Origin: Thermanaeromonas sp. C210
GTDB lineage: Bacteria > Bacillota > DSM-521 > Neomoorellales > Neomoorellaceae
DNA: 64,000 nucleotides
Direction: 5' to 3'
NCBI RefSeq assembly: GCF_013167955.1
Contig: NZ_BLWF01000001.1
Span: 62,001 to 126,000, forward strand
Positions 1 through 64,000 of this stretch are shown here, piece by piece (the first letter of the stretch is position 1; the number at the start of each line of letters is the position of its first letter). The translations under genes were made by a program, and so were the position numbers. The notes below the pieces were generated by a model that was not told where the DNA came from, ran no database searches, and was given only the letters and a program-made list of their open reading frames with translations.

Positions 1-1
1 G

Positions 2-319
2 CCGGGGGACCGGCCGGATGCCTCCATCTGCAAAAGCGGCCGGGTGGCGGGCCGTTTTTGCCGGAAAGTAATTATCAAGGAGGATGCCGACCGGCGCGGA
101 AGGCAGCCCGGAGAAGTGGCCGGCCTTCTGCGGCAGGGAGTCCTGGAGGCCGGTCTTAAGCCGGACGATGTTTACCTGGAGCTGGACGAGGGCCGGGCGG
201 TGGCTAAGGCCCTAGCTTTGGCCGTCCCCGGGCAGGTAGTGGTGATCTTCTACGAAAACCTGCCGGCGGTCTTAGAAGTGGTGGATAAATCCCTACAGGT
301 CACCGCAGGAGCCGGCTAG
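2..319 (+). CDS. Cyanophycin synthetase-like Mur ligase, C-terminal end (partial)
   Basis: The reading frame is open from the window edge, so only the last ~105 residues are present. They contain VIIKEDADRRGRQPGEVAGL and a following glycine-rich helix, which resembles the end of the Mur-ligase-like domain of cyanophycin synthetases. That family joins Asp and Arg into a storage polymer using ATP. Without the upstream ATP-grasp and Mur domains, another Mur-ligase relative cannot be excluded. The gene ends at a terminator that overlaps its stop codon, so it is probably transcribed separately from ispE. Confidence 0.6.
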   Translation, partial: PGDRPDASICKSGRVAGRFCRKVIIKEDADRRGRQPGEVAGLLRQGVLEAGLKPDDVYLELDEGRAVAKALALAVPGQVVVIFYENLPAVLEVVDKSLQVTAGAG

Positions 320-329
320 CGGCTTTTTT
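310..329 (+). terminator. Rho-independent terminator
   Basis: A 5-bp stem AGCCG/CGGCT with a 5-nt loop is followed by six T. It overlaps the stop codon of the upstream gene. Confidence 0.6.
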
Positions 330-362
330 GCTGCGGAAAGAGGATTTCGGTCGAATATGATG

Positions 363-368
363 TATAAT
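363..368 (+). promoter_or_regulatory. Possible -10 box for ispE
   Basis: A perfect TATAAT lies ~50 bp before the ispE start, just after the terminator. No convincing -35 hexamer is seen at the usual distance, so this is tentative. Confidence 0.35.
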
Positions 369-416
369 TAAAGGGCGGGAAGAATACCTTCATCCCCGAC
401 CCGGGAGCGATTTTCT

Positions 417-1280
417 TTGCAGGGGATCAAGATACGGGCCTATGCCAAGGTCAATTTGACTTTGGAGGTTAAAGGTCGCCGCGCCGACGGTTACCACGAG
501 ATAAGCACCATTTTTCAAAGCATTGACCTTCACGATACGGTTTTTTTGACTCCCGGCCGGGGGATAGAGCTGGAGGTTCGGGGCCGGGCGGCGCCGCGGG
601 GTGCGGATAACCTGGCCTACCGGGCGGCTTCTTTGCTTCAAGGGAGGTATCCTTTTCCGGGCGTGAAAATAACCCTGGAAAAGAGGATACCCCTGGCCGC
701 CGGGTTGGCGGGGGGAAGCGCAGACGCGGCGGCGGTCCTGGTGGGTCTCAACTACCTGTGGGATCTGGGCCTGACGGCCGGGGCCTTGGCCGGCATAGGG
801 GCCGAACTGGGGAGTGATGTGCCCTTTTGCGTTTTAGGGGGGACGGCCCTGGGGAGGGGGCGGGGTGAACGGCTGGCCCTTTTACCTCCCCCGCCCCGTC
901 TCTGGCTGGTGCTGGTGAAGCCGCCCTTCGGGGTCAGCACCGCCGCCGTCTACCGGGGATGGGATGCCGGCCTGGCGTCGGGATGGGAGGGCGACCGTCC
1001 CCGGGAGGAGGAAGCCGTGGCGGCCCTCTTGGGCGGTAACCGGGAAGGTCTGGTGAGGTCCCTGGGAAACGTCCTGGAGGGAGTAACCTTGCGCCTGTAC
1101 CCGGAAGTAGCAACTATCAAAGGCAGGCTCATGTCCCTGGGTGCGGAGAAGGCCGTTCTGTGCGGCAGTGGGCCCACCGTTTTTGGGGTGGCTCCCACCA
1201 GGGAAGAAGCCGAGAGGATAGCCGCGGCCCTCCGGCGGGAATATCCGGAGACCGTGGTCGCCTGCACCCTCTCCCCTTAA
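417..1280 (+). CDS. ispE: 4-diphosphocytidyl-2-C-methyl-D-erythritol kinase
   Basis: This is a 287-aa GHMP kinase of the non-mevalonate isoprenoid pathway. It phosphorylates the 2-hydroxyl of CDP-methylerythritol with ATP. The N-terminus reads AYAKVNLTLEV and DGYHEI, and the GHMP glycine-rich motif PLAAGLAGGSADAAA lies at about residues 92-106. A late GSGPTVFG motif is also typical. Length is normal for the family. The start is a TTG directly before QGIKIRAYAK; the Shine-Dalgarno sequence is weak. The downstream gene is separated by a hairpin. Confidence 0.95.
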   Translation: MQGIKIRAYAKVNLTLEVKGRRADGYHEISTIFQSIDLHDTVFLTPGRGIELEVRGRAAPRGADNLAYRAASLLQGRYPFPGVKITLEKRIPLAAGLAGGSADAAAVLVGLNYLWDLGLTAGALAGIGAELGSDVPFCVLGGTALGRGRGERLALLPPPPRLWLVLVKPPFGVSTAAVYRGWDAGLASGWEGDRPREEEAVAALLGGNREGLVRSLGNVLEGVTLRLYPEVATIKGRLMSLGAEKAVLCGSGPTVFGVAPTREEAERIAAALRREYPETVVACTLSP

Positions 1281-1304
1281 GGCCGGCCCGGCCGCCGGCC
1301 TTTT
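1279..1304 (+). terminator. Terminator-like hairpin after ispE
   Basis: A 9-bp stem (AAGGCCGGC/GCCGGCCTT) with a GC-rich loop ends in only four T. It overlaps the ispE stop codon. Termination may be partial. Confidence 0.5.
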
Positions 1305-1339
1305 GGCTCCCAGGGGCCCCCTGGCAGGAGGTGATTAGG

Positions 1340-2041
1340 ATGAAAAATCTGCTGGCAGGTAAGCTGGAAAATTATAAGCCATTGCGGGAGATAGTCTTTG
1401 AGACTCTGCGGGAGGCAATTTTGAGCGGGCAGCTTAAGGCCGGAGAGCGCCTGATGGAGGTCCAGCTAGCCGAGGAAATGGGCGTGAGCCGCACACCGGT
1501 GAGGGAGGCCATTCGCAAGCTGGAACTGGAAGGCCTGGTAGTCATGGTACCCCGCAAGGGTGCTTATGTGGCGGGCATCTCTACCAAGGACATCACCGAA
1601 GTCTTTGAAATCCGCTCCGCCCTGGAATCCCTGGCTGCGGCCCTGGCCTGCGAAAGGATCACCGAAGAAGAACTGGAAGAGCTGGAGCGGCTGCTGGTGC
1701 AGGTGGCCGAATGCGCCGAAAAGAACGATCTGGAAACCCTCATCCAGGTAGATACCCGCTTCCACAATGTATTGTACCGGGCCAGCCGCAACGAGCGTTT
1801 AGCCCAGATCATCAACAACCTGGGCGACCAGATCCAGCGTTTCCGCACCACCTCCCTGGCCACACCGGGGCGCATGAAGGAAGCCCTGGAAGAGCATAAG
1901 GCCCTGGTGGAGGCCATTACGGCGCGGGATGTCGAACTGGCCCAGCGCCTGGCCCAGGAGCATATTGAAAATGCCGAAAACCGCTTGATGGAGGCCATGC
2001 GGAAGGGAATGAACTCATCCCGGGAAGAGGAAGCCTCCTAA
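1340..2041 (+). CDS. GntR-family regulator, FadR/FCD subfamily
   Basis: This 233-aa transcription factor has an N-terminal winged helix (LREAILSGQLKAGERL, GVSRTPVREAIRKLE, about residues 15-75) and a C-terminal all-helical FCD ligand domain with the expected acidic and histidine residues (DTRFHNVLY, EHIENAENR). FCD regulators usually sense small carboxylic acids or metals. The start is the ATG at 1340, preceded by AGGAGGTGA. Its closest neighbours are ispE and a nucleotidyltransferase whose gene begins 25 bp downstream, so they are probably cotranscribed. The target genes are not evident. Confidence 0.85.
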   Translation: MKNLLAGKLENYKPLREIVFETLREAILSGQLKAGERLMEVQLAEEMGVSRTPVREAIRKLELEGLVVMVPRKGAYVAGISTKDITEVFEIRSALESLAAALACERITEEELEELERLLVQVAECAEKNDLETLIQVDTRFHNVLYRASRNERLAQIINNLGDQIQRFRTTSLATPGRMKEALEEHKALVEAITARDVELAQRLAQEHIENAENRLMEAMRKGMNSSREEEAS

Positions 2042-2066
2042 AGTGCGGCAGGAGGGGGCGGACGTC

Positions 2067-2855
2067 GTGCTGGTAGACGGAGTAGTGCTGGCCGGGGGGA
2101 GCGCAGGCAAGGGGGACCGGCTGGGAGCCGGTAACGAGGCCCTGGTGCCCGTCGCCGGACGGCCCATGGTGGCCTGGGTGCTGGAGGCCCTGCGCCGTTC
2201 CGGCCGCCTGCGGCGCCTGGTCCTAGTGGGCCCCGAGGAACTGGCCGGGCTGGCCGGGGAAGAGAAGATAACTCTGGTGCCGCCCGGCCGGACGGCGGTG
2301 GAGAGCGCCCTTAACGGAGCCGGGGCCCTGCCGGGAGCGGAATGGCTCCTCCTGGTGACCGCCGACATTCCCCTGCTCACGCCGGAAGCGGTCCGGGATT
2401 TCCTCGATCGCTGCCGGGAAATTTCGGCCGACCTTTATTACCCCATCGTCACCCGCCGGGAAAGCGAGACGGCTTACCCGGGCGTAAAGAGAACCTACGT
2501 ATCTCTGAAGGAGGGGACCTTTACGGGGGGGAATATGGCCCTTCTGCGGGCCGACGCCCTTTCGACCTGCGCCCGGCGGGGGCAGAAGCTGGTGGCCCTG
2601 CGCAAAAGCCCCCTGGCCCTGGGCTGGCAGATAGGCCCCTTCTTCATCGTGAGATTCCTCCTGCGCCGGCTTTCCCTGGCCGAGGTGGAAAGGCGGTTTT
2701 CGGAGCTCTTAGGGGTGCGGGGGAAGGCCGTGATAACACCCTACCCCGAAATCGGGGTGGATGTGGATAAACCCGACGACCTGGAACTAGCCTGCCGGGT
2801 ATTATCCGCCCAGGCCGCCTCCGATCCCTGGCCGGGCCCCACGGGCTCTCCTTGA
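2067..2855 (+). CDS. MobA-like nucleotidyltransferase family protein
   Basis: This 262-aa protein has the Rossmann-like nucleotidyltransferase fold: [15 protein letters not shown] near the N-terminus, then [16 protein letters not shown] and a metal-binding [10 protein letters not shown] motif. Such proteins transfer a nucleotide to a sugar phosphate or a cofactor. The conserved neighbourhood just before glmU suggests a cell-envelope or nucleotide-sugar role, but the substrate is unknown. The GTG at 2067 has AGGAGGGGG 8 nt upstream; an earlier GTG at 2043 has no comparable site. Confidence 0.75.
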
Positions 2856-2898
2856 CGGCTCCGGTAGGGCCCGAATTTTTGGGGGGAGGGTTTCTCCA

Positions 2899-4293
2899 GT
2901 GTCGAAAGTGGTGGCCGTCGTTCTGGCGGCCGGTGAAGGGAAAAGAATGCGTTCCGGCCGGCCCAAGGTACTGCACCGGGTAGCCGGCCGGAGCCTGGTG
3001 GAGCACGTTCTGGCCGCGGTGGAGGCGGCCGGGATCACTGAGAGCATTGTGGTAGTAGGCCACGGGGGAGAGGAGGTCCGGAACGAGCTGGGGCCTGGAT
3101 TCCGGTACGCCTGGCAGGAAAAGCAGCTGGGTACCGGTCATGCCCTGGCCCAGGCGCGGGACCTGGCCCGGGAAGCGGAAACTGTCCTGGTCCTCTGCGG
3201 GGACACCCCCCTCCTGCGCGGGGAAACCCTGGCGCGCCTGGTGGCCGAGCACCGGGAGCAAGGAGCGGCCGCTACCCTGCTGGTAGCTGCCGTGGAAGAT
3301 CCCACCGGCTACGGCCGGGTCATCCGGGATAAAGAAGGCCGGGTGCAAAGGATTGTGGAGGAAGGCGATGCCGATGCCGCCACCCGGGCCGTTAAGGAGA
3401 TCAACAGCGGCACCTACTGTTTTACGGCTTCGCTCCTGTGGCCGGCCCTGGAAGAACTCCGGCCGGAAAACGCCCAGGGCGAATACTACTTGACCGACGT
3501 CATCGAGCTCTTCTGCCGCCGGGGGTACTTGGTCCACGCCCTCCTCTGCCCGGATCCCGAGGAGGTGCTGGGGGTAAACGACCGGGTGCAGCTCGCCAGG
3601 GCGGGACGGATCCTGCAGCGCCGCATAAACGAAGAGCTCATGCTGAAAGGAGTAACCCTGGTGGATCCGGACAACACTTATATCCACGCAGGGGTGGAGA
3701 TAGGCAGGGACACCGTCGTATGGCCCTTTACTTTTCTGGAGGGGAAGACCTGGATAGGCTCGGGCTGCGTCATAGGTCCCCAGGCCAGCATCCGGGACAG
3801 CCGGATAGGCGACGAGACCGTTATCAGCTATTCCGTGGTCCGGGAGAGCACCATTGGCAACCGCTGCCAGATCGGGCCCTTTGCCTACCTGCGACCGGGG
3901 ACCGTGCTGGACGACCGGGTTAAGGTGGGAGATTTCGTGGAGATCAAGGCCTCCCGCGTGGGCGAGGGCAGCAAAGTGCCCCACCTGACCTACCTGGGCG
4001 ATGCCACGGTAGGCAAGGAGGTCAACATAGGTGCCGGCACCATTACCTGCAATTACGACGGCCTCCACAAGTGGCCGACGGTGGTGGGCGACGGCGCCTT
4101 TATCGGCAGCAATACCAACCTGGTGGCTCCGGTGGAGGTTGGTGAACGATCGGTCATCGGTGCCGGTTCCACCATTACGGAAGATGTTCCTCCGGGGGCC
4201 CTGGCCATAGGAAGGGCCCGCCAGGTGAACTTGGCCGGGAAAGGGCTGGAGAAATTAAACGCGAAGGGTCGGGTGAGGGATGAGCAACGATAA
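2899..4293 (+). CDS. glmU: Bifunctional UDP-N-acetylglucosamine pyrophosphorylase / glucosamine-1-phosphate acetyltransferase
   Basis: This 464-aa cytoplasmic enzyme makes UDP-GlcNAc for peptidoglycan. The N-terminal pyrophosphorylase shows [27 protein letters not shown] and CGDTPLL. The C-terminal half is a left-handed beta helix with many hexapeptide repeats, including [13 protein letters not shown] and [16 protein letters not shown]. It starts at a GTG with GGGGGGAGGG upstream. Its end overlaps prs by 14 bp, implying translational coupling, as in other Firmicutes. Confidence 0.97.
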
Positions 4294-5227
4294 CGGCATG
4301 TTAAAAATCTTTACGGGCAACGCCAACCCCAAACTGGCCGAAGAAATCTGCTCTTACCTGAAGGTGCCCCTGGGTGCGGCCAAGGTGGGGCGCTTCAGCG
4401 ACGGGGAAATCAGCCTGGTCATCGACGAGAGCGTGCGCGGGGCGGATGTCTTCGTCATCCAGCCCACCTGCAACCCCGTCAACGATAATTTAATGGAGCT
4501 TCTGATCCTCATCGACGCCCTGCGCCGCGCTTCGGCCCGGCGTATAACGGCGGTGGTGCCTTACTACGGCTATGCCCGGCAGGAGCGCAAGACGCGCGCC
4601 CGCGATCCCATTTCCGCCAAGCTGGTGGCCAACTTGATTACCGCCGCCGGGGCCGACCGGCTGCTGGCCATGGACCTCCACGCCGGGGCCATCCAGGGCT
4701 TCTTCGATATTCCGGTGGACCACCTTACGGCGGTGCCCATTCTGGCCGACTATTTCCATTCCCTGGGGCTCAAGGACGTGGTCGTCGTTTCGCCGGACGT
4801 GGGTGGGGTGACCCGGGCCCGCAATTTTGCCGAGAGGCTGGGGGCCGAGATCGCCATCATCGATAAGCGGCGGCCGGAACCCAATGTGGCGGAAATAATG
4901 GACATTATCGGTGACGTGGAAGGCAAAACGGTCATCATGATCGACGACCTCATCGACACGGCCGGCACCATTTGCCTTGGCGCCCAGGCTTTGATGGAGC
5001 ATGGAGCCAGGACCATTTATGCCTGCTGCACCCACCCGGTGCTGTCAGGGCCGGCGTTGGAAAGGCTGGGGGAAGCTTCCCTCGAGGAAATAGTAATCTG
5101 CAACACCATTCCGGTGCCACCGGGCAAAGAGATACCGAGGATGCGGTGCCTTTCGGTGGCGCCCCTCCTGGGAGAAGCCATTATGCGCATCCACCGCGAC
5201 GAGTCCGTAAGTACCCTTTTTGACTGA
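4280..5227 (+). CDS. prs: Ribose-phosphate pyrophosphokinase
   Basis: A 315-aa PRPP synthase, making phosphoribosyl pyrophosphate from ribose 5-phosphate and ATP for nucleotide, His and Trp synthesis. The PRPP-binding loop is [13 protein letters not shown]. Other family signatures are [32 protein letters not shown] and [19 protein letters not shown]. Length is typical. The start codon lies inside the end of glmU. It converges directly on the minus-strand PRC-barrel gene, with no spacer. Confidence 0.97.
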
Positions 5228-5854
5228 CTAGCCGTCGTTCCTGTTCTTCCAGGGCAGGCGCTGGAGGTAGCTGCCCAGGCGGTGGCTTATTTTCTCCCCG
5301 GCGGCCGCCGCCCTTTCCCGGTAAGCTGCGGAGAAGAGGCTTTTGGGGCGCTGGAGGGAGTTCTCCGCTCCTGCCCTGGCTATCAAGGCGTCGCGGCCGC
5401 AAGTGCGGATGAACTCGGCCGGTAGCTGGCTCTTACCTTGCAGCAGGTGGCCCTTTAACTCTAGATAGCATATCTTGCCGTCCTGGGGTTCGAACCAGAA
5501 ATCTTCGACTACTCCCAGCACGGCTCCTTCCTCGGTGATGACCTTGGTCCCGAGAAGGGGTACCGGGTTTTTTGAGAGGTTCTCGAGTTCCGGCATCGAG
5601 CTTAACTTCACCACCGCCGAGGCCTGGTCTACAGTTACGGCATGGCTGCCGACGTTGTTTACGTGGTCGTAGGGGATCACCGCCTGTTCCTTAAACCACC
5701 CTTTGCGGTCCAGGATCAGGCCGGCCACGGCCATATTCCGGTGATCTATTAACAGGCGTTTTATGCGGCCCAGGGCCTGCCCGTCGGCCAGGCTGATGAC
5801 CGGCATGCCGGCCAGCTTTTTGCTCCTCTGGTACAAGCTACTCACCTCCCGCAT
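5228..5854 (-). CDS. PRC-barrel domain protein
   Basis: This 208-aa protein holds two PRC-barrel-like units: residues ~15-85 (LAGMPVISLADGQALGRIKR) and ~95-160 (LLGTKVITEEGAVLGVVEDF, YLELKGHL). PRC barrels are RNA- or protein-binding beta barrels found in RimM and photosynthetic reaction centres. In spore formers small PRC-barrel proteins such as YlmC/YmxH are common, but their function is poorly known. The C-terminal ~45 residues are basic and helical. It is transcribed opposite to its neighbours and interrupts the usual prs-ctc order. Confidence 0.75.
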   Translation of the reverse strand: MREVSSLYQRSKKLAGMPVISLADGQALGRIKRLLIDHRNMAVAGLILDRKGWFKEQAVIPYDHVNNVGSHAVTVDQASAVVKLSSMPELENLSKNPVPLLGTKVITEEGAVLGVVEDFWFEPQDGKICYLELKGHLLQGKSQLPAEFIRTCGRDALIARAGAENSLQRPKSLFSAAYRERAAAAGEKISHRLGSYLQRLPWKNRNDG

Positions 5855-5880
5855 AGAACATGGGTATGCGGGTGCTACCG

Positions 5881-5909
5881 ATTTTATGCCTGCTCTTTTA
5901 GCCGATCAA
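5881..5909 (-). promoter_or_regulatory. Sigma-A type promoter for the PRC-barrel gene
   Basis: On the minus strand TTGATC and TAAAAT are separated by exactly 17 bp, ~30 bp before the start codon. Confidence 0.6.
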
Positions 5910-5942
5910 GGCCAACACTTAAGGGAAAGGGAGTGAATATCC

Positions 5943-6566
5943 ATGGCAAGATCGTCCTTGACTCTGCGGGTAAGGGAAGAAGTGGGGAAGGGACCGGCAG
6001 GTCGCCTGCGCCGCCGGGGTCTGCTCCCGGGAATCCTTTACGGCCGGGAGGTGGGCAACCTGCCGGTAGAAGTCGACCTTAAGGAAATGAAAAGAGTCCT
6101 GGGGCGGGAAGGAGAGAGCGCCCTGGTCCAGGTGAAGCTGGAACAAGGAGGCCAGGTTCGGGAATATACTGCCCTGGTGCGGGAGGTGCAGCGTCACCCC
6201 ATCCGGGGCGAATTAGTACACATCGATTTCTACCAGGTACCGGCCGGGGAAAAGATCACCGCCAATGTGCCGGTGGTGCTGGAAGGGGAGCCCCGGGGCG
6301 TTAAGATCGGCGGTATTCTGCAGCACGGCCTCCACGAGGTGGAAGTGGAGTGCCTGCCCGAAGACCTGCCGGAGGCCATTACGGTGGATGTGAGCGGCCT
6401 GGATATCGGCGACCACCTGACGGTGGCCGATCTTACCCCGCCGCGTGGAGTAACCATTCTTTCGGAACCCACCAGTCTCATCGCCACCGTCGTCAGTGTC
6501 AGGGGCACCGAGGCCGAAGAGACCGCTGAAGAAGGGCAAGAAGGGTCCGAGGAAGGTGCTTCCTAA
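5943..6566 (+). CDS. ctc: 50S ribosomal protein L25/Ctc (TL5 type)
   Basis: A 207-aa general-stress-type L25 that binds 5S rRNA. The N-terminal L25 domain includes REEVGKGPAGRLRRRGLLPG and is followed by a TL5 C-terminal beta domain (VPVVLEGEPRGVKIGGILQH, LPEAITVDVSGLDIGDHL). The acidic tail (EETAEEGQEGSEEG) is typical. The ATG is preceded by a GGGAG site. It is followed 44 bp later by pth, the usual arrangement. Confidence 0.95.
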   Translation: MARSSLTLRVREEVGKGPAGRLRRRGLLPGILYGREVGNLPVEVDLKEMKRVLGREGESALVQVKLEQGGQVREYTALVREVQRHPIRGELVHIDFYQVPAGEKITANVPVVLEGEPRGVKIGGILQHGLHEVEVECLPEDLPEAITVDVSGLDIGDHLTVADLTPPRGVTILSEPTSLIATVVSVRGTEAEETAEEGQEGSEEGAS

Positions 6567-6610
6567 GGCAGCAGCCGCATAAAACTTCGAGGGGGCGGAG
6601 AGGATAACCG

Positions 6611-7174
6611 GTGAAAATGGTGGTAGGCCTGGGCAATCCCGGGCCCCGCTATGAGACAACGCGCCATAATGCTGGCTTCATGGCCCTGGACCTGTTGGCC
6701 GACGACCTGGCCGTCGAGCTCGGCCGCAGGCAAAGGGACGCCCTGGTAGGGACCGGCCGCGTGGGGGAAGAGCGGGTGCTCCTGGTCAAGCCCCTAACCT
6801 TCATGAACCTGAGCGGTCAGGCCGTCGGCCCCCTGGCCCGGTGGTATGGTATCCGGCCGGCAGATATCCTAGTCTTGATGGACGACCTGGACCTGGAACC
6901 CGGCCGGCTGCGGGTGAGGGCCAAAGGGAGCTCGGGGGGCCACCGGGGCCTGGGTTCGGTGTTGGCGGCCCTGGGCACCGACATGGTTCCCCGAATAAGG
7001 ATCGGGATCGGCCGGCCCCCGGCGGGCCAGGACCCCGCGGATTACGTCCTGGAACCCTTTACCGAGGACGAGTGGTCCCTGGTTAGTCCCGTACTCCTCA
7101 AAGCCGCCAGGGCCGCCCGCCTCTGGCTGGAGGGCCTCGATCTGGAGGAGGTTATGAATCGCTTTAATTGTTAG
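6611..7174 (+). CDS. pth: Peptidyl-tRNA hydrolase
   Basis: A 187-aa enzyme that releases peptides from tRNAs that drop off the ribosome. The N-terminus (GLGNPGPRYETTRHNAGFMA) contains the catalytic His. PLTFMNLSGQAV, DDLDLEPGRLR and SSGGHRGLGSV are family motifs. It starts at a GTG with a purine-rich site (GGGGGCGGAGAGG) upstream. The end overlaps the start of the next frame by 7 bp. In Bacillus this gene is spoVC. Confidence 0.96.
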   Translation: MKMVVGLGNPGPRYETTRHNAGFMALDLLADDLAVELGRRQRDALVGTGRVGEERVLLVKPLTFMNLSGQAVGPLARWYGIRPADILVLMDDLDLEPGRLRVRAKGSSGGHRGLGSVLAALGTDMVPRIRIGIGRPPAGQDPADYVLEPFTEDEWSLVSPVLLKAARAARLWLEGLDLEEVMNRFNC

Positions 7175-7557
7175 AAGGAGCATATCTGCTGGCGGGCCTC
7201 CTGGCGGCCGCCCTGGCGTGGACGGGCAACCGGTTTTTATTTTCCTTTCTCAAATTCGACGGCCTCCTTTGGGGCCCTCTGCTGGAGGAAGCCCTGAAGA
7301 CGGGATTAGCCCTGGCCTGGGGGGCTCCCGTGCTCTTGGTGCACGCGGCCTTCGGCCTGGTGGAGGCCGGGTGGGAGCTTACAAGGGCCCGGCGGGGAGC
7401 CGCCCTGGCGGCCGTAGGGGGCCATACCCTCTTCGGCGCAGCGGCTGCCGGCCTTTGGGAAGGGAGCGGCCAGGCCGTCCTGGCCTGGGGCGGCGGGTTC
7501 CTCCTCCACTTCCTCTGGAACGCGGCCCTTTTTCGGCTGCACCGCCGGGGAAGATAG
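7168..7557 (+). CDS. Small PrsW/CPBP-like intramembrane metalloprotease (putative)
   Basis: A 129-aa multi-pass membrane protein. It keeps the order of motifs seen in PrsW-type (M82) proteases: LLEEALKTG (EExxK), AFGLVEAGWE (FxxxE), GGHTLFGAAAAGL and HFLWNAALF, which would supply glutamate and histidine metal ligands. PrsW cleaves anti-sigma factors in Bacillus. This protein is much shorter than PrsW (~220 aa). The TTG at 7168 overlaps the pth stop, but an AAGGAG at 7175 suggests initiation may occur at a non-ATG codon near 7186. It occupies the place of yabK/fin between pth and mfd. Activity is inferred only. Confidence 0.55.
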   Translation: MLEGAYLLAGLLAAALAWTGNRFLFSFLKFDGLLWGPLLEEALKTGLALAWGAPVLLVHAAFGLVEAGWELTRARRGAALAAVGGHTLFGAAAAGLWEGSGQAVLAWGGGFLLHFLWNAALFRLHRRGR

Positions 7558-7608
7558 GCCCGGCGGCCGGAGCGGCGCCCGGGGGAAGGGCGCGGGGCAG
7601 AGCGGCTT

Positions 7609-7870
7609 CTGACGTATCCCTGGTTTGGAGAGGGTGATTTAGCTCGTAAGCGAGCGACTTGAGCTGAGCGGACGACAATCTTTTGCGAAATCGAGGCCGG
7701 AGGCGGGGCCGAGGCCGAAAGAGGCCTGCGACCGGCTCCTGAGGCATGGAAGCCGAATGAGCCGGGGACCCCGCCGGAGGCCGAAAATTGAGCTTAAGTA
7801 TTGGTCCGCGAAGCTCACGGAGCGAGCGGGGAGCTAAATCACGTCAGCTAAAAAGCGGGGATGGCTCAGG
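7609..7870 (+). mobile_element. Non-coding MITE-like element, subfamily A, copy A1
   Basis: A 262-bp element beginning CTGACGTATCCC and ending GGGGATGGCTCAGG. An inner inverted repeat (GTGATTTAGCTC/GAGCTAAATCAC) lies near the ends. It is flanked by related octamers, AGCGGCTT on the left and GCCGGCTT on the right (6 of 8 match), as expected for a decayed 8-bp target duplication. It is closely related to the inverted copy at 51503-51761 and more distantly to three copies at 22253, 34803 and 56369. No conserved coding frame is present. Confidence 0.8.
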
Positions 7871-7881
7871 GCCGGCTTGCC

Positions 7882-7911
7882 TTGACGCCGGGAGTCCGCG
7901 TGGCTTATAAT
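7882..7911 (+). promoter_or_regulatory. Sigma-A promoter for mfd
   Basis: TTGACG and TATAAT are separated by 18 bp, ~60 bp before mfd and 11 bp after the MITE copy A1. Confidence 0.75.
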
Positions 7912-7919
7912 GAAAACGA

Positions 7920-7946
7920 GGGCCCTTATCAGCAGCGGCCCTTTTT
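7920..7946 (+). terminator. Terminator-like hairpin in the mfd leader (possible attenuator)
   Basis: The stem GGGCC/GGCCC with a 12-nt loop is followed by TTTTT. It lies 9 bp after the -10 box and before the mfd start, so it would act within the mRNA leader. Confidence 0.45.
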
Positions 7947-7970
7947 GTGGTGTATGGGAAGCGGGGGACT

Positions 7971-10900
7971 ATGGACAACTACGGATTATTACAAATTATT
8001 AGAGATAGTGCACAATTTCACATGTTGGCGGAAGGCCTGCGCCAGGGGCTACCCGAGCAGCAGCTCTACGGTCTGCCCGAGGGCCTGAAGGGCCTGTGGG
8101 TGAGGGCCATGGCCGATGAATTCGGGCCCCTTCTGGTGGTCACCTCCGGCCCGGAGGAAGCCCAGCGCCTGGCCGCTGATGTGGAAGCCTTCGGGCCGGG
8201 CGGGGGCGTGGATTATTTGCCGGCGGCGGAGCTCCTGCCTCTGGGATTTTATGCCCACAGCCTCGAAGTACCCGCCCAGCGCATCCGGGTGCTTGAAGAC
8301 CTGGTGTGCGGCCGGGTGCGGGTGCTGGTAACCAGCATCGGGGCCCTGGCGGCTAAGCTCCCGCCCCGGGAGGCCTTCTCCCGGGCCCTGGTTACTCTGC
8401 GGGTGGGCCAGAACGTGGAGCGGGAGGAACTCCTCGAACGCCTGGTGCGGCTCGGCTACCGCCGCGAGGAGATGGTGGAAGCGCCCGGCCACCTGGCGGT
8501 CCGGGGCGGCATCATCGATATCTATCCCCTGGGGGCCGAAAACCCGGTCAGGGTGGAGTTTTACGGCGACGAAATCGATTCCCTGCGGCCCTTCGACCCG
8601 ACAACCCAGCGGTCGGTGGGTGAGACGGGGGAAGTAGTAATTACCCCGGCGGTGGAGACGGTGGCGCCCGAGGACCTGCGGCCGGGCCTCGAGCTTCTCC
8701 GGCAGGAATTCCAGCAGACCCTGGCCAAATTGAGGAAGACGAGGCCCGAGGCCGCCCGCGAACTGGAAGAGCGCCTCGGTTCTCTGCTGGCCAGGTTGGA
8801 AGCCGGAGACTGGCCGGAAGGGATAATCCCCCTACAGCCTTTCTTTTATCCCCAGCAGGCCACCCTGCTGGAGTATTTTAAGCGGCCGCCCCTTATAATT
8901 CTCGACGAACCGGCCAGACTTAAGGATGGGGCCAAGCGCCTGGAAAAGCAGCGCCTGGAGATCTTCACCCAGATGCTGGAGGGAGGCCTCGCCCTGCCTT
9001 CCCAGGGTCTGGCCTATGCCGGGGCTGAGGAAATGGAGAACCTCCTGGCCAAATACCAGCGCCTCTATTTCACCCTGTTGCCACGGCGGGCCGGCCTCCA
9101 GGTACGCCAGGCCGTCGGCGTGGGGGCCCAAAGCCTCCCCGCCTTCCAGGGTAAGGTGGGCCTCCTGGCCCAGGAGCTGGGCCGCTGGCGCCGCCAAGGC
9201 TATCGCATTGTCCTTGTGGTGGCGGACGCCGCCCGCATGGAGGCCCTGCGCCAGAACCTTGCGGCCGAGGGGCTGGAGACCGTTGCCCTGCAGGATACTT
9301 CCGACCTCCCCCGGCCCGGCCAGGTGGCCGTGGTGCCGGGCAACCTGCGCCAGGGCTTTATCTGGCCCCAGGTAAAACTGGTCATCCTGGGGGATACCGA
9401 ACTCTACGGTCCGGTGCGCCGGCCCCGGCGCCACAAGATATCCCGGGCAGGAGGCAAGATAACCTCCTTTACCGATCTCAAGGAGGGGGACTACGTAGTC
9501 CACGTCAACCACGGCATCGGCCGCTACCTGGGCATCCAGCAGCTGGAGGTGGGGGGTGTAAAGAAAGACTACCTCCTCATCCAGTATGCAGGCAACGACC
9601 GCCTCTACGTCCCCATCGACCAGATCTCCCTGGTGCAAAAATACATCGGGGCCGAAGGCCATGTACCCCGTCTCTACCGTTTAGGCGGCAACGAATGGGC
9701 TAAGGTTAAGGGACGGGTGCAGGAGGCGGTACGGGCCATGGCCGAGGAACTCCTCAACCTCTACGCCACCCGGGAGACGGTGCGCGGGCACGCCTTTTCC
9801 CCGGATACCCCCTGGCAGCGGGAATTCGAAGAAGCCTTCCCGTACACCGAGACGCCGGACCAGCTCAAAGCCATTGCCGAAGTCAAGGCCGACATGGAGC
9901 GGCCCAAGCCCATGGACCGCCTCCTGTGCGGCGACGTGGGTTACGGCAAGACGGAGGTGGCCCTGCGGGCGGCCTTTAAGGCGGTTATGGATGGCAAACA
10001 GGTGGCCGTCCTGGTGCCCACCACTATCCTGGCCCAGCAGCATTACAACACCTTCAAGGAGCGCTTCAGCCCCTATCCGGTGAAGGTGGCCGTTTTGAGC
10101 CGTTTTTCTTCCCCCCGGGAGCAGCGCGAAACGGTAGAGGCCCTGGCCCGGGGCGATATAGATATAATCATCGGCACCCACCGTCTCCTCTCCGAGGATG
10201 TTGCCTTTAAGGATCTGGGGCTGGTCATAATCGACGAGGAACAGCGCTTCGGCGTGGCTCATAAAGAGAAGCTCAAGCAGTTGCGCTACACCGTGGACGT
10301 CCTCACCATGACGGCTACCCCCATACCCCGTACCCTCCACATGGCCCTGGCCGGCGTGCGGGACATGAGCCTCATCGAAACGCCGCCCGAGGACCGCTAC
10401 CCCGTCCAGACCTACGTAGTGGAGTACAGCCCGGAGTTGGTGCGCGAGGTCATCAGGCGGGAGCTGGACCGCGGCGGCCAGGTCTATTACGTCCACAACC
10501 GGGTGGCCGACATCGACCACGTGGCCTTCACCGTACAACAGCTGGTGCCGGAGGCCAGGATAGCCGTGGCCCACGGCCAGATGGCCGAAGAAGACCTCGA
10601 GGCCATAATGCTGGACTTCATAGAAGGGCACTTTGACGTCCTGGTCTGCACCACCATCATCGAAAACGGCCTGGATATCCAAAACGTAAACACCCTCATT
10701 GTAGACGAAGCCGATACCCTGGGTCTGGCCCAGCTCTACCAGCTGAGGGGGAGGGTCGGCCGCACGAACCGCCTGGCTTACGCCTACTTTACTTACCGGC
10801 CCGACAAGGTTTTAGGGGAAGTGGCGGAGAAGCGCCTGGCCGCCATCCGGGAGTTTACCGCCTTGGGCTCGGGTTACAAGATAGCCCTGAGGGACCTGCA

Positions 10901-11504
10901 GCTCAGGGGCGCCGGCAATCTCCTGGGGCCGGAGCAGCACGGGCACATGCTGGCGGTGGGCTTCGACCTTTACTGCCAGCTATTGGAAGAGGCGGTGCGC
11001 AAGCTGCGGGGACAGGGGTTGCCCGCCCAGGAACAGCCCCGGGGAGCCAGTGTAGAACTAAATGTGGACACCTATTTGAGCGACGACTATATCCCCGATG
11101 CCGCCCTCAAAATGGAATTCTACCAGCGCCTCATGGCCGCCAAAGAGTTGGCCGAGGTGGATGAAATTACGGCGGAAATGATCGATCGCTTCGGCACCCC
11201 TCCCCTGGCCGTGGAAAACCTCCTCCTCATGACCCGCGTCCGGCTGCTGGCCGGAGAGCTGGGCATCCTCCACGTGCAGCAGCGCTCGGGAGAAGTGGAG
11301 CTGAAGTTCGGCGGCGGCAATCATCTGAAAGGGGAAAAACTGCTGCAGTTATCCCAAATATTCCCAAGGAGGCTATCATTTTCCTCGGCAGGGGGCCTGA
11401 GCATCCGGGTGAGGATCCGGGATTTAGACCAGCACGCCATTTTAAAGCTCCTGGAACAGCTTTTAAGTTCCATCAGGAAAATGAGCCGGGCGGAGGCCGG
11501 TTAA
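7971..11504 (+). CDS. mfd: Transcription-repair coupling factor
   Basis: A 1177-aa DNA translocase that removes stalled RNA polymerase and recruits UvrA. It has an N-terminal UvrB-like region, a CarD-like RNA-polymerase interaction domain (DLKEGDYVVHVNHGIGRYLG), and a RecG-like motor with Walker A GDVGYGKTEVAL (about residue 655) and IIDEEQRFGV (about residue 753). The GRVGRTNRLAYAYF helicase motif and C-terminal TRCF domain follow. The ATG at 7971 is preferred over the in-frame GTG at 7947, which sits in the hairpin's T-run. Length is normal. Confidence 0.97.
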   Translation: MDNYGLLQIIRDSAQFHMLAEGLRQGLPEQQLYGLPEGLKGLWVRAMADEFGPLLVVTSGPEEAQRLAADVEAFGPGGGVDYLPAAELLPLGFYAHSLEVPAQRIRVLEDLVCGRVRVLVTSIGALAAKLPPREAFSRALVTLRVGQNVEREELLERLVRLGYRREEMVEAPGHLAVRGGIIDIYPLGAENPVRVEFYGDEIDSLRPFDPTTQRSVGETGEVVITPAVETVAPEDLRPGLELLRQEFQQTLAKLRKTRPEAARELEERLGSLLARLEAGDWPEGIIPLQPFFYPQQATLLEYFKRPPLIILDEPARLKDGAKRLEKQRLEIFTQMLEGGLALPSQGLAYAGAEEMENLLAKYQRLYFTLLPRRAGLQVRQAVGVGAQSLPAFQGKVGLLAQELGRWRRQGYRIVLVVADAARMEALRQNLAAEGLETVALQDTSDLPRPGQVAVVPGNLRQGFIWPQVKLVILGDTELYGPVRRPRRHKISRAGGKITSFTDLKEGDYVVHVNHGIGRYLGIQQLEVGGVKKDYLLIQYAGNDRLYVPIDQISLVQKYIGAEGHVPRLYRLGGNEWAKVKGRVQEAVRAMAEELLNLYATRETVRGHAFSPDTPWQREFEEAFPYTETPDQLKAIAEVKADMERPKPMDRLLCGDVGYGKTEVALRAAFKAVMDGKQVAVLVPTTILAQQHYNTFKERFSPYPVKVAVLSRFSSPREQRETVEALARGDIDIIIGTHRLLSEDVAFKDLGLVIIDEEQRFGVAHKEKLKQLRYTVDVLTMTATPIPRTLHMALAGVRDMSLIETPPEDRYPVQTYVVEYSPELVREVIRRELDRGGQVYYVHNRVADIDHVAFTVQQLVPEARIAVAHGQMAEEDLEAIMLDFIEGHFDVLVCTTIIENGLDIQNVNTLIVDEADTLGLAQLYQLRGRVGRTNRLAYAYFTYRPDKVLGEVAEKRLAAIREFTALGSGYKIALRDLQLRGAGNLLGPEQHGHMLAVGFDLYCQLLEEAVRKLRGQGLPAQEQPRGASVELNVDTYLSDDYIPDAALKMEFYQRLMAAKELAEVDEITAEMIDRFGTPPLAVENLLLMTRVRLLAGELGILHVQQRSGEVELKFGGGNHLKGEKLLQLSQIFPRRLSFSSAGGLSIRVRIRDLDQHAILKLLEQLLSSIRKMSRAEAG

Positions 11505-11512
11505 AGAAAACA

Positions 11513-11543
11513 TGAATAAAGGCCTGGGAGGGGTTATATACTA
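11513..11543 (+). promoter_or_regulatory. Sigma-G/F-like sporulation promoter for spoVT
   Basis: TGAATA and TATACTA are separated by 18 bp. This closely fits forespore promoter consensus (TGHATA ... CATAHTA), and spoVT is known to be sigma-G dependent in Bacillus. Confidence 0.7.
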
Positions 11544-11601
11544 ACAGTAAAAGTTAACATTACAAGGCCATCCAGGGGAGGAAAAGGGGGGATACACAGC
11601 A

Positions 11602-12165
11602 GTGAAAGCCACAGGTATTGTCCGACGCATCGACGACCTAGGACGCGTAGTAATACCCAAGGAAATACGCCGCACCCTGCGCATCCGCGAGGGCGATCCG
11701 CTGGAGATTTTCGTGGACCGGGAAGGGGAAGTAATCCTAAAAAAATATTCACCCATCGGTGAACTGGGAGACTTCGCCAAGGAATATGCCGACTCCCTGC
11801 ACGAGGCCATCGGCCACATAGCCTGCATCGCCGACCGGGATAACATCATTGCCGTGGCGGGTGCCCCCAAGAAGGAGTTCTTGGATAAGCCCATTGGCCC
11901 GGCAGTGGAGAAGGTTATGGAGGAACGCAAGCCGGTACTCATTAACAACCCTGGCGAGCACCTTCTGTGTAAGGATTGCCCCATAGATACCGAAGGCGAG
12001 GGTTGCAAGTTTTCGGCCGAAGTCATCGCCCCCATCATAGCCGAAGGGGATCCTATCGGAGCTGTTATCCTCTGCTCTAAGGACCCCAATGTAAAGATGG
12101 GAGAGATGGAGCTCAAGCTGGCGGAGACGGCCGCGAGCTTTCTGGCCAAGCAAATGGAACAGTGA
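11602..12165 (+). CDS. spoVT: Stage V sporulation protein T
   Basis: A 187-aa forespore regulator. The N-terminal AbrB swapped-hairpin DNA-binding domain reads MKATGIVRRIDDLGRVVIPK, followed by a GAF-like domain from about residue 55. A cysteine-containing stretch (HLLCKDCPIDTEGEGCKF) is in the GAF part. It starts at a GTG after GGAGGAAAAGGGG. SpoVT tunes the sigma-G regulon. A sigma-G-like promoter lies upstream and a strong terminator downstream, so it is monocistronic. Confidence 0.95.
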   Translation: MKATGIVRRIDDLGRVVIPKEIRRTLRIREGDPLEIFVDREGEVILKKYSPIGELGDFAKEYADSLHEAIGHIACIADRDNIIAVAGAPKKEFLDKPIGPAVEKVMEERKPVLINNPGEHLLCKDCPIDTEGEGCKFSAEVIAPIIAEGDPIGAVILCSKDPNVKMGEMELKLAETAASFLAKQMEQ

Positions 12166-12194
12166 TCGCTCAACTGCCAACGGGATCTTACTGT

Positions 12195-12221
12195 GCCCCT
12201 GAAAAAGGGGCTTGTTTTTTT
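12195..12221 (+). terminator. Rho-independent terminator of spoVT
   Basis: Stem GCCCC/GGGGC with a 7-nt loop, followed by TTGTTTTTTT. Confidence 0.85.
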
Positions 12222-12275
12222 CTCGCCCGGCCGGGTAAGATAAAGGTGACGTGAAAAAGTTAGGAGAAGATGCCC

Positions 12276-13751
12276 ATGGAGCCGCGATGTTATCTTGCCG
12301 GGCTGGGCCCCGGCAACCCGGACGACATTCCCCCTACCTTGTGGAAGCTGCTTGAAGGACCCTCCCGAACCCTTTACCTGCGCACCGCCCGCCACCCGGC
12401 TGTCCGTGAGCTGGAACGCCGCGGGGTAACCTTCACCGCCTTCGATTCGTTCTATGAAGAAGCCCGTTCCTTTGCAGAGGTGTATGCCCGCATAGCCCGG
12501 ACGGTCCTCGAGGCGGCCGGGAAGGGAGAGGTTATCTACGCCGTGCCGGGACATCCCCTGGTGGCCGAAACCTCGGTGCAAATGATTCTGGAGGAAGCCG
12601 GGCCCAGGGGTGTGAAGACTACCGTCATCCCCGCCCTGAGCTTCCTGGACGCCCTTTTTGCCGCCCTTCACCTGGACCCCGCCCGGGGAGTGGTGGTGCT
12701 GGACGCCCTTAACCTGGACCTGGGGCCCTGGGACGGGAGGAGGGGGCTCATCCTGACCCAGGTATACAGCCGCTACGTGGCCGGGCAGGTTAAACTGGCC
12801 CTCATGGAATTCCTGCCCGACGAGCATCCGGTGACGGTGGTCCGGGCCGCCGGGGTTCCAGGGGAAGAAAGAATAGAAGGGGTGCCCCTGTACGAACTGG
12901 ACAGGCTTCCCTGGATCGATCATTTAACTAGCGTCTATGTAGCTCCCTACCCCGATGCCGATAAATATACACTGGAGGGGCTGGCCGACATTATGGCCCG
13001 CCTGCGAGGGCCGGACGGCTGTCCCTGGGACAAGCAGCAGAACCACCATTCCCTGAAACGTTACCTGCTGGAGGAAACCTATGAGGTCCTCGAAGCCCTG
13101 GAAGAGGGCGATATGCATAAACTTTGCGAGGAATTGGGAGACTTACTGCTACAAATAGTTTTCCATGCCCGGCTGGCCGAGGAAGAGGGCCACTTTAAGC
13201 TGGCCGACGTAGTCCGGGGAATCGCCCGGAAAATGATCCGGCGGCACCCCCATGTGTTCGGAACCGGGGAAGCCAGGACCGCCGAACAGGTGCTGGAAAA
13301 CTGGGCCAAGATCAAGGCCGCCGAGAGGAAAGAGGAAGGCCGGGAAGTTTCCCTCCTGAACGCGCCGAAGGGGCTGCCGGCCTTGCTGAAGGCCTTAAAG
13401 ATACAGGAACAGGCTGCCCGGTTGGGTTTTGACTGGCCTGAAGTAAAGGAGGTGTGGATCAAGGTCGAAGAAGAGTTGGACGAGCTCAAAAGGGCGGTAC
13501 AAAAGGGTACCACGGAAAAAATAGGGGAAGAGGTAGGTGATGCCCTGTTCGCCCTCGTTAACCTGGCCCGGCGGCTGCAGGTAGAGCCGGAAGGCGCCCT
13601 GAACCGCGCCATCGACAAATTTTGCCATCGTTTTCGCTATATGGAGGAAGCCGCCCGCCGTGAAGGACGCGATCTGGCAACCATGGAACTGGAAGAGATG
13701 GACGAGCTGTGGGAAGAAGCAAAAAAGTTGAGAGAGACTAGATGGCAATGA
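12276..13751 (+). CDS. mazG: YabN/MazG: tetrapyrrole-methylase-like domain fused to NTP pyrophosphohydrolase
   Basis: A 491-aa two-part protein. The N-terminal ~215 residues resemble SAM-dependent tetrapyrrole methylases (LAGLGPGNPDDIPPTL, YAVPGHPLVAETS). The rest holds two MazG units (RGPDGCPWDKQQNHHSLKRY, EELGDLLLQIVFHARLAEE; EEVGDALFALVNLARRL), which hydrolyse non-canonical NTPs. This fusion is usual in Firmicutes. ATG 12276 lies 8 nt after AGGAG; the in-frame ATG at 12270 is too close. It follows spoVT as in Bacillus, but yabM is missing. Confidence 0.93.
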   Translation: MEPRCYLAGLGPGNPDDIPPTLWKLLEGPSRTLYLRTARHPAVRELERRGVTFTAFDSFYEEARSFAEVYARIARTVLEAAGKGEVIYAVPGHPLVAETSVQMILEEAGPRGVKTTVIPALSFLDALFAALHLDPARGVVVLDALNLDLGPWDGRRGLILTQVYSRYVAGQVKLALMEFLPDEHPVTVVRAAGVPGEERIEGVPLYELDRLPWIDHLTSVYVAPYPDADKYTLEGLADIMARLRGPDGCPWDKQQNHHSLKRYLLEETYEVLEALEEGDMHKLCEELGDLLLQIVFHARLAEEEGHFKLADVVRGIARKMIRRHPHVFGTGEARTAEQVLENWAKIKAAERKEEGREVSLLNAPKGLPALLKALKIQEQAARLGFDWPEVKEVWIKVEEELDELKRAVQKGTTEKIGEEVGDALFALVNLARRLQVEPEGALNRAIDKFCHRFRYMEEAARREGRDLATMELEEMDELWEEAKKLRETRWQ

Positions 13752-13819
13752 AGGAGAATGTTGGATTTTGACGAATATGCTTTGTAGATCGAAATTCCTT
13801 TTACATGGAGGGATGGGAC

Positions 13820-14095
13820 TTGAATAAAGCCGAACTGGTGGCCAGTGTTGCCGAAAAGGCCGACATCACCAAGAAAGATGCCGAAAAGGCCGTCAACGCT
13901 CTCTTTGCCAGCATTGAAGAAGCCCTGGCCAAAGGGGATAAGGTCCAGCTGGTGGGCTTCGGCACCTTTGAAGTTAAGGAGCGGGCGGCCCGCGTAGGCC
14001 GCAACCCGCGCACCGGCGAAGAGATCGCCATTGCGGCCACCAAAGTGCCCGTGTTCAAAGCCGGTAAAGCCCTGAAGGACGCCGTAGCCAAGTAG
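13820..14095 (+). CDS. hup: DNA-binding protein HU
   Basis: A 91-aa HU-family nucleoid protein. It has the canonical NKAELV start, [20 protein letters not shown] for the DNA-clamping arm, and [13 protein letters not shown] at the end. The start is the TTG at 13820, because GGAGGGA ends 6 nt before it and family proteins begin M-NKAEL. The upstream ATG at 13805 would put the ribosome site inside the gene. It lies between mazG and rqcP, a known arrangement in clostridia. Confidence 0.96.
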
Positions 14096-14123
14096 ATACC
14101 GGGCGCAGGAGTTAGAGCCGAAA

Positions 14124-14396
14124 TTGCGGCTGGACAAGTTCTTAAAAGTTTCCCGCCTCATAAAGAGGAGGACTCTGGCGAAGGAAGTCTGCGACGGAGG
14201 TGCGGTGGAGGTCAACCGCCGCCCGGCCAAGGCGAGCACCGAGATCAAGCCTGGCGATGTGATAACCCTCAACCTGGGCAACCGCTGGATGACGGTAGAG
14301 GTGCTGGCCACCCCGGAGCATGCGCCCGCCGAAAGGGCGCGGGAGCTGTACCGGGTGCTGGCTGAGGGCAAGAAGGCCGGCGAAGACCACCTCTAA
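14124..14396 (+). CDS. rqcP: S4-domain RNA-binding protein RqcP (YabO/Hsp15-like)
   Basis: A 90-aa S4-domain protein: MRLDKFLKVSRLIKRRTLAK, then GGAVEVNRRPAKASTEIKPG. In Bacillus, RqcP/YabO works with RqcH on obstructed 50S subunits to add C-terminal alanine tails in ribosome quality control. Start is TTG with AGGAG 12 nt upstream, slightly far. The position between hup and yabP matches known synteny. Confidence 0.9.
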   Translation: MRLDKFLKVSRLIKRRTLAKEVCDGGAVEVNRRPAKASTEIKPGDVITLNLGNRWMTVEVLATPEHAPAERARELYRVLAEGKKAGEDHL

Positions 14397-14463
14397 TTTC
14401 CAGGCATAGCCTCTTCCACCGGCGCAAATACTAAGGGGCAAAAGGATAAAGGTGGAAGATGCT

Positions 14464-15408
14464 ATGGAGAGAACGCGCCTGCGGTGGCCGGTAGCCCTGG
14501 CGGTGGTCCTGACGGCCTTAATCCTCGGCATCCTGTTCCGGCCCGGCGGGCTGGCGAGGCGTCCCTATACCACTGAGCGGGAGCCCACCATTTCCCTCTA
14601 CGTCAACGAAACAGGCCAGACCAAAAGCATCAAAATGGAAGACTACATCCAGGGCGTGGTGGCGGCCGAAATGGATCCCAACTGGCCCGTCAACGCCCTC
14701 GGGGCGCAGGCCATTCTGGCCCGGACCTTTACCATGAAAAAGATCCAGGAAGGCGGCGTAAAGTCCCGGGGCACGGATGCTTCTACCAGCGTGGAGGAAT
14801 TCCAGGCCTACGCGCCCCAGAAGATCAATGATAACGTTCGCCGGGCGGTGGAGATGACTCGGGGAATCGTGGTCAAGGCGGGAGGCCAGCTCATCAATGC
14901 CTGGTTCCACGCCTCCGCCGGACCGCAGACGGCCGCGTCGGCGGCCGAGGGGCTTGACTACCACCGGGAGTCAGCCCCCTATATTAAGAGCGTAAAGGAC
15001 CCCGGGTTTGCCATAACCGTACCGGAAAACAAGGCCTGGACGGCGTCCTTTAGCGTAGATGAAATAAGGGCGGCGGTGCGGAAGATAAGCGGCCAGGACC
15101 CGGGCCCCATTACCGGCATCCGCGTGGCGGAAAAAGGTCCCTCGGGGCGGGCTACCAGGATCCAGGTAGGCGGCCTCACGGTGAGCGCGCCGGCCCTGCG
15201 CCTGGCCCTGGGGAACGACCGGCTGCGCTCAACCTTGTTGACCGGCATCGAGGTACAGGGGGACAGGGTAGTATTCCGGGGCCAGGGCTACGGCCACGGG
15301 GTAGGAATGAGCCAGTGGGGGGCCCGGGCCCTGGCCGAACAGGGGAAATCGCCGGAAGAAATCATAAAGTACTTTTTTGAGGGTGTGACTTTAGAAAAAG
15401 CCTGGTGA
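14464..15408 (+). CDS. SpoIID/LytB-domain protein (paralogue of SpoIID)
   Basis: A 314-aa membrane-anchored protein with one N-terminal transmembrane helix (about residues 8-25) and a SpoIID domain: MEDYIQGVVAAEMDPNWPVN, ALGAQAILARTFTMKK, and the C-terminal GYGHGVGMSQWGARALAEQG. SpoIID proteins are lytic transglycosylases acting on denuded glycan during engulfment. It retains the catalytic-region Glu (AAEMDP). Start ATG 14464 is placed by AAAGGTGG upstream. The proper spoIID is at 18735, so this is a second copy, placed before yabP. Confidence 0.85.
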   Translation: MERTRLRWPVALAVVLTALILGILFRPGGLARRPYTTEREPTISLYVNETGQTKSIKMEDYIQGVVAAEMDPNWPVNALGAQAILARTFTMKKIQEGGVKSRGTDASTSVEEFQAYAPQKINDNVRRAVEMTRGIVVKAGGQLINAWFHASAGPQTAASAAEGLDYHRESAPYIKSVKDPGFAITVPENKAWTASFSVDEIRAAVRKISGQDPGPITGIRVAEKGPSGRATRIQVGGLTVSAPALRLALGNDRLRSTLLTGIEVQGDRVVFRGQGYGHGVGMSQWGARALAEQGKSPEEIIKYFFEGVTLEKAW

Positions 15409-15422
15409 GACCGGGCTTTTTT
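15396..15422 (+). terminator. Rho-independent terminator
   Basis: A 10-bp stem AAAAGCCTGG/CCGGGCTTTT, 5-nt loop, then more T. It overlaps the end of the SpoIID-like gene, separating it from yabP. Confidence 0.8.
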
Positions 15423-15470
15423 CATTTTTTCCCTCCCTTCCTCATAGGATTTAAGGAGGAGGGGAAAAGA

Positions 15471-15737
15471 ATGGCCGAGGGCAAGCACCAGCTGACCGTT
15501 ACCGACCGCCAATCCCTTCACATTACCGGCGTGGTCCAGGTGCTGGGCTACGACGAAGACGAGATAGCCCTGGAAACCACCCGGGGCATCCTTACCCTTA
15601 AGGGGAAAAATTTTAACATCACCAGCCTGAGTCTGGAAAGCGGCAGCCTCGAGGCTAGCGGGCAGCTTCAGGCCCTGGACTACCGGGAGGAGAAAGGCAG
15701 CCGGGGGCAAGGATTCCTGCGGCGGATCCTCAAGTGA
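15471..15737 (+). CDS. yabP: Sporulation protein YabP
   Basis: An 88-aa YabP-family protein: HQLTVTDRQSLHITGVVQVL and EIALETTRGILTLKGKNFNI are characteristic. YabP is needed for spore coat/cortex maturation in Bacillus and is found only in spore formers. The ATG at 15471 is preceded by AAGGAGGAGGGG. It overlaps yabQ by 4 bp, so the two are translationally coupled. Confidence 0.92.
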   Translation: MAEGKHQLTVTDRQSLHITGVVQVLGYDEDEIALETTRGILTLKGKNFNITSLSLESGSLEASGQLQALDYREEKGSRGQGFLRRILK

Positions 15738-16144
15738 ACTCCTTTTACCTCCACTGGCGAACCTTTCTGGCCCTGGCAGGCTGGGGCGTGGTGCTGGGCC
15801 TCTTTTTCGACCTCTACCGGGCCGCCCGCTATTACCGGCGCCCGTCCCGCCGGGAGACCCACCTGGGTGACCTCTTCTTTTGTCTCTTTTCCCTCGCCGG
15901 CACCTTTGCCCTCCTCATGCTCAGCAACTACGGCGAAGTGCGGGGCTATGTTTTCCTGGCCCTTGTTTTGGGAGCCGCAGTATACGGTTTTTCTGCGGCG
16001 CCCGCTTTACGGCCATACCTCTACGCAGGCGTACGGCTGGCCCGGGCCACGGCCCGCGCTGGGGGCCGGGTGCTGCGCCTCCCCCTACTCATTTTCCTCC
16101 CCTTCCGCCGCCTCTTAAAGGGGCGTCCCAAAGGTGGTCCCTAA
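15734..16144 (+). CDS. yabQ: Spore cortex protein YabQ
   Basis: A 136-aa integral membrane protein with about four helices; GVVLGLFFDLYRAARYYRRP and HLGDLFFCLFSLAGTFALLM are diagnostic for YabQ. YabQ is required for cortex formation in Bacillus. The tail is basic (RRLLKGRPKGGP). GTG start overlaps the yabP stop. Confidence 0.9.
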   Translation: MNSFYLHWRTFLALAGWGVVLGLFFDLYRAARYYRRPSRRETHLGDLFFCLFSLAGTFALLMLSNYGEVRGYVFLALVLGAAVYGFSAAPALRPYLYAGVRLARATARAGGRVLRLPLLIFLPFRRLLKGRPKGGP

Positions 16145-16171
16145 AAAAATTGGGCCGGTCCCCAATAAAAA
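16143..16171 (-). terminator. Terminator-like hairpin, T-run on the minus strand
   Basis: The stem TTGGG/CCCAA is flanked by seven A on the left, which gives a U-run only for minus-strand transcripts. No minus-strand gene is visible upstream, so it may instead protect the yabQ mRNA end. Confidence 0.4.
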
Positions 16172-16219
16172 ATCTATGGACGGCCAGGCAGGAATTACCG
16201 GGAAGGGGAGCGAATAAAG

Positions 16220-16265
16220 TTTTGTACAAAAGATGTACACAATATGTGGATAAATCTGTGGATAA
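16220..16265. promoter_or_regulatory. AT-rich island with two perfect DnaA boxes
   Basis: The 9-mer TGTGGATAA (complement of the DnaA box TTATCCACA) occurs at 16245-16253 and 16257-16265. A perfect 12-bp palindrome TTTTGTACAAAA lies at 16220-16231. All are within a short AT-rich patch in GC-rich DNA, ~370 bp before the next gene. They are likely DnaA binding sites with a regulatory or titration role; there is no DnaA gene or oriC-like array here. Confidence 0.6.
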
Positions 16266-16631
16266 TAAAGGGGAAGGGTCGGGACCTAACCTCCGGCGTA
16301 TTCCCGACCGGCCCGGGGCCGGCCCGGCTTCCCCTTGCTTACCGTTTCCCCGAAACCCGGCCAAACCCTCGGCTTTACGTTACGGGGGTCTTCCCGGCAG
16401 GCTTGAAGGGCCTGGCCTCGCCTGCCGGTCGCAGGTTTCCATGGCTGCGGGCCGGCCTTCACCTTTGGCCGGGATCAAGTTTGGTTGCCGCGAAGGTTTG
16501 TTCCCTCCCTTCCCGGCCCGAACAGGCCTCCCCTGGTAAATAGGGGGAGGTGAGGCAGCGGGCCGGGCAGACCCGCCTTTAAATACGAGGATAGATGAGG
16601 ATAAATTTTACTTCGAGGAAGGCATATCCCG
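16266..16631. other. Intergenic stretch without a recognisable gene
   Basis: GC-rich sequence between the DnaA boxes and the sigma-like gene. Several short frames are open but lack ribosome sites and family resemblance. No RNA motif was recognised. Confidence 0.5.
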
Positions 16632-16862
16632 GTGCAGATCGAGATCCGCGGCGTGGAGAAGCTCAGTTTCCGGGAGAGGCAGGTCGTAGCCTTAAAAGAG
16701 ATGGGATTAAGCAACGAAGAAGTAGCCCGGCGGCTGGGCTTAAGCGCCAGCAGCGTGGCTACCCTGTACCACCGCGCCCGGACCAAGGGCTACCAGGTGG
16801 TCATCGTCCTGCCGGGAGAAATTTTAGGCCCCGCAGCCCAGGAGCCTGAAGGAGAGGATTGA
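16632..16862 (+). CDS. Sigma-70 region 4-like helix-turn-helix protein
   Basis: A 76-aa protein that is mostly one helix-turn-helix: LSFRERQVVALKEMGLSNEE followed by VARRLGLSASSVATLYHRAR. This is like sigma-70 region 4 or LuxR-type HTH, without any region 2. It may be a small DNA-binding regulator. GTG start with AGGAAGG upstream. Its stop overlaps the divIC start, so the two are coupled. Confidence 0.7.
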   Translation: MQIEIRGVEKLSFRERQVVALKEMGLSNEEVARRLGLSASSVATLYHRARTKGYQVVIVLPGEILGPAAQEPEGED

Positions 16863-17302
16863 CCTTGCAGGTCGTTCCCATCCGTAGAACTTCCCGCGCC
16901 CTGCGCCGCCGACTGCAGGTCCCGGCCGTCGCCGACCTGGGGGTCGGAGGGAAAAGCAATGCCACCCGGCGGCGTCGCTCCCGGCGATCCCGCCTGCCCC
17001 TTCTCCTGCTCCTCCTGGGACTCCTCTACCTAGCCGGGGCCTTCATCCATTTGGAATGGAAGATCTACCAGGTGAACAAGGAGCTGGAGGCCTACCGGCA
17101 GCAGAAGGAGGCCCTCCTGGAGGAGCAAGCCCGCCTGCAGGAAGAGATCCGCCGGCTTAATACCGATGAGTATATCGAGCGGGTGGCCAGGGAAGAACTG
17201 GGACTGATTAAAGAGGGAGAGAAGGTCCTCCTGCCGGCCCAGCCGGGGGAGGATGTACCCTCCTACGTACCTCCTCCCCCGGGGCACCAGTTTAGGGACT
17301 AG
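16859..17302 (+). CDS. divIC: Septum formation initiator DivIC/FtsB
   Basis: A 147-aa bitopic division protein: a basic N-terminal cytoplasmic stretch (TRRRRSRRSR), one transmembrane helix at about residues 43-60 (LPLLLLLLGLLYLAGAF), then a coiled coil (VNKELEAYRQQKEALLEEQA) and the family end motif ERVAREELGLIKEGEKVL. DivIC pairs with FtsL in the divisome. The TTG start overlaps the upstream stop; AGGAGAGGA lies just before. The proline-rich tail is short. Confidence 0.9.
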   Translation: MTLQVVPIRRTSRALRRRLQVPAVADLGVGGKSNATRRRRSRRSRLPLLLLLLGLLYLAGAFIHLEWKIYQVNKELEAYRQQKEALLEEQARLQEEIRRLNTDEYIERVAREELGLIKEGEKVLLPAQPGEDVPSYVPPPPGHQFRD

Positions 17303-17308
17303 CCCGCC

Positions 17309-18316
17309 CTATTGCTGCCTGGCCAGGCCTTCCTGATAGTCATACATCATCTTGGCGACGGTAGCTATATTGGCAAAGCCCCGGTCGGGATCGTCAACCC
17401 CCTGGGACAAGACGGTGACGATGAAGGGGCGGGAGCCGAAAACTACCCCCACGTCCCCGGGGCTACCCCAGATAAAGCCCTCCTTGTGGGCCACGGTAAT
17501 CCCAGCGGGGATCTGCGCCGGTATACCCTCGTTGTAAATGCCGTTGGCCATATCATCCAGCAAGCGCCGGCCATCGGGGCTGGCCTGGGAGAAGTCCAGG
17601 GCGGCCTGGACGTAGGTGGCCATGTCCCGGGCGGTGGACAAATTCTGCCCGTTGGGGAACACCGTCTGCCCGCCCAGCTGGCGCATGAACTGGGCCAGGG
17701 TTTCCTTACCCACAAAGTGGCGGAGCATGTTGTAGGCGATGTTGTCGCTCACGGTGATGGACAAGGTGGTCAAAGTTCTCAGGGTGTACCTGTCCCCGTC
17801 CTTGACACCGAATTGGAGGATGCCGCTGCCCCCCTGATAGTGAAGGTCGCTCTGATAGGTGAGCTTGTCCTGCCAGTCCAGCCTACCCTGATCTACCAGG
17901 TAGTTGATAAAAAGGACCGCCGGGAGCTTCACGGTGCTGGCCGCCGGCAGGGGCAGGTCGGCGTTGATGCCGAAGGACTGGCCGGAAATCAAATCCTTGA
18001 AATAGACCCCGTAGGTTCCCGGCTGGCCCGCCAGGTAATTCTCAATCTGCTCCTTAAGGGGTCCGTAATCGGGGGCCGTGGAAGGGGCTCCATCCGGGAC
18101 GGCCAGGGTCTGGCCGGGGTAAATGAGGTCCCCGGTGAGATTATTGGCGGCCATGATTTCGGACACGGTGGTGCCAAAGCGCCGGGCGATGTGCCACAGG
18201 GAATCCCCCGGCACTACGTGGTAGTAAGTGACGGCCCACGCCGCCACCGGTAGGACCAGCAAAAAGAAGAGGAGAAAGGACGTAAGAAAGAGGCGGAATT
18301 TACCCTTCTTGCGCAT
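17309..18316 (-). CDS. Secreted LysM serine hydrolase, class A beta-lactamase-like
   Basis: A 335-aa exported protein: signal/anchor helix (residues 8-28), one LysM domain (YYHVVPGDSLWHIARRFGTT to YPGQTLAVP, 31-74), then a class A beta-lactamase fold. The active-site motifs are STVK (127-130), SDN (190-192) and KEG (278-280, in place of KTG). Such proteins in Firmicutes may be peptidoglycan-binding hydrolases rather than true resistance enzymes. ATG 18316 has AGGGGGTG upstream. It converges on divIC with a 6-bp gap. Confidence 0.85.
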   Translation of the reverse strand: MRKKGKFRLFLTSFLLFFLLVLPVAAWAVTYYHVVPGDSLWHIARRFGTTVSEIMAANNLTGDLIYPGQTLAVPDGAPSTAPDYGPLKEQIENYLAGQPGTYGVYFKDLISGQSFGINADLPLPAASTVKLPAVLFINYLVDQGRLDWQDKLTYQSDLHYQGGSGILQFGVKDGDRYTLRTLTTLSITVSDNIAYNMLRHFVGKETLAQFMRQLGGQTVFPNGQNLSTARDMATYVQAALDFSQASPDGRRLLDDMANGIYNEGIPAQIPAGITVAHKEGFIWGSPGDVGVVFGSRPFIVTVLSQGVDDPDRGFANIATVAKMMYDYQEGLARQQ

Positions 18317-18398
18317 AAACGCACCCCCTGGACAAGTTGTAAAACACAAGTTACAAAACCCCCGGCCGGCACCGCTGCGGCCCGGCGATGGGGGCCCC

Positions 18399-18436
18399 AG
18401 CTAAATCACCCTCATCAAAACCAGACAATACGTCAG
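18399..18436 (-). repeat. Fragment of a subfamily A MITE end
   Basis: Read on the minus strand this matches the left end of copy A1: CTGACGTAT, then TCTGGTTT, then GAGGGTGATTTAGCT, with small differences. The rest of the element is missing. It sits in the divergent region between the LysM hydrolase and spoIID. Confidence 0.6.
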
Positions 18437-18734
18437 CCGCTAAACTTATTTAAACACGAAATCCGCAGAAGAATTTTTAGAAAAAAGCATATTTCCGCCG
18501 GTAATTTGTGGCCCACTAGGCAGATTTTTGCGAGTTTACCGCCTTTAGCAGCCGGGGTTCTCCTGCCGCCCCGGCCTGCGTATATATGGACTAGGACAAA
18601 CCCTGCCCTTCAACCGGCAGGACCGGAGGGAAGGGGCGAAAGGGCGGAGGCCCCAAAAGCTCCGGAGACAGGGAAGGAGCCCGGAGAAAGGTGGAGAACA
18701 ACGGGTGAGGGGGTTTTAAAGGGGTGAAGGTCCC

Positions 18735-19715
18735 TTGCGCAGGTATTTAGGCCTTTTGCTCATGGCCCTTTTGGTGGCGGTCATCCTTCTACCCGCTTTG
18801 ATTATCAAAGGGGCGAGTATTTGGCGCTCCCCGGTGGAAGTAAAAACCGAGGAGCGGATGGTTCGCCTTTACGACCACGTCCGGGGGGAGATACGCGCCC
18901 TTCCCCTGGAGGAATATGTGGCCGGCGTAGTGGCCGGGGAAATGCCGGCGGACTTCGAACCGGAGGCCCTCAAAGCCCAGGCCGTAGCCGCCCGGACCTA
19001 TACCTTAAAGAAGATGGAGGAGGCGCGGGAAAAACCCAATGAAAAACACCCCAATGCCGATCTCTGCAGCGATCCCACCCACTGCCAGGCCTGGGTGCCC
19101 GAGGAGGCCCTGCGGCAGAGGTACGGGTGGTGGCGCGCTTCGAAATATCAAAAGAAAATCAGGCAGGCTGTGGAGGCAACCCGGGACCTGGTCCTTACTT
19201 ACCAGGGCCAGCTCATAGTTCCCGTTTACCACTCCAACAGCGGGGGCCGCACCGAGAGCGCTGAGGCCGTCTGGGGCTACGACATTCCCTACCTCCAGAG
19301 CGTGCCTTCCCCGTGGGACCGGGAGGCTCCCCGCTTCCGCAACACCGTCACCTGGAGCCTGGCGGAAATAGACCAAAAGTTGGGAGTTAACCTGTCGGCC
19401 GTCCCCACCGCGGCCCTTACCCCGCCCAAGGGACAGGCCATAAAGGTGGAGGAGTACACCCCCACGGGACGCATTAAAACTATAAGGATAGGCAATAAAA
19501 CCTTCAAGGCCACCGACCTGCGGCGGCTCCTGAATCTCACCTCCACCGACTTCACCTGGCAGGTGGATGGGGATCGCCTCACCTTCATCAGCGTGGGCAA
19601 CGGCCACGGCGTGGGTATGAGCCAGTACGGGGCCAACGGCATGGCCAAGGAAGGGCGGAACTTTATGGACATCCTGTACCATTACTACCCGGGAGTGAAG
19701 CTGGAAAAAAGATAA
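18735..19715 (+). CDS. spoIID: Stage II sporulation protein D
   Basis: A 326-aa membrane-anchored lytic transglycosylase needed for engulfment. It has one N-terminal helix (about residues 5-24), then LPLEEYVAGVVAGEMPADFE with the catalytic Glu, ALKAQAVAARTYTLKKM, a Cys pair (LCSDPTHCQAW) and GNGHGVGMSQYGANGMAKEG near the end. TTG start with a GGGGTGAAGG site. It lies upstream of a SpoIIQ-like gene, spoIIID and mbl, the conserved spoIID locus. Confidence 0.95.
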   Translation: MRRYLGLLLMALLVAVILLPALIIKGASIWRSPVEVKTEERMVRLYDHVRGEIRALPLEEYVAGVVAGEMPADFEPEALKAQAVAARTYTLKKMEEAREKPNEKHPNADLCSDPTHCQAWVPEEALRQRYGWWRASKYQKKIRQAVEATRDLVLTYQGQLIVPVYHSNSGGRTESAEAVWGYDIPYLQSVPSPWDREAPRFRNTVTWSLAEIDQKLGVNLSAVPTAALTPPKGQAIKVEEYTPTGRIKTIRIGNKTFKATDLRRLLNLTSTDFTWQVDGDRLTFISVGNGHGVGMSQYGANGMAKEGRNFMDILYHYYPGVKLEKR

Positions 19716-19766
19716 CATGGTATAAAATGCCGGGGAATGGGGCAGAATCTGGCCGAGGTGATACAT

Positions 19767-20495
19767 GTGGCGCAGAAGCTCTGGGAAATACTGCGGAGGA
19801 GCACCGCCCACCTCGGCCGGGTGGGGCGCATCTTGAAGCGCAGAGGACTTTATCTCCTTTTCCTCACCGCCCTCCTGGCGGGCGCCTATTATCTGGTCAC
19901 CAACGACGCCGTTTTCCGGGGAGGGCAGAAGCCCCCCTCCCTCCCCGTGGAAGGGCCGGCGGGGCCGGTGGCCAAACCCCTTCCCCGGGAGCCCCTGAGC
20001 GGCGCGGAGAGCGTGCCGGAGGAGCTCCAAGGGAAGAGTGGTGCTCACCCTGCCGCGGCAACGGAAGAAGATGAGAGCGCTCCCGCGGCCCGGCAGGAGG
20101 AGTTCACCCTCGTGCGGCCGGTGGAGGGGAAGACCCTGACGGCCTTCGGCTTTGCCTGGGCTCCGGCCCTCGGGGACTACCGCTTCCACCGGGGCCTGGA
20201 CCTGGAAGGGAAAGCCGGGCAGGAAGTGCGGGCCGCCGCGGGCGGTACGGTTTCCCTGGTGGAATACAGCGAAGACTGGCGTTACCGCGTGGTGGTGGAT
20301 GCGAGCAACGGCTACCAGGTGGCCTATGCCAACCTGGATTCTATCAAAGTAGCCAAAGGGGCCCGGATTGAGGCCGGCGACGTCCTGGGCACCCTGGGCC
20401 ATCCCGGGCGGCAGGAGGCGAGCACACCGGTGCACCTCCACCTGGAAGTGCTAAAAGATGGCAGGGCTGTAGACCCGGCGCCTTACCTGCAATAA
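19767..20495 (+). CDS. spoIIQ: M23 peptidase, SpoIIQ-like
   Basis: A 242-aa membrane-anchored LytM protein: one helix at about residues 28-45, a Pro/Glu-rich linker, and a C-terminal M23 domain. The zinc motifs are intact (HRGLD and HLHLE). In Bacillus SpoIIQ the first motif is degenerate; clostridial SpoIIQ often keeps it. It would form the forespore side of the SpoIIQ-SpoIIIAH channel. GTG 19767 has GAGGTG 6 nt before; an in-frame ATG at 19737 is possible. Context (spoIID, spoIIID) supports the call. Confidence 0.85.
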   Translation: MAQKLWEILRRSTAHLGRVGRILKRRGLYLLFLTALLAGAYYLVTNDAVFRGGQKPPSLPVEGPAGPVAKPLPREPLSGAESVPEELQGKSGAHPAAATEEDESAPAARQEEFTLVRPVEGKTLTAFGFAWAPALGDYRFHRGLDLEGKAGQEVRAAAGGTVSLVEYSEDWRYRVVVDASNGYQVAYANLDSIKVAKGARIEAGDVLGTLGHPGRQEASTPVHLHLEVLKDGRAVDPAPYLQ

Positions 20496-20560
20496 CCTGG
20501 TCTTTTTTGGGCCGCCTCCCAATAAAATTATAGCGGAGTTGGGATAAGGGAGGCTGTCCC

Positions 20561-20833
20561 ATGCAGGACCACATCCGCGAGCGGGTGCTGAAAATAGCCG
20601 CCTACCTCGTGCAGCACAATTGTACTGTACGGCAGGCGGCTAATGTTTTTGCGGTGAGCAAGAGCACCGTACATAAAGACGTAACCGAGCGCCTGCCGCG
20701 GCTGAACAAACAACTGGCCGGGGAAGTCCGCCGGGTGCTGGACCAGAACAAGGCCGAGCGGCACCTCCGGGGGGGAGAGGCCACGCGAAAAAAGTACAAA
20801 GAAAAGAGGATTTCTCCTGTGCTTGCAGAATAA
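20561..20833 (+). CDS. spoIIID: Sporulation transcriptional regulator SpoIIID
   Basis: A 90-aa mother-cell regulator with a helix-turn-helix: RVLKIAAYLVQHNCTVRQAA and FAVSKSTVHKDVTERLPRLN, followed by a basic C-terminal helix. SpoIIID binds DNA as a monomer and switches sigma-E genes. Length and sequence are typical. ATG start after a GGGAGG site. Confidence 0.96.
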   Translation: MQDHIRERVLKIAAYLVQHNCTVRQAANVFAVSKSTVHKDVTERLPRLNKQLAGEVRRVLDQNKAERHLRGGEATRKKYKEKRISPVLAE

Positions 20834-20903
20834 TACACTTGAGGACTTACGACCATAATTTGCCTTCGGAGGGAAAAAAGCGGAGGGGGAGTAGATACTA
20901 GCC

Positions 20904-21941
20904 ATGCTCGGCCTGAGCCAGGACTTGGGAATCGACCTGGGTACGGCCACCGTCCAGGTGTACGTGAAGGGACGGGGCATAGTTTTGAGCGAACCCTCCG
21001 TGGTGGCCTTGGAGCGGGAGAGCGGCCGCATTATCGCCGTGGGAGAAGAGGCGCGGCGCATGCTGGGGCGCACCCCGGGCAACATCATTGCCCTGCGGCC
21101 GTTAAAGGACGGGGTCATCGCGGATTACGACTATACGGAGCGCATGCTCCGCTATTTTATTGCCAAGGCCTGCGGCGGCCAGAAGAGCTGGATCAAGCCG
21201 CGGGTCATGGTCTGCATTCCCTCGGGCGTCACCGGGGTGGAGGAGAGGGCGGTGCGCCAGGCTGCCATGCAGTCCGGGGCCAAGGAGGCCCACCTCATAG
21301 AGGAGCCCGTGGCGGCGGCCCTGGGAGCCGGGCTGGAAATTGCGGAGCCCAGCGGCTCCATGGTGGTGGACATCGGCGGGGGCACCACGGACGTAGCGGT
21401 ACTATCCCTGGGGGGAATTGTTTGCAGCCAGTCCCTCAGGGTGGCCGGGGATAAGTTCGATGAAGCCATCGTACGCTACCTCCGGCGGGAAAAGAACCTC
21501 ATGATAGGCGAAAGGAGCGCCGAAGAGCTTAAAATACATATAGGCACGGCCTACCTCCCCGCCAAGACCGAGGGCCGGGAAATGGACATCCGCGGCCGCG
21601 ACCTCGTCACCGGCCTGCCCAGGACGGTCACCGTCACCTGCGAAGAAGTTTTCGAGGCCATCCAGGAGCCCTTGTGGCAGGTGGTGGGCGCCGTAAAGGA
21701 AGTTCTGGAGCGCACGCCGCCCGAGCTGGCCGCCGACCTGCTGGACAAGGGCATCGTCCTGACCGGAGGGGGCAGCCTCCTCCACGGTTTGGACAGGCTC
21801 CTGAGCGAAGAGACGGGGTTGCCCGTCTATGTGGCCGAGGACCCCGTTTTCTGCGTGGCCCGGGGCACGGGCAAGGCCCTCACTATGCTGGACGCCCTCA
21901 AGGGCAACGCTTCTCGCCATGCCTTCCCTTCGACCCGGTAG
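20904..21941 (+). CDS. mbl: MreB/Mbl-family cell-shape actin
   Basis: A 345-aa actin-like protein that guides cell-wall synthesis: QDLGIDLGTATVQVYVKGRG (phosphate-1), VDIGGGTTDVAVLSLGG (phosphate-2) and GIVLTGGGSLLHGLD (adenosine). The location just after spoIIID is the usual one for Mbl rather than MreB, which is normally with mreCD. ATG is preceded by GGAGGGGGAG 10 nt upstream. Confidence 0.93.
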   Translation: MLGLSQDLGIDLGTATVQVYVKGRGIVLSEPSVVALERESGRIIAVGEEARRMLGRTPGNIIALRPLKDGVIADYDYTERMLRYFIAKACGGQKSWIKPRVMVCIPSGVTGVEERAVRQAAMQSGAKEAHLIEEPVAAALGAGLEIAEPSGSMVVDIGGGTTDVAVLSLGGIVCSQSLRVAGDKFDEAIVRYLRREKNLMIGERSAEELKIHIGTAYLPAKTEGREMDIRGRDLVTGLPRTVTVTCEEVFEAIQEPLWQVVGAVKEVLERTPPELAADLLDKGIVLTGGGSLLHGLDRLLSEETGLPVYVAEDPVFCVARGTGKALTMLDALKGNASRHAFPSTR

Positions 21942-22252
21942 GCCTCGCCCCTCCAGCCCGTCGGCCGGGGGTAGAGCTTGTCGGGGGGATTTTTTCGGGA
22001 AGGCCCGGCGGGCCGGGCTTTCGCGGCCCGCGTCGCACATCCCGCCGTTCCCGGCCGGGACGCTTGTGGGTGGTCCGGGCCGTCGTGTTTCCCGGCTCCG
22101 GGTCGGCCTCCCCCTTCCGCTGCGCGAAGTTTTGGCCGCCCTCACGTCCGGCGGTTCCCCTGGCGGCCGGGGCAGGCCTGGCCCCGGGCAGGGGACACAT
22201 CGCGGGCGCCTGCACTGAGGTATCCCGGCGCGGGATACTCGGGGCGACTGCC
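21942..22252. other. GC-rich intergenic region after mbl
   Basis: No convincing gene. A GC-rich inverted repeat (GCCCGGC/GCCGGGC at 22003-22018) followed by TTT could be a weak terminator. A short palindrome, GTATCCCG/CGGGATAC, lies at 22220-22237 and recalls the MITE termini. Confidence 0.4.
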
Positions 22253-22518
22253 CTGAGTTATCCCCACTTTTTGGGGTAGAGGCCTGCCTTGGCTGGAAAG
22301 CGGGCGAACAAGCCTTCGCGGCTGCCAAACTTCACGAAGTCGAAAGCGGAGGCGGATCCGAGGCCATGGACGGCCGAGGCCGGGAATTGAGACAGGATGT
22401 CGAATTTGCTGGGAAGTCCGCCTTAAGCTTTTAGGCTGAGTGCTAGTTTGGCCCGCGAGGGAGGCCTTTGCGAGCGAAAGCCAAGCAGACCTAGGCTCAA
22501 AAGTGGGGATGCGCCAGG
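22253..22518 (+). mobile_element. Non-coding MITE-like element, subfamily B, copy B1
   Basis: A 266-bp element starting CTGAGTTATCCCCACTTTT and ending AAAAGTGGGGATGCGCCAGG, so the ends form a 12-bp inverted repeat; further pairing (CCTTGGCT/AGCCAAGC) continues inward. Flanking octamers are CGACTGCC and CGGCTGCC (7 of 8). Conserved core blocks shared with B2 and B3 include GGAGGCGGAYCCGAGGCC and TGTCGAATTTGC. No transposase is encoded. Confidence 0.85.
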
Positions 22519-22529
22519 CGGCTGCCTCA

Positions 22530-22558
22530 TTGACAGGCCTTATCCCGTGGAGGATAAT
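22530..22558 (+). promoter_or_regulatory. Sigma-A promoter of the RND efflux operon
   Basis: TTGACA and GATAAT with a 17-bp spacer. The -35 box begins 12 bp after MITE copy B1. Confidence 0.8.
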
Positions 22559-22566
22559 ATTTTTGT

Positions 22567-22604
22567 GCCCCTACCGACCGACCGGTCGGTCGGTCGGTAG
22601 GGGC
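22567..22604. promoter_or_regulatory. TetR-type operator palindrome
   Basis: A perfect inverted repeat with 17-bp arms (GCCCCTACCGACCGACC) and a 4-bp centre GGTC. It starts 8 bp after the -10 box, so it covers the transcription start of the efflux operon. The ACCGACCGGTCGGT core resembles known TetR-family operators. The tetR gene at the end of the operon is the likely source of the repressor. Confidence 0.75.
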
Positions 22605-22645
22605 CTTCAGCCGAGAGACGGGGGAAGCACGAGGGGGAAAGGGAA

Positions 22646-23872
22646 ATGACATGGGGACGCAACACCCTCCGGCACATCGCCTACATAAATCTCCTGGTGT
22701 TCCTGGCGGCCTTTCTTCTCGCGGGTTGCGGCCGGGGGTCCGTGCCCGAAGCCCAGGAGGCCAGGGTGGCCGTGGCTTTGGGGCGGGCCGAGCGAGGGGA
22801 GGTCGTCAAAGAAGCCAGCACCACCGGAACCATCCAGGGAGCGGAAGAGATAAACGTGGTGGCCCTGGCGACGGGCCGCATAGCGGACGTCTACGTCCAG
22901 GTGGGGGACAGGGTCCGCAAGGGCGACCTCATCGCCGAGCTGGAGAACGACGACATAAGGGCCAGGTTGGACCAGGCCCGGGCCGGTCTGGAGCAGGTTC
23001 GGGCGGCCCGGGAGCAGCTCCAAGCGGCCCGGGAGCAGGCCCAGGCCGGTCTGCGGCAGGCGGAGGCCAACGCGGCCACCGCCGAGGCTAATCTGGAGAG
23101 GATGAAGTCCCTCTTCGAGGCCGGGGCCGTATCCCAGCAGCAGCTGGAGCAGGCCCAGACGGCCTGGGAGGTCAGCCAGGCCCAGGTAGAAGCCGCCCGG
23201 GCCAGCCTCAAATCCGTCGAAGCCCAGCTGGCGGGGACTGAGGCCCAGGCGGCCAGCGCCGAGGCCGGGGTTCGCCAGGCGGAAGTGGCCCTGGAGAACA
23301 CTTACGTAAGGGCTCCCCGGGACGGCGTAATATCCGCCCGCCTCCTGGAGCCGGGGGAAATAGCCCAGGGCCCCATTGTGGTCCTGGTGGCCGACGAGCG
23401 GCTGGAAGTCGCCTTCCAGGTGACCGAGCAGGACATCGTATATCTGAAGCAGGGGCAAGAGATCAGAGTTGAGGTCCCGGCCGCCGGGGCGGAGGTCAAG
23501 GGGACCATAACCAGCGTAAGCCCCGCCGCCGACCAGCGTACGAGGACTTATGCGGTTAAGGCCGCCCTGCAGACCGAAAAGGAGGGGATTAAGCCCGGCA
23601 TGACGGCCACCGTGTATTATCCCACCCTCCGGGCCGAAAACGTTGTGGTGGTGCCCAAGAATGCCGTCATCAACCGGGACGGCCAGGACATAGTTTACAC
23701 CGTGGAAGACGGGCGGGCGGTGGGGCGCCCCGTTAAAACAGGGGTGGCCGACGGCAGCCGGGTGGAGATAAAAGAGGGTCTTTCCGAGGGCGAGGCCATT
23801 GTAGTCAAGGGTCAGGATTTCTTAAGTGAAGGGCAACCGGTAGAAGTGGTAGACGAGGGGGCCCAGGGATGA
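22646..23872 (+). CDS. RND efflux periplasmic-adaptor (membrane fusion) lipoprotein
   Basis: A 408-aa HlyD/AcrA-type adaptor. The signal peptide ends in a lipobox (LLAGC), so it is a lipoprotein. A biotinyl-lipoyl half (GRIADVYVQVGDRVRKGDLI) precedes an Ala/Gln-rich coiled-coil hairpin (about residues 95-220), then the second lipoyl half (VRAPRDGVISARLLEPGEI) and beta-barrel domain. It overlaps the RND gene by 4 bp. In single-membrane bacteria such adaptors act with SwrC-type pumps. Confidence 0.93.
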   Translation: MTWGRNTLRHIAYINLLVFLAAFLLAGCGRGSVPEAQEARVAVALGRAERGEVVKEASTTGTIQGAEEINVVALATGRIADVYVQVGDRVRKGDLIAELENDDIRARLDQARAGLEQVRAAREQLQAAREQAQAGLRQAEANAATAEANLERMKSLFEAGAVSQQQLEQAQTAWEVSQAQVEAARASLKSVEAQLAGTEAQAASAEAGVRQAEVALENTYVRAPRDGVISARLLEPGEIAQGPIVVLVADERLEVAFQVTEQDIVYLKQGQEIRVEVPAAGAEVKGTITSVSPAADQRTRTYAVKAALQTEKEGIKPGMTATVYYPTLRAENVVVVPKNAVINRDGQDIVYTVEDGRAVGRPVKTGVADGSRVEIKEGLSEGEAIVVKGQDFLSEGQPVEVVDEGAQG

Positions 23873-26800
23873 ACTGGATCCGCTTTGCCGTTAAACGCCC
23901 CGTAGCCGTAGCCATGGCCGTTCTGGTGGCCTTGCTCTTGGGCGTGGTCGCCTTGACTCGCCTGCCCATTGATCTTTTGCCCGAAATGAACCTGCCCTAC
24001 GCCGCGGTGATAACGAGCTATGCTGGCGCCGGCCCCGAGGAAGTAGAAAAGACCATCTCTAAACCCCTCGAGGACGTCCTGGGCACGGTGCAGGGCGTAA
24101 AGAATATCCGGTCCATGAGCATGCTGGGGACCTCCATCCTGGTGCTGGAGTTCGAGTGGGGGACCAACATGGACATGGCCACCCTGGACATGAGGGAAAA
24201 GATCGACCTGATCCAGGGCTTGCTGCCCGACGGGGCGGATAAGCCCACGGTCTTTAAAATGGATCCCAATATGATGCCGGTCATGACCCTGGCCGTCCGG
24301 GGCGAAACCGATGAACAAAGCCTCAAGGATCTGGCCGAAAACGTAATCAAGAGGCGCCTGGAACGGCTGGAGGGAGTGGCGGCCGTGGACATAACCGGGG
24401 GGCTGACCCGGGAGATCCAGGTCCTGGTTTTCCCCGAACGCCTCCAGGCCTTCGGGCTGTCCCTCACCCAGATCCTTCAGGCCCTCCAGATGGAAAATAC
24501 CACCTTTGCGGCCGGCAAAGTGGAAGATGCGGGCAAGGAAGTGCTGGTCCGGGTAACGGGAGAATTTGAGGACCTGGACCAGATCCGCCAGGTAACCCTC
24601 ACCACCCCCACCGGTGCCACGGTGCGCCTCGGGGATGTGGCCGAAGTACGGGACGGTCAGGCCGAGCGCAGCGGCGTGGCCCTGCTGGACGGCCGGCCCT
24701 CGGTGGGCATTTCCATCCAAAAACAGACCTCCGGCAACACCGTGGCCATTTCCCGGGCGGTTAAAAAGGCCCTCCAGGAGATGTCCTCCGAGCTGCCCCG
24801 GGGCGTGGTCGTGGAGCCGGTAATAGATACCGCCAAATACATCGAGTCCGCCATCAACGCCATTTACCGGGATATGTTCGTGGGAAGCCTCCTGGCCATG
24901 GCGTTGATCCTGCTTTTCCTGCGCAATATCCGGTCCACCCTAGTGATAGGCTTGACCATACCCGTGTCGGTAATCACCACCTTCGTGCTCCTTTACTTCG
25001 ACCGCTTAACCCTCAACATCATCACCCTGGGCGGCCTGTCCCTGGGCATCGGCCGGATAGTAGACGACGCCATAGTAGTCTTTGACAACATCTACCGCCA
25101 CCGCCAGCTGGGCGAGGACCCCGAAACCGCGGCCATAAACGGCAGCCTCGAGGTCGCCAACGCCGTAGTGGCCGCCACCCTGACCACGGTGGCCGTTTTC
25201 CTGCCGGTGGCCTTCATCGAGGGGCTGGCGTCCCAGCTCTTCACCCCCATGGCCCTAGTGGTGGCCTTTTCCCTCCTGGCCTCCCTGGTGGTGGCCCTGA
25301 CGGTGACTCCCATGCTGGCCGCCCGCATTTTGGCCGGCCCCCTGCCCCGGGAAGAGGAGACGGCCCGGGACTGGCGCCACGCCATCCTTTCCGGCGCCTG
25401 GCTGGTGCGCCTGAGCAACTTCTACCGCCGCGTCCTGGTCTGGAGCCTGGGCCACCGCAAGGCCGTCCTCCTGTTGACGGCCGCCATCTTCCTGGCCGGC
25501 GTGGCCCTCATCCCCGCGGTGGGGGTTGAGTTCCTTCCCCCGGCGGATGAAGGCTCCATCAGCATAACCGTAGAACTTCCCAAAGGGACCCTCTTATCGG
25601 AAACCCAGAAAGTGGCGGACCGGGTGGTGGCCCTGGTCAGGGAAGAGCCGGAAGTAAAGAGCATCTACCAGGTGGTGGGCGGTTCCGGGGGCCAGGTGCA
25701 ATTGCTTGCCGGCGAGACGCCGGAGATGGCCAGCATAAACGTGACCCTGGTGGACCTCGAAGAGCGCCGCCGGAGTTCCGAAGAGGTGGCCGCCGCCATC
25801 CGGGAGAAGGTCCAGAAAATTCCCGGCGCCAAGATTACGGTGACCGCCGTCTCCGCCCTAATGAGCGCCGGCGGTATGAGCCAGGCGCCCGTGCAGGTGG
25901 ACATCCACGGCGAGGACCTCGACACCTTGAAAGCCCTGTCGGAGGAGGTCCGCCGGGCGGTGGCCGCAGTGCCCGGTACTACCGCCGTGGAAAGCTCCTT
26001 CACCCGCGGGCGTCCACAAGTGGAAGTAGTGGTGGATCGCGAGAAGGCCGCCTTGTTTAACCTGAACGCCGCCCAAGTCGGCAACACCGTGGCCACGGCC
26101 GTGGGCGGCAAGGTGGCCACCCGTTACCGGGTGGGCGGAGACGAGTACGACGTCCGGGTCCAGCTCCCGGCCGCGTCCCGGCAGGACCTGGCGGATCTCG
26201 AGAACCTCTTAATCCCCACCCCCTCGGGGGCCCAGGTGCCCTTAAAAGAGGTGGCCGAGTTCCGCATGAGCACCACTCCCACCACCATAAACCGGTACAA
26301 CCAGGACCGGGTGGCCAGCGTAACGGCCAATATAACCGGCCGTCCCCTGGGGGACGTCATGAGGGACGTGGCGGCCCGGATGGAGCAGATCAACCTGCCG
26401 CCGGGCTACGAGATAGAGTATACGGGCCAGAACCAGATGCTCCTGGAAACCTTCGGCCAGCTGGGCGTGGCCCTGCTCATGGCCGTGATCCTGGTGTACA
26501 TGATCATGGCCGCCCAGTTCGAGTCCCTCTTTGACCCCTTTATAATTATGTTCTCCATCCCCGTCTCCCTGACGGGGGTGGTCCTGGCCCTGTTGCTTAC
26601 CGGCCGCACCTTCAGCGTCACCGCTTTCCTCGGCGTGATCATGTTGGCCGGCATAGTCCTGTCCAACGCCATAGTGCTGGTGGACTACATCAAACTCCTG
26701 CGCAGGCAGGGAATGCCCAGGGAGGAAGCCGTTCTCACCGCCGGGGCCACGCGCCTGCGGCCCATTCTTCTCACCGCCTTCACCACCATCCTGGCCATGC

Positions 26801-26985
26801 TGCCCCTGGCCATAGGGCGGGGCGAGGGTTCCGAAATGGAGGCTCCCCTGGCCACGGCCGTAAGCGGAGGGCTGCTGGCTTCGACGGTACTGACCCTGGT
26901 GCTGGTGCCCGTGCTCTACACCGTTCTCGAAGACCTGATACAGAAGCTGCCCCGGCTGCGCCGCCGGGCCGGGCTCGGGGCCTGA
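23869..26985 (+). CDS. RND-family efflux permease (AcrB/SwrC-like)
   Basis: A 1038-aa proton-driven multidrug exporter with twelve predicted membrane helices and two large extracytoplasmic loops. The proton-relay aspartates are in GRIVDDAIVVFDNIYRH (about residue 400). The second helical block includes LGVIMLAGIVLSNAIVLVDY. It is directly coupled to the adaptor. A TolC-family gene is present at 41176 but not in this operon. Confidence 0.95.
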   Translation: MNWIRFAVKRPVAVAMAVLVALLLGVVALTRLPIDLLPEMNLPYAAVITSYAGAGPEEVEKTISKPLEDVLGTVQGVKNIRSMSMLGTSILVLEFEWGTNMDMATLDMREKIDLIQGLLPDGADKPTVFKMDPNMMPVMTLAVRGETDEQSLKDLAENVIKRRLERLEGVAAVDITGGLTREIQVLVFPERLQAFGLSLTQILQALQMENTTFAAGKVEDAGKEVLVRVTGEFEDLDQIRQVTLTTPTGATVRLGDVAEVRDGQAERSGVALLDGRPSVGISIQKQTSGNTVAISRAVKKALQEMSSELPRGVVVEPVIDTAKYIESAINAIYRDMFVGSLLAMALILLFLRNIRSTLVIGLTIPVSVITTFVLLYFDRLTLNIITLGGLSLGIGRIVDDAIVVFDNIYRHRQLGEDPETAAINGSLEVANAVVAATLTTVAVFLPVAFIEGLASQLFTPMALVVAFSLLASLVVALTVTPMLAARILAGPLPREEETARDWRHAILSGAWLVRLSNFYRRVLVWSLGHRKAVLLLTAAIFLAGVALIPAVGVEFLPPADEGSISITVELPKGTLLSETQKVADRVVALVREEPEVKSIYQVVGGSGGQVQLLAGETPEMASINVTLVDLEERRRSSEEVAAAIREKVQKIPGAKITVTAVSALMSAGGMSQAPVQVDIHGEDLDTLKALSEEVRRAVAAVPGTTAVESSFTRGRPQVEVVVDREKAALFNLNAAQVGNTVATAVGGKVATRYRVGGDEYDVRVQLPAASRQDLADLENLLIPTPSGAQVPLKEVAEFRMSTTPTTINRYNQDRVASVTANITGRPLGDVMRDVAARMEQINLPPGYEIEYTGQNQMLLETFGQLGVALLMAVILVYMIMAAQFESLFDPFIIMFSIPVSLTGVVLALLLTGRTFSVTAFLGVIMLAGIVLSNAIVLVDYIKLLRRQGMPREEAVLTAGATRLRPILLTAFTTILAMLPLAIGRGEGSEMEAPLATAVSGGLLASTVLTLVLVPVLYTVLEDLIQKLPRLRRRAGLGA

Positions 26986-27012
26986 GGTCCCGGCCCCTTT
27001 AGGGAGGCCCGG

Positions 27013-27684
27013 ATGGAGTTCGGAATGCGGTCCGCCCGGGCAGCCTGGGGAGAAATGAGGCGAAGGGGTATGCTGTTCGGCGAAGTAGGCAGAGAAGAGG
27101 ATAAGCGCCACCGCATCCTGGGGGCCGCAGCCCGGGTCTTCGCGGCGCGGGGATATCAACAGGCCAAGATGGAAGAAATCGCCCTGGAAGCCGGGGTGGG
27201 GAAGGGCACCCTCTACGAATACTTCCCCAGCAAGAAGGAGCTCTTCCGCCAGATGGTGGCCTACCTTTTTACCACCCATTCCCGCTACCTTCGGACCCTG
27301 TGCCGGTCGGACCTCCCTCTGGCCGCCTTCCTGGAACGGCTCTTCCGGGACGCCGTGGAGTTCATGAGGGAGCACCGCCTCCTGGCCCAGATCCTCCTCG
27401 CCGACCATCCCTTCCTGGGGGAGGAAGGCGCCCGGTTTTTCTGGGACATAAAGGAGCAGATCGTGGCCCATTTGAGCGCGTACGCCCGACGGAAGATAGA
27501 AGGCGGGGAAATGCGCCCCCTGGAGCCCCAGCTGGTGGCCGCCGTCATCCTCCACACCCTGGGGGCCCTCGGCTACTACCTGCTGGTGAAGGGCGAGTTG
27601 GACCGGGAGGAGAGCAGGGAGGGGGTGGAAGGCCTGGTACGGGGGGTGCGGGACGTCCTCCTGTACGGCCTGGGACGCTCCTGA
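27013..27684 (+). CDS. TetR-family repressor of the efflux operon
   Basis: A 223-aa regulator with a TetR helix-turn-helix: ILGAAARVFAARGYQQAKME, then GVGKGTLYEYFPSKKELFRQ. The C-terminal helices form the ligand pocket. It is 28 bp after the pump gene, so it is in the same transcript. It likely binds the palindrome at 22567-22604 and controls the operon by feedback. ATG 27013 follows AGGGAGG; ATG 27070 is an alternative. Confidence 0.9.
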   Translation: MEFGMRSARAAWGEMRRRGMLFGEVGREEDKRHRILGAAARVFAARGYQQAKMEEIALEAGVGKGTLYEYFPSKKELFRQMVAYLFTTHSRYLRTLCRSDLPLAAFLERLFRDAVEFMREHRLLAQILLADHPFLGEEGARFFWDIKEQIVAHLSAYARRKIEGGEMRPLEPQLVAAVILHTLGALGYYLLVKGELDREESREGVEGLVRGVRDVLLYGLGRS

Positions 27685-28065
27685 AGCAGGGGCTCCGGGA
27701 TGGCCCGGAGCGGGGGGAGCATCCAGCCCGAGGCGCGGGCTGCGGGTTGGTTCGGGGCGGAGCATCCGGCCGGAGGTGGGGCCTGCGGGCCGGTCCGGCC
27801 GCAGGGGAGAATTACCATAGTTGCCCGGACACCGGCTGACCCGTCCGCGGGGGAAAACCGCCCGGGCGCCCGGCCGCGAAAGGCCCCGGCCGGCCAATAC
27901 CTAACCCGGCGGCCCCTGTGCTCAGGAGCCGCCATAAGGAACGGTTCCCCGGGCGGGCCTGTAGCCCGATTGCCGGAAAATCCGACGCTTTATGTAAACT
28001 CACCCGCCGCCCTCCCCTACCGGCCCTGCCGGCTGAAGGAGGGCCGGGGAAGACGACCCGCGCGA
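27685..28065. other. GC-rich intergenic region
   Basis: No gene is supported. A perfect 8-bp hairpin (GCTCCGGG/CCCGGAGC, 27692-27711) follows tetR but lacks a T-run; it may still end or stabilise the operon transcript. Confidence 0.45.
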
Positions 28066-28112
28066 TAAAAAATAGGGCAGCCGCCGTGGAAACATCCGGC
28101 GCCGCCCTTACT
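28066..28112 (-). terminator. Terminator of the 57-aa minus-strand gene
   Basis: On the minus strand a stem beginning AGGGCGGC pairs with GCTGCCCT, followed by ATTTTTTAT. Confidence 0.7.
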
Positions 28113-28119
28113 CCCCGGC

Positions 28120-28293
28120 CTAGACGACCTTGCGCTTCGGCAGGCGGGGATGCTTGGTCTTGCCTACTTCGATCTGCTCGTCGATGTCCATGATCCGCAC
28201 CAGGATCTCGGCGCGGTCCCGGGGTGAAGCATGTACCCACTGCTCCAGGAGCGCCCTTCTCTCACGGAGGAGACTGCGCTGGATGTCCTTCAC
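28120..28293 (-). CDS. Small hypothetical protein, 57 aa
   Basis: A 57-residue, highly charged and mostly helical protein starting VKDIQRSLLRERRALLEQWV and ending in a basic tail KHPRLPKRKVV. GTG start with GGGAGG 8 nt upstream, a good promoter at 28355-28384 and a strong terminator support it as a real monocistronic gene. The amphipathic helices suggest a protein- or nucleic-acid-binding role, but the family is not recognised. Confidence 0.7.
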   Translation of the reverse strand: MKDIQRSLLRERRALLEQWVHASPRDRAEILVRIMDIDEQIEVGKTKHPRLPKRKVV

Positions 28294-28354
28294 AGAAGTA
28301 CCCTCCCTTCAAGAAGAGGTTCGATATTAAGTATCTCTAATTTCTCTCCTAATT

Positions 28355-28384
28355 ATTATAGCATAAAGGACGAGACTTTGTGAA
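28355..28384 (-). promoter_or_regulatory. Promoter of the 57-aa gene
   Basis: On the minus strand TTCACA and TATAAT are separated by 18 bp in an AT-rich patch. Confidence 0.65.
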
Positions 28385-28600
28385 TTATTTCTTGAAAAAA
28401 AAGTATGAAAAATATGCTTTACCGGTCTGTTCTTTTTAACGGTGGAAAGTCCCCGCCTTTCCGGAGCCCTCCGGCCGGAGGCGGAAGGAATATGGGCTTT
28501 TGTGTCGAAGAGAGATTCAGTTCCGGTAGAAGGGAGGCAGCAGCGTCCCCGGCCGAGGCCGGGAAGAAACGGCGCTGCACCCTTAGTGGGTGGGAGAAGA

Positions 28601-29257
28601 GTGCAGAGCAAGCGCAGGATTCTGTGGTTTGCGGCCGCCCTCATCCTGGCCCTGGGCTGGTACCTGGCGGACGGTTACTGGGGTGGCCGGGAAGTACACG
28701 CCGGGGGTCCCCTTCCTGGCAGCAGCGAGGATCCCCTGGTGACCAAGTCTTATGTAGACGACAAAATACAGCAGCTCCAGAAAGCCCTGGAGCAGGCCCA
28801 AACGCGCCTCAACACCCTGGAGGGGGAGCTGGCAGCCCTTAAGAAGAAGCTCTCAGAAGCGCCGGCCGCCGGCGCCACGCAGGTTATCCTGACCATCGGG
28901 AGCCGGACCGCCTTTGTCAACGGCACGCCGGTCGAGCTCCCGGTGGCCCCCTTCCAGGACGCGGCCAGCGGTACCGCCATGGTACCCTTCCGTTTTGTGG
29001 GAGAATCCCTGGGGGCTGCGGTCAGCTACGACGGCCGGTCCCAGGAGGTTAATTATGCCCTGGGATCCCGCAAGGTTGTCCTCAAGCCAGGTTCCCTCCA
29101 GGCCGATATTAACGGGGTGATGGAGACGCTGCCGTCAGCGCCCCGCCTGGTGAACGGGATTACCATGGTCCCCCTGCGGGTGGTGAGCCAGGGCTTGGGG
29201 GCTGAGGTTAGCTGGCACGCTGCCGCGCGGGCCATTACCATTACCCTCATCAACTGA
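28601..29257 (+). CDS. Copper amine oxidase N-terminal (stalk) domain protein
   Basis: A 218-aa exported protein: N-terminal membrane helix (about residues 6-25), a coiled coil (about 45-80), and a copper-amine-oxidase-N-like domain with two repeats (MVPFRFVGESLGAAVSYDGR and MVPLRVVSQGLGAEVSWHAA). In spore-forming clostridia such domains are attached to many cell-surface proteins and probably act in wall or matrix interaction rather than catalysis. GTG 28601 follows a GGGAG site. The LCP gene starts 75 bp later. Confidence 0.85.
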   Translation: MQSKRRILWFAAALILALGWYLADGYWGGREVHAGGPLPGSSEDPLVTKSYVDDKIQQLQKALEQAQTRLNTLEGELAALKKKLSEAPAAGATQVILTIGSRTAFVNGTPVELPVAPFQDAASGTAMVPFRFVGESLGAAVSYDGRSQEVNYALGSRKVVLKPGSLQADINGVMETLPSAPRLVNGITMVPLRVVSQGLGAEVSWHAAARAITITLIN

Positions 29258-29332
29258 GGTTTCCGGCCGACCGCAGAGGCCCGGTTAGCTCCCTGCCACC
29301 TCTGACCGGGGCTGCCGTAGGAGGCTTAACAC

Positions 29333-30295
29333 ATGAAAAACGGATATACCGATAGAGAATTTTGGGGAGAGGCTCAGGACCAGGCCCGTCCGGCCAGGAG
29401 GGGAAGCCTCTTTTTTAGGGTTTTGATCCTGGCTTTCCTCAGCCTCATAACCTTTGCCGGGTTCGGCTTGGCCGGCTACCGGCTGGCGGCCCACTGGCTG
29501 GGGGCGCCCACGGCCCTGGGGGGAACCACCGATCCTGTTCCTCCGGAAGAACCCCGGATCCTTCCCCGCGCCGTGCTCCTCATAGGGGTGGACGCCAGGC
29601 AGGAAAAGGAGCCCTCCCGTTCCGATACCATAATGGTGGCCTTTTTGGATGAGGCCGGCCGCCGGATAGATATCCTCTCCATCCCCCGGGACAGCTACGT
29701 GCGAATTCCCGGTCACGGTTCGGATAAGATCAATGCCGCCCACGCCTTCGGGGGGCCCGAGCTCCTCATGGAAACCGTAAACAGCCTCCTGGGTACGAGG
29801 GTTGCCAAGTATGTGGAGGTGGATTTCCAGGGCTTTGAAAAAATAGTGGACACCCTGGGCGGGGTGGATATCGAAGTAGATAAGCGCATGTACTACCCGG
29901 AGGAGGGAATTGACCTCCAGGCCGGCTTCCAGCATTTAAACGGCCGGGATGCCTTGAGCTACGTCCGCTTTCGCAACGACCCGGAAGGCGACATAACCCG
30001 CATAGGCCGCCAGCAGAAATTCCTCAAGGCCATGCTGGAACAGGCCTTTAAACTCAGCACCATCCCCAAAATACCCCGCCTGGTGAGCGACCTCAACAAA
30101 TATGTGCAGACCAACCTCAGCACGGCGGAGATGGTCAGCCTGGCCTTGTTCCTCAAAGACCTGGACAGCAGCACCGTGGTGACCCACACGGTCCCGGGCG
30201 AGGGCAAGTACATCAATGGGATCAGCTACTGGGTCATCGACGAAGAGAAGCTAGAAGAGGTCCTCAACTCCATTCCCGGCCTGAAGGGGAGGTAG
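29333..30295 (+). CDS. LytR-CpsA-Psr (LCP) family cell-wall polymer ligase
   Basis: A 320-aa membrane-anchored enzyme that attaches teichoic-acid-like or capsular polymers from lipid carriers to peptidoglycan. One N-terminal helix (about residues 25-50), then LLIGVDARQEKEPSRSDTIM, DILSIPRDSYVRIPGHGSDK (with the conserved Arg), and FRNDPEGDITRIGRQQKFLK. ATG start after an AGGAGGC site. It is followed after 7 bp by a TagA-type glycosyltransferase, which fits polymer assembly. Confidence 0.94.
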   Translation: MKNGYTDREFWGEAQDQARPARRGSLFFRVLILAFLSLITFAGFGLAGYRLAAHWLGAPTALGGTTDPVPPEEPRILPRAVLLIGVDARQEKEPSRSDTIMVAFLDEAGRRIDILSIPRDSYVRIPGHGSDKINAAHAFGGPELLMETVNSLLGTRVAKYVEVDFQGFEKIVDTLGGVDIEVDKRMYYPEEGIDLQAGFQHLNGRDALSYVRFRNDPEGDITRIGRQQKFLKAMLEQAFKLSTIPKIPRLVSDLNKYVQTNLSTAEMVSLALFLKDLDSSTVVTHTVPGEGKYINGISYWVIDEEKLEEVLNSIPGLKGR

Positions 30296-30302
30296 AGCGC
30301 CC

Positions 30303-31070
30303 ATGTCCTGCACCGGGCCGGTCCGCCGGATACTGGGCTGCCGCCTGGACGGGCCCACCCTGGCCGGGGCCCTGGACTTAATTCGCGACTTCATAGCTTC
30401 GGGCCGGCCTCACCAGATCGTCACCCTCAACGCCGAGATGGCCTACCGTGCCTCGGAGGACGCGCTGCTCAGGGACATCATCAACCGGGCCGCCCTGGTA
30501 ACTCCTGATGGCGCCGGCGTCGTCTGGGCCTCGCGCCTCCTGGGTTCGCCGGTGCCCGAGAGGGTGGCCGGCGTGGACCTGGTGGAAGGGCTGGCCGCTC
30601 GGGCCGCCCGGGAGGGATGGCGGCTCTTTTTGTACGGCGCCGCTCCCGGCGTGGCCGAAAAAGCCCGGGAGAGGCTCCTCGCCCGGTACCCCTCCCTGGC
30701 CATCACCGGTACCGCCCACGGCTACCTTTCCCCGGCGGAAGAGAGGGAACTCCTGGCCCGGCTGCGGCAGGCGCGGCCGGACGTTCTCCTGGTGGCCTTG
30801 GGATCGCCGCGCCAGGAATACTGGATCGACCGGCACCTTAAGGAGCTGGGCATTCCGGTGGCCATGGGGGTGGGCGGTACCCTGGACGTCCTGGCGGGGG
30901 AGGTGTCCCGGGCCCCCCGGTGGATGCAGCGCCTGGGCCTGGAGTGGCTTTACCGCGTGGCCCAGGATCCCCGGAGGGTCAAAAGGGTGCTGGCCCTTCC
31001 GAAGTTTATATTGAAGGTAGGGGGACAGGCCCTTAAGGCCCGTATCAAGGATGCCAGGCCTGCACCTTAA
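30303..31070 (+). CDS. WecG/TagA/CpsF-family glycosyltransferase
   Basis: A 255-aa enzyme of the family that adds N-acetylmannosamine (or a similar sugar) to undecaprenyl-linked GlcNAc at the start of teichoic-acid-like polymers. Typical motifs are IVTLNAEMAYRASEDALLRD, TPDGAGVVWASRLLGSPVPE, LFLYGAAPGVAEKARERL and LGSPRQEYWIDRHL. The Asp in the TPDG motif is the catalytic residue in TagA. It is coupled to the LCP ligase upstream. Confidence 0.94.
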   Translation: MSCTGPVRRILGCRLDGPTLAGALDLIRDFIASGRPHQIVTLNAEMAYRASEDALLRDIINRAALVTPDGAGVVWASRLLGSPVPERVAGVDLVEGLAARAAREGWRLFLYGAAPGVAEKARERLLARYPSLAITGTAHGYLSPAEERELLARLRQARPDVLLVALGSPRQEYWIDRHLKELGIPVAMGVGGTLDVLAGEVSRAPRWMQRLGLEWLYRVAQDPRRVKRVLALPKFILKVGGQALKARIKDARPAP

Positions 31071-31138
31071 GGCAGGCCTCCCCTGCTTTACCAGGCAAAG
31101 AAGGCTCCCGACTACCCCCACCATGCAAGGAGGTCCCC

Positions 31139-34100
31139 ATGCGGCGAAAAACCGGCGGCCCTCCAAGGGTCAAAGCGGCCCTGGCCCTGCTGGGCCTTTT
31201 CCTTTTGACCTGGACTTTGCGCGTACATATTCGGACGAATACATCTTTCTTGAGCGACCGGGCGGCCCACCTCACCGGTGTCGGAGCGGTCGCGGCACCG
31301 GGGGTGGTTCTGCCCGAAGGCCTGACCGGCCGCGGCCAGATCATCGGCCTGGCCGATAGCGGCCTGGACGCCGGTCGCCCCGACGACATTCATCCCGACC
31401 TGCAGTCCTCCCCGGGCGCCTTCCCCAAGGTGGTCATGCTCAAGAGCTGGGCCGGCCGGAGCGTGCCCGACGACCCTACGGGCCACGGCACCCACCTGGC
31501 AGGCCTCATAGCGGGCACCGGGGCCGCCTCGGGGGGCAAGTACCGGGGCATCGCTCCGGATGCCGGCCTCTACTTTCAGGCCCTGCTGGACGAGGAGGGT
31601 AAAATCTCCGTTCCCCCGGATCTGGAGGACCTCTTCCGGCCCGCCTACGCTGCCGGAGTCCGGGTCCACGTGAACGGCTGGGGTGGAGGTTCTAACCGGT
31701 ACTCCTCCTCCAGCCGCCAGGTGGACGCCTTTGTCCGCTCCCACCTCGACTTTCTCCCCATTTTCAGCGCCGGCAACGGGGGCCCCGTGGCGGGGACGCT
31801 AACCGCCGAGGCCAACAGCAAGAACGCCCTGGTGGTGGGGGCGGCCCAGTCCGTCCGCCCGGCCTTAAGCCCCGACGCCCAGGACGCCTCCTCTCCCGCG
31901 TTCTTTTCCAGCCGGGGCCCGGCCGGGGACGGCCGCTTAAAGCCCGACCTCCTGGCCCCGGGGGCCGGCCTGGTAGGCCCGCGCTCGCGCCTGGTGGAGG
32001 GTAACTTCCCCGCCCACTCCGGCTACAGCCTGCAGAGCGGCACCAGCCAGGCCGCGGCCGTGGCCGGGGGAGCGGCCGCCCTCCTGCGCCAGTACCTCCA
32101 GGAGAAGGGAATACAGGAACCCTCGGCCGCCCTTCTTAAGGCGGCCCTCATCAACGGCGCCCGGCCCGCGGCTTCCGGGTCCGACCCGCCCGGCAGCGCC
32201 TGGGGCCTCCTAGACCTGGCCGGCACCGTCCTGGCCCTGGAAGAGGGCGCCATGCAGCTTGCGGACGAGGTTCGCGGCCTGCAAGAGGGCGAAACGGCCG
32301 AGTTTGAACTAGAGATAACCAATCCCCAGGCGCCCCTCAAGGTGACCCTGGTCTGGACCGACCCTCCTGCGCCGGCCGGGGCGGACAGGGCTCTGGTCAA
32401 CGACCTGGACCTGGTGGTGATCGGTCCCGACGGCCGGGAATACCTGGGCAATGACGCCGACGGGGAGGGCCGGCCCGACCGCCTTAACAACGTAGAACAA
32501 ATTTACATAACACAACCCCCCGCCGGACACTACACCATCAAAGTCATCGCCTCGGCTGTCGCCCAGGGCGCGGTGGCGGGCTCGGGCTCGCCCCGCCAGG
32601 ATTTCGCCCTGGCCTACGGCCAGCTCCTGCCCCGGGGTGTGCTGGCCGGTTTTTCTCCGGCCGGGAAGCTCCGGCTGAGCGACGGCCGGGAAATAGAATG
32701 GCCGGCCGGGAACATCATAAATGTGGTGGACGGGCAGAGGGTGCCCGCCGATAAGGACCACCTCCTGCCCGGGGCCGACGTATACCTGGGCAGCCGCACC
32801 GTCTACGTTGTGGGCGCCACCTGGCAGGGAGCCGGCCTCCAGCCCCTGGCCACCTCCCGGGGGGACATGCTGGTGGAGATCGGCCGGGAGCTGCGGGAAG
32901 GCGGGTTCTACCTTAATCCCGCGGCCGGGAGCAACGTCTTCCTGGACGGCCGGCCTGCCGACCTGGAAAGCCTCCCTCCCGGCGTGGACGTTTCCGCCAC
33001 CCTCAATCCTTCCACGGGCACCCTCTGGACGGTGGAGGCCCGGGCCGTATTGAAAGAGGGGCTGGTGGCCGAAGTGAACCCGGAGGAGAACACCTTGCGG
33101 CTCCTCCACGACGATCAGATCTACCGCCTTTCCTCCCGGGTAGCCGTCTCTTTCGCCGACCGCCTGCACGGCTCGGCCCTGGCCGACCTGCCCTTCGGGG
33201 CGGCGGACAAGGGTGAGGTGGAGCAGATATGGCCCGGGATGGCCGTAGAGCTGGCCCTATCCTCCCGGAGCGGGGAGGTGGTGTACCTGGCGGTAAAGCG
33301 GGACCTCGTGGTGGGCCGCATCGCCTCCGTAGATGCCTCCGCCGGCCGGCTGGTGCTGGAAACCGGAGCCTCCCTCAAAGTTTTCCCCGGAGCCCCCCTG
33401 GAGCGGGACGGCCGCGAGGCGGGGCTTGAAGAGTTAAAGCCGGGCGACTGGGTCCGGGCCGTCACCCTGCCGGAGGCGGACACCGCGGTGGCCCTCCGGG
33501 CCTACAGCCGGGTCCTCTACGGCCGGGTGATTTACGTCAGCCGGGACCGGGACCTTCTATACCTAATCGACAGCCGTAACGACTTCCACCTCCTGCGCCT
33601 AGGGTCCGCGGCCCATATTTACCGCTGGGGCCTCTGGGCGGGCCGGGAGGCCGTCAGCCCCGGCGACTGGGTCCGGGTAATCCTGGATCCCCAAGAAGAT
33701 GAGATATGGCGGATTGACGTGGCCCCGGTGGCCGGGGAGAAGAAGGGCGTCCTGGCGGGCTGGGACCGCGACGACGGCCTCCTCCGCCTGGCCGACGGCA
33801 CCTCCTACCCCGCCTCCCGGGCCACCCTGGTGACCCTGGGGGGCTACCCGGTCCCGGTGGAGGACCTCCCGGCGGGCCTCACGGCCCAGGTGGTGTACCT
33901 CCAAGCCCCCGGCACCCCGGTGCTCGCCCAGGTGGCGGCCGAAGTCCCTGCGTCGTCCCCGCCCCCGGAGCTCAAGTTTTCGGTGATCGGCCGGGGCGAG
34001 GGGGTGTACCTGGGCGGCACCACTACCGCCGACCGCCTTTACCTCTACCGTGAAGACGGACGACGGGAGGACGTGATCCCCGGCGCCGGAGGCTACTTCG

Positions 34101-34744
34101 CCCATGAAATAGAGCCGGGCCCCGCGGGAGAAACCTGCCTCCTGGTGGCCCTGGACCGGCGCACTGGAGCCGTAACCGGCGCCAGGGTGGAGCTGGGCCC
34201 CGGCGGCCCTTCCTTCTGGGACATTGCCGGCCACTGGGCGGAGGAGGACATCCGGCTCCTGGCCCGGCAGGGCCTCCTGGCGGGCTTTGAGGACGGCAGC
34301 TTCCGGCCGGACCTGCCTGTTACCAGGGCGGAGTTCGTAGCCCTGCTGGTCCGTCTGGCCGGCTGGCCGGTGGCGCCTTCCCCCGAGCTGCCCTTTACCG
34401 ATGCGGCCGAGATTCCCTCCTGGGCCCGGGGGGTGGTGGCCGCCGCCCGTGAGCGGGGCCTTGTGGTGGGCTTTGAAGACGGCACCTTCCGGGCCGGCCT
34501 CCCCGTTACCCGGGCCGAAGCCGCCGCCCTCCTGGTGCGCTATCTGGGCGACCGGGCACCTTCCCCGGCCCTTGACCTCCCCTTCAGGGATTGGCACCAG
34601 GCGCCTTCCTGGAGCCGGGAGGTTCTGGCCCGGGCCTTTGCCGCCGGGTTGCTCCGGGGGACGGCCCCGGATGTATTGTCCCCCCTGTCTTCCCTTACCC
34701 GGGCCCAGACCGCCGCGGTCTTAAGGCGCCTTGCGGGATTGTAG
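31139..34744 (+). CDS. S8 subtilisin-like protease with three C-terminal SLH domains
   Basis: A 1201-aa surface protease. It has an N-terminal membrane/signal helix (residues 12-26). The catalytic triad is Asp73 (LADSGLD), His116 (GHGTHLAG) and Ser303 (SGTSQAAA), with the oxyanion Asn in SAGNGG. A P-domain-like beta region follows (VTLVWTDPPAPAGADRALVN), then a long middle of repeated beta modules (about 480-1010) and three SLH repeats (about 1025-1200; FWDIAGHWAEEDIRLLARQG is the first). SLH domains hold proteins on pyruvylated wall polymers, which fits the LCP/TagA neighbours. Confidence 0.93.
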   Translation: MRRKTGGPPRVKAALALLGLFLLTWTLRVHIRTNTSFLSDRAAHLTGVGAVAAPGVVLPEGLTGRGQIIGLADSGLDAGRPDDIHPDLQSSPGAFPKVVMLKSWAGRSVPDDPTGHGTHLAGLIAGTGAASGGKYRGIAPDAGLYFQALLDEEGKISVPPDLEDLFRPAYAAGVRVHVNGWGGGSNRYSSSSRQVDAFVRSHLDFLPIFSAGNGGPVAGTLTAEANSKNALVVGAAQSVRPALSPDAQDASSPAFFSSRGPAGDGRLKPDLLAPGAGLVGPRSRLVEGNFPAHSGYSLQSGTSQAAAVAGGAAALLRQYLQEKGIQEPSAALLKAALINGARPAASGSDPPGSAWGLLDLAGTVLALEEGAMQLADEVRGLQEGETAEFELEITNPQAPLKVTLVWTDPPAPAGADRALVNDLDLVVIGPDGREYLGNDADGEGRPDRLNNVEQIYITQPPAGHYTIKVIASAVAQGAVAGSGSPRQDFALAYGQLLPRGVLAGFSPAGKLRLSDGREIEWPAGNIINVVDGQRVPADKDHLLPGADVYLGSRTVYVVGATWQGAGLQPLATSRGDMLVEIGRELREGGFYLNPAAGSNVFLDGRPADLESLPPGVDVSATLNPSTGTLWTVEARAVLKEGLVAEVNPEENTLRLLHDDQIYRLSSRVAVSFADRLHGSALADLPFGAADKGEVEQIWPGMAVELALSSRSGEVVYLAVKRDLVVGRIASVDASAGRLVLETGASLKVFPGAPLERDGREAGLEELKPGDWVRAVTLPEADTAVALRAYSRVLYGRVIYVSRDRDLLYLIDSRNDFHLLRLGSAAHIYRWGLWAGREAVSPGDWVRVILDPQEDEIWRIDVAPVAGEKKGVLAGWDRDDGLLRLADGTSYPASRATLVTLGGYPVPVEDLPAGLTAQVVYLQAPGTPVLAQVAAEVPASSPPPELKFSVIGRGEGVYLGGTTTADRLYLYREDGRREDVIPGAGGYFAHEIEPGPAGETCLLVALDRRTGAVTGARVELGPGGPSFWDIAGHWAEEDIRLLARQGLLAGFEDGSFRPDLPVTRAEFVALLVRLAGWPVAPSPELPFTDAAEIPSWARGVVAAARERGLVVGFEDGTFRAGLPVTRAEAAALLVRYLGDRAPSPALDLPFRDWHQAPSWSREVLARAFAAGLLRGTAPDVLSPLSSLTRAQTAAVLRRLAGL

Positions 34745-34767
34745 GGGCTGCTGCCCGGTGGTATAAT
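34739..34767 (+). promoter_or_regulatory. Possible promoter upstream of MITE B2
   Basis: A perfect TATAAT lies 17 bp after a weak TTGTAG, just after the protease stop codon. It would read through MITE copy B2 toward the MNT-HEPN genes. Confidence 0.4.
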
Positions 34768-34802
34768 GTAGAAAAATCGGCAGGGTATGCCGGGTGCACA
34801 CA

Positions 34803-35069
34803 CTGAGTTTTCGCCACTTTTAGAGGGGGGAAGCCTGCCTTGGCTTGAAAGCGAGCGACTAAACCCGAGCGGTTGCCAAACTTCACGAAGACGAAAAGCG
34901 GAGGCGGACCCGAGGCCAGGGATGGCCGAGGCCGGCAACTGAGACAGGATGTCGAATTTGCCGGGAAGTCCGCCGGAGCTTGAGGCTGAGTGATAGTTTG
35001 GCCCGCGAGGGTTTCTGGAGCGAGCGAAAGCCAAGGTAGGCCTAGGCTCGAAAGTGGGGATGCGCGAGG
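34803..35069 (+). mobile_element. Non-coding MITE-like element, subfamily B, copy B2
   Basis: A 267-bp element closely matching B1 along its whole length (shared blocks include TGCCAAACTTCACGAAG and GAGACAGGATGTCGAATTTG). Left end CTGAGTTTTCGCCAC, right end AAAGTGGGGATGCGCGAGG. Flanks are TGCACACA and TGTACGCA (6 of 8), consistent with an old 8-bp duplication. Confidence 0.82.
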
Positions 35070-35185
35070 TGTACGCACGCTTTGCCCGGAGGGGGCCCGC
35101 CCGCGAACGCCCCTTCACCCGGCTCCGGGGCGGGGTGCTGCCCGGGCTTAACGTCTAATTTTTGCGCCCTGACGGGGAGATAAAG

Positions 35186-35503
35186 GTGAACAAAATGTTA
35201 GAACTCATCCTGGCCAGAGTCCGCGAGGCCGCCGACCCGGACAAAGTCATTCTCTTCGGCTCCCGCAGCCGGGGAGACGACAGCCCCGAAAGCGACTACG
35301 ACCTCCTGGTCATCAAACAAGGGGTTAAGAACCGGCGGGCCCTGGCCCGGGAGATATACAGGAAACTGGCCGGGCTCCCGGTATCGGTAGACATAATAGT
35401 GGAGACGCCGGAAGGGGTGGAGAAGTACCGTCACACCGCGGGCTTCGTCTACCGGGAAGCTCTGAAGGGGATCGTCGTCTATGAAAAGAAACCGGAAGGA
35501 TAA
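35186..35503 (+). CDS. mntA: MNT-type nucleotidyltransferase (antitoxin of MNT-HEPN pair)
   Basis: A 105-aa minimal nucleotidyltransferase. The pol-beta signature is complete: VILFGSRSRGDDSPESDYDL, giving GSRSRGD and DxD metal ligands. In type VII systems the MNT antitoxin AMPylates a tyrosine of the HEPN toxin. The start is GTG 35186 or ATG 35195; both follow a GGGGAG/AAAGGTG site. It overlaps the HEPN gene by 23 bp. Confidence 0.85.
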   Translation: MNKMLELILARVREAADPDKVILFGSRSRGDDSPESDYDLLVIKQGVKNRRALAREIYRKLAGLPVSVDIIVETPEGVEKYRHTAGFVYREALKGIVVYEKKPEG

Positions 35504-35888
35504 ATCCTGGCAGGTATGGCTGGAGCGGGCCCGCAGTAACCTGGCCCGGGCCCGGATGGGGCGCCAGTCCCCGGACATCCTCTACGAGGACCTTTGTTTC
35601 GACGCCCAGCAGGCCGCCGAGAAGGCCCTTAAAGGCTTGCTCCTCTACCTTAACCTCGACTACCCCCGCACCCACTCCATCGGCCACCTTTTGAGCCTCC
35701 TCGAGCGCCGGGGCAAGATTGCCGTGCCACCCCTTATCAGGGAAGCCGTCACCCTTACCGACTACGCCGTCACCACCCGCTATCCCGGCGACTGGGATCC
35801 CGTGGACGAACAGGAATACCTGGAGGCCGTGCGCCTGGCGGAGGCCACTTATAACTGGGTTTTGCAGGAGATCGAAAAAAGGGGCTAA
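35481..35888 (+). CDS. hepT: HEPN-domain protein (toxin of MNT-HEPN pair)
   Basis: A 135-aa HEPN four-helix protein: WLERARSNLARARMGRQ, DLCFDAQQAAEKALKGLLLY and RTHSIGHLL. The last contains R-x5-H, the RNase-type HEPN motif. Together with the overlapping MNT gene this is a typical HEPN-MNT module. No full TA activity can be shown from sequence alone. Confidence 0.85.
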   Translation: MKRNRKDKSWQVWLERARSNLARARMGRQSPDILYEDLCFDAQQAAEKALKGLLLYLNLDYPRTHSIGHLLSLLERRGKIAVPPLIREAVTLTDYAVTTRYPGDWDPVDEQEYLEAVRLAEATYNWVLQEIEKRG

Positions 35889-35990
35889 ATCATCTTTTAC
35901 CCCGACAGGTTAGGGGCATCCTGCAGGCAGAAACTCCATTGATACCGGCTGTCGGTTCCGGTTAAAATGGGGTGAGAGGGGTTGAGGGCC

Positions 35991-36398
35991 GTGCCGGAGG
36001 AAATATTGAGGGAGACTGCTGCTGCCGGCGAACCACCCAAAGGTTTAACATCTTCGGAGTTTTTCTTCTTGCTCCAGCGGGCCGACAGGCTGGACGAGAA
36101 GTTTACCGGGGAAATCAGAGAGATAAACCGGTCCGTGAAGGAGCTGGACGATAGGCTTACCGGACAGATAAAGGCCCTGGACGAGAAGTTCACCCGCGAG
36201 ATCAAAGAAGTGAACCGGTCCATAAAGGCCCTGGACGAGAAGTTCACCGGGGAAATAAAAAGGCTCGATACTAGAATCGACGGCCTGGAACAAAAGTTGA
36301 TGCAAAAGCTCGGTGCCTTGCAATTGTGGTTTATAGGCACTATTATAACCCTATTAGTCGGGTTTGGAGGAATTATAGCCTCCCTGCTGCGGCATTGA
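35991..36398 (+). CDS. Coiled-coil protein with C-terminal membrane helix
   Basis: A 135-aa protein built of ~11-residue repeats (ALDEKFTGEIK, SVKELDDRLTGQIK, EVNRSIKALDEKFT) forming a long coiled coil, then a hydrophobic C-terminal helix (WFIGTIITLLVGFGGIIASL). The DNA also shows tandem 33/54-bp repeats. It resembles Bdr/DUF1640-like membrane-anchored coiled-coil proteins. GTG 35991 lies 9 nt after AGAGGGG. Function unknown. Confidence 0.7.
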   Translation: MPEEILRETAAAGEPPKGLTSSEFFFLLQRADRLDEKFTGEIREINRSVKELDDRLTGQIKALDEKFTREIKEVNRSIKALDEKFTGEIKRLDTRIDGLEQKLMQKLGALQLWFIGTIITLLVGFGGIIASLLRH

Positions 36399-36414
36399 GG
36401 CCCTCAGGCATACT

Positions 36415-36459
36415 AAAAGCCCCGCACCCCTTACCACAGGAATGCAGGGCTTTATTTTT
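36415..36459. terminator. Bidirectional terminator
   Basis: Inverted repeat AAAAGCCC/GGGCTTT with T/A-rich flanks on both sides, between convergent genes. Confidence 0.6.
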
Positions 36460-36463
36460 CCCT

Positions 36464-37585
36464 CTACCTCTTCTCCAGCCACAGGACCACGACGTGCTGG
36501 CCTGCCTCCTTATCCCAGGCGGCAAGCTGCTTCTCCAGGAACTCGGCCTGGGACAGGAGCCGCTGCCGCTCCTCCTCGTCCCGGGCTGCGTTGGCCCTCT
36601 CCACCGTCTCCCGGTACTGCTCCAGGATCGCGGCGAAGCGGGCCGTTACGTCCTCCGTCTCCTGCCGCTCCTCCAGCACCGTGCCTAGCCGGGACAGCCC
36701 GGCCACCAGGGCAGGGGCCTTACCGGGCGCCACGGTGAACCTCACCGCCGCCCGCTGTTCTCCCCCCGTGTTCTGCACCGCTATGATCTGGGAGGAGACA
36801 TTGAACTCCGTTCCGGTGGCCGCAGCCTCCTTCAACGCACGGTCCAGGTTCCCGGCGGCCACCTTGAGGAAGGTGCTCTGGATCTGCCGCTCCTTATTCA
36901 TGAAGGCCACGGGGCGCAGAGGCTCCCTGGAGGCCGCCTTAATGGGGGCCGGCGTAGACCGGGAGGGGGAAGAAGCGCTACTTTCACTCTCCCCCGGGGG
37001 AGGGGTTTCTCCCCGGACCCCGTTCGCAGGGGCCTGGACGCCGCTCCCTGCACTGGGGCCGGGCGGGGCACCTTCCCCGTTCCCCCCGCCCCCGGCGACG
37101 GGCTCAACGGGTGAGGCTTGCCCTTCCCCGGTATAGCTTTCACCTTCCGGAACGCCGCTAAAGGCCTGCCGGTCCTCGCCTGAACCCGGCGGCGCGGGGA
37201 GCACCTGCTCCGGCGCAGGATCGAGCTCCAGGGCGGTCAGCCGCCCGCCGGGCCCCGCATCTCGGGCCGCGTAGGCCAGGGACCCTGCCGCCAGGAGGAC
37301 GGCGGCAGCCGCGGACGCCGCCCAGCGCTTCCAGGCGCTAAGCCTTGCCCTGCGCCCCTCTAGGGCCTCCACCCGGGCCATTACCTCCCGCGCTAGCCCC
37401 TGGGGCGCGGCCGGGCTCATCCCGGGCAGGGTTCGCAGGCCCTTCAGGGCCACCTCCAGGGCCGCCAGCTCTTTCCGGCATCGGGGGCAGACCTCAAGGT
37501 GGCCCGCCAGCTCCCCTTCTTCCGGAGGGCCCAGAAGCTTATCGAGATGTAGGGAGAAGGCCTCCCTTGCTTCTGCGCAGTTCAT
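36464..37585 (-). CDS. Anti-sigma factor with zinc-finger (zf-HC2) and DUF4349-like domain
   Basis: A 373-aa membrane protein. The N-terminal anti-sigma zinc domain has HLEVCPRC (H-x3-C-x2-C). One membrane helix is at about residues 85-105, then a long Pro/Gly/Ser-rich linker and a C-terminal extracytoplasmic region with a coiled coil (about 260-370) resembling DUF4349. It likely holds the ECF sigma factor encoded just upstream and senses an envelope signal. ATG 37585 is supported by CAGGTGG; an in-frame ATG at 37600 is possible. Confidence 0.85.
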   Translation of the reverse strand: MNCAEAREAFSLHLDKLLGPPEEGELAGHLEVCPRCRKELAALEVALKGLRTLPGMSPAAPQGLAREVMARVEALEGRRARLSAWKRWAASAAAAVLLAAGSLAYAARDAGPGGRLTALELDPAPEQVLPAPPGSGEDRQAFSGVPEGESYTGEGQASPVEPVAGGGGNGEGAPPGPSAGSGVQAPANGVRGETPPPGESESSASSPSRSTPAPIKAASREPLRPVAFMNKERQIQSTFLKVAAGNLDRALKEAAATGTEFNVSSQIIAVQNTGGEQRAAVRFTVAPGKAPALVAGLSRLGTVLEERQETEDVTARFAAILEQYRETVERANAARDEEERQRLLSQAEFLEKQLAAWDKEAGQHVVVLWLEKR

Positions 37586-37688
37586 CTTCGCCACCTGCAT
37601 CCTCGGCCGCCGGCCGCGCTGCGGGGGGTACTATGCCACCCTCCCGGCCTGCCGGCGCCTTATGTAACGCCGCGGTCCCGGCACCCGT

Positions 37689-38321
37689 TTACGGGCGGGT
37701 GCAACCCTCCCGGGGCTTCCCCACAGGCACACTCCGGGCGGCGCCCTGGGGTGCCGGAATCGGCCCCTTCCTTTCCAGGGACGCCACCTTTTCCTTCAGG
37801 GCCAGCCTGGCGCGGTTGAGCCGCGACTTCACCGTACCCAGGGAGCAGCCCAGGGCATGGGCTATCTCCTCGTAGCTCAACCCCTGGAACTCCCGGAGGA
37901 CCAGGACGGCGCGGTATTCAGGGGAGAGCTCCTCCAGGGCCTGCCGCAGACAGCGCCGGCGCTCCTTCTCGTCCAGGAGCTCCTGGGGGTCCCCGCCTGC
38001 CGCCGCCAGCTCCCGGGTCACTTCCCCTTCCTCGGTCTCCAGGGGTTCGTCCAGGGAATAGGCGATGTTGTCCTTCTTGCTCCTGCGCCGGGAATTGAGG
38101 TACACGTTCACCGTGATCCGGTGGAGCCACGTACCGGGGTCCGCCTCATAGCGGAACTTCTCCAGGTTGAGGTAGGCTCTCACGAAGACCTCCTGGGCCA
38201 GGTCCTGGGCGTCGGCATGATTTCCCGTCAACTGGTAGCTCAGGGCGTACACCCTGTCCTGATAGGCTATAACCAGCTTCTCAAACTCCCTCTTTTTGTC
38301 ACCAAGGTTCAAGACCAACAC
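37689..38321 (-). CDS. ECF-family RNA polymerase sigma factor
   Basis: A 210-aa sigma-70 factor with regions 2 (AYQDRVYALSYQLTGNHADA, QDLAQEVFVRAYLNLEKF) and 4 (LSPEYRAVLVLREFQGLSYE, GCSLGTVKSRLNRARLALK). It starts at a GTG just after AGGGG. It precedes its probable anti-sigma factor by ~100 bp. Two promoters are seen upstream: an ECF-type motif at 38350-38383 and a sigma-A-type at 38525-38553, indicating positive autoregulation. Confidence 0.93.
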   Translation of the reverse strand: MLVLNLGDKKREFEKLVIAYQDRVYALSYQLTGNHADAQDLAQEVFVRAYLNLEKFRYEADPGTWLHRITVNVYLNSRRRSKKDNIAYSLDEPLETEEGEVTRELAAAGGDPQELLDEKERRRCLRQALEELSPEYRAVLVLREFQGLSYEEIAHALGCSLGTVKSRLNRARLALKEKVASLERKGPIPAPQGAARSVPVGKPREGCTRP

Positions 38322-38349
38322 CCCTGGAGGCCCGGTACCTTCCCGGACA

Positions 38350-38383
38350 TTTATTAGACAAAAAATGACGCCCGAAAGTTCCC
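38350..38383 (-). promoter_or_regulatory. ECF-sigma promoter (autoregulatory)
   Basis: On the minus strand: GGGAACTTT, 15 bp, GTCTAATAAA. It lies ~30 bp before the sigma gene and has exactly the same two blocks and spacing as the promoter at 38628-38661. Confidence 0.8.
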
Positions 38384-38524
38384 GCCGTCTTATAACTAAG
38401 GATAAAAATTTTTCACCCGCCGCAACCCGCGAGGGTTATCACCCCCACCCTCCCTGGCCCCGGCGGGATGGGGCAAGGGCACGGGCACCCGGCGGCGGGC
38501 CTGCTGTCCTGACGCTTCCTGTTT

Positions 38525-38553
38525 ATGATACCACATACTGTAAGACGCCACAA
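38525..38553 (-). promoter_or_regulatory. Possible sigma-A promoter of the ECF operon
   Basis: TTGTGG and TATCAT separated by 17 bp on the minus strand, ~200 bp upstream of the sigma gene. Confidence 0.45.
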
Positions 38554-38627
38554 CGGGGAAGACAGCCCGGCCCGTTCCGGTTTTTCTCCCGCAGCTCGTG
38601 GCAGCCAAAAAAATTTTTCCGGGTGCC

Positions 38628-38661
38628 GGGAACTTTAGGCCGGAGTCCGGTGTCTAATAAA
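38628..38661 (+). promoter_or_regulatory. ECF-sigma promoter of the S-layer-like gene
   Basis: GGGAACTTT, 15 bp, GTCTAATAAA on the plus strand, identical in blocks and spacing to the sigma gene's own promoter. Transcription would start near 38668, giving a ~285-nt leader before the 711-aa gene. Confidence 0.8.
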
Positions 38662-38672
38662 GTGGATCGCAG

Positions 38673-38758
38673 GGAAAAGCCCGCCAGGGGAGGCGGACCG
38701 CTGGGTGGATAACCAGCGGGTGGTTGAGATGGCCGCCCCTTCCGCGGCAGGGCTTTCC
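38673..38758 (+). ncRNA. Putative structured 5' leader of the S-layer-like mRNA
   Basis: A closing helix GGAAAAGCCC/GGGCTTTCC encloses three small hairpins: CCGCC/GGCGG, CCGCTGG/CCAGCGG (38698-38704 with 38713-38719) and GCCGC/GCGGC. The first hairpin competes with two bases of the closing helix. It begins within a few nucleotides of the predicted transcription start. It does not match a riboswitch class I recognise; it may stabilise a highly expressed mRNA. Confidence 0.45.
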
Positions 38759-38950
38759 AGGGCAACGGAGCAGATACCGCAGCACCAAGACGCAGTAGCG
38801 GACGGGAAACCTGAGGAGAGGAGGGATGAGGGGCAAGAAAGGCGTACCCGGGCCGGAAGAGAACTCTAAGGCCAGCGCCCGACACGAGGGCGCGGCGGTC
38901 GCACGACAGTGATAACTCATTAAGAGCAAGCGCTCAAGGAGGGAAAAAAT

Positions 38951-41086
38951 TTGAGGAAAGTACGCAGGAAATGGCTTTCCATCCTGCTGACGCTGGCCAT
39001 GCTGGTGGGCCTGGTGGTGCCCCTGGCCGCACCGGCGGCGGCGGCGGTAGATTACGCGGACGTTGTGGGGACCTACAAGTATGTGGACAACGATGCTGAA
39101 GATCAGCCCGCCGGTTCGGTGACGATCAAGGCGACTAGTGATTTTACCCGACCGGAGGACAGCGCCAGCCAGTATGTATACAATAATACTGACACGGTAT
39201 ACGCAACACTCACCCTTCCCGCCGGCGTAACGTTCTCGCTAGTTGATGAAGTGTATGTGAACGGCACGGAAGTTGGAAGTGCGGAAGAAGTATTGTATGC
39301 CTCCGATGATGAAATAACTCTTGAGCTGAGCAAAGAGCAGTTTATCGTCGGCGTAACTATTTCTAACATCATCCTCGATGTGGATGCCGACGTTACCGGT
39401 AGTATTAATGTAGACGTGACAGTTTGGGGGACCAACACCGAGGACAGTGAAACCACCTTTGATTACTCCGAAAGCGTGACCATTGCGAAGGTCCGCAGCG
39501 GGGCAGTTTCGGTGACGGTCGACGACCCCGAGCTCATAACGGTAGGCAGCAGTAGAGCCGGTGCGAAGGTCACCATTAAGGAGCTCAGCCCGGGCGCCCT
39601 CGACGAGGGGAAGGCCATTAAACTTACGATAAAGAAGTCCGGCGTGAAGTGGGACAATAGTAAGATGGACTCGAATGCGGTGAAGGTGACGGGGGTCCTC
39701 GCTGACAGTCCCGTCGTTGATGACAAAGGCAAGAACCTGATCATATCCATTAGCAAGGCTTCCACCACCGTAGCGGGCAGGATTGAGATCACGCCATACT
39801 TTAAGGTTGATCCCACTGCCACGGAGGGTGACGTGGTGGTGGAACTGAGCGGCAACGTCCTCGACACCCAAAGCCTTGTGCTTGCCACCATCGGAGAGGG
39901 CGAAGTAGTGATCGACGTTGAGGACAACGATGGGACCATCTATCAGGGCCTGTCCGCTAGCCTTGACACGGAGATAACGCTCGATGTCAAAGGGTCCTTC
40001 GAATTCGGCGAGGATGACTACATCACAATGACGCTGCCCGAAGGATTCAAATGGGTGAAAGATGAACCCATGACGGTTGAAGATAAGGATGGCAGTCCCG
40101 ACGTAGACGTCGACTACTACAACAGCGACCGCACCGCTTGGTTTATGTTCCCGAGGGGCGGGGCTAGCGGCGACGTTACCATCAGCGGCCTTAAGATTAT
40201 CGCGAAGGGCAACGCCCCCGTGGGCGACGTCTATGTCACTTTTGGTGGCGACGTTGAGGGCAAGGTCAAGATCGCCGAGTGCAAGGCACCCATTACTGTG
40301 AGCGCCGAGAAGGCAACCCTTGTGCCCGGGGTGGCCGACCAGGAAGCTGGCGACATCTACATCAAGGAAGTAGCGGATGGAGCACTAGACCCGCAGGAGT
40401 ACAACGATGGCAATGCTATTGCGATCACGCTGAAGGCGCCGCTCGGCATTGACTTCAGCGCGGCCAAAGTCGAGGTAGACGACGGCGACATAACTGTGCC
40501 CGAGAACGTGTACCGCGAAGATAACACCTTGACGTTCTATGTCACCCGCGAGAGCTCCGTTGCGAGCACCATTAAGATCTCGGACATCAAGTACGATGTG
40601 AGCGCGACGGCCGCGACGGGAGACGTTGAGGTCAAGGTATACGTGAACGACCTCGACAACTATGTCACCAAAGTGGCAAATGCCACTGTGGTCTCCCCGA
40701 GCGCCCGGACTGCCGTCTTCACCTTGGGCAGCAACGTCTACACGGTGAACGGCGTGGAGTACACCATGGACGTGGCCGCATACGTGAAGAACGGCCGGAC
40801 CTACCTGCCCGTCCGCTACGTGGCCTACGCCCTGGGTGTTGACCCCAACAACGTGCTATGGAACGAAGCCACCAAGACTGTGACCCTGCTCAAGGGCATG
40901 AACGCCGTCCAGTTCACCATCGGCAGCAAGGAGCTGAAGCTTAACGGCATCAGCGTCAGCATGGACGCGGCTCCTGAAGTCCAGAGCGGCCGGACCATGC
41001 TGCCCTTCCGGTTCATCGCCCAGGCCTTCGGTGCCAGCGTCAGCTATGACGAGGCCACCAAGACCGTAACGATGAACCTCGAATAG
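38951..41086 (+). CDS. Secreted S-layer-like protein with C-terminal copper amine oxidase N-like domain
   Basis: A 711-aa exported protein. Its signal peptide (MRKVRRKWLSILLTLAMLVG, then cleavage after AAPAAAA) is followed by several acidic, beta-rich repeats with recurring KISDIKYDV/TISNIILDV-type strands. The last ~130 residues form a copper-amine-oxidase-N-like domain (YLPVRYVAYALGVDPNNVLW, MLPFRFIAQAFGASVSYDEA). Composition (acidic, few Cys) suggests an abundant surface protein. TTG start after AAGGAGGG. It has its own ECF promoter and strong terminator. Codon choice in the N-terminal half is visibly more AT-rich than the neighbours. Confidence 0.8.
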   Translation: MRKVRRKWLSILLTLAMLVGLVVPLAAPAAAAVDYADVVGTYKYVDNDAEDQPAGSVTIKATSDFTRPEDSASQYVYNNTDTVYATLTLPAGVTFSLVDEVYVNGTEVGSAEEVLYASDDEITLELSKEQFIVGVTISNIILDVDADVTGSINVDVTVWGTNTEDSETTFDYSESVTIAKVRSGAVSVTVDDPELITVGSSRAGAKVTIKELSPGALDEGKAIKLTIKKSGVKWDNSKMDSNAVKVTGVLADSPVVDDKGKNLIISISKASTTVAGRIEITPYFKVDPTATEGDVVVELSGNVLDTQSLVLATIGEGEVVIDVEDNDGTIYQGLSASLDTEITLDVKGSFEFGEDDYITMTLPEGFKWVKDEPMTVEDKDGSPDVDVDYYNSDRTAWFMFPRGGASGDVTISGLKIIAKGNAPVGDVYVTFGGDVEGKVKIAECKAPITVSAEKATLVPGVADQEAGDIYIKEVADGALDPQEYNDGNAIAITLKAPLGIDFSAAKVEVDDGDITVPENVYREDNTLTFYVTRESSVASTIKISDIKYDVSATAATGDVEVKVYVNDLDNYVTKVANATVVSPSARTAVFTLGSNVYTVNGVEYTMDVAAYVKNGRTYLPVRYVAYALGVDPNNVLWNEATKTVTLLKGMNAVQFTIGSKELKLNGISVSMDAAPEVQSGRTMLPFRFIAQAFGASVSYDEATKTVTMNLE

Positions 41087-41097
41087 GGCCGGTCTGC

Positions 41098-41135
41098 AAG
41101 GCCCGGGTTCCCTCGCGGACCCGGGCCTTGCCTTT
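41098..41135 (+). terminator. Strong terminator
   Basis: An 11-bp perfect stem AAGGCCCGGGT/ACCCGGGCCTT with a 10-nt loop, then GCCTTTT. Confidence 0.85.
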
Positions 41136-41175
41136 TGAAGGCGCTTTTGAGGAGTAGAGAGGGGGGAGATTGCTC

Positions 41176-42321
41176 ATGGTGAGGACGGGTCGTGCGGCCC
41201 CGCCGGCGGGGCTGACTGTTGTGGTCTCAACCTTGATCGTCGCGGTGATCCTTCTGACCCTTGGCCTTGCGGGGACGGCCTACGCTTCCCAGGAAGGCCC
41301 CGGCGTGGTGACCCTGGAGGACGCGGTTAGCATGGCCCTTGCGACCAGCGATGACCTGCAGATGGCGAAGGATAATCTGGAGCTAAAGAAGAAGGCCATG
41401 GATGAAACGTGGGACCAATATAACGCTTTCCTTAGGGCGACGCATATACCCGGTACCGATATGTATGCTGCCGTCGCGGCCGGCCAGGACCCGACGGGGG
41501 CCGTGTACAAGAGCCTTTACGACTACCGGGCGGCCCAGAAGGACTACGAGGTTGAGGTGGCTTCGGTTGTGGCCGTGGTCTACCAGAAATACTCGGCCGT
41601 GGTGACCGCCCGGGGGCAGGTGGAGGCTGCCGCTTTGAACGTGGCGGCCAAAGAGAGGGAGCTGGCCGAGGCCGAGGCCAAGTTCAAATACGGGATCGAG
41701 AGCCGCATCAACCTCATGAACAGGCGGAACAGCCTCGCGGCGGCCCGGTCGGAGCTCGCCCAGGCGCAGGATAAGCTGGATAAGGCTTATGCGGACCTGG
41801 CGGAGCTGCTGGGCCTGCCGAAGGGATCGAGGCCGGAGCTGGTCAGCACCGTGGACTTTGTGCCCCTGGAAGTACAGGACGTGGACCGGGAGATCGAGGC
41901 CGTCATCGAGGCCAGCCCCCAGGTGTGGAAGGCCGAGGAGACGGTGAAGCTGCAGAAAAACATCTACGGCATGTACAACTCCTACGACGTGGATATGATT
42001 AACCTGAGGATGGCGGAGAGGGCCGTCGATATGACCAGGGAACAGCTATACCTTGCCCTCCTGCAGGCCTACAACAATGTGAAGGCCCTGGAGGAGAACT
42101 ACCGGGCTCTGGAGGAATCCCTGGCCGCGGCCCGGGAGGGTCTGCGGGTGGCCAGGCTTAAGTACGACCTGGGCATGACCACCCAGGCCGAGGTGCTGTC
42201 CATGGAGAGCACCGTGGCTTCCCTGGAGGCCCAGCTTGAGGGCCTTAGGTGGCAGCACGCCATGGCCGTGAAGGCCTTCTACGAGCCCTGGGCCTGGAGC
42301 GGGAGCAGCGGTGCGCTTTAG
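41176..42321 (+). CDS. TolC-family outer-membrane-efflux-like protein
   Basis: A 381-aa exported protein: N-terminal hydrophobic signal (about residues 14-36), then two coiled-coil halves typical of TolC (VTLEDAVSMALATSDDLQMA; ALEENYRALEESLAAAREGL; ARLKYDLGMTTQAEVLSMES). TolC proteins form outer-membrane export channels in diderms. Related TolC-like proteins occur in some clostridia where the partner is unclear. ATG 41176 lies 7 nt after GGGGGGAG. It lies between two terminators, so it is monocistronic or reads from an unseen promoter. Confidence 0.85.
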   Translation: MVRTGRAAPPAGLTVVVSTLIVAVILLTLGLAGTAYASQEGPGVVTLEDAVSMALATSDDLQMAKDNLELKKKAMDETWDQYNAFLRATHIPGTDMYAAVAAGQDPTGAVYKSLYDYRAAQKDYEVEVASVVAVVYQKYSAVVTARGQVEAAALNVAAKERELAEAEAKFKYGIESRINLMNRRNSLAAARSELAQAQDKLDKAYADLAELLGLPKGSRPELVSTVDFVPLEVQDVDREIEAVIEASPQVWKAEETVKLQKNIYGMYNSYDVDMINLRMAERAVDMTREQLYLALLQAYNNVKALEENYRALEESLAAAREGLRVARLKYDLGMTTQAEVLSMESTVASLEAQLEGLRWQHAMAVKAFYEPWAWSGSSGAL

Positions 42322-42413
42322 GCGGGACCGTCCCCGGCCGGGGAACGGGCAGGCAGCCGGATAACCCGGAAAGAGGCGGTGCAAGACGGTATAGCATAAG
42401 AGCGGGATAAAGG

Positions 42414-42454
42414 GGCCTCGCGCTGGCACCTTATACGGCGGGGCCTTCTTTTTT
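42414..42454 (+). terminator. Rho-independent terminator
   Basis: Stem GGCCTCGC/GCGGGGCC (8 bp, one G-T pair), 16-nt loop, then TTCTTTTTT. Confidence 0.8.
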
Positions 42455-42487
42455 GTATCACGCACCGGTCTCAGGTCCCGGTGCCCG

Positions 42488-42745
42488 GTGGCAAGGCTTC
42501 CGGACTTACATGGGTTAAAATATGAACCTGATCGGATTCGCTCCAAAGGGCAGATAATCCTGCCCCTTTCGGTGCGCCAAGCCGTACAGGCCGATGAAGG
42601 CGACTATCTTGCTTATGAGGTGCGGGGAGACAGTGTAATTCTGCGCAAAGCACCTCTCTATCCTCGAACCAGCTTTGATGACGGTATCTGGCGCTTGGTG
42701 GGGTCGGCGGAAGATAGGGAAGGGAGAGAAGGACGTATCTACTAA
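42488..42745 (+). CDS. AbrB/MazE-family antitoxin
   Basis: An 85-aa protein with the AbrB swapped-hairpin: DRIRSKGQIILPLSVRQAVQ and DYLAYEVRGDSVILRKAP. Such proteins are antitoxins for PIN toxins, and a broken PIN gene follows immediately. The only in-frame start is GTG 42488, with a weak ribosome site. It may now be an orphan antitoxin. Confidence 0.75.
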   Translation: MARLPDLHGLKYEPDRIRSKGQIILPLSVRQAVQADEGDYLAYEVRGDSVILRKAPLYPRTSFDDGIWRLVGSAEDREGREGRIY

Positions 42746-42772
42746 TAAACATAAGTACCTGGGGGATGGGCA

Positions 42773-42911
42773 ATGAAAGTGCTGGTGCACGGATGCCACC
42801 AGTTTTGCCGTTATGGTTCGCCTTTCCTTTGATCTGGCCTTCACCTACGACCGGCATTTTATTCAGTACGGGTGGAGAACCCCAAAGGACGTAGTGGTAC
42901 CTGAAGGATAG
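42773..42911 (+). pseudogene. PIN-domain toxin remnant (VapC-like)
   Basis: The ATG at 42773 begins MKVLV, like a VapC N-terminus, but then shifts frame. From 42792 another frame reads DATSFAVMVRLSFDLAFTYD then RHFIQYGWR, the conserved end of PIN toxins. Most of the middle (about 90 residues) is missing. It is therefore an internally deleted, frameshifted toxin gene behind its antitoxin. Confidence 0.75.
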
Positions 42912-43320
42912 TAACCTTGTCTGCTAGGGAACCGGATGAAGAGACAATCGGCGTGGTTATGTTTAAAATTATTGCACATCAGAGGGCCCCGCAAGCAGGA
43001 AATACCATGGAGGCGGCGAATATAATTTAATGTAACTGAGTTACGTGCTCCGTCTTAAAAAGGTGGAAGTGAGTTACGCAAAGGTGGGGCAGTATACTCG
43101 CCGCGGACAGACGCTGGCAGAAAGAACCAAAGTGCGCCGCGGCGGGACCGGGCACTCCTGGCAGGCTGAAAGGGGCCGGTAGAAAAGGGCCGGCAGGCCG
43201 GGATGAGGGGCGGCCGGGAGACGGGTAGGAGAGGCAGTAGACTCCCGCCCGAGGGCGCCGCAGGTGAGCTCACCCGGAGCGCTGCCCGGACGCCGTAGGG
43301 GTAGACGGGTGGTCTTTCAG
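42912..43320. promoter_or_regulatory. Upstream region of the RpiR gene with palindromic operator candidate
   Basis: No gene here. A TATAAT lies at 43021-43026. Six bp later a perfect 13-bp palindrome GTAACTGAGTTAC (43032-43044) follows, and a half-site GAGTTACG is found at 43071-43078. The -35 box is unclear. The palindrome could be the binding site for the RpiR regulator encoded downstream. Confidence 0.5.
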
Positions 43321-44238
43321 ATGAACCGAACTGTTGCGCGAAGGCTGGCCCTCCTCCTGGAGGAGCTGCCGCCGGCGGAGAGGGCCGTGGCAGAGGTCAT
43401 CCTCCGGGAGGCAGGGGACAGCGCCCGCCTCTCCATTTCCGAGGTGGCTCTGCACGCCGGTACAAGTAAGACGACCGTCCTTAGACTGTGTCGTCGGCTG
43501 GGCTTCGAGAGCTTCAAGGATTTTCGCCTGGCCCTGGCGCGCGAGGCCGGGAGCCAGCGGGAGAGCCTGGACCTGTCCCTCATCACCCCGGAGGACGACG
43601 GGCCTACCCTGGTGGCTAAGGTGCGGAAGCTCCACACCGAGGCCATCCACACCGCCCTGGCCAACGTGGACCCCGCGGAGCTGGAGCGGGTGGCTGAGGT
43701 GCTGCTGGAGGCCAGGAGCATCAGGCTGTTCGCCTGCGGGGGCGCGGCGGTGACGGCCATGGATGCCCACCACAAGCTCCTCCGCCTGGGACTTAACACC
43801 TACCTGTCCCTGGACCAGCGGGAGCAGAAAATGCTGGCCGGGGTGTCCCGGCCGGGGGATGTGGTGTGGGCCTTCTCCTTCTCCGGGGCCACCTCCAGCC
43901 TGGTGGAAGCCCTGCGGATAGCCCGGGCCGCCGGTGCCACGGTGGTGTCCCTCACCAACAACCGGGATTCTCCCATAGCCGGGCTGAGCGACTTCAAGCT
44001 CTTCGGGGTGACCAATTACCTGTCCCACCTCACGGGAACCCTGGAGTTCCGCCTCTCGCAGCTTAGCATCCTGGATAGCCTGTTCCTGGTGATGATTAAG
44101 CTCGGCCTGCCGGAGGTTTCCCGGCACCTCCAGCGGACCCAGGAGATCATAGAGGCCGACCTGTGGAAGAAAAATAAACGTTCCGTACTCAAAGAAAATC
44201 CCGAAGAGGAGGAACAAAGGCATGGGGCAAACTGTTGA
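43321..44238 (+). CDS. RpiR/MurR-family regulator
   Basis: A 305-aa regulator with an N-terminal HTH (ISEVALHAGTSKTTVLRLCR, then LGFESFKDFRLALAR) and a C-terminal SIS sugar-phosphate domain (FACGGAAVTAMDAHHKLLRL; AFSFSGATSSLVEALRIARA). RpiR proteins sense phosphosugars, but close relatives also regulate purine and amino-acid catabolism. It begins the catabolic island and overlaps the next gene by 17 bp. ATG 43321 fits family alignment; an extended start at 43264 is possible. Confidence 0.88.
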   Translation: MNRTVARRLALLLEELPPAERAVAEVILREAGDSARLSISEVALHAGTSKTTVLRLCRRLGFESFKDFRLALAREAGSQRESLDLSLITPEDDGPTLVAKVRKLHTEAIHTALANVDPAELERVAEVLLEARSIRLFACGGAAVTAMDAHHKLLRLGLNTYLSLDQREQKMLAGVSRPGDVVWAFSFSGATSSLVEALRIARAAGATVVSLTNNRDSPIAGLSDFKLFGVTNYLSHLTGTLEFRLSQLSILDSLFLVMIKLGLPEVSRHLQRTQEIIEADLWKKNKRSVLKENPEEEEQRHGANC

Positions 44239-44506
44239 GGTTACCGTAGTTTCTGTGGAAGGCGAGTGCAGCGCGGGCTTGAAGCCCGGGTACTCTTTCA
44301 AGGTCCAGGCGACGAGCTGCCTTAAGCTTGAGGGGGCCGAGGGGGTCTGCCTGGAACTCCTGCACAACGCCTTCCCCGCCATCATGGCCATGGCCTTCGG
44401 CAACCTCCCCTTTGAGAAGGAGGGGCAGGCCCTGGTGGCCTGTCCCGATCCCGTGAGCAGGGTGGTAGTTCGCCTGACACGGAAGGGGGGGATGTGCCGG
44501 GAGTAA
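44222..44506 (+). CDS. TIGR04076-family small protein
   Basis: A 94-aa protein with the family pattern: VEVTVVSVEGECSAGLKPGY, a central CLELLHNAFPAIMAMAFG and the signature ACPDP near the end, with several conserved cysteines. Family members are common in anaerobes and often sit near degradative enzymes, but their function is unknown. It is translationally coupled to the RpiR regulator. Confidence 0.65.
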   Translation: MGQTVEVTVVSVEGECSAGLKPGYSFKVQATSCLKLEGAEGVCLELLHNAFPAIMAMAFGNLPFEKEGQALVACPDPVSRVVVRLTRKGGMCRE

Positions 44507-44585
44507 TTTCTGGGAACTTAAATCCATCGCCGAGGTGCCGAGGATAAGGGGCTAAAAGACACCGTAAAGGGGGCTTTCGGAAAGG

Positions 44586-45620
44586 ATGAAGACCGCGCTC
44601 AAGCTGTTTGCCGTCGCCGTCCTGGGCCTTTTCCTCCTGGGCTGCGGCGGGGGGTCAAAGGAGCAGCCCTCCCAGGGGAACCAAGGCCAGCAGCAGGAGG
44701 AAAAGCTCCGGGTGGCCATGGTTCTTACGGGACCCATCAACGACGCCGGGTGGAACGAGTCCGCCTATAAGGGGCTGAAAGAGGCCGAGCAGAAACTGGA
44801 CATAGAGACGGCCTATACGGAAAACGTCCCGCAGCCTGACTATGAAACCGTGATCAGGGACTATGCCGACAAGGGCTACGACCTGATCATCGCCCACGGC
44901 TTTGAGTTCACCGATGCCGTTAAGGCCGTGGCGCCGTCCTTCCCCGACACCATTTTCGCGGTGGTTAACGGCCAGGACTTCCAGGAGCCCAATATGGCCT
45001 CCTACCGTTTCAACACGCCGGAAACGGGCTTCCTGGCCGGGGCGGTGGCCGGCCTGATAACTAAGACCAACGTGGTGGGCATGATCGGCGGTATGAAGTT
45101 CCCCCATATAGTGGACTCCCTAAAGGGATTTGAGGCAGGGGCCAAATATGTAAACCCCAACGTAAAGGTCCTGACGGGCTATACCGAGTCCTGGACGGAC
45201 ATCCCCAAGGGTAAAGAGATGGCCCTGGCCATGATAGAGCAGGGCGCCGATGTGGTGACCTGCAACGCCAACCAGGTGGGCCTGGGTGTCATCGACGCGG
45301 CCAAACAGAAGAACATCAAAGCCATAGGTTATGTCGACGACCAGTACAATGTTGCGCCGGAAACCGTGGTGGTGTCGGCCATCCAGAGCGTCCAGGACAT
45401 GATGCTCTATATTATCGACCAGGTAATGAAAGGTGACTTCAAACCCGGCCTCTACCTTCTGGGGAGCAAGGAAGGGGCCATAAGGCTCTCCTCCTTCCAC
45501 GGGCACGAGAAGGATCTGCCCGAGGGCGCCATGAAGAAAATCGAAGAAGTGGTGGCCGCCATTAAGGACGGCTCCCTGAAGGCCCAGGGCATCCTGCCCA
45601 AGTCCAGCTTCGAGCAATAG
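44586..45620 (+). CDS. BMP-family substrate-binding lipoprotein
   Basis: A 344-aa lipoprotein (lipobox FLLGC at residue ~20) of the basic membrane protein (PnrA/Bmp) family. Motifs: VAMVLTGPINDAGWNESAYK, GYDLIIAHGFEFTDAVKAVA and TGFLAGAVAGLITKTNVVGM. Bmp proteins bind nucleosides or purines for import. A 12-bp hairpin lies between it and the ATPase gene, which likely keeps the binding protein more abundant than the transporter. Confidence 0.92.
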   Translation: MKTALKLFAVAVLGLFLLGCGGGSKEQPSQGNQGQQQEEKLRVAMVLTGPINDAGWNESAYKGLKEAEQKLDIETAYTENVPQPDYETVIRDYADKGYDLIIAHGFEFTDAVKAVAPSFPDTIFAVVNGQDFQEPNMASYRFNTPETGFLAGAVAGLITKTNVVGMIGGMKFPHIVDSLKGFEAGAKYVNPNVKVLTGYTESWTDIPKGKEMALAMIEQGADVVTCNANQVGLGVIDAAKQKNIKAIGYVDDQYNVAPETVVVSAIQSVQDMMLYIIDQVMKGDFKPGLYLLGSKEGAIRLSSFHGHEKDLPEGAMKKIEEVVAAIKDGSLKAQGILPKSSFEQ

Positions 45621-45631
45621 CAGTTGACGGC

Positions 45632-45659
45632 GGTGTAGCCCCGTCTCCGGGGTTGCACC
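45632..45659 (+). other. Intercistronic hairpin between binding protein and ATPase
   Basis: Arms GGTGTAGCCCCG and CGGGGTTGCACC pair over 12 bp (two G-T) with loop TCTC and no T-run. It is likely an mRNA-stabilising element rather than a terminator. Confidence 0.65.
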
Positions 45660-45678
45660 CCTTGAAGGAGTGTCGGCC

Positions 45679-47217
45679 GTGAACGGGGAAGTAGTGCTGG
45701 CCATGCGCGGTATTACCAAGCGCTTTCCGGGCGTCGTGGCCAATAAGAACGTGGATTTCGAGCTCCGCCGGGGGGAAGTTCACGCCCTCCTGGGGGAAAA
45801 CGGGGCGGGGAAAACCACCCTGATGAACATCCTGTACGGGCTGTACACCCCCGATGCCGGGGAAATTTACGTAAAGGGGCAAAAGGTGACCATTTCCTCG
45901 CCCAGGGACGCCATCGAGCTGGGGATCGGTATGGTCCACCAGCATTTCATGCTGGTGCCCACCCTAACCGTGGTAGAGAATGTAATCCTGGGCATGCCCA
46001 GCAGCCCCCTGGCCCTGGATCTGAAAAAGGCCCGGCAGGACATCCGGGAACTCTGCCAAAAATACAACTTCCAGCTGGATGTGGACAGCAAGGTGCAGGA
46101 TCTTTCCGTGGGAATCCAGCAGAGGATTGAACTCATCAAGGCCCTCTACCGCGGGGCGGACATTCTGATCATGGACGAGCCCACGGCGGTGCTGACTCCC
46201 CAGGAAGTGGAGGAATTGTTTAATAACCTGCGCCGATTCATCCAGTCGGGCAAGTCGGTAATTTTTATATCCCACAAGCTGTGGGAAGTGATGCGCATCG
46301 CCGACCGGGTTACGGTGTTGAGGGCCGGCGAGGTGGTGGCCACCGTTAACACCCGGGACACCACCAGGGAAGAGCTGGCCGCCCTCATGGTCGGGCGGCC
46401 GGTAATGATGGAGTACGCCAAGGTTGAGGGCCGTCGGGGCAGGCCCCTCCTGACCCTGGAAAAGGTGAGGGTTCGCGGGGAGCAGAAGGCCTCGGAACTG
46501 AAGGGGGTCACCTTCACCGTCCACGAGGGGGAAATCGTGGGCCTGGCCGGGGTGGACGGTAACGGCCAGAAGGAGCTGGCAGAGGCTATTATGGGGCTTA
46601 GGCCCGTGGAAAGCGGCAGGGTCCTCTTTGACGGCCGGGATATCACCAACTGGACCACCAAGGCCCGCATTGAAGCGGGGCTGGCCCACGTGCCCGAAGA
46701 CCGGCACAAAGAGGGGCTCGTACTGGATTTTACGGTGGCGGAAAACTTGGTGCTGGATACCTACGACAAGCCGCCCTTCACCCACAGGAAGGTGTTTTAC
46801 CCCCAGGAGGTGAGAACCCTCGCCCAGAAACTGGTAAGGGAGTTCGACATCCGTCCCCCGGACCCGGAAACGGTGGTCCGCAACCTGTCGGGCGGCAACC
46901 AGCAAAAGGTGGTCCTGGCGAGGCAGATCAACCGCAAACCCCGCTTCCTCCTTGCGGTTCAGCCCACGCGGGGCCTGGATGTGGGGGCTACCGAGTTCGT
47001 CCACCAGCGCCTCCTGGAAGAGAAGCGGAGGGGAGTGGCCATCCTTCTCATTTCCGCCGACCTGGATGAAATCCTTCTGGTTTCGGACCGGGTGCTGGTG
47101 ATATACGAAGGTCAAATCATGGGAGAAGTCATTCCGGGACGGACCACCTATGCGGAAATAGGGTTGCTCATGGGTGGCGGCTCTAGGCAGGGAGAGGAGT
47201 GCGCAGCGTGCAGTTGA
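45679..47217 (+). CDS. ABC transporter ATPase, nucleoside/purine type (duplicated ATPase)
   Basis: A 512-aa protein with two ABC domains. The first has Walker A GENGAGKTTLMNILYG, signature LSVGIQQRIELIKALY and DEPTAVLTP. The second has a degenerate P-loop (AGVDGNGQKEL) and LSGGNQQKVVLARQI. This asymmetry is usual in the RbsA/NupO class. GTG 45679 lies 8 nt after AAGGAG. It overlaps the first permease gene by 10 bp. Confidence 0.95.
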   Translation: MNGEVVLAMRGITKRFPGVVANKNVDFELRRGEVHALLGENGAGKTTLMNILYGLYTPDAGEIYVKGQKVTISSPRDAIELGIGMVHQHFMLVPTLTVVENVILGMPSSPLALDLKKARQDIRELCQKYNFQLDVDSKVQDLSVGIQQRIELIKALYRGADILIMDEPTAVLTPQEVEELFNNLRRFIQSGKSVIFISHKLWEVMRIADRVTVLRAGEVVATVNTRDTTREELAALMVGRPVMMEYAKVEGRRGRPLLTLEKVRVRGEQKASELKGVTFTVHEGEIVGLAGVDGNGQKELAEAIMGLRPVESGRVLFDGRDITNWTTKARIEAGLAHVPEDRHKEGLVLDFTVAENLVLDTYDKPPFTHRKVFYPQEVRTLAQKLVREFDIRPPDPETVVRNLSGGNQQKVVLARQINRKPRFLLAVQPTRGLDVGATEFVHQRLLEEKRRGVAILLISADLDEILLVSDRVLVIYEGQIMGEVIPGRTTYAEIGLLMGGGSRQGEECAACS

Positions 47218-48323
47218 AATTGGGCAAGTGGGAGATAAGCATAGAGCGCAAACCGAAGGTATCGGGCCTCCTGGCGGGAATCCTCGGTCCGGCGGCCGCC
47301 CTGGTGCTGGCCTTTATAGTGGCATCCTTTATCATTGCCCTTTCCGGGGCCAATCCCCTCCTGGCCTACAAGTACATGCTCTCCGGGGCCTTCGGCAGCC
47401 TGCGGAGCTTTACCGAGACCCTGGTCAAGGCCACGCCCCTGCTGCTCAGCGGGCTGGGCCTTACGGTCGCCTACCGCACCGGCCTCATCTCCATAGGCGC
47501 CGAGGGGCAGATGATCATGGGCGGCCTGTTTGCCACCCTGGCGGGGATTTACATGGGGTGGATCCCGGGCCCGGCCCTGATCCTGGTGGTGATGCTGGCC
47601 GGCATGGTAGGCGGCGGCCTGTGGGGGGCTATACCCGGATACCTCAAAGCCAGGCTGGGCGTTTCGGAAGTCATCAACACCATTATGTTGAACTACATCG
47701 CCATTTTCCTGGTGTCCTACCTGCTGGACGTACCCCTTCGCGAGCCTCCGGGCTACTTTCCCCAGACCGCCCAGATAGCCCGGCACGCGTGGCTTCCCTA
47801 TGTACTTCCCGGCACGCGCCTGCACCTGGGGGTCCTCATCGCCTTTGCCTCGGCCTTCGTAGTTTATTTTCTGCTGTGGCGTTCGCCCCTGGGCTACCAG
47901 ATGCGGGCCGTGGGCTACAACCGCGAGGCGGCCAGGCACAGCGGCATGAACGTCGGCAAGAACATGGTCCTGGCCCTCAGCCTCTCGGGGGCCTTTGCGG
48001 GCCTAGCGGGGATGGTGGAGATAGCGGGGCTGCATCACCGGCTGCTCAACGGCTTCAGCTCGGAGTACGGGTTTGATGCCATGGCCGTGGCCCTCCTGGG
48101 CAAGCTGCACCCGGGGGGGGTAACCATCGCCTCCATTTTCTTCGGAGCCCTCAGGGTGGGGGCCAATATGATGCAGCGCAGCGTCCAGGTCCCGGCCTCT
48201 CTGGTCTTCGTCATCCAGGGGCTGGTGATCCTTTTCGTCCTCATGGACGAACTCCTGCGCAATTATGTTATACGCATTTTTGCCAAGCCGGTTCTGGAGG
48301 AAAAGAGTTATGGACTTAAATAA
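47208..48323 (+). CDS. ABC transporter permease (nucleoside/purine type), subunit 1
   Basis: A 371-aa integral membrane protein of the BPD-transp-2 (NupP) family with about nine helices; TETLVKATPLLLSGLGLTVA and ISIGAEGQMIMGGLFATLAG are typical. It pairs with the next permease. GTG 47208 is placed by GAGGAG. Confidence 0.93.
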   Translation: MQLKLGKWEISIERKPKVSGLLAGILGPAAALVLAFIVASFIIALSGANPLLAYKYMLSGAFGSLRSFTETLVKATPLLLSGLGLTVAYRTGLISIGAEGQMIMGGLFATLAGIYMGWIPGPALILVVMLAGMVGGGLWGAIPGYLKARLGVSEVINTIMLNYIAIFLVSYLLDVPLREPPGYFPQTAQIARHAWLPYVLPGTRLHLGVLIAFASAFVVYFLLWRSPLGYQMRAVGYNREAARHSGMNVGKNMVLALSLSGAFAGLAGMVEIAGLHHRLLNGFSSEYGFDAMAVALLGKLHPGGVTIASIFFGALRVGANMMQRSVQVPASLVFVIQGLVILFVLMDELLRNYVIRIFAKPVLEEKSYGLK

Positions 48324-49239
48324 CCTTGCAGGATTCCTCGCGGCTACCTTCCGCATGGCCACTCCCATCCTCCTGGCCAGCCTGGGAGGGGTTTTTACCG
48401 CCAGGGTGGGCATCATAAACTTCGCCCTGGAGGGCATCATGCTGGTGGGCGCCTTTATGGGGGTATACGGCTCCTATGTTACGGGTAATCCCTGGATAGG
48501 TGCCCTCATGGGCAGCCTGGGCGGACTAGCGGTGGCCCTCATACTGGGGTACATGAGCATTACAGTAAAGGCGGACCAGGTGGTGGCCGGGACGGGTATC
48601 AATATTTTGTCCATCGGCCTTACCAGCTACCTGCTCAACGTGGTCTTCGGCATAGGGGCCAAGCCTTCTGCAGTGGCGGCCTTCCAGGAATGGGCGGTGC
48701 CCGGGCTCAGCAACCTGCCCTTCGTGGGACCGGTGTTGTTCCGGCAGATACCCCTGGTGTACGTCGCCCTCCTGTTGGTGCCGCTCACCTGGTACATTAT
48801 CTATAAGACCCCCTTCGGCCTCAGCATGCGGGCTATCGGCGAGCACCCCCGCGCGGCGGACAGCCTGGGCATCAATGTGTACCGGGTGCGTTACCTGGCG
48901 GTGATCATTTCCGGCATTCTTGGGGGGTTGGGAGGAGCCTTCCTCTCTATCGGGCAGCTCTCGGTCTTTATGGAGAAGCTCACGTCGGGACGGGGCTACG
49001 TGGCCTGGTCCACGGTGACAGTGGGCAAGTGGAACCCCCTGGGGATTATGGGGGCCTCCTTCCTGTTCGGGGCGGCGGACGCCCTGCAGCTTCGCCTGCA
49101 GACTTTGGGCTTTAAGATTCCCTACCAGTTCTTCCTCATGCTGCCTTACATCCTGACCATCCTGGTCCTGGCAGGTGTGGTGGGCAGGACCGTTCCCCCG
49201 GCCTCCATGGGTAAGCCCTACGGTAAGGAAGGCCGGTAA
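48310..49239 (+). CDS. ABC transporter permease (nucleoside/purine type), subunit 2
   Basis: A 309-aa NupQ-like permease: ARVGIINFALEGIMLVGAFM and GEHPRAADSLGINVYRVRYL. It starts at ATG 48310 after GGAGG, overlapping subunit 1 by 14 bp. The complete importer is BMP, ATPase and two permeases. Confidence 0.93.
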   Translation: MDLNNLAGFLAATFRMATPILLASLGGVFTARVGIINFALEGIMLVGAFMGVYGSYVTGNPWIGALMGSLGGLAVALILGYMSITVKADQVVAGTGINILSIGLTSYLLNVVFGIGAKPSAVAAFQEWAVPGLSNLPFVGPVLFRQIPLVYVALLLVPLTWYIIYKTPFGLSMRAIGEHPRAADSLGINVYRVRYLAVIISGILGGLGGAFLSIGQLSVFMEKLTSGRGYVAWSTVTVGKWNPLGIMGASFLFGAADALQLRLQTLGFKIPYQFFLMLPYILTILVLAGVVGRTVPPASMGKPYGKEGR

Positions 49240-49295
49240 CCCCGGGGCAGCCCATCCCCGAGAGCCCGCAGGCTGCCAGGAGTGGAGGACCACGG

Positions 49296-49323
49296 AAATT
49301 CGCAGAAATAAATTCGCAGAAAT
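49296..49323. repeat. Perfect 14-bp tandem duplication upstream of ubiD-like gene
   Basis: AAATTCGCAGAAAT occurs twice in direct succession, ~20 bp before the gene start and in an AT-rich patch. It could be a regulator site or a simple slippage repeat. Confidence 0.6.
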
Positions 49324-49346
49324 ATATGAGCATCAGGAGGATGGCT

Positions 49347-50714
49347 ATGGATTTGAGGCAATATCTAGACCTGCTCCGTGAAAAGGGGCACCTGGTGGAA
49401 ATTAGCCGGAAGGTGAGCCCCCGGTTCGAGCTGGCCAACGTAATCAACACCATGCTCCAGGAGGGCGGGCCCATCGGTCTCTTCACCAACGTGGACCATC
49501 CTTCGGGCATGATGGTCACCGGGGGCCTGCTGGCCCACCCGGAAAGGGTGGCCCTGGCCCTGGGCTGCCGGGTGGAGGAGGTCAACTCCCGGGTGGAGGC
49601 TGCGACCGAAAATCTAGTCGAGCCGGTGACGGTGGAGCGGCCTTTGTTCCTGGAGAACGTGTTCCAAGGGGAGGAGGTGGACCTCACCCGCCAGCTCCCC
49701 ATCCCCCACCACAACCCGGGGGACGGCGGGCCGTACATCACGGCGGGCATCGTTATCTCCCGGGACCCGGTGACCGGCCGCCAGAACTACTCCTACAACC
49801 GGCTGCACCTTAAAGGACCCCGGAGGCTGGCCGTGATGATGAACGAGTGGCGGCATATAGCCTGGTTCTACCGGGAGGCGGAAAAGCGCGGGGAGCCCCT
49901 GCCCATAGCCGTGGCCATCGGCATGGACCCGGTGGTGGAGATAGCGGCGGGCTTCCGCATAGAAGACGACGAGATTAAACTGGCGGGCGCCCTGCGGGGC
50001 CGGCCCATGGAGCTGGGCAAGTGCGCCACAGTGGATATCTATGCCCCCCAGGAGGCGGAGATCGTCATCGAGGGGCGCATCCTGCCCCATCACCGCGAGG
50101 AGGAAGGCCCCCTGGCCGAGTTCACCGGCCACTTCGGGGAGGTTTATCAGCACCCGGTGGTGGAAGTCACGGCCCTCTGCCACCGCCACCGGCCCGTCTA
50201 CCGCACCATCGTGCCGGGCTCCTTTGAGCATGTTTATATAGGCAACGTGCTGCCCAGGGAGCCCATGCTCCTGCGCTTTGCCCGGCATGTATCCCCCAAT
50301 GTGAAGGGGGTGCACCTCCTGCCCTGCACCGGCGGGTTTATGGCGGTTATCTCCCTGGACAAGCAGAACCAGGGGGAACCCAAGAATGTGGCCCTGGCCG
50401 CCCTCATGACCCACGTGAACATCAAGATGGCCCTGGTGGTGGACACCGACGTCAACATCTACGACACCGGCGACCTCCTCTGGGCCCTGGCCACCAGGGT
50501 GGACGCGGCCCGGGACATCTTCACCGTTCCCTACGCCCAGGGCATGGAGAACGACCCGACCACCGGGGCCGACGGCACCCACACCAAGGTGGGCATCGAT
50601 GCAACCCTGGACCTGGCCCTACGGAAGGACTACAGGCGGGTGGTTTACCCGCGGGTGAACCTGAAGGAATACCTGCCCTTAGGGGCTACCGGCCCCATTT
50701 CCTCAGCATGCTAA
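49347..50714 (+). CDS. UbiD-family (de)carboxylase
   Basis: A 455-aa prenylated-FMN-dependent decarboxylase. It has NVINTMLQEGGPIGLFTNVD near the N-terminus, NYSYNRLHLKGPRRLAVMMN in the prFMN site and EEEGPLAEFTGHFG, which carries the catalytic Glu pair. UbiD enzymes reversibly decarboxylate aromatic, heteroaromatic or unsaturated acids. No UbiX flavin prenyltransferase gene is in the window. ATG 49347 is 6 nt after AGGAGG. It directly follows the importer and converges on a GntR gene, overlapping it by 29 bp. The substrate is likely a ring carboxylate. Confidence 0.9.
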   Translation: MDLRQYLDLLREKGHLVEISRKVSPRFELANVINTMLQEGGPIGLFTNVDHPSGMMVTGGLLAHPERVALALGCRVEEVNSRVEAATENLVEPVTVERPLFLENVFQGEEVDLTRQLPIPHHNPGDGGPYITAGIVISRDPVTGRQNYSYNRLHLKGPRRLAVMMNEWRHIAWFYREAEKRGEPLPIAVAIGMDPVVEIAAGFRIEDDEIKLAGALRGRPMELGKCATVDIYAPQEAEIVIEGRILPHHREEEGPLAEFTGHFGEVYQHPVVEVTALCHRHRPVYRTIVPGSFEHVYIGNVLPREPMLLRFARHVSPNVKGVHLLPCTGGFMAVISLDKQNQGEPKNVALAALMTHVNIKMALVVDTDVNIYDTGDLLWALATRVDAARDIFTVPYAQGMENDPTTGADGTHTKVGIDATLDLALRKDYRRVVYPRVNLKEYLPLGATGPISSAC

Positions 50715-51420
50715 GCTGCACGATCCGCGGGTGGAATACGATGGTGTTGTAGCAGAGCCGCCGGTCGTAGAGATCGAAGAAGAGTTCCTCCCAGGAAATA
50801 AGAGGATGATCCTCCGGCAGCTCAAAAATCTCCGCCAGCGGGGCATCGGCCGAGAGGGGCTGGAAGGTGAGAATGGAGTGGGAGGGCTCCGCATTGCAGC
50901 AGGCCTTGAGGACGTCCACGATGGTGGGACCGGCCGGTAAATTCCTTATGTCGTTGACCACATGGATCCTGGGTATCCGGATGGTGATGAATACCGCCGG
51001 CCGCCCGTCGGCCAGGTAAAGGCGGTCGAAGATGTAGAGGGGGGTTTCGCCCGGGGCCAGCCGCAACTTCTCCGCGATGGCCGGTGCCAGCTCCCCCTCC
51101 CGGAAGTTCCGGTGCTCTACCGCTACCTCGTAGCCGCTGGCCTTGAGTAGGCGGGCGATGTCGGAGATGAGGTCGATGCGCATGCGGTTTTCCAGGGCGC
51201 TGGGGTGGGCGAAGTTGCCCACGCCGTGTTTCTTGGACACCACGCCCTCCCGGGCCAGGATCATGAGAGCCTCGCGGATGGTGGCCCGGCTTATGCCCAG
51301 TTTTTCGGCCAGTTCCTCTTCCGGCGGGAGCCGGTTTTCTGGGAACCTGCCCTTTTGGATCATGTCGATGATGGCTTCTTTGGCCTTCATGTAGAGGGGT
51401 GTAAGATGAAGCTTCTGCAT
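50686..51420 (-). CDS. GntR-family regulator, HutC/UTRA type
   Basis: A 244-aa regulator: N-terminal winged helix (MIQKGRFPENRLPPEEELAE, GISRATIREALMILAREGVV) and a C-terminal UTRA ligand domain (LYIFDRLYLADGRPAVFITI). It is divergent from the YgeW-like operon, with MITE copy A2 in between. Its last codons overlap the end of the ubiD gene on the other strand. It is a good candidate for local regulator of the catabolic genes. Confidence 0.88.
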   Translation of the reverse strand: MQKLHLTPLYMKAKEAIIDMIQKGRFPENRLPPEEELAEKLGISRATIREALMILAREGVVSKKHGVGNFAHPSALENRMRIDLISDIARLLKASGYEVAVEHRNFREGELAPAIAEKLRLAPGETPLYIFDRLYLADGRPAVFITIRIPRIHVVNDIRNLPAGPTIVDVLKACCNAEPSHSILTFQPLSADAPLAEIFELPEDHPLISWEELFFDLYDRRLCYNTIVFHPRIVQLSMLRKWGR

Positions 51421-51449
51421 GGTCCATCTCGGCTCCTCGATGTTATGAA

Positions 51450-51464
51450 ATTATACAAAATAAT
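51450..51464 (-). promoter_or_regulatory. Promoter/operator of the GntR gene
   Basis: On the minus strand TATAAT lies in an inverted repeat (ATTAT...ATAAT), 30 bp before the start. TTGTATAA resembles half a GntR-type site, suggesting autoregulation. Confidence 0.45.
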
Positions 51465-51502
51465 TATCTCATTTCGAGCAAGGGGCCGCAACTCCTCCTT
51501 CC

Positions 51503-51761
51503 CCTGAACCATCCCCACTTTTTAGCCAGGCGTGATTTAGCTCCCGCTCGCTCGGTGAGCCTCGCGGACCAAACTAGCGCTCAATTTTCGGACTCCGGCG
51601 GGGTTCCCGGCTCATTCGGCTTCCCTGCCTCAGGAGCCGGCCTCGGCCGTCCATGGCCTCGGCCCCGCCTCCGTCCTCAATTTCGCTAAGTTTGGTCTTC
51701 CGCTCGGCTCAAGTCGCTCGCTTACGAGCTAAATTACCCTCTCAAATCGGGGATACGTCAG
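51503..51761 (-). mobile_element. Non-coding MITE-like element, subfamily A, copy A2
   Basis: A 259-bp inverted copy of A1. Left end CCTGAACCATCCCCAC, right end GGGGATACGTCAG. The flanking octamers are identical, CTCCTTCC at 51495-51502 and 51762-51769, proof-quality evidence for an 8-bp target duplication. It separates the GntR gene from the operon it probably controls. Confidence 0.9.
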
Positions 51762-51812
51762 CTCCTTCCCGGAAAAATAAAACCGGGCCCCTTGGGATAA
51801 AAAATCTCCGGG

Positions 51813-51850
51813 AAGAGGTAGGAGTTCCGTACCTCTTGGCGAATTATAAT
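51813..51850 (+). promoter_or_regulatory. Promoter and operator candidate of the YgeW-like operon
   Basis: TATAAT at 51845-51850 follows a perfect inverted repeat AAGAGGTA (9 bp) TACCTCTT at 51813-51837, which occupies the -35 region. There is no recognisable -35 box, suggesting that an activator or repressor binds the repeat. Confidence 0.6.
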
Positions 51851-51892
51851 ATCAAGCCAGCCTGAAATTATCGCTTGATGGAGGGAGTCACA

Positions 51893-52873
51893 TTGCAGAC
51901 CAATCTCAAGGGTAAGCACCTTATCACCCTGCAGGAGTGGACCAAGGAGGAAATCGAGACCCTGCTGGACCTGTCCTTTGAGCTGAAGCGCCGGAAGATG
52001 CTGCGGGAAAAGCATCACCTGCTGGAAGACCGTACCTTCTACATGCTCTTTTTTGAGGAATCCACCCGCACCCGCAATGCCTTCGAAACCGGCATGACCC
52101 AGCTCGGGGGACACGCCATTTACCTGACCCCCAAGATGACCCAGATCGACCACGGCGAAACGGCCAAGGACACGGTCGAGGTGCTGGGCCGCTTCGGGGA
52201 CGGAATAGGGGTGCGCAACTGCGCTTACAAGAAGGGCAACGCCTACATGCGGGAACTGGCCAAGTGGGCCAAGATCCCGGTAATCAACATGCAGTGCGAC
52301 CTGTACCATCCCACCCAGGCCCTTGCGGACCTCATGACCATCCGCGAAAAGTTCGGCCATAACCTCCGGGGCCTCAAGTTCGTCATTTCCTGGACCTACG
52401 CGCCCAAGTACATCCGGCCCTTGTCCATGCCCCAGTCCTTAATCCTCCTCATGCCCCGCTTCGGCATGGACGTTACCCTGGCCCACCCGCCCGAGTTCCA
52501 CCTCCTGCCGGAGATCGTGGAACAGGCCAAGAAGAACGCGGAGGAAGCCGGGGTCAAGTTCGAGATCGTCCACGATATGGACGAGGCGTGCAAGGACGCC
52601 CATGTGGTGTACGCCAAGAGCTGGGGTCCCATCGCCTACACCGGCAGCGACACCGAGGGAGCGGAGCTCATCGAGAAATATAAGGACTGGGTGTGCAACG
52701 GCCGCCGCATGGGCCTGGCCAAGCCCGAAGCCATCTACATGCACTGCATGCCGGCCGACCGCGGCATAGAGGTTACGGAAGACGTCATCGACGGGCCGCA
52801 GTCGGTGATCTACGACGAGGCCGAAAACCGGCTCCACACCATCAAGGCTATCCTGGCGGCCACCATGCGCTAG
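51893..52873 (+). CDS. YgeW-like carbamoyltransferase
   Basis: A 326-aa aspartate/ornithine-type carbamoyltransferase. The carbamoyl-phosphate motifs are FFEESTRTR and DLYHPTQALADL. The stretch GNAYMREL, SMPQSLILLMPRFGMDVTLA and HCMPAD closely follow YgeW of the E. coli purine/urate cluster. YgeW-type enzymes would break or form a carbamoyl compound, yielding carbamoyl phosphate and ultimately ATP. TTG 51893 follows GGAGGGAG by 5 nt. It is shorter than YgeW (~396 aa). Confidence 0.85.
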   Translation: MQTNLKGKHLITLQEWTKEEIETLLDLSFELKRRKMLREKHHLLEDRTFYMLFFEESTRTRNAFETGMTQLGGHAIYLTPKMTQIDHGETAKDTVEVLGRFGDGIGVRNCAYKKGNAYMRELAKWAKIPVINMQCDLYHPTQALADLMTIREKFGHNLRGLKFVISWTYAPKYIRPLSMPQSLILLMPRFGMDVTLAHPPEFHLLPEIVEQAKKNAEEAGVKFEIVHDMDEACKDAHVVYAKSWGPIAYTGSDTEGAELIEKYKDWVCNGRRMGLAKPEAIYMHCMPADRGIEVTEDVIDGPQSVIYDEAENRLHTIKAILAATMR

Positions 52874-53064
52874 GCGCAAGGCCTGCCTGACTTCAATGCC
52901 GCCGGCCGGGAAGCGGTACGGCGGCAAGGGAGCGGCCTTAACCCGGCGTCCGGGGACGGGCCGTCCAATACCAAAGCCCCCTCCCTGCTCCCGGCGGGGA
53001 TAAAGGCCAGGCCGGGCCCGGCCGGGAGCAGTAAATTTTTTACCGGAAGGGAAGAGGAGCGGAG

Positions 53065-54294
53065 ATGGACCTTCTGCTGCGGCGGGCCAGGTTTATGGAC
53101 GGGTCCCTGCAGGACATCGCAATACGGGACGGGAGAATCAGGGACATGGGACCGGATCTCCCCGGCCCGGCGCGGGAGATCGTTGACGTAAAGGGCAGGC
53201 TGGTGATCCCGGCCTTTGTGGACGCCCACACCCATCTCGAGAAGGCCCTGGTGGGGGTGGCCGGGGGAGCGGCCTCCTTGGAAGAGGCCATCCTGGCCTT
53301 TGCCCGCCTCTACAATACCCTGACCAGGGAGGACGTCCAGGCCAGGGCCGGGAAGGTGCTGGAAATGGCCATCGGCCACGGCACCGGCACCCTGCGGAGC
53401 CACGTTACGGTGGTCCCCGAGATCGGCCTGGTGGCTCTGGAGGCCCTCCTGGAGCTCAAGGAGAAGTACTCCCCCTTCATCGACCTGCAGCTGGTGGCCA
53501 TGCCGGCCGGGGTGGATTACGACCTGGACGATGCCACCCTTAAACTTTTAGAGGAGGCGGCCCGCCTCGGCGTGGACGCCCTGGGCGGCGCGCCCCATCT
53601 CTCCCGGGACCCCTTTGATAGCATAGACAAGACCTTTGACCTGGCCGAGAAGTACGGCCTACCCGTAGATTTCCATGTGGACGAGCACGACGAGCCAGAC
53701 GTGCGGACCCTGGAGTATCTGGCGGAGAAGACCCGGGAGCGGGGATGGGCCGGGCGGGTGGTGGCTGGCCACTGCTGCGCCCTGGCGGCGGTGCCCGATG
53801 ATGTGGCCGCCCGGGTCATAGAAAAGGTGAGGGAAGCGCGAATCAGCATCATAACCCTGCCCTCGTGCAACCTCTACCTCATGGGGAGGAAGGACAGGCA
53901 GCCGGTGCGCCGGGGGGTCACCCGGGTGAGGGAGCTCCTGGAGGCCGGGGTCAACGTGGCCTACGCCTCCGACAACATCCGCGACCCCTTCCGGCCCTTC
54001 GGCAATGCCGACATGCTGGAGGAGGCCCTCATTACGGCCCAGGTCCTCCAGATGGGACTGCCCCGTGAACTGGAAACGGTCCTCAAAATGGGGACCTACA
54101 ACGCCGCGGCTGCCACGGGCCTGGGGGAGGACTACGGCCTGCGGCCAGGAGCCCGGGCCGACCTGGTGGTGCTGGAGGCGGAGAGCCCGGCCGAAGCCGT
54201 TATTACCCAGGCGGCGAAGGCCTACGTCTTTAAGGGAGGCCGCCTGGTGGCCCGCGGCCGCAAGGATACGGAACTGTATTTTAAGGTAGAATAA
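53065..54294 (+). CDS. Cytosine-deaminase-like amidohydrolase
   Basis: A 409-aa metal-dependent hydrolase of the CodA/AtzC branch. Metal ligands: HTHLEKAL, DFHVDEHDEP, GHCCAL and ASDNIRDPF. These enzymes deaminate or ring-open pyrimidines, triazines or related rings. It follows the YgeW-like gene and precedes the YgeY-like gene, occupying the place held by the hydantoinase in E. coli. Confidence 0.88.
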   Translation: MDLLLRRARFMDGSLQDIAIRDGRIRDMGPDLPGPAREIVDVKGRLVIPAFVDAHTHLEKALVGVAGGAASLEEAILAFARLYNTLTREDVQARAGKVLEMAIGHGTGTLRSHVTVVPEIGLVALEALLELKEKYSPFIDLQLVAMPAGVDYDLDDATLKLLEEAARLGVDALGGAPHLSRDPFDSIDKTFDLAEKYGLPVDFHVDEHDEPDVRTLEYLAEKTRERGWAGRVVAGHCCALAAVPDDVAARVIEKVREARISIITLPSCNLYLMGRKDRQPVRRGVTRVRELLEAGVNVAYASDNIRDPFRPFGNADMLEEALITAQVLQMGLPRELETVLKMGTYNAAAATGLGEDYGLRPGARADLVVLEAESPAEAVITQAAKAYVFKGGRLVARGRKDTELYFKVE

Positions 54295-54296
54295 TC

Positions 54297-54322
54297 CTTC
54301 CCTGTGTATACAAGGGGGAAGG
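54297..54322. promoter_or_regulatory. Inverted repeat with TGTATACA core before the YgeY-like gene
   Basis: CCTTCCC and GGGGAAGG flank a perfect palindrome TGTATACA (54305-54312). GTATAC-centred palindromes are typical of GntR-type operators. It may be a second site for the local regulator or a weak hairpin. Confidence 0.4.
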
Positions 54323-54394
54323 CAGGAGATCCTTGAGGTTCGTCGAATAATATGCTTAAAATCGTCAGTATCCTTAAAACAGTGGTGAGAACCA

Positions 54395-55588
54395 ATGTCA
54401 CTAGAGACTTTGCAGAAGTTTGTTGACGGCCTGCAGGACGAGATGGTAACCTTCCTGCGCGAGTTTATCGCCATTCCCAGCCTTTCAGGCCGGGAGAAGG
54501 AGGCGGCCGACTTCCTGCTGGCGGGGATGAACAAGCTGGGGTTTGATGAGGTATGGCGGGATTCCACCGGCAGCGTGGCCGGCCGTCTGGGTAGAGGTAA
54601 GACGATCATCCTCTATGATGCCCACATGGACACTGTGGAGGCCGGGGACCCCGCCGAATGGGGCTTTGACCCCTTTAAGGGTAAATACGAAAACGGCGTG
54701 GTCTATGGCCGCGGGGCCAGTGACGATAAAGGCTGCCTGACCTGCATGGCCTTTGCCGGGAAGGTCATCAAGGAACTGGATCTGCTGGGCGACTTTACCC
54801 TGTACGTGGTGGGGGTGGTAGGAGAAGAGATAGGCGAGGGGTTGGCCATTCGGAATTTCCTGGAGGAAACCGGCATCCGCCCCCACTACGTGGTCATCGG
54901 TGAGGCCAGCGACCTGCGCTTGTGCCGGGGTCACCGGGGCCGGGCCCTCCTCCAGGTGAGGGTGCCGGGCCGGGAGGGCCATGCCAGCGTCCCCGAGCGG
55001 GCGGACAATGCCCTCTCTAAAGCCGCGGCCATCGTGCGGGAAGTGGAGCGCCTCCCGGAGAAGTTTGCCGCGGACCCCTTCCTGGGCAGGGGCAGCATAG
55101 CGGCCACCAAGGTGGAGTGCAAGACGCCCTCCCTCAACACCATCCCGGGAGAGTGTATCCTCTATCTCGACCGCCGGCTCACGGTGGGCGAGACGCGGGA
55201 GCTGTGCCTGGAGCAGGTAAGGGAGATCGCGGCGCCCTTCGGAGCCGAGGTGGAGATTATGCGATGCGAGGAGCCGGGCTACATGGGGAGGCCCATAGGC
55301 GGCGAGGAGTTCTTCCCCGCCTGGAGCCTGCCGGAGGACCATCCCCTGATACAGGTGGCTGCCGAGACCTTCCGGCGCGTCCTGGGGCGCGAGCCCGTCA
55401 TCGGCCGCTGGGATTTCAGCACCGACGGCACTTATACCGCGGGCATGGCCGGGATCCCCACCCTAGGGTTCGGACCGGGCTCGGAGGAACATCCCCATAC
55501 CCTTAGAGATCAGATCTCCGTACCACAGCTCTTGGACGCCCTGAAGGTATACGCCTACCTGCCCCGCATGCTGGCCGGGGGGCGTTAG
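54395..55588 (+). CDS. YgeY-like M20 family metallohydrolase
   Basis: A 397-aa zinc hydrolase: LYDAHMDTVEAGD, GRGASDDKGC, VGEEIGEGL, and a C-terminal GPGSEEHPHT with the last histidine ligand. FSTDGTYTAGMAGIPTLGFG closely matches YgeY, an M20 enzyme in selenium-linked purine/urate clusters. It probably cleaves an amide such as a ureido or carbamoyl acid. Confidence 0.85.
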   Translation: MSLETLQKFVDGLQDEMVTFLREFIAIPSLSGREKEAADFLLAGMNKLGFDEVWRDSTGSVAGRLGRGKTIILYDAHMDTVEAGDPAEWGFDPFKGKYENGVVYGRGASDDKGCLTCMAFAGKVIKELDLLGDFTLYVVGVVGEEIGEGLAIRNFLEETGIRPHYVVIGEASDLRLCRGHRGRALLQVRVPGREGHASVPERADNALSKAAAIVREVERLPEKFAADPFLGRGSIAATKVECKTPSLNTIPGECILYLDRRLTVGETRELCLEQVREIAAPFGAEVEIMRCEEPGYMGRPIGGEEFFPAWSLPEDHPLIQVAAETFRRVLGREPVIGRWDFSTDGTYTAGMAGIPTLGFGPGSEEHPHTLRDQISVPQLLDALKVYAYLPRMLAGGR

Positions 55589-55605
55589 AGGAAGGAGGCC
55601 TCGCC

Positions 55606-56235
55606 GTGGCGGTGAAACTCCTGGGCCTTTCGGGCAGCCCCCGCAGGGGCGCGACGGAGTACGTGCTGCAAGAAGCCCTTAAGGCGGCCACATCTGCCTT
55701 CCCCCAAATCGAGACGGAGCTCATGGTCCTGCGCGGCCGCAAGGTGGCGCCGTGCAACGGGTGCGGCTACTGTAAGAAGAACAAGACGCGCTGCTGTATG
55801 CAAGACGACATGCAGGAGCTCTTCGACCGGTTCGTGGCCGCCGATGCCTACCTGGTGGCTTCCCCGGTCTACGTAATGGGGCCCACGCCCCAGCTGGCGG
55901 CCTTCTTCAGCCGCCTGCGGCCGGTACACCATGTTTTTCCCGAGGCTCTGCGCAACAAGGTGGGCGGGGCCATAGCCGTGGGAGGCACCCGGAATGGCGG
56001 CCAGGAAGTGACCGTTAACCTGATAATCAATTATCTCCTGACCCGCGGCCTGGTGGTGGTGGGCGGGGAGATCGGCGGATATGCCGGCGGCAAGGTATGG
56101 TCCCGGGATCTGGGAGCCGAGGGAGCCGGTGAGGATGACATCGGTATGGACACGGTGAAGGGGCTGGCCCGCAAGGTGGCCGAGGTGGCCGTCATTATGC
56201 ACGAGGGGCGGAAGGCCCTAAAGAGCGCCCCTTAG
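55606..56235 (+). CDS. Iron-sulfur flavoprotein (flavodoxin-like NADPH-dependent FMN reductase family)
   Basis: A 209-aa flavodoxin-fold protein: [20 protein letters not shown] binds FMN, and CNGCGYCKKNKTRCC gives a compact C-x2-C-x2-C-x6-C motif of Isf-type [4Fe-4S] flavoproteins. It would carry electrons from ferredoxin to a partner reductase. GTG 55606 is 7 nt after AAGGAGG. It is followed by MITE copy B3 and the PreA-like gene, another electron-transfer enzyme. Confidence 0.82.
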   Translation: MAVKLLGLSGSPRRGATEYVLQEALKAATSAFPQIETELMVLRGRKVAPCNGCGYCKKNKTRCCMQDDMQELFDRFVAADAYLVASPVYVMGPTPQLAAFFSRLRPVHHVFPEALRNKVGGAIAVGGTRNGGQEVTVNLIINYLLTRGLVVVGGEIGGYAGGKVWSRDLGAEGAGEDDIGMDTVKGLARKVAEVAVIMHEGRKALKSAP

Positions 56236-56368
56236 GGGAAGAATACCGTGAATATTTCGGGTCCGGGGTGAGGGGGTTACGGCCTGCGCGCGAAGGGCCG
56301 GGCCGGCCCCCCCACCGCGGCAGGTTATAAACGCCGCTAGTTTACGGCAGGGATCACGGCTGAGGAAC

Positions 56369-56631
56369 CTGAGCTATCCCCGCTTTTCGCCGGGGTGGCC
56401 TGCTTAGGCTTCAAGGGAGCGATTAAACCGGAGCGGTAGCCAAACTTAACGAAGCCGAAAGCGGAGGCGGACCCGAGGCCTTAAGAGGCCTGCGGCCGGC
56501 AACTGAGCTGTGTGTCGAATTTGCCTGGGAAGTCCGCTTTAAACCTTGAGGCTGAGTAAGTTAGGGCCCGCGACGGTTTTTGGAGCGAGCTGAAGCCAAG
56601 CAGGCCGGAGTCAAAAGCGGGGTGCGCCAGG
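56369..56631 (+). mobile_element. Non-coding MITE-like element, subfamily B, copy B3
   Basis: A 263-bp subfamily B copy: left end CTGAGCTATCCCCGCTTTT, right end AAAAGCGGGGTGCGCCAGG. Identical 8-bp flanks TGAGGAAC (56361-56368 and 56632-56639). It splits an operon between the iron-sulfur flavoprotein and the PreA-like gene, ending 22 bp before the latter. Confidence 0.9.
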
Positions 56632-56653
56632 TGAGGAACAGGAGGATACAGGC

Positions 56654-57754
56654 ATGGCTGACTTGACGGTGAATTTCCTGGGGAAGAAACTGCGCAATCC
56701 CTTCGTCCTGGGGGCCGGGCCGCTGACCTACAGCGGGGAAGCCCTGGTGGCGGCCTGGGAGACCGGATTGGGGGCGGTGGTAACCAAGACCCTGCGCCGG
56801 GAACCGGCCGACAATCCCTACCCCCACATGGTAGACATAGGCCGCGGTACCCTCATCAACGCCGAGAAATGGGCGGACCTGACCGCGGAGCAGTGGATTG
56901 AAAAGGAGATCCCCCTGGCCAAAAAGCACGGGGTGGTGGTCATCGCCTCCGTGGGGCATACGCCGGAAGAAGCCGAAGAGCTGGTCCGGCCGGTGGAGGA
57001 GGCGGGAGCCGATTTCATCGAACTCGTGTCCTATGAAGAGTCTACCATGATCCCCATGGTGGAGAAGACCAAAGAGCGGGTGAAGATCCCGGTCATCGCC
57101 AAGCTTTCCCCCAACTGGCCGGGTCTACCCCGGGTGGCCGCCCGTTGCCTGGAGGCCGGGGCCGACGCCATTACGGCCGTGGACTCCTACGGGCCGGTCC
57201 TGCGCCTGGACGTGCGGACGGCCAGGCCCCTGCTCGGAGGTCCCTACGGCTTCGGCTGGCTGAGCGGAGGGGGCCTCAAGCCCATCGCCCTGCGGGCGGT
57301 GGCCGAAATCTGCCTGGCCAACCCGGGCGTCAAGGTGATAGGCCTCGGTGGCGTGAGCAGCGGGGAGGACGCCCTGGAGATGCTCCTGGCCGGTGCCGGC
57401 CTGGTGGGGATCTGTTCGGTGGCCATCAGCCGGGGCCTAAAGGTAGTGGAGACTTTGACCCGGGAACTATCTTCCCTTCTGGACGAGCTTAATTACTCCT
57501 CGGTGGAGGAGGCCTCCGGCCGCAGCCTGCCCTATCTCCTCCCCCAGGAGCAGAAGGAGAAGCTCCGGTTCCGGTACGATCCGGAGAAGTGCACCGACTG
57601 CCGGCTGTGCGTAACCCGCTGCCCTTACGGCGCCCGGCGGCTGGAGATCAAGAAGATGGAGCTGGACGAGGAGAAGTGCAGAAACTGCGGCTACTGCGTT
57701 TCGGTCTGCCGGCCCGGCGCCCTGACTTCGGACCGTCTGCGCGGCTGGGCTTAG
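56654..57754 (+). CDS. PreA-like dihydroorotate-dehydrogenase-family protein with 2[4Fe-4S] ferredoxin domain
   Basis: A 366-aa flavoenzyme: a TIM barrel like PyrD/PreA (LGAGPLTYSGEALVAAWETG; GLGGVSSGEDALEMLLAGAG) and a C-terminal bacterial ferredoxin domain with CTDCRLCVTRCPYGA and CRNCGYCVSVCRPGA. PreA is the subunit of dihydropyrimidine dehydrogenase that reduces or oxidises pyrimidine rings. Here it probably reduces a heterocyclic ring with ferredoxin or the iron-sulfur flavoprotein. AGGAGG precedes the ATG. Confidence 0.9.
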   Translation: MADLTVNFLGKKLRNPFVLGAGPLTYSGEALVAAWETGLGAVVTKTLRREPADNPYPHMVDIGRGTLINAEKWADLTAEQWIEKEIPLAKKHGVVVIASVGHTPEEAEELVRPVEEAGADFIELVSYEESTMIPMVEKTKERVKIPVIAKLSPNWPGLPRVAARCLEAGADAITAVDSYGPVLRLDVRTARPLLGGPYGFGWLSGGGLKPIALRAVAEICLANPGVKVIGLGGVSSGEDALEMLLAGAGLVGICSVAISRGLKVVETLTRELSSLLDELNYSSVEEASGRSLPYLLPQEQKEKLRFRYDPEKCTDCRLCVTRCPYGARRLEIKKMELDEEKCRNCGYCVSVCRPGALTSDRLRGWA

Positions 57755-57825
57755 GGGCGCCGGCCGGAACCCTGGCGGGGAGAATGAACTTGCACTACCC
57801 GACTTGAAGAGGGGAGACCAAAGCC

Positions 57826-59343
57826 ATGGCATGTCTCTTGGAAATGCGGGATATTGTGAAAGATTTCGGGACCCTGCGGGCCAACGACCACGTGAACCTG
57901 CAAATAGAGGAAGGGGAGATACATGCCCTCCTGGGAGAAAACGGCGCCGGAAAATCCACCCTCATGAACATCCTTTACGGCCTGTACCACCCCACCTCCG
58001 GCACCATCCTCTTCCGGGGAAAACCCGTTAAATTGAACTCGCCCCAGGATGCCATAAATCTGGGGATAGGTATGGTCCACCAGCACTTCATGCTGGTGCC
58101 GGCCCTGACGGTGGTAGAAAACATCATCCTGGGCATGCCGCGGCGGTGGGGGCTCGTGGACCTCAAGACTGCGGCCCAGGAAATCCAGGAGGTTTCCCGC
58201 AGTTACGGCTACGAGATCGATCCCTTTGCCAAGGTGTGGCAGCTGTCGGTGGGCGAGCAGCAGAGGGTGGAGATCATTAAAGCCCTCTACCGGGGGGCCC
58301 GGCTGCTCATCCTGGATGAGCCCACGGCCGTCCTCACCCCCCAGGAGGTGCGGGAGCTGTTCCGGGTCATTCGGCGCCTGGCGGAAGATAAGTACACTGT
58401 CATCTTTATTTCCCACAAGCTCAACGAGGTCATGGAGCTATGCACCCGGGTGACGGTCCTCCGCAGCGGTAAAGTGGTGGGCACGGTGAACACCTGCGAT
58501 ACCACCAAGGAAGAACTGGCCCGCATGATGGTGGGAAGGGAGGTTTTCTTCAAGCTGGACAAGGAGCCTCCCCGCCTGGGGGATGTCGTGCTGGAACTGG
58601 ATAAAGTAGAAGCTCTGAACGAGAAAGGGCTTAAGGCCCTGAAGAACCTCAGCCTGCAGGTGCGGGCGGGAGAAATCCTGGGCATAGCCGGGGTGGACGG
58701 CAACGGGCAGAGCGAACTGGCCCAGGTGATCACCGGCATGCGTAAGCCGGTGGCCGGACGCATACGCCTTAAGGGCCGCGACGTCACGGGCATGGGGCCG
58801 CGCTTTATCTACGAGCAAAAGGTGGCCCACATTCCCGAAGACCGGCAGGCAGAGGGCCTGGTGATGGATATGACCATCAAAGAAAACCTGATCCTCCGCC
58901 AGTACTACCGGCCTCCCTTTGCCAAGGGCCTGTTCCTGAAGTGGCCGGCCATCAAGGAGAACGCGGCCCAGCTGATGAAGGAGTACGACGTCCGCGCCCC
59001 CCACGAAGAATTCCTGGTCAAGACCCTGTCCGGGGGGAACCAGCAGAAGGTGGTGCTGGCCCGGGAAGTCTCCCCCCAGCCGGATCTTATCGTCGCCATG
59101 CATCCCACCCGGGGCCTGGACGTGGGGGCCACCGAATATGTTCACCGGCGCCTCCTGGCCGAGCGCGACCGGGGAGCGGCCGTGGTTTTGATTTCCACCG
59201 AGCTGGATGAGATCTTCAACTTGAGCGACAGGATTGCGGTGATCTACGAAGGCGAGATTATGGGCATCGTGCCGGCGGATAAGGCCGACCGGGAAGAACT
59301 GGGCCTCATGATGGCCGGCTCCAAGCGCCTTAAGGCCTCCTGA
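57826..59343 (+). CDS. ABC transporter ATPase, nucleoside/purine type (second importer)
   Basis: A 505-aa double ABC protein, similar to that at 45679: Walker A GENGAGKSTLMNILYG, LSVGEQQRVEIIKALY, degenerate second P-loop AGVDGNGQSEL, and LSGGNQQKVVLAREV. It is followed by an amidohydrolase and two permeases. No second BMP gene is in the window. Confidence 0.95.
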   Translation: MACLLEMRDIVKDFGTLRANDHVNLQIEEGEIHALLGENGAGKSTLMNILYGLYHPTSGTILFRGKPVKLNSPQDAINLGIGMVHQHFMLVPALTVVENIILGMPRRWGLVDLKTAAQEIQEVSRSYGYEIDPFAKVWQLSVGEQQRVEIIKALYRGARLLILDEPTAVLTPQEVRELFRVIRRLAEDKYTVIFISHKLNEVMELCTRVTVLRSGKVVGTVNTCDTTKEELARMMVGREVFFKLDKEPPRLGDVVLELDKVEALNEKGLKALKNLSLQVRAGEILGIAGVDGNGQSELAQVITGMRKPVAGRIRLKGRDVTGMGPRFIYEQKVAHIPEDRQAEGLVMDMTIKENLILRQYYRPPFAKGLFLKWPAIKENAAQLMKEYDVRAPHEEFLVKTLSGGNQQKVVLAREVSPQPDLIVAMHPTRGLDVGATEYVHRRLLAERDRGAAVVLISTELDEIFNLSDRIAVIYEGEIMGIVPADKADREELGLMMAGSKRLKAS

Positions 59344-59479
59344 CGCTTCTTACGGGCGGCGGCACCTGCAGGGGGCGGGAGGCCGGGAGTTCTCAGAAGA
59401 AGGGCGAAGCCCATCCGGTCCTCGATATGCATGGGATACCCCGGGAGGGGGATGGACCGGGAAGAAGGAGGTTTGCGGT

Positions 59480-60877
59480 GTGCTGGATCATTTGCTCCTC
59501 AACGCCACGGTGGTGACGGTTAACCCGCGGCGGGAGATCATAGAGGGCGGCGCGGTGGGTGTGGAAGGCGACAGGATTGCAGCGGTGGGGCCGGCCGAGG
59601 AAGTCCTCCGCCGGTTCGGCACGGCCAGGCAGGTATGGGACCTGGCGGGCAGGGCGGTGTTTCCCGGACTCATCAACACCCATAATCACCTTTTCCAAAC
59701 CCTCATCAAAGGGTTGGGAGACGACCGGGTCCTTTCCGACTGGCTGAAATACGTTACCTTTCCTACGGCGGCCTATCTGGAACCCGAAGATACCTACTAC
59801 GGTGCCCTGTTGGGATGCCTGGACGGTCTCCATAGCGGGACCACTACCATGGTGGATTATATGTACCCCCACCCGCGGCCGGGCTTAAGCGACGGCATCC
59901 TCGAGGCCTTCCGCACCCTGGGGGTGCGGGCCGTCTTCGGCCGGGGTTACATGAATACGGGGGAAAAGTACGGCGTGCCCCGGGCCATTATGCAGGATAA
60001 GGACGAGGTGGAAAGGGATTTCCGCCGCCTCTACAACGAGTACCACGGCGACATGATCAAGATATGGCTGGCCCCGGCCGCTCCCTGGTCCAGCGACCGG
60101 GAAACCCTCCTGGCGGTACGGGACCTGGCCCGGGAATTCCAAACCGGCGTGGCGGTTCATATTTCGGAGACGCCCTTCGACCGCTGGGCTACCGAAGACC
60201 TCCACGGGGTTCCCGACGTGGATCTCATGGTGGAGCTGGGGCTAATGGGCCCCAACCTCCTCATGGTCCACTGCGTCCACCTGACGCCGCGGGACATCCG
60301 CACCATCCGGTATTTCGATGCCCGGGTTTCCTACAATCCTACCAGCAATATGTATCTCTGTTCCGGCGTGGCCCCCATACCCCGGCTGGTAGAGGCTGGG
60401 GTTACGGTGGGCCTGGCGACCGACGGCGCCGGGAGCAATAACAGCAACGACATGCTGGAGACCCTGAAGCTCGCCGCCCTGCTGCAGAAGGTCCATCACC
60501 TCGATCCCACGGTGATTACGGCCGAGAAGGTACTGGAACTGGCCACCATAGATGCGGCCAGGGCCATCGGCCTGGAAGGAGAGATCGGCTCCCTAGAGCC
60601 GGGCAAGAAGGCGGATCTCTTTGTGTTCAACCCCTTTAAGGGGGCCAAGGCCGTCCCCATGCACCACCCCGTCTCCACCCTGGTCTATTCCTCCTCCCAG
60701 GCCAACGTGGAAATGGTGATGGTGAACGGCAGGGTGGTGCTGGCGGACGGTAAGGTACAGACGGTGAACGAGGAAAGGGTTTTGCCCGAGGCCCACCGGG
60801 CGGCAGTAAGACTGGCCGAGCGGGCGGGAACCGGGCGGTTCTTGGCCGAACGCGGGTGGCGTTCCCTGGCCTTCTAA
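59480..60877 (+). CDS. SsnA/Atz-Trz-like amidohydrolase (deaminase)
   Basis: A 465-aa metal-dependent deaminase/chlorohydrolase: NTHNHLFQTLIKGLGDDRVL, AVHISETPFDRW, VHCVHLTPRD and LATDGAGSNNSNDMLETLK. Related enzymes include SsnA, 8-oxoguanine deaminase and AtzB. In purine clusters SsnA removes an amino group from a purine. The gene is inserted between the ATPase and permease genes of the second importer. GTG 59480 follows AAGGAGG. Confidence 0.87.
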   Translation: MLDHLLLNATVVTVNPRREIIEGGAVGVEGDRIAAVGPAEEVLRRFGTARQVWDLAGRAVFPGLINTHNHLFQTLIKGLGDDRVLSDWLKYVTFPTAAYLEPEDTYYGALLGCLDGLHSGTTTMVDYMYPHPRPGLSDGILEAFRTLGVRAVFGRGYMNTGEKYGVPRAIMQDKDEVERDFRRLYNEYHGDMIKIWLAPAAPWSSDRETLLAVRDLAREFQTGVAVHISETPFDRWATEDLHGVPDVDLMVELGLMGPNLLMVHCVHLTPRDIRTIRYFDARVSYNPTSNMYLCSGVAPIPRLVEAGVTVGLATDGAGSNNSNDMLETLKLAALLQKVHHLDPTVITAEKVLELATIDAARAIGLEGEIGSLEPGKKADLFVFNPFKGAKAVPMHHPVSTLVYSSSQANVEMVMVNGRVVLADGKVQTVNEERVLPEAHRAAVRLAERAGTGRFLAERGWRSLAF

Positions 60878-60921
60878 TGCATGCTGGCACTTATTCGCCT
60901 TAAGGAGTTGAGGAAGAAGTC

Positions 60922-62001
60922 ATGAAGCGGCTCGTCACTCCAATAGTGGCCGTAATTATCGGGCTCGCGGTGGGCGCCGTGGTGATTTCCCTCATGGGTT
61001 TGGACCCGGTGGAAGCCTACCGGAACCTCCTTAGAGGGGCCCTGGGCTCCAAGAACGGCCTGGCCGAAACGGTGGTCAAGGCCACGCCCCTCATCTTTAC
61101 GGGCCTGAGCTTTGCCATAGCCCGCATGGCGGGGCTCTTGAACATCGGGGCCGAGGGCCAGCTTTATATCGGGGGCCTTACGAGCATTGCCGTAGGCATT
61201 TACCTTCAGGGATTGCCCCCGGTGGTGCACCTGCCCCTGGCCCTCCTGGCGGGCTTTGTGGGCGGCGGGCTGTGGGGGCTCATTGCCGGCGCCTTGAAGG
61301 TCCGCTTCGGGGCCAGCGAGATCATTACTACCGTGATGCTGAATTATGTGGCCATATATCTTGTAAGCCTTATGGTGACCGGCCCCATGATCGAGCCCCC
61401 GGGCAACTTCCCCCAGAGCCCGCCGGTACAGGATAGCGCGCAGCTACCCATTGTCCTGCCGGGGACCAGGCTCCACCTGGGGTTCGGCGTGGCCCTGTTG
61501 ATGGTGCTCTTCTACTACGTTTTTCTCTGGCACACCACTGTCGGCTACGAAGCGCGGGTGACGGGGTCCAATCCCCGCGCGGCCGGTTATGCCGGTATTA
61601 ACGCGGCGCGCAACACCCTCCTCATTATGTTCCTGGCGGGGGGTATGGGCGGGCTGGCCGGGGCCAGCGAGATCCTGGGCGTGCAGCACCGCCTGTTCCA
61701 GAACTTCTCCCCGGGCTACGGCTTCGACGGGATAGCCGTTGCCCTGCTTGGCTACAATACGCCCCTGGGGATCATCCTCGCTTCCCTCCTCTTTGGCGTA
61801 CTGCGGAGCGGGGGGAACATGATGCAGATGGTGGCCAAGGTGCCCGTGGCCATTGTGTACGTAATCCAGGCGGTGGTAATCATCCTTGTAGCCTGCGAGG
61901 AACTGTTCCGGCGCTGGCAGAAGGCCAAGGGCCGGCCGGGGTTCAGCCTGTCGGCGTTGCTTTCCGCGCAGCCTAGGGAGGTCAAGGAGAGCCATGACTG
62001 A
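60922..62001 (+). CDS. ABC transporter permease of second importer, subunit 1
   Basis: A 359-aa NupP-like membrane protein: AETVVKATPLIFTGLSFAIA and LNIGAEGQLYIGGLTSIAVG. It overlaps the next permease by 8 bp. AGGAG precedes the ATG. Confidence 0.93.
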   Translation: MKRLVTPIVAVIIGLAVGAVVISLMGLDPVEAYRNLLRGALGSKNGLAETVVKATPLIFTGLSFAIARMAGLLNIGAEGQLYIGGLTSIAVGIYLQGLPPVVHLPLALLAGFVGGGLWGLIAGALKVRFGASEIITTVMLNYVAIYLVSLMVTGPMIEPPGNFPQSPPVQDSAQLPIVLPGTRLHLGFGVALLMVLFYYVFLWHTTVGYEARVTGSNPRAAGYAGINAARNTLLIMFLAGGMGGLAGASEILGVQHRLFQNFSPGYGFDGIAVALLGYNTPLGIILASLLFGVLRSGGNMMQMVAKVPVAIVYVIQAVVIILVACEELFRRWQKAKGRPGFSLSALLSAQPREVKESHD

Positions 62002-62923
62002 TTTCATAAAGGAACTCACCAATTTCCTGGCGGCCGACGTCCGCACCGCCGTTCCCCTGCTCCTGGCTGCCACGGGGCTGATTTTCAGCGAGCGCTCGGG
62101 GATTGTGAATATAGGTGCCGAGGGCATGATGCTTATTGGGGCCCTGGCCGGGGTTGTGGGGTCTTACTTCCTAGGCGACGCCTGGATGGGGGCTTTGTTG
62201 GCGGCCCTGGTGGGCGCCCTTCTGGGGCTGCTGTTCGGCTTCCTGGTAGTCACGGCCCGGGCCGACCAGGTGGTCATCGGGGCGGCCTTCAACATCCTGG
62301 GCCTGGGGCTGACTACGTCCCTCGCCCGGGTTATCTTCGGCGTCAATACCTCGCCTCCGCCCATCGACGCCTTCAGGCCGGTGGCCGTGCCCGGGCTGTC
62401 CCGCATCCCCGTCCTGGGCGAAGTGCTCTTCCACCAGTCGGAGCTCACCTACCTGGCCCTGCTGCTGGTGCCCGTAGCCTACTTCGTCCTGTTTAAAACC
62501 ACCCTGGGGCTCAGGGTGCGGGCGGTGGGCGAGTATCCCCGGGCGGCCGACACCGTGGGCATCAACGTCTACCGCATCCGCTACGGTGCCAGTATGGTGT
62601 GCGGCCTGTTCTGCGGCCTTGCCGGTTCCTACCTGTCCTTAAGCCTTCTTAACTTCTTCACGGAGAACATGACCGCGGGTAAGGGATTTATCGCCCTGGC
62701 GACGGTGATCTTCGGCAAGTGGAATCCCTTCGGCGTTCTGGGGGCGGCCCTGGTATTCGGGGCCGGGGAGGCCCTCCAGTACCGCCTGCAGGCCACCGGA
62801 GCCAATATTCCCTACCAGATACTCCTCATGATACCCTACCTGCTCACCATAGGTGCCCTGGCGGGTTTTGTGGGCCGTGCGATACCGCCCGCATCTTCCG
62901 GCAGGCCTTATGTCAAGGAGTGA
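61994..62923 (+). CDS. ABC transporter permease of second importer, subunit 2
   Basis: A 309-aa NupQ-like membrane protein: SERSGIVNIGAEGMMLIGAL and GEYPRAADTVGINVYRIRYG. It shows clear similarity to the permease at 48310, so the two importers are paralogous. Its stop is 11 bp before the molybdenum hydroxylase gene. Confidence 0.93.
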   Translation: MTDFIKELTNFLAADVRTAVPLLLAATGLIFSERSGIVNIGAEGMMLIGALAGVVGSYFLGDAWMGALLAALVGALLGLLFGFLVVTARADQVVIGAAFNILGLGLTTSLARVIFGVNTSPPPIDAFRPVAVPGLSRIPVLGEVLFHQSELTYLALLLVPVAYFVLFKTTLGLRVRAVGEYPRAADTVGINVYRIRYGASMVCGLFCGLAGSYLSLSLLNFFTENMTAGKGFIALATVIFGKWNPFGVLGAALVFGAGEALQYRLQATGANIPYQILLMIPYLLTIGALAGFVGRAIPPASSGRPYVKE

Positions 62924-62934
62924 GGTGAAATATT

Positions 62935-64000
62935 TTGTGCGCCGTGCGTCTTGAAGCCGAGGCCAAGGTTACGGGCCGGGCCAAGTACGCCGCCGACCTG
63001 TTCTTCCCCGGCATGGTGCACCTCAAGGTGGTGCGGAGCCCGCTTCCCCACGCCCTCATTAAGAGCATCGATGCTTCGGAAGCCCTGAAGGTGGAGGGCG
63101 TCCTGTCCGTGTTTACCGGCGCGGATTTCCCGGGGAGGGTGGCCCAGGAAAGGGAACGGCCGGTCCTGGCCCGGGACAGGGTGCGCTATGTTGGGGACGG
63201 AGTGGCCGTGGTGGTGGCGGAGAACGAGGAGGCGGCGGAGGAGGGCGCCCGCCGGGTCAGGGTGGAATACGAGCCGCTGCCGGCGGTGCTGGACCCCCTG
63301 GAGGCCCTGAAACCGGACGCTCCCAAGGTGCACGGGGAGAGCAACGTCATCTGCCACCACGTGGTCCAGCGCGGCAACCCTGAAGAGGGCTTTGCCGAGG
63401 CCGAGGTCGTCCTCGAGCGTACCTACCGGACCCACCGGGTTCAACATGCGGCCCTGGAAGTGGAGGCGGCCGTGGCCGTGCCGGAGGGGGACCATATGGT
63501 GGTCTACTGCCCGGGCAAGAGCCCCTTCAACGCCCGGCGCATAGTGGCCGAGGCCCTGGGCTGGCCCCTGAACCGGGTAATTATAAGGGAGACTACCATC
63601 GGCGGGTCCTTCGGCGGGAAGGATTACGATATGGGGGTGCTGGCCGCCCGGGCGGCCCTGGCGGCCAACCGTTTGGGGAGGCCGGCCCGCATAAAGCTCA
63701 CCCGCGAAGAGTCCACCGTTGAGGGGACCAAACGCCATCCCTACGTACTGAAGTACAAAGTGGGGGCGAAAAAGGACGGGACCCTCTGCGCCATGGAAGT
63801 GTACGGCGTGGCCGATGGGGGGGCGTATGTGTCCAAGACCCCCTTGGTGACGTGGCGTTCGGCGGTGGAGGCCACGGGGCCTTACCGCATCCCCCACGTC
63901 CAAGTGGACATCTACGGCGTGTTTACCAATAATGTGTACGCCGATGCCCTGCGGGGGTTCGGTTCTCCCCAGGTAGACTTTGCCGTGGAACTGCTTATGG
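62935..64000 (+). CDS. xdhA: Xanthine-dehydrogenase-type molybdenum-binding subunit (partial)
   Basis: The frame is open from TTG 62935 to the window edge, ~355 residues. Motifs: AKVTGRAKYAADLFFPGMVH, TIGGSFGGKDYDM, ALRGFGSPQVDFAVELLM. These belong to the large MoCo subunit of xanthine dehydrogenase/aldehyde oxidase-type hydroxylases. GAGGTGA lies 6 nt upstream. It hydroxylates purines or other N-heterocycles; the FeS and FAD subunits must lie outside the window. Confidence 0.92.
   Translation, partial: MCAVRLEAEAKVTGRAKYAADLFFPGMVHLKVVRSPLPHALIKSIDASEALKVEGVLSVFTGADFPGRVAQERERPVLARDRVRYVGDGVAVVVAENEEAAEEGARRVRVEYEPLPAVLDPLEALKPDAPKVHGESNVICHHVVQRGNPEEGFAEAEVVLERTYRTHRVQHAALEVEAAVAVPEGDHMVVYCPGKSPFNARRIVAEALGWPLNRVIIRETTIGGSFGGKDYDMGVLAARAALAANRLGRPARIKLTREESTVEGTKRHPYVLKYKVGAKKDGTLCAMEVYGVADGGAYVSKTPLVTWRSAVEATGPYRIPHVQVDIYGVFTNNVYADALRGFGSPQVDFAVELLM

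Follow-up and report, generated by a model that had tools for sequence, protein, structure and literature searches.

Two putative ECF promoters with identical boxes point to a compact sigma factor regulon in Thermanaeromonas sp. C210 and related genera

The window, a stretch of 64,000 nucleotides from Thermanaeromonas sp. C210, carries an ECF sigma factor gene on the minus strand and, divergent from it, a surface-protein operon on the plus strand. The sigma factor (37689–38312, minus strand) contains regions 2 and 4 only (Pfam Sigma70_r2, residues 16–82; Sigma70_r4_2, residues 122–175). It scored 112.5 bits against the sigma70-ECF model TIGR02937 (cut-off 42.9), which places it among ECF (group IV) factors, and 120.6 bits against the NCBIfam RpoE model TIGR02939, far below the cut-off of 236.15, so it was not filed as RpoE. 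Based on a conserved Shine-Dalgarno sequence (AGGGGTG) and an alignment of leaders, we propose that translation starts at the TTG at 38312 rather than at the mechanically assigned GTG at 38321. Minimum-energy folding places a short hairpin (GUCCGG...CCGGGC; 38330–38348, minus strand) before the Shine-Dalgarno sequence, at the predicted 5' end of the sigma mRNA. Folds of 17 orthologous sigma leaders yielded an equivalent stem in most of them, with the stem sequence altered in several genera, and the hairpin perhaps serves as an mRNA stabilizer.

Directly downstream of the sigma gene lies a zf-HC2 gene (36464–37600, minus strand), an arrangement kept in relatives, and its product is the predicted cognate anti-sigma factor. 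The N-terminal zf-HC2 domain scored 26.2 bits (Pfam cut-off 22.2). In the translation, the zinc motif HxxxCxxC reads HLEVCPRC and is followed by one membrane helix, and the C-terminal region resembles DUF4349 with a Pfam score just under the cut-off. Among the papers searched, none brings DUF4349 together with ECF or anti-sigma factors. A gene for an S8 subtilase with SLH domains (31139–34744) converges on the anti-sigma gene, and this neighbourhood is kept in many relatives; the subtilase could be a candidate for a part in sensing or anti-sigma processing.

The divergent operon begins with a gene for a 711-aa secreted surface protein (38951–41086, plus strand), which is modelled with beta-rich repeats and ends in a Cu_amine_oxidN1 domain (PF07833, E 2.9e-46). 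Foldseek searches with this protein returned generic matches only, to strings of beta domains. On the same strand, 83 bases downstream, is a gene for a TolC-like OEP protein (41170–42321), and its adjacency to the first gene is conserved. The OEP protein model is all-helical (mean pLDDT 86), displays the helical hairpin fold of the OEP domain and matches the TolC family in Foldseek (E 1.2e-10). Neither the model nor the alignment contains barrel beta-strands; short loops stand in place of the TolC barrel segments. The protein is conserved in the family, and its predicted lack of a barrel would suit a cell that has no outer membrane.

Between the two operons are two bipartite sites in opposite orientation. 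On the minus strand, upstream of the sigma gene, the sequence from 38383 to 38350 is GGGAACTTT-CGGGCGTCATTTTTT-GTCTAATAAA, with the −35 box at 38375–38383, a 15-base spacer and the −10 box at 38350–38359. On the plus strand, upstream of the surface-protein operon, the sequence from 38628 to 38661 is GGGAACTTT-AGGCCGGAGTCCGGT-GTCTAATAAA, with the −35 box at 38628–38636, again a 15-base spacer, and the −10 box at 38652–38661. The blocks match without a mismatch and the spacing is equal, just as the initial annotation had described for the ECF sigma gene and the divergent 711-aa gene; 244 bases separate the sites. Only 6 of the 15 spacer bases are common to both sites and 9 positions differ; the pair is therefore not a duplicated segment.

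That annotation had also called a chance origin very unlikely and proposed a genome-wide scan for the bipartite motif as a check; our counts bear this out. The motif did not occur in 100 dinucleotide shuffles of the window, and a base-composition model predicts 1.6e-6 full motifs and 0.02 cores per genome. Scanning the whole 2.68-Mb genome for GGAACTTT-N14..17-GTCTAA returned exactly two matches, both at this locus, versus none for the reversed pattern that served as control. Relaxing the full motif to at most three mismatches added one site, versus two in the control. GGAACTT-N15-TGTCTAA had no one-mismatch sites in the genome and five two-mismatch sites, versus 13 for the reversed control.

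From two identical sites alone, autoregulation and a direct target would be no more than a suggestion; it is the comparative data that make the case strong. Sigma orthologues at 55–79% identity carry the motif upstream in 8 genera, and the motif precedes the same surface-protein/OEP operon in 6 genera, unlinked copies included. A family-wide scan identified two motif sites in nearly every sigma-bearing genome, and a third site in two genomes. Wherever the contig includes the orthologous surface-protein/OEP operon, the second site lies upstream of it. The distance from operon to sigma site is 2.7 kb in G010, 5.3 kb in G009 and 6.7 kb in G012, and rises to 18.6 kb in G006, 24 kb in G008 and 552 kb in G011. 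Since the motif is retained where the operon lies far from the sigma gene, it travels with the gene and not with the intergenic region, and this retention is the strongest single argument for the second site as a target of the sigma factor. With the expectation of 1.6e-6 per genome, the diverged spacers and conservation in 8 genera, an origin by chance or by duplication of a segment is extremely improbable. Since the two sites have identical blocks, face opposite ways and are separated by 244 bases, the pair might also be read as a long-range inverted repeat bound by a repressor or recombinase, for example; however, copies up to 552 kb apart elsewhere are each still oriented toward their own gene, and the boxes match ECF −35 and −10 elements at promoter spacing, leaving that reading highly improbable.

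The sites also follow the sigma factor itself. Among 22 genomes of the class, with sigma presence set at E <= 1e-50, a TGTCTAA-type site was present in 15/15 sigma carriers and 0/7 genomes without the sigma, a tally in which one genus is represented by many species and which amounts to only a few independent lineages. The OEP gene occurs in the same 15 genomes and in two others (Fisher p 8e-4, uncorrected for kinship). The initial annotation had stated that the paired sites show autoregulation plus a direct target. Both parts are supported by conservation in 8 and 6 genera, by the unlinked copies and by the absence of sites without the sigma, whereas 'show' was too strong a word.

The target site of G035 reads CGTCTAA instead of TGTCTAA, an extra site in G015 (C16:12479) has no convincing gene downstream, and the gene after a site at C3:375936 encodes a small protein that has no Pfam family. 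The contig scan for sigma factors returned only distant ones (29–39% identity), which were not used. G019, one of the seven genomes without a close sigma orthologue, has CGTCTAA sites only. It carries a 47% identical sigma, and CGTCTAA stands before its anti-sigma gene and also before a gene for an SLH protein, with a Cu_amine_oxidN1 gene after it; these sites and genes indicate the same circuit logic in a sister group.

The genome of strain C210 contains a paralogous cassette as well (C1:143000–154000), in which a sigma gene (C1:148470), a zf-HC2 anti-sigma gene, a gene for a 793-aa Cu_amine_oxidN1 protein and an OEP gene lie on one strand. The paralogous sigma is 46% identical to the one at 37689–38312, and we found no TGTCTAA-type site upstream of the cassette. 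The only other good near-match to the motif in the genome (C1:479616–479649) has CGTCTA, and 89 bases separate it from a NAGPA (phosphodiester glycosidase) gene downstream. Of the 11 family genomes with a NAGPA gene, 10 have a CGTCTA-type promoter before it, reading GGGAACCT..CGTCTA in most genomes and AGTCTA in one. We considered C1:479616 as a third target and rejected it: G005 retains the CGTCTA type despite lacking the sigma studied here, and the type is therefore probably recognized by another ECF factor. The NAGPA promoter points to a second, separate ECF regulon.

These observations bear on whether the two sites, as real ECF promoters, might be read mainly by another ECF sigma, for example the paralogue at C1:148470. 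Such a reading could draw on the paralogous cassette, with its own anti-sigma, surface protein and OEP, and on the second promoter type found before the NAGPA gene in most family genomes having it. However, TGTCTAA-type sites track the presence of the sigma at 37689–38312 and not of other ECFs, the CGTCTA type probably belongs to another factor given its occurrence in G005, and the paralogous cassette has no TGTCTAA-type site of its own. We regard a different principal reader as very unlikely, and take the sigma at 37689–38312 to be the very probable one. Promoters might nonetheless be common to paralogous sigma factors in some genomes. As a separate observation, G007 has a second copy of the sigma (G007:C1:1596041; 72–77% identical), with no promoter motif upstream and no recognizable anti-sigma within 14 kb.

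Promoter anatomy was compared over genus representatives, 8 for the sigma promoter and 6 for the target promoter. The −35 block holds 1.94 bits per base in sigma promoters and 1.93 in target promoters, the −10 block 1.64 and 1.69, and the spacer 0.75 and 0.73. The 15-base distance between boxes is invariant in all representatives; the boxes are near-invariant and the spacer sequence drifts. An ECF sigma factor typically has an autoregulated promoter whose −35 carries AAC and whose −10 carries CGT. Here the −35 contains GGGAAC, and the −10 reads TGTC, with T replacing the usual C of CGT. Directly upstream of the target −35 is an A7T5 tract (38607–38618, plus strand) that looks like an UP element; the segment roughly 10–20 bases upstream of the target −35 is 90% A+T across the 6 genus representatives, and A-tracts are present in nearly all target promoters compared. 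An UP-element-like A5T5 tract also lies upstream of the sigma promoter (38404–38413, minus strand), where the A+T bias is weaker in relatives.

The −35 box GGAACTT is that of E. coli sigma-E (PMC2893595, PMC8103513), in which it is read by R171, S172 and R176 (PMC3397946). Region 4 of the sigma studied here aligns with the sigma-E region 4 structure 2h27, and K165, S166 and R170 sit at the positions of these three residues, two identical and one conservative. Conservation, co-occurrence, the boxes and the kept contact residues together argue for a compact ECF regulon made up of an autoregulated sigma/anti-sigma operon and one surface operon. Very probably, the two sites are the promoters through which the sigma at 37689–38312 drives its own operon and the surface-protein/OEP operon, and they constitute the whole regulon at consensus strength. 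Motif searches could have missed weak targets with degenerate boxes.

A standard ECF loop is the most likely way in which the circuit works. When idle, the membrane-bound zf-HC2 anti-sigma would hold the sigma. An envelope signal would then free the sigma through inactivation of the anti-sigma, and the freed sigma would transcribe its own operon, a positive autoregulation that raises the sigma level. It would also transcribe the divergent surface operon strongly, with the A/T-tract presumably helping. An ECF sigma factor that controls both itself and a neighbouring target is a textbook case (PMC3817407, PMC8103513). The circuit type is thus ordinary, and the novelty lies in the two-promoter regulon, which is the smallest possible, and in the depth of its conservation. 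More speculatively, the sigma may have evolved as a factor dedicated to a single task: it would monitor the condition of the cell surface and replenish a specific wall module. Such a module would consist of an abundant Cu_amine_oxidN1 surface protein together with the barrel-less TolC relative, the latter possibly a helical conduit or strut through the wall of a cell that has no outer membrane. The circuit would then have been inherited as a two-promoter unit parallel to the paralogous cassette; we hold this scenario only tentatively.

ECF sigma factors are common, and their targets are usually guessed promoter by promoter. Here both promoters of the proposed regulon are readable from sequence and can be checked across genera, which makes it a clean test system consisting of one sigma, one anti-sigma, two promoters and one output operon. 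It assigns a putative regulator to the Cu_amine_oxidN1 surface protein family and to the barrel-less TolC-like protein, and it shows that a single genome holds two types of ECF promoter, TGTCTAA and CGTCTA.

Several known systems share parts of this design. E. coli RpoE (sigma-E, ECF02) is alike in its −35 GGAACTT and −35-contact residues, and resembles the proposed circuit in its autoregulation, membrane anti-sigma and envelope role. In contrast, it controls up to 89 transcription units (PMC2893595) versus the two predicted here, and the sigma in the window falls far below the RpoE family cut-off. The anti-sigma in E. coli is RseA, and the one here is zf-HC2/DUF4349-like. Neisseria meningitidis sigma-E likewise has a very small regulon (its own operon plus msrA/msrB), a −10 of CGTCTAAH and an A/T-rich UP element upstream, but its −35 is GTMAGBWTT, its spacer is 12–13 bases and its target is msrA/msrB, not a surface protein (PMC2893595). 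The Tt-RpoE1/Tt-TolB pair of Thermoanaerobacter tengcongensis also joins an ECF sigma of a thermophilic anaerobe to a one-helix membrane anti-sigma, and Tt-RpoE1 autoregulation was shown in vitro; unlike the system here, its promoter is tGTTAC-N16-CGTC, and the parts of the source that were read describe no surface-operon target (PMC3397946). Finally, the product of the second target gene shares the helical hairpin fold and Pfam OEP domain of the TolC outer membrane factor family, but is modelled with short loops instead of beta-barrel strands.

The target mRNA is predicted to begin with an untranslated leader of ~285 nt (38662–38950, plus strand), its extent taken as the interval between the −10 box and the TTG start with AAGGAGGG. 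An Rfam search of this leader and that of one relative gave no match above chance, and the consensus fold of the aligned target leaders was weak (−3.3 kcal/mol, with an unfavourable covariation term), so a riboswitch or other known RNA was rejected. We also considered a conserved leader peptide following AAGGAGGG but abandoned the idea, as several relatives lack the ATG. Target leaders in relatives span about 160–290 nt, and those of the main related genus contain three spaced CGCAGCA repeats.
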